Assembly (NCBI GenBank): GCA_012032575.1
Contig: JAAUSP010000129.1
Coordinates: 1-15,156, forward strand
Direction: 5' to 3'
DNA length: 15,156 nt
Source of the DNA: Anaerolineales bacterium
GTDB lineage: Bacteria > Chloroflexota > Anaerolineae > 4572-78 > J111
In this document: positions 1 to 15,156 of the stretch, piece by piece
How the letters are laid out: each line of letters begins with the position of its first letter
How positions within the stretch are numbered: position 1 is the first letter of the stretch
Translations under genes and position numbers: made by a program
The notes under the pieces: model-generated
What the model saw: the letters and a program-made list of their open reading frames with translations, nothing else
Database searches by the model: none
What the model was told of the DNA's origin: nothing

Positions 1-65
1 TCAAGTGCCCCAGCCGCTACGAAGAAAATGACATCGAAGAAGTGCAGGTTGAAGCCGTAAGATGA
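1..65 (+). CDS. ccmE: CcmE heme chaperone, C-terminal end (partial)
   Basis: Only the last 20 codons are inside the window, reading KCPSRYEENDIEEVQVEAVR and ending at TGA 63-65. The KCPSxYE stretch matches the segment that ends the OB-fold core in many CcmE proteins outside the gamma-proteobacteria. CcmE carries heme covalently on a histidine between the CcmABCD exporter and the CcmF lyase; that histidine lies before the window, so the function rests on the tail and on ccmF starting 64 bases downstream. Family assignment is likely, not certain. Confidence 0.7.
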   Translation, partial: KCPSRYEENDIEEVQVEAVR

Positions 66-75
66 GACGTGAAAC

Positions 76-103
76 GGGAAGGTTTAAGCTCTAAACCGCT
101 CCC
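76..103 (+). other. Hairpin in the ccmE-ccmF spacer
   Basis: GGGA (76-79) and GGTTTA (81-86) pair with TAAACC (92-97) and TCCC (100-103) around loop AGCTC, giving ten pairs with a small internal loop (A opposite GC). No T-run follows, so it is not a standard intrinsic terminator. It may stabilise or process the mRNA between the two genes; the role is inference. Confidence 0.4.
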
Positions 104-129
104 ATTTCCGATTTAGGACTGGAGTTTTT

Positions 130-2157
130 ATGCCCAATGTTGGATATGTTGCCCTCACTTTAGCCCTGGCTCTGGCTGTTTATGCAACAATAGTAGCGGT
201 GATAGGGGCTAAGCGGGGCACCGGCGAGTTGGTAGCAAGTGCTCGCAATGCTGCCTTTGGCGTGACCGGCTTGATTACCCTGGCCGTTATCATCATCGAA
301 TATCTGCTCATTACCGGACATTATCAAACCAAATATGTGGCCGAAGTCAGCAACCGGGCGGCCCCGATTTTTTATCGGGTCACGGCGCTGTGGGGCGGGC
401 AGGATGGATCATTATTGTTCTGGTCGTGGTTGATGTCCATTTTTGCCGCTCTGGTTTTGCTGCGCAAATGGGGTTCGATGCGGGTCATGATGCCTTATGT
501 GATTGGCGTCACCCAGATTACGGTTGCTTTCTTTGTAGGTTTGGTAGTATTTGTCGCCAATCCCTTTGAGCAGCTCGATTTTATGCCCGCCGATGGCAGC
601 GGCCTCAACCCGCTGCTGCGCCATTTCGGTATGATTATTCATCCCCCCATTCTTTACATTGGCTTTGTCTCTTTTGTTATTCCTTACGCATTTGCTATTG
701 CTGCACTCATTACCCACCAAACCGGCGATTTATGGCTGCGGACCACTCGCCGCTGGACGCTGACCGCCTGGGTTTTCCTCAGCGGGGGGTTGCTGTTAGG
801 CGGCTGGTGGGCTTATGACGTGCTGGGCTGGGGCGGCTACTGGGGCTGGGACCCGGTGGAGAATGCCTCGCTCATCCCCTGGCTGGTAGCGACACCCTTC
901 CTCCATTCGGTCATGATGCAGGAAAATCGGGGTATGCTCAAGCGCTGGAACATGGCCCTGATTATCCTCACCTTTTGCCTGGTCATCGAAGGCACATTTT
1001 TGACCCGTTCCGGTGTAATTTCCTCGGTCCACACGTTTGCCCAGAGTGCCATTGGTCCGCTTTTTTTGATTTTTATTGGTATTATGTTTATCACCTCGTT
1101 CTATCTTTTTGTGTCGCGCTGGCCTGAATTAAGTTCGGACAACGAAATGGACTCGCTGCTGTCCCGCGAGTCGGTCTTTTTGTTGAATAATTTAATCTTT
1201 ATCGGTCTGGCTGTCGCGGTGTGGTGGGGCACGCATTTTCCCCTCTTCTCCGAAGCCTTGATGGGTGAAAAGATTGTGGTTGGCCCGCCCTTTTTTTGAG
1301 CAGACCACCGCGCCGTTGTGGGCCATAATTGTGCTGCTGATGGGGGTGGCCCCGCTTATCCCCTGGCGGCGGGCCTCGTTGAAAAAGCTAGGCGACACGT
1401 TGTTGTGGCCGGTTGTGGTTGGAGCAGTAACGGTACTACTGCTTTATACCCTGGCAGGGGTGCAAATTTTTTGGGCACTGTTGGGCTTTGGGCTGTGCGC
1501 CTTTACCCTGGCGGCCACGCTGATTGAGTACTGGCGGGGCGTCAGCGCCCGCCATCGCAGCAAAGGCGAAAGTTATCCGGTAGCTTTATGGCGGTTGATC
1601 GGACGAAATCGCCGCCGCTACGGTGGCTATTTGATTCACATCGGCATCATTTTGGTGGCGATTGGCGTAATTGGCAGCCGCTCTTATCAGGTTGAAACCC
1701 AGCAGAACCTGGCTGTGGGTGAAACTATGACCATTCGCAGTGAATTTGTCGGCTCGTATGAGTTAACCTATCGCGGCCTGCGCGAGGGGGCCAGCCCGGA
1801 TGACCGGATTATCACCGAGGCGCTGCTGGATGTGACGTTTAACGGTCAGCCGGCCGGCGAACTGATCCCGACCCGCGAATATTTTGTGGTCCAGCAGCAG
1901 CCGATGACTATTCCCGACAAACGCAGCACTCTGGCCGATGATCTTTATGTAATTTTAGCTGGCTGGGAAGGTCGGGCGAAACGGCGACCTTCAAAGCTTA
2001 TATCAACCCGCTGGTCAACTGGCTGTGGATTGGCGGTTTTGTTTTTGTTTTTGGCACCCTGGTGGCCGCCTGGCCGACTCCCCAGGAAAGCAGCGAACGG
2101 GTAACCAGTCGAGCCAAAGTACCGGCGACGGCTCGCCGGCTAAGTGAGGTAACGAGA
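130..2157 (+). CDS. ccmF: CcmF/CcsA-type heme lyase, broken by two apparent single-base indels
   Basis: CcmF is the multi-pass membrane subunit that takes heme from CcmE and, with CcmH, attaches it to apocytochrome c. The start ATG follows GGAG at 121-124. Visible are NPLLRHFGMIIHPP (residues 160-173), the WWD heme-handling domain GWGGYWGWDPVEN (233-245) and many hydrophobic helices. The first open segment stops at TGA 1297-1299 after a seven-T run (1291-1297); removing one T gives PPFFEQTTAPLW and the protein continues in frame 2. Near 1972 the frame must return to frame 1 (one base missing), giving SGETATFKAYINPLVNWLW, the last helix and its tail. Corrected length is about 676 residues, normal for CcmF. 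The two indels cancel, and no substitution-type stop is seen, so sequencing error is more likely than gene decay. No in-frame stop precedes hicB, so the exact 3' end is uncertain. Confidence 0.9.
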
Positions 2158-2421
2158 ATGATTGTAGCAAAGGCTTTAGAATTGCCGGTAGAAATAGAAT
2201 CTTTGGCTGAAGGGGGCTATCTGCTATCTTGTGCTGACATTATAGGATGTCATGCGGAAGGGAAAACAGTAGGCCAGGCGCTTGATAATTTGTATGATGT
2301 AGCCGGAGTGCTCTATGAACTTTGTCAGGAAAAAAAACTTTCATTTGTAACCGGCCACGCGAATATCAGCTTGGCTGACATTGTTTGGAAAGTGGCTATT
2401 CCTCTGGCAAAAGCAGCCTGA
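2158..2421 (+). CDS. hicB: HicB-like antitoxin
   Basis: This 87-residue protein resembles the HicB antitoxin fold: an N-terminal beta-hairpin, EGGYLLSCADIIGCHAEGKT (about residues 18-37), then a helix QALDNLYDVAGVL. HicB proteins neutralise HicA mRNA interferases and usually repress their own operon. I chose ATG 2158 because TGAGG (2145-2149) precedes it; the same frame is open further back into the ccmF tail. The stop overlaps the hicA start as TGATG, which means translational coupling. Order is antitoxin then toxin, opposite to classical hicAB but known elsewhere. No DNA-binding domain is obvious in the C-terminus, so autoregulation is unclear. The stretch is visibly AT-richer than ccmF. 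Confidence 0.75.
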   Translation: MIVAKALELPVEIESLAEGGYLLSCADIIGCHAEGKTVGQALDNLYDVAGVLYELCQEKKLSFVTGHANISLADIVWKVAIPLAKAA

Positions 2422-2630
2422 TGAATTACCGGCAGCTCACGCGCAAGTTGCGTCAAATGGGCTGGGAAAAATATCGTCCGGCGGCAGGGAGCCATGAAAT
2501 CTGGTGGCAGCGTGAAAGCGGCCTACGTACTGTTATAAGTAATCATGGCAAAGTGGATATACCTACCGGAACTTTGCGTGCTATTGCTAGAGACATTGGT
2601 ATAACTCTACAAGAACTTTTAGAAAAGTAA
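2421..2630 (+). CDS. hicA: HicA-like mRNA interferase toxin
   Basis: A 69-residue protein starting at ATG 2421, overlapping the hicB stop. It shows the HicA/YcfA double-stranded-RNA-binding-like fold: helix NYRQLTRKLRQMGWEKYR, then AAGSHEIWW with the catalytic-type histidine at residue 25, two strands, and the typical end PTGTLRAIARDIGITLQELLEK. HicA cleaves mRNA independently of or near ribosomes and arrests growth when not bound by HicB. Length is normal for the family. An upstream in-frame start (2385) would add twelve residues inside hicB and is less likely. Together with hicB it forms a complete-looking TA pair inserted between ccmF and ccmH. Confidence 0.8.
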   Translation: MNYRQLTRKLRQMGWEKYRPAAGSHEIWWQRESGLRTVISNHGKVDIPTGTLRAIARDIGITLQELLEK

Positions 2631-2685
2631 CTTGGGATCAGTTGAATGGAAATCCTGAGTAACGGAAATAGAGAATTAGAAGTTA

Positions 2686-3240
2686 ATGCTACATTATTTC
2701 GTTACCAAGAATAATAAGTTTAGACAAGTTTTTAGTAAACATGCGTTGATTTTCTTTGTCTTGCTAATAGTTTCTTTTTTCCTGTTCCTCGCTTCGCCTT
2801 TCTACTCCCCCGCCCTGGCCCAAGACCCCGACTACGACCGGATTAATGAAATTGCCAAAGATTTGAATTGCCCCACCTGCACCGGCATCAATCTGTCCGA
2901 CTGCCGTACCTTAACCTGCGAACAGTGGCGTGACCAGATCAATGATTTAGTCAAGCAGGGCTACAGCAACCAGGAAGTTGTGGATTACTTTGCAACCCGG
3001 TATGGAACACAGGTATTGCAGGAGCCGCCCAAAGACGGCTCAACCCTGTTTTTATGGGCACTGCCGGTTATCGCCTTGCTGGGTGGCGGGGCGTGGCTCA
3101 TTTTTGCGCTGCGGCGTTGGGCCAGACCAGCGGCCCAGCCGGTCAGCATTATCTCTCACCGGGAACCCGTTTCAACAGTAGTCCAACCATCCAGCCACTA
3201 TTTGAGCCAGGTAGAAAAGGATTTGCACCAGAGGGATTGA
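2686..3240 (+). CDS. ccmH: CcmH/CycL-like thiol-handling subunit
   Basis: CcmH keeps apocytochrome cysteines available for CcmF by thiol exchange outside the membrane. The 184-residue protein has an N-terminal hydrophobic signal/anchor (about residues 19-44), a short helical domain with LNCPTCTG (C62, C65), and a second transmembrane helix (about 121-141) after the family phrase YGTQVLQEPP. The canonical LRCxxC motif is here NCPTC. Two further cysteines follow (C73 and C78 in SDCRTLTC), which proteobacterial CcmH lacks. The cytosolic tail of about 40 residues shows no known domain. A 7-base gap separates it from the next gene, so the two are probably cotranscribed and coupled. Confidence 0.88.
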   Translation: MLHYFVTKNNKFRQVFSKHALIFFVLLIVSFFLFLASPFYSPALAQDPDYDRINEIAKDLNCPTCTGINLSDCRTLTCEQWRDQINDLVKQGYSNQEVVDYFATRYGTQVLQEPPKDGSTLFLWALPVIALLGGGAWLIFALRRWARPAAQPVSIISHREPVSTVVQPSSHYLSQVEKDLHQRD

Positions 3241-3247
3241 ACCAGTT

Positions 3248-3826
3248 ATGGAACAAACTTTGCCCCAACCGAAACCATCAACCTTGGGCCGAAACATTTT
3301 TTTTATCGTGGGAACCATTCTGCTGTTAGGATTAATCGGCGTAATGGCCGTTAATTTACAGAGAGTTGAATCGGGTGATTTGCAGGGCCGCCTTGCGCCC
3401 GATTTTGCTCTGACCCTGTTTGAACAATTTGAGCAGGATCAGATCACGCTGGCTGATTTACGCGGCCAGGTGGTGGTGGTTAATTTTTGGGCCAGTTGGT
3501 GCGTGGAGTGTTACAAAGAAGCCGAGTTGCTGGAGCAAGCCTGGCAGGATTACAAGGATCGCGGGGTGGTATTTGTTGGGGTTGATTACCTTGATACCGA
3601 CAAAGAGGGCCTGGCTTATATGGAAAAGTACGGCATTACCTATCCGTCTGGCCCCGATTTAGGCAACAAAATCTCCGAAGATTACGCCATCACCGGCGTG
3701 CCGGAAACCTTTTTTATTAATCAACAGGGGCAGATTATCCACGTGCAGATTGGCCCCATCGAGCAAGCCCAGCTTTATGGTTTGTTGGACCGGCTGATTA
3801 CAACTCCGCCGGCCCAGGGCAGCTAA
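3248..3826 (+). CDS. Membrane-anchored thioredoxin-like protein (ResA/TlpA/CcmG type)
   Basis: Predicted thiol-disulfide oxidoreductase that passes electrons from CcdA to CcmH or directly to apocytochrome. One N-terminal transmembrane anchor (about residues 16-36) is followed by a thioredoxin fold: APDFALT, the strand VVVVNFWASWC, active site WCVEC (C85, C88), and the cis-proline loop GVPETFF (P152). Length of 192 residues fits ResA/CcmG. The dipeptide between the cysteines is Val-Glu, where CcmG and ResA usually have Glu-Pro or Pro-Pro, which should change the redox potential. It plays the CcmG role by position, between ccmH and the CcmI-like gene; whether to call it ccmG or resA is a naming choice. 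Confidence 0.9.
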   Translation: MEQTLPQPKPSTLGRNIFFIVGTILLLGLIGVMAVNLQRVESGDLQGRLAPDFALTLFEQFEQDQITLADLRGQVVVVNFWASWCVECYKEAELLEQAWQDYKDRGVVFVGVDYLDTDKEGLAYMEKYGITYPSGPDLGNKISEDYAITGVPETFFINQQGQIIHVQIGPIEQAQLYGLLDRLITTPPAQGS

Positions 3827-3829
3827 CGG

Positions 3830-4504
3830 ATGGATGCCTTCACCCTCCTTACCACCATCGTTCTGGTTGCCGGCGCTTTTGGATTAATTTTATATCCCCT
3901 CTGGCAGCAGAGCCACGCCGAAATACCGCTCCAACCCAGCCGTATCGGCCAAACCATGGAAGAATACCAGGCCCGCTATCAGGCTACCCTGGCGGCGATT
4001 AAAGACCTCATGTTTGATTATGAAATGGGTAAAATTGCTCCGGATGATTACGACCGCCTGCTGGCCAAAAGCAAGCTCGAGGCAGCCGAAATCCGCCAGC
4101 AGATAGACCGTCTGAGCCATAGTACAGCCATTACTTCGGCGGCAACGCTGGATGTGGAAATTGAGCGGCTGGTCTCGCAATTAAGACAAAATCAACTGGG
4201 TAATGGCCACCATACCCTGCTGCGCGAAGTAGATGCAGAAATTGAATTTTTGAAAAATATTCAACTTGACCCGGCGAAAATAGACGAGGCGGCCTGTCTT
4301 CATTGCGGACATGCTTTTTTACCCGGCGATGCCTTCTGCGGCGGCTGCGGCCAGCCCCTGCCCGAACCTATCGCCCAGCCAGCCCTGGCCTGCTCCGCCT
4401 GCGGTTATATTTATCAAGCCGGTGATGCTTTCTGTGCGCGTTGTGGGGCCGCCCTGCCTGATGAAAGGCCCTTACAGCCGGTTGAAGAGGTGACGACCGG
4501 GTGA
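3830..4504 (+). CDS. CcmI-like membrane protein with two C-terminal zinc ribbons
   Basis: The 224-residue protein starts 3 bases after the thioredoxin-like gene. It has one N-terminal helix (about residues 5-25), a charged helical region with IKDLMFDYEMGKIAPDDYDRL (57-77), which resembles the start of CcmI/CycH cytosolic segments and SHOCT-like motifs, a coiled-coil-like stretch (about 82-145), then two zinc ribbons. The ribbons use C156/C159/C170/C173 and C188/C191/C202/C205, both with the pattern CxxC-10-CxxC. TPR repeats of true CcmI are absent. Its place in the operon suggests a role in apocytochrome handling or complex assembly; this is inference. Its stop overlaps the GTG start of the cytochrome gene (GTGA). 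Confidence 0.7.
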   Translation: MDAFTLLTTIVLVAGAFGLILYPLWQQSHAEIPLQPSRIGQTMEEYQARYQATLAAIKDLMFDYEMGKIAPDDYDRLLAKSKLEAAEIRQQIDRLSHSTAITSAATLDVEIERLVSQLRQNQLGNGHHTLLREVDAEIEFLKNIQLDPAKIDEAACLHCGHAFLPGDAFCGGCGQPLPEPIAQPALACSACGYIYQAGDAFCARCGAALPDERPLQPVEEVTTG

Positions 4505-6285
4505 GACAGAACTACGCTTTCAACGTTCAACGTTTAACGTTGAACGTTTCTTTTTTGTTTATTATAAGCGGGCTGGTGATCTACGCTACACCGCCTCGCC
4601 TTTTTGCTGCGCCGCCCGCGCAAGCCCCGGAAACGTCCCCGGCTGTTTCGGGCGGGCGGGCCTTGTGGACTGAAAATTGTCAACCCTGTCACGGAGCCAC
4701 CGGCCAGGGGGATGGTCCGACCAGTGCAGATATTCCCGATCCTATGCCGGATATGTCCGACCCGGAAAGGGCCTGGCAGTATGTCCCGACCGCAAATTTT
4801 GAGGTGATCAAAAACGGCCGGATTGAAAAACTGATGCCGCCCTGGAAAAACCAGTTAAGCGACGCTCAAATCTGGGATTTGACGGCGTTTGTCTGGAGTC
4901 TGAGTGTTAAGCCGGAAGATATTGCTACCGGCGAGTCTATTTTTGCCAAACAGTGCGCCTCCTGTCACGGCAGCAGCGGCACGGGTGATGGCCCGGAGGC
5001 GGCCGCTCAAATGATCAGTTTCACCGACCTGGAAGCGATGACCCAGCGGAGTCAAGCCAATCTGGAAGCCAACTTCAAGACCAGCGAATCGCACATGTCG
5101 CTCAACACCCCATTGTCCGACCAGGAATTGCGCCATGTGCTCAGTTACGTCCGCGCTTTTTCGTTTAAGCTGCCGCAGCGCAATGGTGTGTTAAAAGGAC
5201 AGGTCATCAATGCCACCACCGGCCAGCCTTCGGGCAGTATGGAAGTGACTCTCCGCATTATCGAGAACAACACCGAATTAGAACACCTGACCACGCAGGC
5301 CGACAGCGCCGGAAACTACACCTTTGAAAAGCTGCCCACCGATCATTCCGTTTTGTATGCAGTCGAGGGACGCTACAAAGATGTTACCTATTTTAGCGAC
5401 CAGCCCGGCCTTTTTACGCCCGACAGCACCGAAACCACCCTCGACTTGAAGGTGTATGAAACCACCTCCAGCCCCGAAGCTTTGAGCGTGTCCCAACTTC
5501 ACTATCTTATGACCTTCACGCCTGAGGCCGTCAGTGTTGTTCAGGTTTTTATCCTGAGCAATGTCGGCAACAAAACTTATATCGGTAATCAAGGGCAAAC
5601 GTTATCTTTTTCACTGCCGGCCAACGCCCAAAATGTAATGTTTGAGAACGATCCGTCTGGAGAGCGCTTTAAAGAGCTGGATGACGGTTACGCCGACACC
5701 GACCCCGTCACCCCTGGTGAAGGCAGTTCGTCCATTGTGGCCGTTTACGATTTAGCCTATGACGACACACTCACGATCAACGTGCCGCTGCCGGCCGATG
5801 TGGCCTCGGCCAATGTGCTCATGCAGGACCAGGGGGCCAAATTGGGCGGGGAGCAGCTTGAGTTTGTCGAAACCGGCGATTTTCAGGGTACTTCCTTCTC
5901 TGTTTACAGCGCCGCCGATTTGAAAAAAGTTCAGCCTTTAACCCTCCAATTGACGGACCTGGATAAGTTAACTTTTCCCACCGGGGCTTCTGCTTCCGGC
6001 ACGATTGCTTCTGCCGGTAATGGGGACCAGGATATACTGCGCTGGATTGTGATCGGCCTGGGTGGGGCCGTGATTGTGTTTGTGGCGGTAGGGTATCCGT
6101 ATCTCCGCCCTCAAACCGCCGAACAGGCAGCTGCGGCCGAAGATGTCAGCCAGCGCCGCCAAAAGCTATTGCTGATGCTGGCTCGCCTGGATGAAGTTTT
6201 TGAGGCCGGGGAACTGGACCGGCAGGTTTATCATCGTGCCAGGGCCAAGTACAAGGCCGAGTTGGTCCATTTGATGGAGGGATGA
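4501..6285 (+). CDS. Membrane-anchored diheme cytochrome c with carboxypeptidase-like and beta-sandwich domains
   Basis: 594 residues from GTG 4501, overlapping the preceding stop. Order: signal segment (about 14-38), cytochrome c domain 1 with CQPCH (60-64) and likely axial Met in KLMPPW (M112), domain 2 with CASCH (152-156) and SHMSLNT (M199 a candidate ligand), a carboxypeptidase-regulatory-like beta domain (about 231-310, GVLKGQVINATTGQPSG), a second beta-rich region (about 325-475), one transmembrane helix (about 508-532), and a cytosolic tail with RLDEVFEAGELDRQVYHRAR, echoing the CcmI-like neighbour. The hemes would face outward. Placement inside the ccm operon makes it a probable client and electron-transfer protein; its partner is unknown. 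The first 16 codons contain a long palindrome (4522-4548). Confidence 0.85.
   Translation: MRQNYAFNVQRLTLNVSFLFIISGLVIYATPPRLFAAPPAQAPETSPAVSGGRALWTENCQPCHGATGQGDGPTSADIPDPMPDMSDPERAWQYVPTANFEVIKNGRIEKLMPPWKNQLSDAQIWDLTAFVWSLSVKPEDIATGESIFAKQCASCHGSSGTGDGPEAAAQMISFTDLEAMTQRSQANLEANFKTSESHMSLNTPLSDQELRHVLSYVRAFSFKLPQRNGVLKGQVINATTGQPSGSMEVTLRIIENNTELEHLTTQADSAGNYTFEKLPTDHSVLYAVEGRYKDVTYFSDQPGLFTPDSTETTLDLKVYETTSSPEALSVSQLHYLMTFTPEAVSVVQVFILSNVGNKTYIGNQGQTLSFSLPANAQNVMFENDPSGERFKELDDGYADTDPVTPGEGSSSIVAVYDLAYDDTLTINVPLPADVASANVLMQDQGAKLGGEQLEFVETGDFQGTSFSVYSAADLKKVQPLTLQLTDLDKLTFPTGASASGTIASAGNGDQDILRWIVIGLGGAVIVFVAVGYPYLRPQTAEQAAAAEDVSQRRQKLLLMLARLDEVFEAGELDRQVYHRARAKYKAELVHLMEG
4522..4548. repeat. 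27-base near-perfect palindrome inside the cytochrome signal-peptide codons
   Basis: Arms AACGTTCAACGTT (4522-4534) and AACGTTGAACGTT (4536-4548) are exact reverse complements around a single T at 4535. Each arm is itself built from two AACGTT units. It encodes FNVQRLTLNV, an unusually polar start for a signal peptide, so it looks like a repeat that has landed at the gene start rather than selected protein sequence. A start after the repeat is possible. Confidence 0.8.
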
Positions 6286-6290
6286 TCTTG

Positions 6291-7262
6291 ATGAATGACC
6301 CTACCAATAACCTGTTACTTAACCTTTTTTATGGAACTTGGAAAAAGGATGAGAATTTTCACACAGAAGCCCTTGTTCATTTTTTGCGTCATTTGCTCAG
6401 GTATGATCCAGTGGGGGCTATCAATATTCTGAAAGCAATCACCAATGGTTTACTGGTTTTGTCACTGGATGATGTAAATACAGTTAGTATTAACACGCAG
6501 ATCAGGACCTCGAAAGGATTTCGCCCCGATGTTGAAATCAGGACTTTAACTCATTTAATCTATATTGAGGTCAAGGTTGAGGCTAGTCTACATGAGGGCC
6601 AGCTTGAAGAATATTGTAAAGCTCTGGAGGATAGCGGTTTTAGTAACACTAGTTTAATTTTACTCACCAAATATCCCTTTAACCCCGAAAATGATGAAAC
6701 ACCAGATCATACTATCCGCTGGTATCAAGTTGCAGAATGGTTAGAACAAGAGCTAGAGCAAAACACCATTCAACAATCATTGAGTGTTTATCTTGCTCAA
6801 CAATTCCTGGGGTTTTTAAGAGAACGGAGCTTAACGGTGGAACGGGTTAGTGAAGAACTTGTACCTGGTGTTCACGCATTACTAAACCTAGTAGTAATGC
6901 TAGAAGAAGCATTGAGATTGGTTAAGGCTTCGGCAATTAAATTTGACCTACAGTGGGAATGGATTGGTTATTCCTTCAAGTATGATTATACTCAGTATTG
7001 GATTGGTCTTCGTTATGATCGACCAAATATACTCATGGTTGAAATAGATGAAATTAATCCAACTCTTTACGAAAAACTGAGTGTTGGTTATGTATCCTAT
7101 GTTGAAGGGTATGAATATGAATATTGGATTTGGACACACGAACTAGATATGTCCTCAGAAACGACACCGTTTTTTAAACTATCCAAGTCAGCGCAACTGC
7201 AACGCATCGAACAGTTTCTTAAAGATAGTTTCGATGCTGTGAAACAGTTATCACTATCGTAA
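6291..7262 (+). CDS. PD-(D/E)XK nuclease superfamily protein
   Basis: 323 residues if started at ATG 6291, which has GGAGG (6276-6280) ten bases upstream; the alternative ATG 6282 overlaps the preceding stop and leaves no room for that site. The nuclease signature is FRPDVEI (D80) followed by IYIEVKVEA (E93, K95) and GQLEEY, with an N-terminal helix ENFHTEALVHFLRHLL carrying an early glutamate. This matches the restriction-endonuclease-like core. The C-terminal two thirds has no domain I recognise and is rich in Tyr and Trp near the end (about residues 215-275). The gene is clearly AT-richer than the ccm genes around it, suggesting transfer. It could be a defence nuclease or the effector of an unknown module; the actual substrate is not visible. 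Confidence 0.7.
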   Translation: MNDPTNNLLLNLFYGTWKKDENFHTEALVHFLRHLLRYDPVGAINILKAITNGLLVLSLDDVNTVSINTQIRTSKGFRPDVEIRTLTHLIYIEVKVEASLHEGQLEEYCKALEDSGFSNTSLILLTKYPFNPENDETPDHTIRWYQVAEWLEQELEQNTIQQSLSVYLAQQFLGFLRERSLTVERVSEELVPGVHALLNLVVMLEEALRLVKASAIKFDLQWEWIGYSFKYDYTQYWIGLRYDRPNILMVEIDEINPTLYEKLSVGYVSYVEGYEYEYWIWTHELDMSSETTPFFKLSKSAQLQRIEQFLKDSFDAVKQLSLS

Positions 7263-7275
7263 GCGATATTTGGGT

Positions 7276-7608
7276 ATGGCAGTCGGTAAACTCTGGACTC
7301 AGCGTGACCGCTTTGGAAATGAAATTTATTTGACCAGTGAGCGGTGGGCGCATATTATTGACCCAGATAATCATCCAGAGGTAGAACCATTCTTTGATTA
7401 TGTGATTGAAACGATAAAATTAGGCCACCGCCGGCAAGATGGTTATGATCCAAATGGCTACCAATATTATCGTTCATACCCCGATTTGCCGGATAGTAAT
7501 ACTCATTTGGTGGTTTGTGTCCGTTTTCGTTGGCCCACTAATCCAGATGGCACAATACGAGAAGAAAAATTCGTAACCATAGCTTATTTACAGGCTTTTG
7601 AGGCATAG
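7276..7608 (+). CDS. BECR-fold ribonuclease toxin-like protein
   Basis: 110 residues from ATG 7276; an in-frame TTG at 7270 is the other option. The pattern RFGNEIYLTSERWAHI, then NHPEVEPFFDYVIETI, an arginine/tyrosine strand YQYYRSYPDL, HLVVCVRFRW and the end KFVTIAYLQAF follows the layout of barnase/EndoU/colicin/RelE-like (PBECR or DUF4258-like) phage and toxin proteins, where a helix with W-HI..HPE precedes a small beta-sheet carrying basic catalytic residues. It lies 3 bases before a DUF2283 gene, a family often found beside such toxins. Toxin activity is inference. AT-rich like its neighbours. Confidence 0.55.
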   Translation: MAVGKLWTQRDRFGNEIYLTSERWAHIIDPDNHPEVEPFFDYVIETIKLGHRRQDGYDPNGYQYYRSYPDLPDSNTHLVVCVRFRWPTNPDGTIREEKFVTIAYLQAFEA

Positions 7609-7611
7609 AGA

Positions 7612-7974
7612 ATGAGCGAAATAAAAGTTAATTATGATGAAGTGGCAGATGTATTGTACATCTCTTTTGGCCGCAGTGATCATGTTACTGGGATTGAACT
7701 GGCCGATAATATCTTGTTAAGATTAGATACCGGCCAAGTTTCGGGGACCCTGCCGAAAGCAATTGGTTTAACGTTTATCAGTTTTAGCTACATGATGGCT
7801 CATTCTCAGAATGCACCCCTCTATGTGCCCCTGGCCAATTTGCGCAATCTACCAGAAGAGATGTGGCAAGCGGTTTTGACAGTAACTACTACACCGCCGG
7901 TAAGTGATTTTTTAGCAGTTGGGTTATCGTTATCACCGCGAATTCCACCATTGCCAGTACCAACGGCGGCTTGA
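7612..7974 (+). CDS. DUF2283 protein, candidate antitoxin
   Basis: 120 residues. The N-terminal half is a clear DUF2283 domain: KVNYDEVADVLYISFG, then VTGIELADNILLRLD and KAIGLTFISFSYM, a small all-beta domain. It is longer than the usual 60-90 residues, with a C-terminal part (about 75-120) ending in a Pro-rich tail LSPRIPPLPVPTAA. DUF2283 genes frequently accompany small RelE/BECR-type toxin genes, and this one follows such a gene after 3 bases, so I infer a toxin-antitoxin pair. It ends 7 bases before ccmA, so the insert is transcriptionally in line with the operon. Confidence 0.7.
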   Translation: MSEIKVNYDEVADVLYISFGRSDHVTGIELADNILLRLDTGQVSGTLPKAIGLTFISFSYMMAHSQNAPLYVPLANLRNLPEEMWQAVLTVTTTPPVSDFLAVGLSLSPRIPPLPVPTAA

Positions 7975-7981
7975 TTATATT

Positions 7982-8683
7982 ATGATCCAGATTCGTAATC
8001 TCATTAAAGCCTTCGGCTCGCGAGTGGTGCTGCGCGGGGTGGACCTGACCATCAACGAAGGCGACTTTGTGGCCCTCATGGGGGCCAACGGGGCGGGCAA
8101 AACGACCCTGCTGCATATCGTTGCCACGTTGAGCAAACCCACCGGCGGGAGTGTCGCCATCAGTGGTTACAACACCGCCGACTCGGCCACCGAACTACGC
8201 CGCTTTATCGGCCTGGTTTCGCACAAAACGCTGTTGTACGATGACCTGACCGCCGACCAGAATTTGCATTTTTACGCCCGCCTGTATGATGTACCTCACA
8301 GTTCGGCCCGGATCGAACTGCTGCTCAAACAGGTCGGGTTGTGGGGCCGCCAGAACGACCCGGTGCGAACTTACTCGCGGGGGATGCAGCAGCGGCTGGC
8401 GATTGCCCGCGCTATGCTGCACAACCCTCCTCTGCTCTTGCTTGATGAACCCGATACCGGCCTCGACCAGCATGCTGCCGACCGACTGAACGAGTTGTTG
8501 ACTGCCGTCGGAGCCGACCAGCGCACCATCTTAATGACCACCCACAACCTGGAACGCGGGCTGTCGCTGGGCAATCGGGTGGTGATTTTAGCCAAAGGCA
8601 AAATTGCTTACGATGTACAGCGCCAGGAGGTCGGCATAGCCGAGGTCCGCGAGCGCTATTTTCAATTTGTAACAGCCAATTAG
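7982..8683 (+). CDS. ccmA: Heme exporter ATP-binding subunit CcmA
   Basis: 233-residue ABC ATPase that powers release of heme-loaded CcmE from CcmC/CcmD. Walker A GANGAGKTT (34-42), Q-loop area VSHKTLLYDDLT (79-90), signature YSRGMQQR (131-138), Walker B LLLLDEP (151-157) and H-loop histidine in MTTHN (H188) are all present. Short length without extra domains and the neighbouring ccmB and ccmC identify it as CcmA. The start ATG 7982 lies 7 bases after the DUF2283 stop with no good Shine-Dalgarno sequence, so translation may depend on coupling to the inserted gene. An upstream in-frame start at 7919 would add a non-conserved N-terminus and is rejected. Confidence 0.93.
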   Translation: MIQIRNLIKAFGSRVVLRGVDLTINEGDFVALMGANGAGKTTLLHIVATLSKPTGGSVAISGYNTADSATELRRFIGLVSHKTLLYDDLTADQNLHFYARLYDVPHSSARIELLLKQVGLWGRQNDPVRTYSRGMQQRLAIARAMLHNPPLLLLDEPDTGLDQHAADRLNELLTAVGADQRTILMTTHNLERGLSLGNRVVILAKGKIAYDVQRQEVGIAEVRERYFQFVTAN

Positions 8684-8708
8684 GGGTGTCACGTGTTACG
8701 ATATAACG

Positions 8709-8858
8709 AACTTGACACATTACTACTCAGGCTCATGTCATTTCGAGCGACGAAGGAGCGTGAAATCCACAAGGTGCAACACGTAGAAGTAAGGTAGTAG
8801 AGGATTTCTCCCTACGGTCGAAATGACATGGCTGAGCAGTTACCTTGAAACTTGACAC
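8709..8858. mobile_element. MITE-like inverted-repeat element between ccmA and ccmB
   Basis: The spacer carries an inverted repeat with exact 13-base cores CATGTCATTTCGA (8734-8746) and its complement (8818-8830), extended outward by imperfect matching (ACTACTCAGGCT against ACTGCTCAGC). A second inner pair is GAAATCC (8762-8768) and GGATTTC (8802-8808). The direct repeat AACTTGACAC flanks the whole unit at 8709-8718 and 8849-8858, like a target duplication. The core resembles the CATTTCGA..GAAATC repeat family seen in many environmental genomes. No ORF is inside, so it would be non-autonomous. Confidence 0.65.
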
Positions 8859-8875
8859 CTGACCCAATTCTTACC

Positions 8876-9611
8876 ATGACCGAGCAAGTCCAACCCTTAC
8901 CCAATTCCATCCCGGCGACCGTTCCGCGTGGCTTTGCCGGTTATGTGCGTAAAGTGCTGGCAATTGTCGGCAAAGATATTGCCACCGAAATCCGTACCAA
9001 AGAGATGATCAGCGCGATGTTTGTCTTTTCGCTGCTGATTATATTTATCTTTAATTTTGCTTTTGATTTGCGGGCCGAGAATCTGCAAACTGTCGCACCG
9101 GGGGGTTTTGTGGGTGGCTATTGCTTTTGCCGGGATGCTGGGCTTGAGCCGCAGCTTTGTGCTGGAACGGGATCGGGGCGTCATGGATGGCTTGCTACTG
9201 GCTCCGATGGATCGCAGCGCCATTTATTTTGGCAAAATGATCGGCAACGTGCTGTTTATCAGCCTGGTGGAACTTTTTGTTCTGCCTATTTTGTCATCCT
9301 GTTCAACCAGAGCGCAGCGACTTTGCCGCTTTTGTGCGGCGTGGTTATTTTGGGTACAATTGGTTTTGCCAGTGTCGGCACGCTGTTTTCGGCCATGGCT
9401 GTCCATACCCGCGCCCGCGAAGTGATGCTGCCCCATTATGCTCTTTCCGGTGATCGTGCCGCTGCTGCTGGCCGCCGTCCGCCTGACCGCAGCTATTTTG
9501 GATAACATCCCTCTGGCCGAGGTGAGTCACTGGCTGGCGTTGCTGGTTGCCTTTGATGCTATTTTTATTGCCGCGTCGTTTATGTTGTTTGAGTACGTCG
9601 TTGAGGAATGA
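8876..9611 (+). CDS. ccmB: Heme exporter membrane subunit CcmB, broken by three apparent indels
   Basis: CcmB is the six-helix permease partner of CcmA. Start ATG 8876 gives MTEQVQPLP..RKVLAIVGKDIATEIRTKEM, the normal N-terminal phrase. Three shifts are needed to read the rest: one base too many in the G6 run 9100-9105 (then LWVAIAFAGMLGLSRSF), one too few at the T4 run 9289-9292 (then FVILFNQSAATLPLL), and one too many in the C4 run 9431-9434 (then PIMLFPVIVPLLLAAVRL). The frame then runs to TGA 9609-9611. Corrected length is about 244 residues, slightly over the family norm. Every segment between indels is well conserved with no substitution stops, which favours sequence error over decay. 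The TTG at 8852 lies in a repeat and is unlikely as start. Confidence 0.85.
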
Positions 9612-9731
9612 GCGGGCGAATGGCCGCGCCACGTAAGCGAATGGCGAATAGAATCAGGCTGTAACAAGTCTGCCCTTTCTAATTTCTAAATTCTTATTTC
9701 TTATTTTTCATCTCTTGTCTGGAGTAATTTT
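9612..9731 (+). other. ccmB-ccmC spacer, repeat-like and pyrimidine-rich
   Basis: The first part carries the direct motif GCGAATGG (for example 9639-9646, with GGGCGAATGG at 9614-9623). The second part (about 9673-9716) is a T-rich tract made of TTTCTAA and TTCTTATTT units. GGAG (9720-9723) precedes the ccmC start. No ORF or clear promoter was seen. Confidence 0.4.
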
Positions 9732-10496
9732 ATGGCGACACCCACTGCCTTAACACGACCAGCAAAAACCGAGGCGGCTGCCGGCGGTTTTAATTGGGGA
9801 CTGGGGCTAACCGTTGTCAGCGGCATTTTTATGGTGATAGCTCTGTACATGGCTTTAGCCTGGGCGCCCGATGCGCTCAACCTGGAAGCTCCAGCCGAGC
9901 GTTACGCCCAACGCATTTTTTATTTCCACGTCCCTTCGGCCTGGATTGGTTTTTTAGCCTTTATCGTCGCGGCGGTGACTGCTGTATTGTATCTTGCCAC
10001 CCGCAACCCCCGCTGGGACATCTGGGGGCTGGCCTCGGTTGAAGTGGGGCTGGCCTTTTTTACGATGGTCATGCTGAGCGGCCCTATCTGGGCCAAACCA
10101 ACCTGGAATGTCTGGTGGACCTGGGACCCGCGCCTGACCATCTCGACCATCAGTTGGTTGTTGTATATCGGCTATCTCATGCTGCGCGGTGCGGTAGATA
10201 ACCCCGAGCGGCAGGCGCGCTTTGCCGCTGTTTATGCCCTGATAGCCGCCATCTCGGTCCCCATCAATTGGATGGCGATCCGCTGGTGGCGGACCATCCA
10301 TCCGGCAGTGGTGGCCCCCGGCAAAAGCAGTGACGCGATGGGTGGGTTTGGCATGTCGGACAGTATTATGCTAACCCTTATGTTCTGCCTGGTGGCCTTT
10401 ACCGTTTTTTATATTACCTTGATGTATCACCGCATTCGCCTGGAAAATTTGAAACGGCGGGTGGACGCGGTCAAGCAGGAAATATTGTATCGGTAA
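9732..10496 (+). CDS. ccmC: Heme exporter/handling protein CcmC
   Basis: 254 residues, six predicted membrane helices. CcmC loads heme onto CcmE. The first conserved histidine lies in FYFHVPSAW (H66), the WWD domain is GPIWAKPTWNVWWTWDPRLT (117-136), and the second histidine is in RTIHP (H190), matching the bis-His plus WWD arrangement of the family. The N-terminal 22 residues are extra and soluble. Start ATG 9732 has GGAG at 9720-9723. The gene is intact, unlike ccmB just before it. It is followed by a hairpin repeat and then the CcmD-like gene. Confidence 0.94.
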   Translation: MATPTALTRPAKTEAAAGGFNWGLGLTVVSGIFMVIALYMALAWAPDALNLEAPAERYAQRIFYFHVPSAWIGFLAFIVAAVTAVLYLATRNPRWDIWGLASVEVGLAFFTMVMLSGPIWAKPTWNVWWTWDPRLTISTISWLLYIGYLMLRGAVDNPERQARFAAVYALIAAISVPINWMAIRWWRTIHPAVVAPGKSSDAMGGFGMSDSIMLTLMFCLVAFTVFYITLMYHRIRLENLKRRVDAVKQEILYR

Positions 10497-10508
10497 TCGA
10501 AGGTTTGT

Positions 10509-10547
10509 GTGTTGCGTGTTCCGTAATACTAACGGAACACGCAACAC
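10509..10547. repeat. Inverted repeat after ccmC
   Basis: GTGTTGCGTGTTCCGT (10509-10524) pairs exactly with ACGGAACACGCAACAC (10532-10547) around a 7-base loop. An extra GCAACAC copy follows at 10548-10554. There is no T-run, so intrinsic termination is unlikely. A degenerate relative occurs at about 10803-10852. Confidence 0.8.
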
Positions 10548-10589
10548 GCAACACGTCAGTAAATTTTGAATTAATCAAGGACTTTCTCA

Positions 10590-10742
10590 ATGGGCGACAC
10601 AATTTACCTCACCGCCGGCTACGCCGTCTTCTGGATTGTCAGTTTTGTTTATATTTACACCCTGGTTAACCGCCAGCGCAACCTGCAAAAAGAGGTCGAG
10701 ATGCTGGAGCAAGTAGCCCGCGGTGAAGGGAACAGAGAATAG
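10590..10742 (+). CDS. ccmD: CcmD-like small membrane protein
   Basis: A 50-residue ORF directly after ccmC: MGDTIYLTAGYAVFWIVSFV, then YIYTLVNRQRNLQKEVEMLE and a short tail. It has one N-terminal helix (about residues 7-26) and a charged amphipathic C-terminus with an R..L..E.. pattern. This is the size and layout of CcmD, which joins CcmC and CcmE and is needed to release holo-CcmE. CcmD is too variable for a motif match, so the call rests on size, topology and position. AAGG at 10577-10580 is a plausible ribosome site. Confidence 0.75.
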   Translation: MGDTIYLTAGYAVFWIVSFVYIYTLVNRQRNLQKEVEMLEQVARGEGNRE

Positions 10743-10802
10743 AAATTTGCTGTGGGGGTGTAGGTAAGAAATTCGTTAGATTTGCGTCATAAGATTGAGG
10801 CA

Positions 10803-10852
10803 ACGTGTTACGTCTTACGTCTTGCGTAACATAAACGCAACACGCAACACGA
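10803..10852. repeat. Degenerate copy of the CGTGTTGCGT repeat before ccdA
   Basis: CGTGTTACGTCTTACGTC at 10804-10821 is an imperfect inverted match to ACGCAACACGCAACACG at 10836-10852. The units are the same as in the repeat after ccmC, so the two spacers around the CcmD-like gene carry members of one family. The 10743-10895 spacer otherwise shows no gene. Confidence 0.55.
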
Positions 10853-10895
10853 ATTACCGTTTCCCGAAACTTCCAAAAAGAAATTAGGCATAATT

Positions 10896-11624
10896 ATGGA
10901 AAATATCACTATTTTTGCTGCTTTTATCGCTGGATTACTGTCCTTTATTTCCCCGTGTGTTTTGCCGCTCATCCCCGTTTATTTGGGCTATTTGAGCGGC
11001 TCCACCATCACCGGCACTGACGCGCCTCCGCGCAGTTATGTTTTTACCCACGCCCTCTTGTTTGTGGCTGGCTTTACCTTTATTTTTGTGGTGGTATTTG
11101 GCGCGCCGGTGGGCTTTTTGGGTGGAGCGTTGGGTAAAGTGGCCGATTATATGGTCTGGGTAGGCGGCCTGGTGTTGATTATTTTTGGGCTGCATATCAT
11201 GGGCCTGATTAACATCCCTATCTTTAACATGCAAAAGAAGATGGAGTACGGCTACGGCCAGACTCCCAGCTACGCCCGCAGTGTTATTGTGGGCATGACG
11301 TTTGCCGCCGGTTGGACTCCCTGTATTGGACCACTGCTGGGCGCAATTTTGACCCTGGCCATCCAGGGGCAGAATGTCGGCCTGGCGATGTTTTATCTCT
11401 TTATTTATTCGATGGGCCTGGCGGTGCCGTTTCTGGTGACGGCCTGGATGCTGACCGCCGCCACCAGCCAGCTCAAAAAACTCAACCGCCACATGGGCCT
11501 GATCGAGCGGGTCAGCGGCGCATTTATCATCCTCATCGGGGTGATGCTGCTGACCGGCACCTTTACCTATTTTAATACCATCGCCAATCAACTGGCCCCG
11601 GCCTGGCTGCTCGAAAATATTTAA
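10896..11624 (+). CDS. ccdA: CcdA cytochrome c biogenesis thiol transporter
   Basis: 242 residues, six or seven membrane helices, related to the membrane core of DsbD. It moves reducing equivalents from cytosolic thioredoxin across the membrane to the extracytoplasmic thioredoxin-like protein. The two redox cysteines are C21 in SFISPCVLPLIP and C143 in AAGWTPCIGP, both in the typical proline-flanked settings. Length is normal for CcdA. It is intact and ends the ccm block; a strong terminator follows 16 bases later. A long antisense reading frame over it is a shadow. Confidence 0.93.
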   Translation: MENITIFAAFIAGLLSFISPCVLPLIPVYLGYLSGSTITGTDAPPRSYVFTHALLFVAGFTFIFVVVFGAPVGFLGGALGKVADYMVWVGGLVLIIFGLHIMGLINIPIFNMQKKMEYGYGQTPSYARSVIVGMTFAAGWTPCIGPLLGAILTLAIQGQNVGLAMFYLFIYSMGLAVPFLVTAWMLTAATSQLKKLNRHMGLIERVSGAFIILIGVMLLTGTFTYFNTIANQLAPAWLLENI

Positions 11625-11640
11625 GCTGGTTCCGTTCACA

Positions 11641-11676
11641 AAAAAGGCCGGAGGGTGTTGCATCTCCGGCTTTTTG
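11641..11676 (+). terminator. Intrinsic terminator after ccdA
   Basis: GCCGGAG (11647-11653) pairs with CTCCGGC (11664-11670) around a 10-base loop, flanked by AAAAA on the left and TTTTT (11671-11675) on the right, which also pair through a one-base G bulge. The T-run after a GC stem gives a good rho-independent terminator, and its A/T symmetry lets it work on both strands. Confidence 0.85.
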
Positions 11677-11692
11677 TGGATAAAATTCTAAT

Positions 11693-11953
11693 ATGCAAAA
11701 AGTAACCCTGTACACCAAACTGAACTGTCATTTATGCCAGGATGTCTACATGATGTTAATGGAACTCACCTTGGAGACCCCACTCGAAATTGATTTGGTA
11801 GACATTACTCACGCTCATAACAGCCATATCCGCGCCAAATACACTGATCGTATCCCTGTGTTAGCCCGTCCCCAAAGCGAGGTTGAACTCGAATGGCCCT
11901 TTACGATGGCTGATATTAGAGCCTTTCTCAGCGATCCAGCCCCCGATTCATGA
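11693..11953 (+). CDS. Glutaredoxin-like (DUF836 family) protein
   Basis: 86 residues with a thioredoxin-fold start VTLYTKLNCHLCQDVYMML: the active-site-like CxxC is C12-H-L-C15. The later segment DRIPVLARP holds the cis-proline after IPV, as in glutaredoxins. The fold lacks the C-terminal glutathione-binding GG pair, so it fits the short DUF836 group. Probably a cytosolic thiol reductant; substrate unknown. It starts 17 bases after the terminator, so it needs its own promoter or read-through. Its stop overlaps the next start (ATGA). Confidence 0.8.
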   Translation: MQKVTLYTKLNCHLCQDVYMMLMELTLETPLEIDLVDITHAHNSHIRAKYTDRIPVLARPQSEVELEWPFTMADIRAFLSDPAPDS

Positions 11954-12708
11954 CCTCCCAACTCCCCCAACGCCGCCCGGTGACAGGTCCGGCCCGCCAC
12001 CTGACCCTCTGGGCAAACCGGCGGATTCTGTGGCTGGCCCACCACTGGCTGGCCGTCTTCAATCTCTTTTTTTTCCTTTACGTGGGGCTGTCTTTTTTGG
12101 CTCCGGTATTGTTGGCTTACGGCTATACCGATGTGGCCAACACCCTCTACAGTCTGTACCGGGCCACCTGCCATCAGCTTCCCTCACGCTCCTTCTTTAT
12201 CCTGGGCGAACAGGTCGCCGTCTGCCACCGTGACGTGGCAATTTATGCCGCCTTTCTGTTGGGGGGACTGGGCTACGGGGTGATCCGGCCTCAGTTGAAG
12301 CCGCCGCAGGTGCGCTGGTACGTTTTTTTTCTATGGCCCATCGCCCTCGATGCGGGCATGCAGCTCGCCAGCGATTGGCTGGCCGGCGGCGTTTCGATGG
12401 GCGCGTTGTGGGCCATCGGCCTGATTGCGCTGGGTCTCACCAGCGCCATTCTCCACCGCTTTAAATATCTCACCTGGCACAGCTATCTCTATTTTTTGGC
12501 CGGTCCTCTGGGGTTGATTTACATAAAATATTTTGGCCCTTACCAGAGCGACCTGTTCCGGCGCACCATTTCCGGGGTTATTTTTGGTCTGGCCTCGGTC
12601 TGGCTATTCTATCCCTACCTCGAAGATGCCTTTCAGGATATTCGCCGCCAGACAGGTGATACATTAGCCCGCGCTGCTGGCGTAGACGCCCCGGTAAGCG
12701 GGCGGTAA
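11950..12708 (+). CDS. DUF2085 family membrane protein
   Basis: 252 residues with about five membrane helices. The DUF2085 signature is TCHQLPSRSFFILGEQVAVCHRDVAIYAAFLLG (residues 73-105), with conserved C74-H75-Q76 and C92. In most members the second site reads CxRCxG; here it is C92-H93-R94-D95, so one cysteine of that set is missing. Function of the family is unknown; the Cys/His set suggests metal or thiol chemistry at the membrane. Translationally coupled to the glutaredoxin-like gene. Its last 45 bases overlap the 3' end of the opposite-strand plsC gene. Confidence 0.8.
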   Translation: MTSQLPQRRPVTGPARHLTLWANRRILWLAHHWLAVFNLFFFLYVGLSFLAPVLLAYGYTDVANTLYSLYRATCHQLPSRSFFILGEQVAVCHRDVAIYAAFLLGGLGYGVIRPQLKPPQVRWYVFFLWPIALDAGMQLASDWLAGGVSMGALWAIGLIALGLTSAILHRFKYLTWHSYLYFLAGPLGLIYIKYFGPYQSDLFRRTISGVIFGLASVWLFYPYLEDAFQDIRRQTGDTLARAAGVDAPVSGR

Positions 12709-13248
12709 CATCGCTGCAATCTGCTCCATCAACACCTGGGTCAACCGCCGCAAAGTCTCCCGATCAGAGCTAGTCGAACCGGCCAGGGCCACCATATCGA
12801 ACGGCGGTCCGGCCTCAATTCTGATTTTGTTGCCCTTCCAGCCTTTTTTCATATCAAACTTTTCGGTGCCGCTGATGGCCACCGGCACCACCGGCGTCTG
12901 ATAGTCGAGCGCCAGTTTGACCGCCCCGGCCCTGCCCCGGCGCAACTGCGCCTTTCCTTTACTGCGCGTTCCTTCGGGAAACATGCACAAAACCTGGCCT
13001 GCCTCCAACACTCGACCGGCTTGACGCAGCGCCCAGGCATCACTTTCGCCGCGATACACCGGAAACGAGCCGCACATGCGGATAGCCCAGCCAAAAATTG
13101 GGTTTTTATACAATTCAACTTTAGCCATAAAGTACAGCGGCCTGGGCGCATACAAACCGGCATAAACCACATCCATATTGCTGATGTGATTTGAAGCAAA
13201 AATGTACGGCCCTGACGCCGGAAAATTCTCAAAACCGACACATTCCAC
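12664..13248 (-). CDS. plsC: PlsC-type 1-acyl-glycerol-3-phosphate acyltransferase, N-terminus unclear
   Basis: LPLAT-family acyltransferase of phospholipid synthesis. From GTG 13248 it reads MECVGFENFPASGPYIFASN, with the catalytic HX4D motif HISNMD (H21, D26), the substrate site FPEGTR (90-95) and PVVPVAISG. The listed 194 residues lack the usual N-terminal hydrophobic part. Upstream, another frame starts at ATG 13327 (MTWYTRETVVSRMIKF) and a third gives LGGLYSMLRLTWN; two missing bases (near 13279-13282 and near 13240) would join them into MIKF..LGGLYSMLRLTWNVVGFENFP, a normal PlsC start. So the true gene probably spans 12664-13327 with indels. It converges with the DUF2085 gene. Confidence 0.85.
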   Translation of the reverse strand: MECVGFENFPASGPYIFASNHISNMDVVYAGLYAPRPLYFMAKVELYKNPIFGWAIRMCGSFPVYRGESDAWALRQAGRVLEAGQVLCMFPEGTRSKGKAQLRRGRAGAVKLALDYQTPVVPVAISGTEKFDMKKGWKGNKIRIEAGPPFDMVALAGSTSSDRETLRRLTQVLMEQIAAMLPPAYRGVYASSAG

Positions 13249-13382
13249 GTCAGCCGCAGCATGGAATAGAGTCCGCCCAAAACTTAATCATCCGGCTAAC
13301 GACGGTTTCGCGGGTATACCAGGTCATACTGTCCCGCCAGTCGGGGCGGGGGCAATTTTAGAGGCTTCTTCCATCGGTTCCA

Positions 13383-13841
13383 TTATTCCTTCAAAGCAGT
13401 CAAAACCTGTTCGCTGTGGGTTTCCGGTTTGACTTTACGGAAAATCCTGGTGATAACACCGTCGGCCCCAATCAAAAAGGTGGTCCGCTCCACCCCCCAG
13501 AATTTTTTGCCGTACATAGATTTTTCCACCCACACCCCATACATCTCGGCCACTTTGTGATTTTCGTCGGCCAGCAGAGGGTAGGGCAAATTTTCTTTGG
13601 CCTTAAATTTGGCCTCATCTTTAACCGTATCCGGGCTGACGCCCAAAACTACCACCTCAGCCGCTTGATACTGCTGGAAATCATCACGGATTCCCTGAGC
13701 CTGGACCGTTCAGCCACTGGTCAGGGCTTTGGGGAAGAAATACAGCACGACTCGTTTACCCCTGAAATCCGACAATTTGGTTGGCTTGCCCGAATCGTCG
13801 AGTAATTCAAAATCGGGGGCCATTTCTTTTTCGTTGAGCAT
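13383..13841 (-). CDS. bcp: BCP/PrxQ-type peroxiredoxin with in-frame TGA (predicted selenocysteine) at the catalytic position
   Basis: Thiol (here probably selenol) peroxidase that reduces H2O2 and organic hydroperoxides. ATG 13841 follows GAGGAG (13847-13852) at 5 bases. The frame reads MLNEKEMAPDFELLDDSGKP..VVLYFFPKALTSG, then TGA at 13712-13710, then TVQAQGIRDDFQQY..VVVLGVSPD and on to TAA 13385-13383, 152 residues with the TGA decoded. Both sides are in one frame. Aligned by family knowledge with E. coli BCP (PKAMTPGCTVQACGLRD), the TGA is codon 44, exactly the peroxidatic Cys. The BCP resolving Cys five residues later is Gln here, so it would be a 1-Sec enzyme needing an outside reductant. 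A stem-loop at 13673-13700 fits a bacterial SECIS. A callers' truncated version would start at 13655. A sequencing error or nonsense mutation is the alternative. Confidence 0.85.
13673..13700 (-). promoter_or_regulatory. Candidate bacterial SECIS stem-loop
   Basis: On the minus strand, 14 bases after the TGA, GGGAATC (13695-13689) pairs with GATTTCC (13682-13676), seven pairs with one G-U, closing loop CGTGAT (13688-13683). GCT (13700-13698) and AGC (13675-13673) add three pairs below a two-base bulge CA. The apical loop starts 21 bases after the TGA and has G at its second position; both agree with published bSECIS rules (16-37 bases, G in the first two loop bases). Confidence 0.6.
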
Positions 13842-13860
13842 TTTGTCTCCTCATAAATAA

Positions 13861-13950
13861 AATTACACAGAGTTACACGGAGTCCTCGCAGAGGAACACA
13901 GAGAAAAACTTTGTGTATCTCTGTGACTTCTTTGCGTTCTCTGTGTTACG
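13861..13950. repeat. ACACAGAG/CTCTGTGT repeat cluster
   Basis: The spacer upstream of the peroxiredoxin is built of alternating ACACAGAG and CTCTGTG words. ACACAGAG (13864-13871) and CTCTGTGT (13939-13946) are exact complements at the ends, with CACAGAG and CTCTGTG pairing inside. It can fold into nested hairpins. No coding signal was seen. Similar words are widespread in intergenic DNA of environmental bacteria. Confidence 0.7.
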
Positions 13951-13955
13951 TATTT

Positions 13956-15152
13956 TCATCGCCGGTGTCGCCCCATCGAGACTGTCCGACTCCTCAAAAA
14001 ACAACGATGCCTCGCCTCACCCCTCCTCGCCTCCTCGCCTCTCCCCAACCAAAAAGCCAACGTCAGCACCGCCGCCAGATAGCCCAGGTAATTCGGCTGG
14101 AGAAAACGAGATACAAAGAAAAAGGCCAGCAAAAATATCCCGTAGCCATACAACATGGCCCCGAGTGTGTTCTGCCGGGCCTGCCGGCGCAGCAAAACCC
14201 ACAGCAGCGGCCCGCCGACAAGCAGCTCCGGGATGATAAAGGGCCAATACTGAAAGCGATCCGCCACCCAGCCGAACGCCAGCACTAGGTTGCTGGCCCC
14301 CCACCCCCAGATTTGATAGCCGGTCGGCCCCTGCCCGGCTGACCAACGCCAGACATCGTCAAACATCGCGTCGGGATTCCACACCAACCAGGGCAGGGTG
14401 AGCAGGCCAAACACCAGCGGCAGCGACCATGCTTGCCGCCAGAGGACAGCCATTCGCTCGCGCCAACTGGCCCGCTCTCCCCCATTGTCCAGCAAGTAGA
14501 GCAGCCAGAAAGGGACCAAAAACCAGGCCGTCGGCTTGCTGGCACAGGCCAGTCCCAACACAGCGGAAGCCGCTAATCGCCGGCCCGGCTGGCTCGAACG
14601 GACCAGCCACAGCGCCAGCACAATCCAGAAGAGCACAAACGGATCGTTCTCGCCAAAAATTACGCTGACGGCCAGAATGGGGTTGAGTCCCATCAAAGCC
14701 AGGGTGATTAATTTTTCTCGCCGCGACTGGACAAGCTGCGGCGTCAAGACCAGGGTTATAGCAAAGAGCAGCAGGTAAACCATGCGCTGGTCAAACCAGC
14801 CCAACAGCCCGTGGCTCAACAGGTAAAACGGAGCCGAAAAAATAAAGGTCCAGGGCAGATAGGGGTAATGGTACAGCGCCGTCCGGTACTCGCCAAACCC
14901 CCACTCGGCCATAGGCGTGTTGACGTAATCCTCGACGTAGGGATTGAGGCCGTTGAGAAAATAATCAACGGTTACTTCGGTTTGAATCACCCCGCCGTCG
15001 TGGGCGTAGCTGGCCGGGCCGCTCAGGTGGCGCAGGTTGATCAGCAAAACGGTTTTGCCAAAAACTAGCAGGCCGATAATCCCGTAGATGAGCGCCAGCT
15101 TCAGCCGATAAATCGTTTGGGCGCGCCGTTCTTCTTCAAAACTGTCAACCAC
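13956..15152 (-). CDS. GT-C-like multi-pass membrane glycosyltransferase (possibly incomplete at 5' end)
   Basis: 398 residues from GTG 15152; the frame is still open to the window edge, so the true start may lie outside. About nine or ten hydrophobic helices, with a first outer loop SYAHDGGVIQTEVTVDYFLN (acidic D/E residues) and NPYVEDYVNTPM typical of polyprenyl-phosphate-dependent GT-C enzymes, and ACASKPTAWFLVPFWLLYL, a Lys-Pro phrase common in DUF2029/GT87 proteins. Predicted to transfer a sugar from a lipid carrier on the outer face of the membrane; acceptor unknown. The last 30 residues (GRGEEARRGEARHRC..GRHRR) are translated from a repeat tract (14010-14046) and unlikely to be ancestral. 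Confidence 0.65.
   Translation of the reverse strand: MVDSFEEERRAQTIYRLKLALIYGIIGLLVFGKTVLLINLRHLSGPASYAHDGGVIQTEVTVDYFLNGLNPYVEDYVNTPMAEWGFGEYRTALYHYPYLPWTFIFSAPFYLLSHGLLGWFDQRMVYLLLFAITLVLTPQLVQSRREKLITLALMGLNPILAVSVIFGENDPFVLFWIVLALWLVRSSQPGRRLAASAVLGLACASKPTAWFLVPFWLLYLLDNGGERASWRERMAVLWRQAWSLPLVFGLLTLPWLVWNPDAMFDDVWRWSAGQGPTGYQIWGWGASNLVLAFGWVADRFQYWPFIIPELLVGGPLLWVLLRRQARQNTLGAMLYGYGIFLLAFFFVSRFLQPNYLGYLAAVLTLAFWLGRGEEARRGEARHRCFLRSRTVSMGRHRR
14010..14046. repeat. CGAGGAGG-type short tandem tract inside the glycosyltransferase 3' end
   Basis: On the + strand the tract is built from CTCGCCT and CCTCCTCGC units in imperfect tandem. It replaces the natural C-terminus of the minus-strand glycosyltransferase with an Arg/Glu-rich tail. 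Another example of short repeats placed at gene ends in this genome. Confidence 0.6.
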
Positions 15153-15156
15153 TCCG

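Follow-up and report, generated by a model that had tools for sequence, protein, structure and literature searches.

Sec peroxiredoxins and the Anaerolineales locus

Peroxiredoxins containing selenocysteine (Sec) form a known selenoprotein family. A published table lists Peroxiredoxin, COG1225 (Bcp), with the motif TxxU, above the heading "Predicted (71)" and citing Sohling 2001 (PMC9312934), 43 Sec-peroxiredoxin sequences are reported from the Sargasso Sea (PMC1088965), 12 Sec peroxiredoxins with five Cys-to-Sec conversions are counted, besides three selenoproteins in Chloroflexi (PMC1794560), and 91 are counted in 78 organisms (PMC5029168). Going by these counts, the gene described here is an addition to the already known COG1225/Bcp, TxxU family. 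Among the titles listed in literature searches, none is on an Anaerolineae Sec-peroxiredoxin group, and the string "chloroflex" is absent from the body text of three papers, PMC13188914, PMC5029168, and PMC12013277.

The gene lies on a stretch of 15,156 nucleotides, positions 1 to 15,156 of contig JAAUSP010000129.1, called the window below. Its host probably belongs to Anaerolineales, judging from synteny with a related locus, L001. The features discussed are as follows.

13383..13841, minus strand: predicted Sec BCP/PrxQ-type peroxiredoxin gene encoding 152 residues, Sec44 included (NF006960, Pfam, PDB chains)
13710..13712, minus strand: in-frame TGA, codon 44, at the peroxidatic Cys position of PxxxTxxU (codon comparison among relatives)
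13673..13700, minus strand: predicted bacterial SECIS hairpin, 7-bp stem 13695-13689/13682-13676, 6-nt loop CGUGAU 13688-13683
13847..13852, minus strand: Shine-Dalgarno-like GAGGAG, 5 nt upstream of the ATG (from sequence)
12664..13383, minus strand: PlsC-type acyltransferase frame, the downstream neighbor (PF01553, 103.9 bits; synteny)

With the Sec peroxiredoxins of COG1225/Bcp (e.g., WP_011365628.1; PMC9312934, PMC1088965), the window gene shares the family label, the PxxxTxxU motif with predicted peroxidatic Sec, a predicted 3' SECIS, and Cys homologues, a likeness judged by features. It differs from them in its host, Anaerolineales as judged by synteny, and in a predicted protein that lacks cysteine. 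PrxU of Eubacterium acidaminophilum is likewise a Sec peroxiredoxin of the AhpC/TSA superfamily. However, the window protein scores only 52.6 bits against a cut-off of 270 for the equivalog NF040737 (peroxi_PrxU), which we take from its name to represent that protein, and it therefore does not belong to this equivalog. Cys-type BCP/PrxQ enzymes (NF006960; chains such as 3gkn and 5iph, named bacterioferritin comigratory protein; closest chain 5enu) share the family and the active-site motif but have Cys where the window protein has Sec, at residue 44.

The preliminary description proposed a frame open from ATG to TAA except for one TGA at the catalytic position, and its coordinates proved exact: the start codon is 13841-13839, the stop codon is 13385-13383, and the 152 residues plus stop contain a single internal stop, at 13712-13710. 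Translated with Sec at that codon, the protein reaches 173.7 bits against the cut-off of 140 for NF006960 (BCP, thioredoxin-dependent thiol peroxidase) and 127 bits for Pfam AhpC-TSA. Eighteen distinct PDB sequences match at an E value of 1e-10 or better, with BCP chains aligning along the protein. Codon 44, in the motif PKALTSGU, aligns with the Cys of homologues and PDB chains, as had been claimed, and in the two printed alignments, 5enu and 5iph, the Cys of TPGCT stands opposite it. Frames that could be read through a TGA occur at 24 places in the window, one of which, at 1297, is the end of the first ccmF piece; by eye, a catalytic-motif context is seen solely at 13712.

The PlsC frame is kept beside the peroxiredoxin gene in relatives, as a neighbor outside the mechanism proposed below. 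Near its start, the window sequence shifts out of frame and has two in-frame TGAs; in L001 and L002 the frame is open. Three genes, ccmF (130-2104), ccmB (8852-9505), and plsC, are each broken by frame changes, which are either assembly indel errors or signs of gene decay; in L002, both ccmB and plsC have an open frame. A HicA-type toxin gene (2385-2630; PF07927, 52 bits) lies between ccmF and ccmH, preceded by a frame (2062-2421) that looks HicB-like by eye and has no Pfam match. Directly upstream of the peroxiredoxin gene are inverted repeats (CACAGAG... elements, 13866-13947), and window positions 13862-14009 have no alignment to L001. A promoter search returned one promoter-like site, on the opposite strand and at chance level, and a terminator search found none near the gene end, again a result at chance level.

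Codon 44 and Sec machinery among relatives

Scanning genome contigs of 84,980 species, we found 303 related stretches and retained the best 80 as loci. The comparison of homologues suggested in the preliminary description gives a Cys codon or TGA at codon 44 in all of these best 80 of 303: TGA in 27, TGC or TGT in 53. The seven nearest loci (L001 to L007; Anaerolineales/Anaerolineae/Chloroflexi, 61-89% identity) all have TGA, which in every case is the sole stop within the match, and their genomes hold one close copy each, other matches (E value of 1e-5 or better) having 38% identity or less. Apart from codon 44 itself, the 28 TGA genes (the 27 loci and the window) each have an open frame of 141-164 residues around that codon. 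The TGA form also occurs in two more distant Chloroflexi (L065 and L069) and in Acidobacteriota, Planctomycetota, Gemmatimonadota, Fidelibacterota, Armatimonadota, and Poribacteria. Compared with the NF006960 cut-off, two of five other TGA loci score above it (L005 and L011) and three below it (L054, L055, and L065), NF006960 still being the best family of the latter.

It is thus very improbable that this TGA arose by sequencing error, or by nonsense mutation of a gene that is dead, even though the frame changes in ccmF, ccmB, and plsC reveal that the window sequence is not fault-free. Those faults are frame changes and not single-codon changes, and the same codon is TGA, as the single internal stop, in seven relatives whose isolate names suggest at least five projects. 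The claim that the position of the TGA is beyond chance therefore holds, for the 7/7 nearest loci and for 27/80 loci among the best 80 of 303.

It is just as improbable that the UGA is a true stop and that GTG 13655 begins a separate 90-residue protein. Standard calling of open reading frames does give only this GTG-start fragment (13655-13383), so that gene callers shorten the gene to 90 residues, as had been foreseen. However, the catalytic residue would be missing from both halves, and relatives conserve the residues flanking the UGA and those leading up to the GTG.

From 8,000 candidates scored in a protein database search, 120 were listed. Position 44 is Cys in 14 and Trp in 10 of the 24 nearest listed proteins (P0002 to P0025), and among the remaining 96 it is Cys in 95 and Trp in one (P0108). 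All 11 Trp-labelled proteins (P0002, P0005, P0007, P0010, P0011, P0016, P0017, P0018, P0020, P0022, and P0108) have a longest contig of 1,261 bases or less, which would fit a fallback of gene callers to table 4. Judging from the protein sequences, Trp at this catalytic position is thus probably TGA translated with that table. The available portions of PMC12013277 and PMC1242214 contain nothing bearing on Trp misreading of TGA.

Least probable of all, to the point of being nearly negligible, is that the Trp labels are right and that TGA is read as Trp by genetic code 4 or suppression, since TGA is an ordinary stop for 7 of the 18 listed window open reading frames (one a frameshifted ccmF piece), codon 44 is never TGG in the 80 genomic loci (best 80 of 303), and sister genomes encode a tRNA-Sec with anticodon tca. 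To our knowledge, Trp is also unable to act as a peroxidatic residue.

Very probably, then, this is a gene for a BCP/PrxQ-type peroxiredoxin, and its UGA codon 44 would be decoded as Sec by tRNA-Sec and SelB, acting at a SECIS hairpin just 3' of it, with Sec44 in place of the peroxidatic Cys. Consistent with Sec decoding, machinery genes are concentrated in genomes with the TGA form. We searched 50 genomes: every one of the 27 with the TGA form and, out of 53 with the Cys form, the 23 that stood highest in the list. SelA or SelB exceeds its curated cut-off in 27/27 TGA genomes and 5/23 Cys genomes. Taken singly, SelB does so in 20/27 and 5/23, SelA in 23/27 and the same five Cys genomes, and SelD in 25/27 and 9/23. 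A tRNA-Sec at 51 bits or more is found in 22/27 TGA genomes and, again, the same five Cys genomes, with the threshold set by us after a gap was seen (the Rfam cut-off of 47 passes 34/50 genomes, and matches of 47-50 bits are presumed to be other tRNAs). Fisher p values, uncorrected for kinship, are 5e-4 for SelB, 1e-5 for SelA, and 4e-5 for tRNA-Sec. Among the 27 TGA genomes, no match above threshold was found for SelB in seven, SelA in four, tRNA-Sec (51 bits or more) in five, and SelD in two, which is probably due to incomplete or faulty metagenome-assembled genomes. ARAGORN called a tRNA-Sec (tca) in all 12 loci given to it, 10 of them from TGA genomes and two from Cys genomes, and no tRNA within the window.

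In the seven nearest genomes, matches above threshold number four for SelB, six each for SelA and SelD, and four for tRNA-Sec. The sister genome G001, which carries L001, aligns in order with window positions 8302-8700, 8846-13861, and 14010-15156 at 84-86% DNA identity. It has SelA, SelD, and tRNA-Sec, the last among those called by ARAGORN, and SelB as frameshifted pieces. This SelB (L130, G001:C4:33500-37000) is broken into pieces in several frames, as from indel errors, so that a family search over the cut-off misses it. SelD itself has an in-frame TGA in G001 and G002. Further AhpC/TSA-family genes with in-frame TGA, in the contexts FFPLAWTPV-U-T and FYRGHT-U-GVC, occur in G005, G003, and G001 (L142, L143, and L144), so these genomes probably encode several selenoproteins.

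The hairpin downstream of the UGA

The hairpin stem of the window begins 14 nt and the loop 21 nt after the UGA, as in the seven nearest relatives, and the 6-nt loop of this group is CGUGAU, CGUGAC, or CGGGAU. Across these eight sequences, 98.2% of stem cells are paired, with two pairs covarying and five invariant, and sliding the partner strand by 1 to 3 columns lowers pairing to 23-68%. RNAalifold recovered the same seven pairs plus four lower ones; the window's own fold shows three lower pairs, with 13700 and 13673 as their outer ends. The full stem is present in 7/8 of this group, in 2/20 other TGA genes, and in 0/53 Cys genes. Among the 20 other TGA genes, seven have a best hairpin of another form, with loop GUU, and three of the 28 TGA genes have no hairpin within the set limits.

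When codons were replaced synonymously with the protein kept, the mean z score was -1.12 for the 28 TGA genes versus -0.20 for the 53 Cys genes (Mann-Whitney p 6e-5), and -3.76 for the window; singly, five of the 28 and five of the 53 fall under 0.05, and all these p values are too small because the genes are kin. For a second hairpin score, the difference between TGA and Cys genes fell short of the 0.05 level (p 0.088). For the window alone, the folding evidence is equivocal. The 60 nt from the UGA are not more stable than dinucleotide shuffles (z +0.71), and the pairing probability of the hairpin varies with the stretch folded (about 0.29, 0.41, and 0.94), with competing folds. Thus, it is the comparison of relatives that makes the predicted hairpin clear.

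A bacterial SECIS model (PMC13188914) asks for a stem of 4-16 bp, a loop of 3-9 nt, spacing of 16-37 nt, G in loop position 1 or 2, and a minimum free energy at or below -7.5. The window hairpin agrees with the model in its 7 bp, CGUGAU loop, and 21-nt spacing and is borderline in energy, at -7.4 for the 7-bp stem alone and -8.1 with the three lower pairs. Rfam at the gathering threshold gave no match in the window. Together, the Cys and TGA homologues, the Sec machinery in genomes with the TGA form, and the SECIS-like hairpin common to close relatives support the original suggestion of a Sec peroxiredoxin at the level of sequence comparison.

Reductant and exchange of Sec and Cys forms

In peroxiredoxin chemistry, the Thr and the peroxidatic residue of PxxxTxx[C/U], here Thr41 and residue 44, bind and attack peroxide. 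In the window protein, the selenolate of Sec44 would attack peroxide and become a selenenic acid. As the predicted protein contains no cysteine of its own, this acid is probably reduced by an outside thiol, the likeliest being thioredoxin or a partner that resembles thioredoxin or glutaredoxin. Three other products encoded in the window are candidate partners by neighborhood only: a ResA-like AhpC/TSA protein, a membrane protein of the DsbD/CcdA type, and a glutaredoxin-like DUF836 protein.

A Cys other than at position 44 is missing from 16/28 TGA genes versus 12/53 Cys genes (Fisher p 0.003), and none of the TGA genes (0/28) has a Cys at +30 to +45, versus 15/53 Cys genes. By contrast, a Cys at +5 shows no difference (7/28 versus 14/53), while among the 24 nearest database proteins it is found in 0/10 Trp-labelled and 8/14 Cys rows. 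In a tree-aware test on six independent pairs on starred branches, a number with which 0.05 is unreachable, the median p was 0.5 for the +5 Cys and 0.25 for any other Cys. A link between Sec and loss of the resolving Cys is not established, given that the +5 Cys is about equally common in both forms.

For a tree, we masked residue 44 in 114 proteins, 81 from the genes and 33 chosen from the database. This tree, whose bootstrap had not settled, pairs the window with L001 (98/86) and places both in a 32-row group (98/93) of 8 TGA, 10 Trp-labelled, and 14 Cys rows. On the best tree, the Cys label requires 14 changes, at least six of them forced by starred branches. This count suggests repeated replacement, in both directions, between Cys forms and Sec (or Trp-labelled) forms. 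The rows were collected from a Sec query, so the frequencies of TGA and Cys rows are unrepresentative. A broader proposal, which we put forward tentatively and rate somewhat below even chances, is that of an Anaerolineae clade with a cysteine-free "1-Sec" BCP, in which Sec gain and loss of the resolving Cys were coupled and Sec and Cys were swapped repeatedly. If true, this clade would offer a natural setting in which to test why Sec is used and what reduces a peroxiredoxin relying on selenium only.

With these results, a Chloroflexi group with good support joins a known selenoprotein family, whose genes databases shorten or appear to print with Trp at the catalytic site. Moreover, the contribution of selenium could well be studied by comparing Sec and Cys versions of this small enzyme that are closely related.
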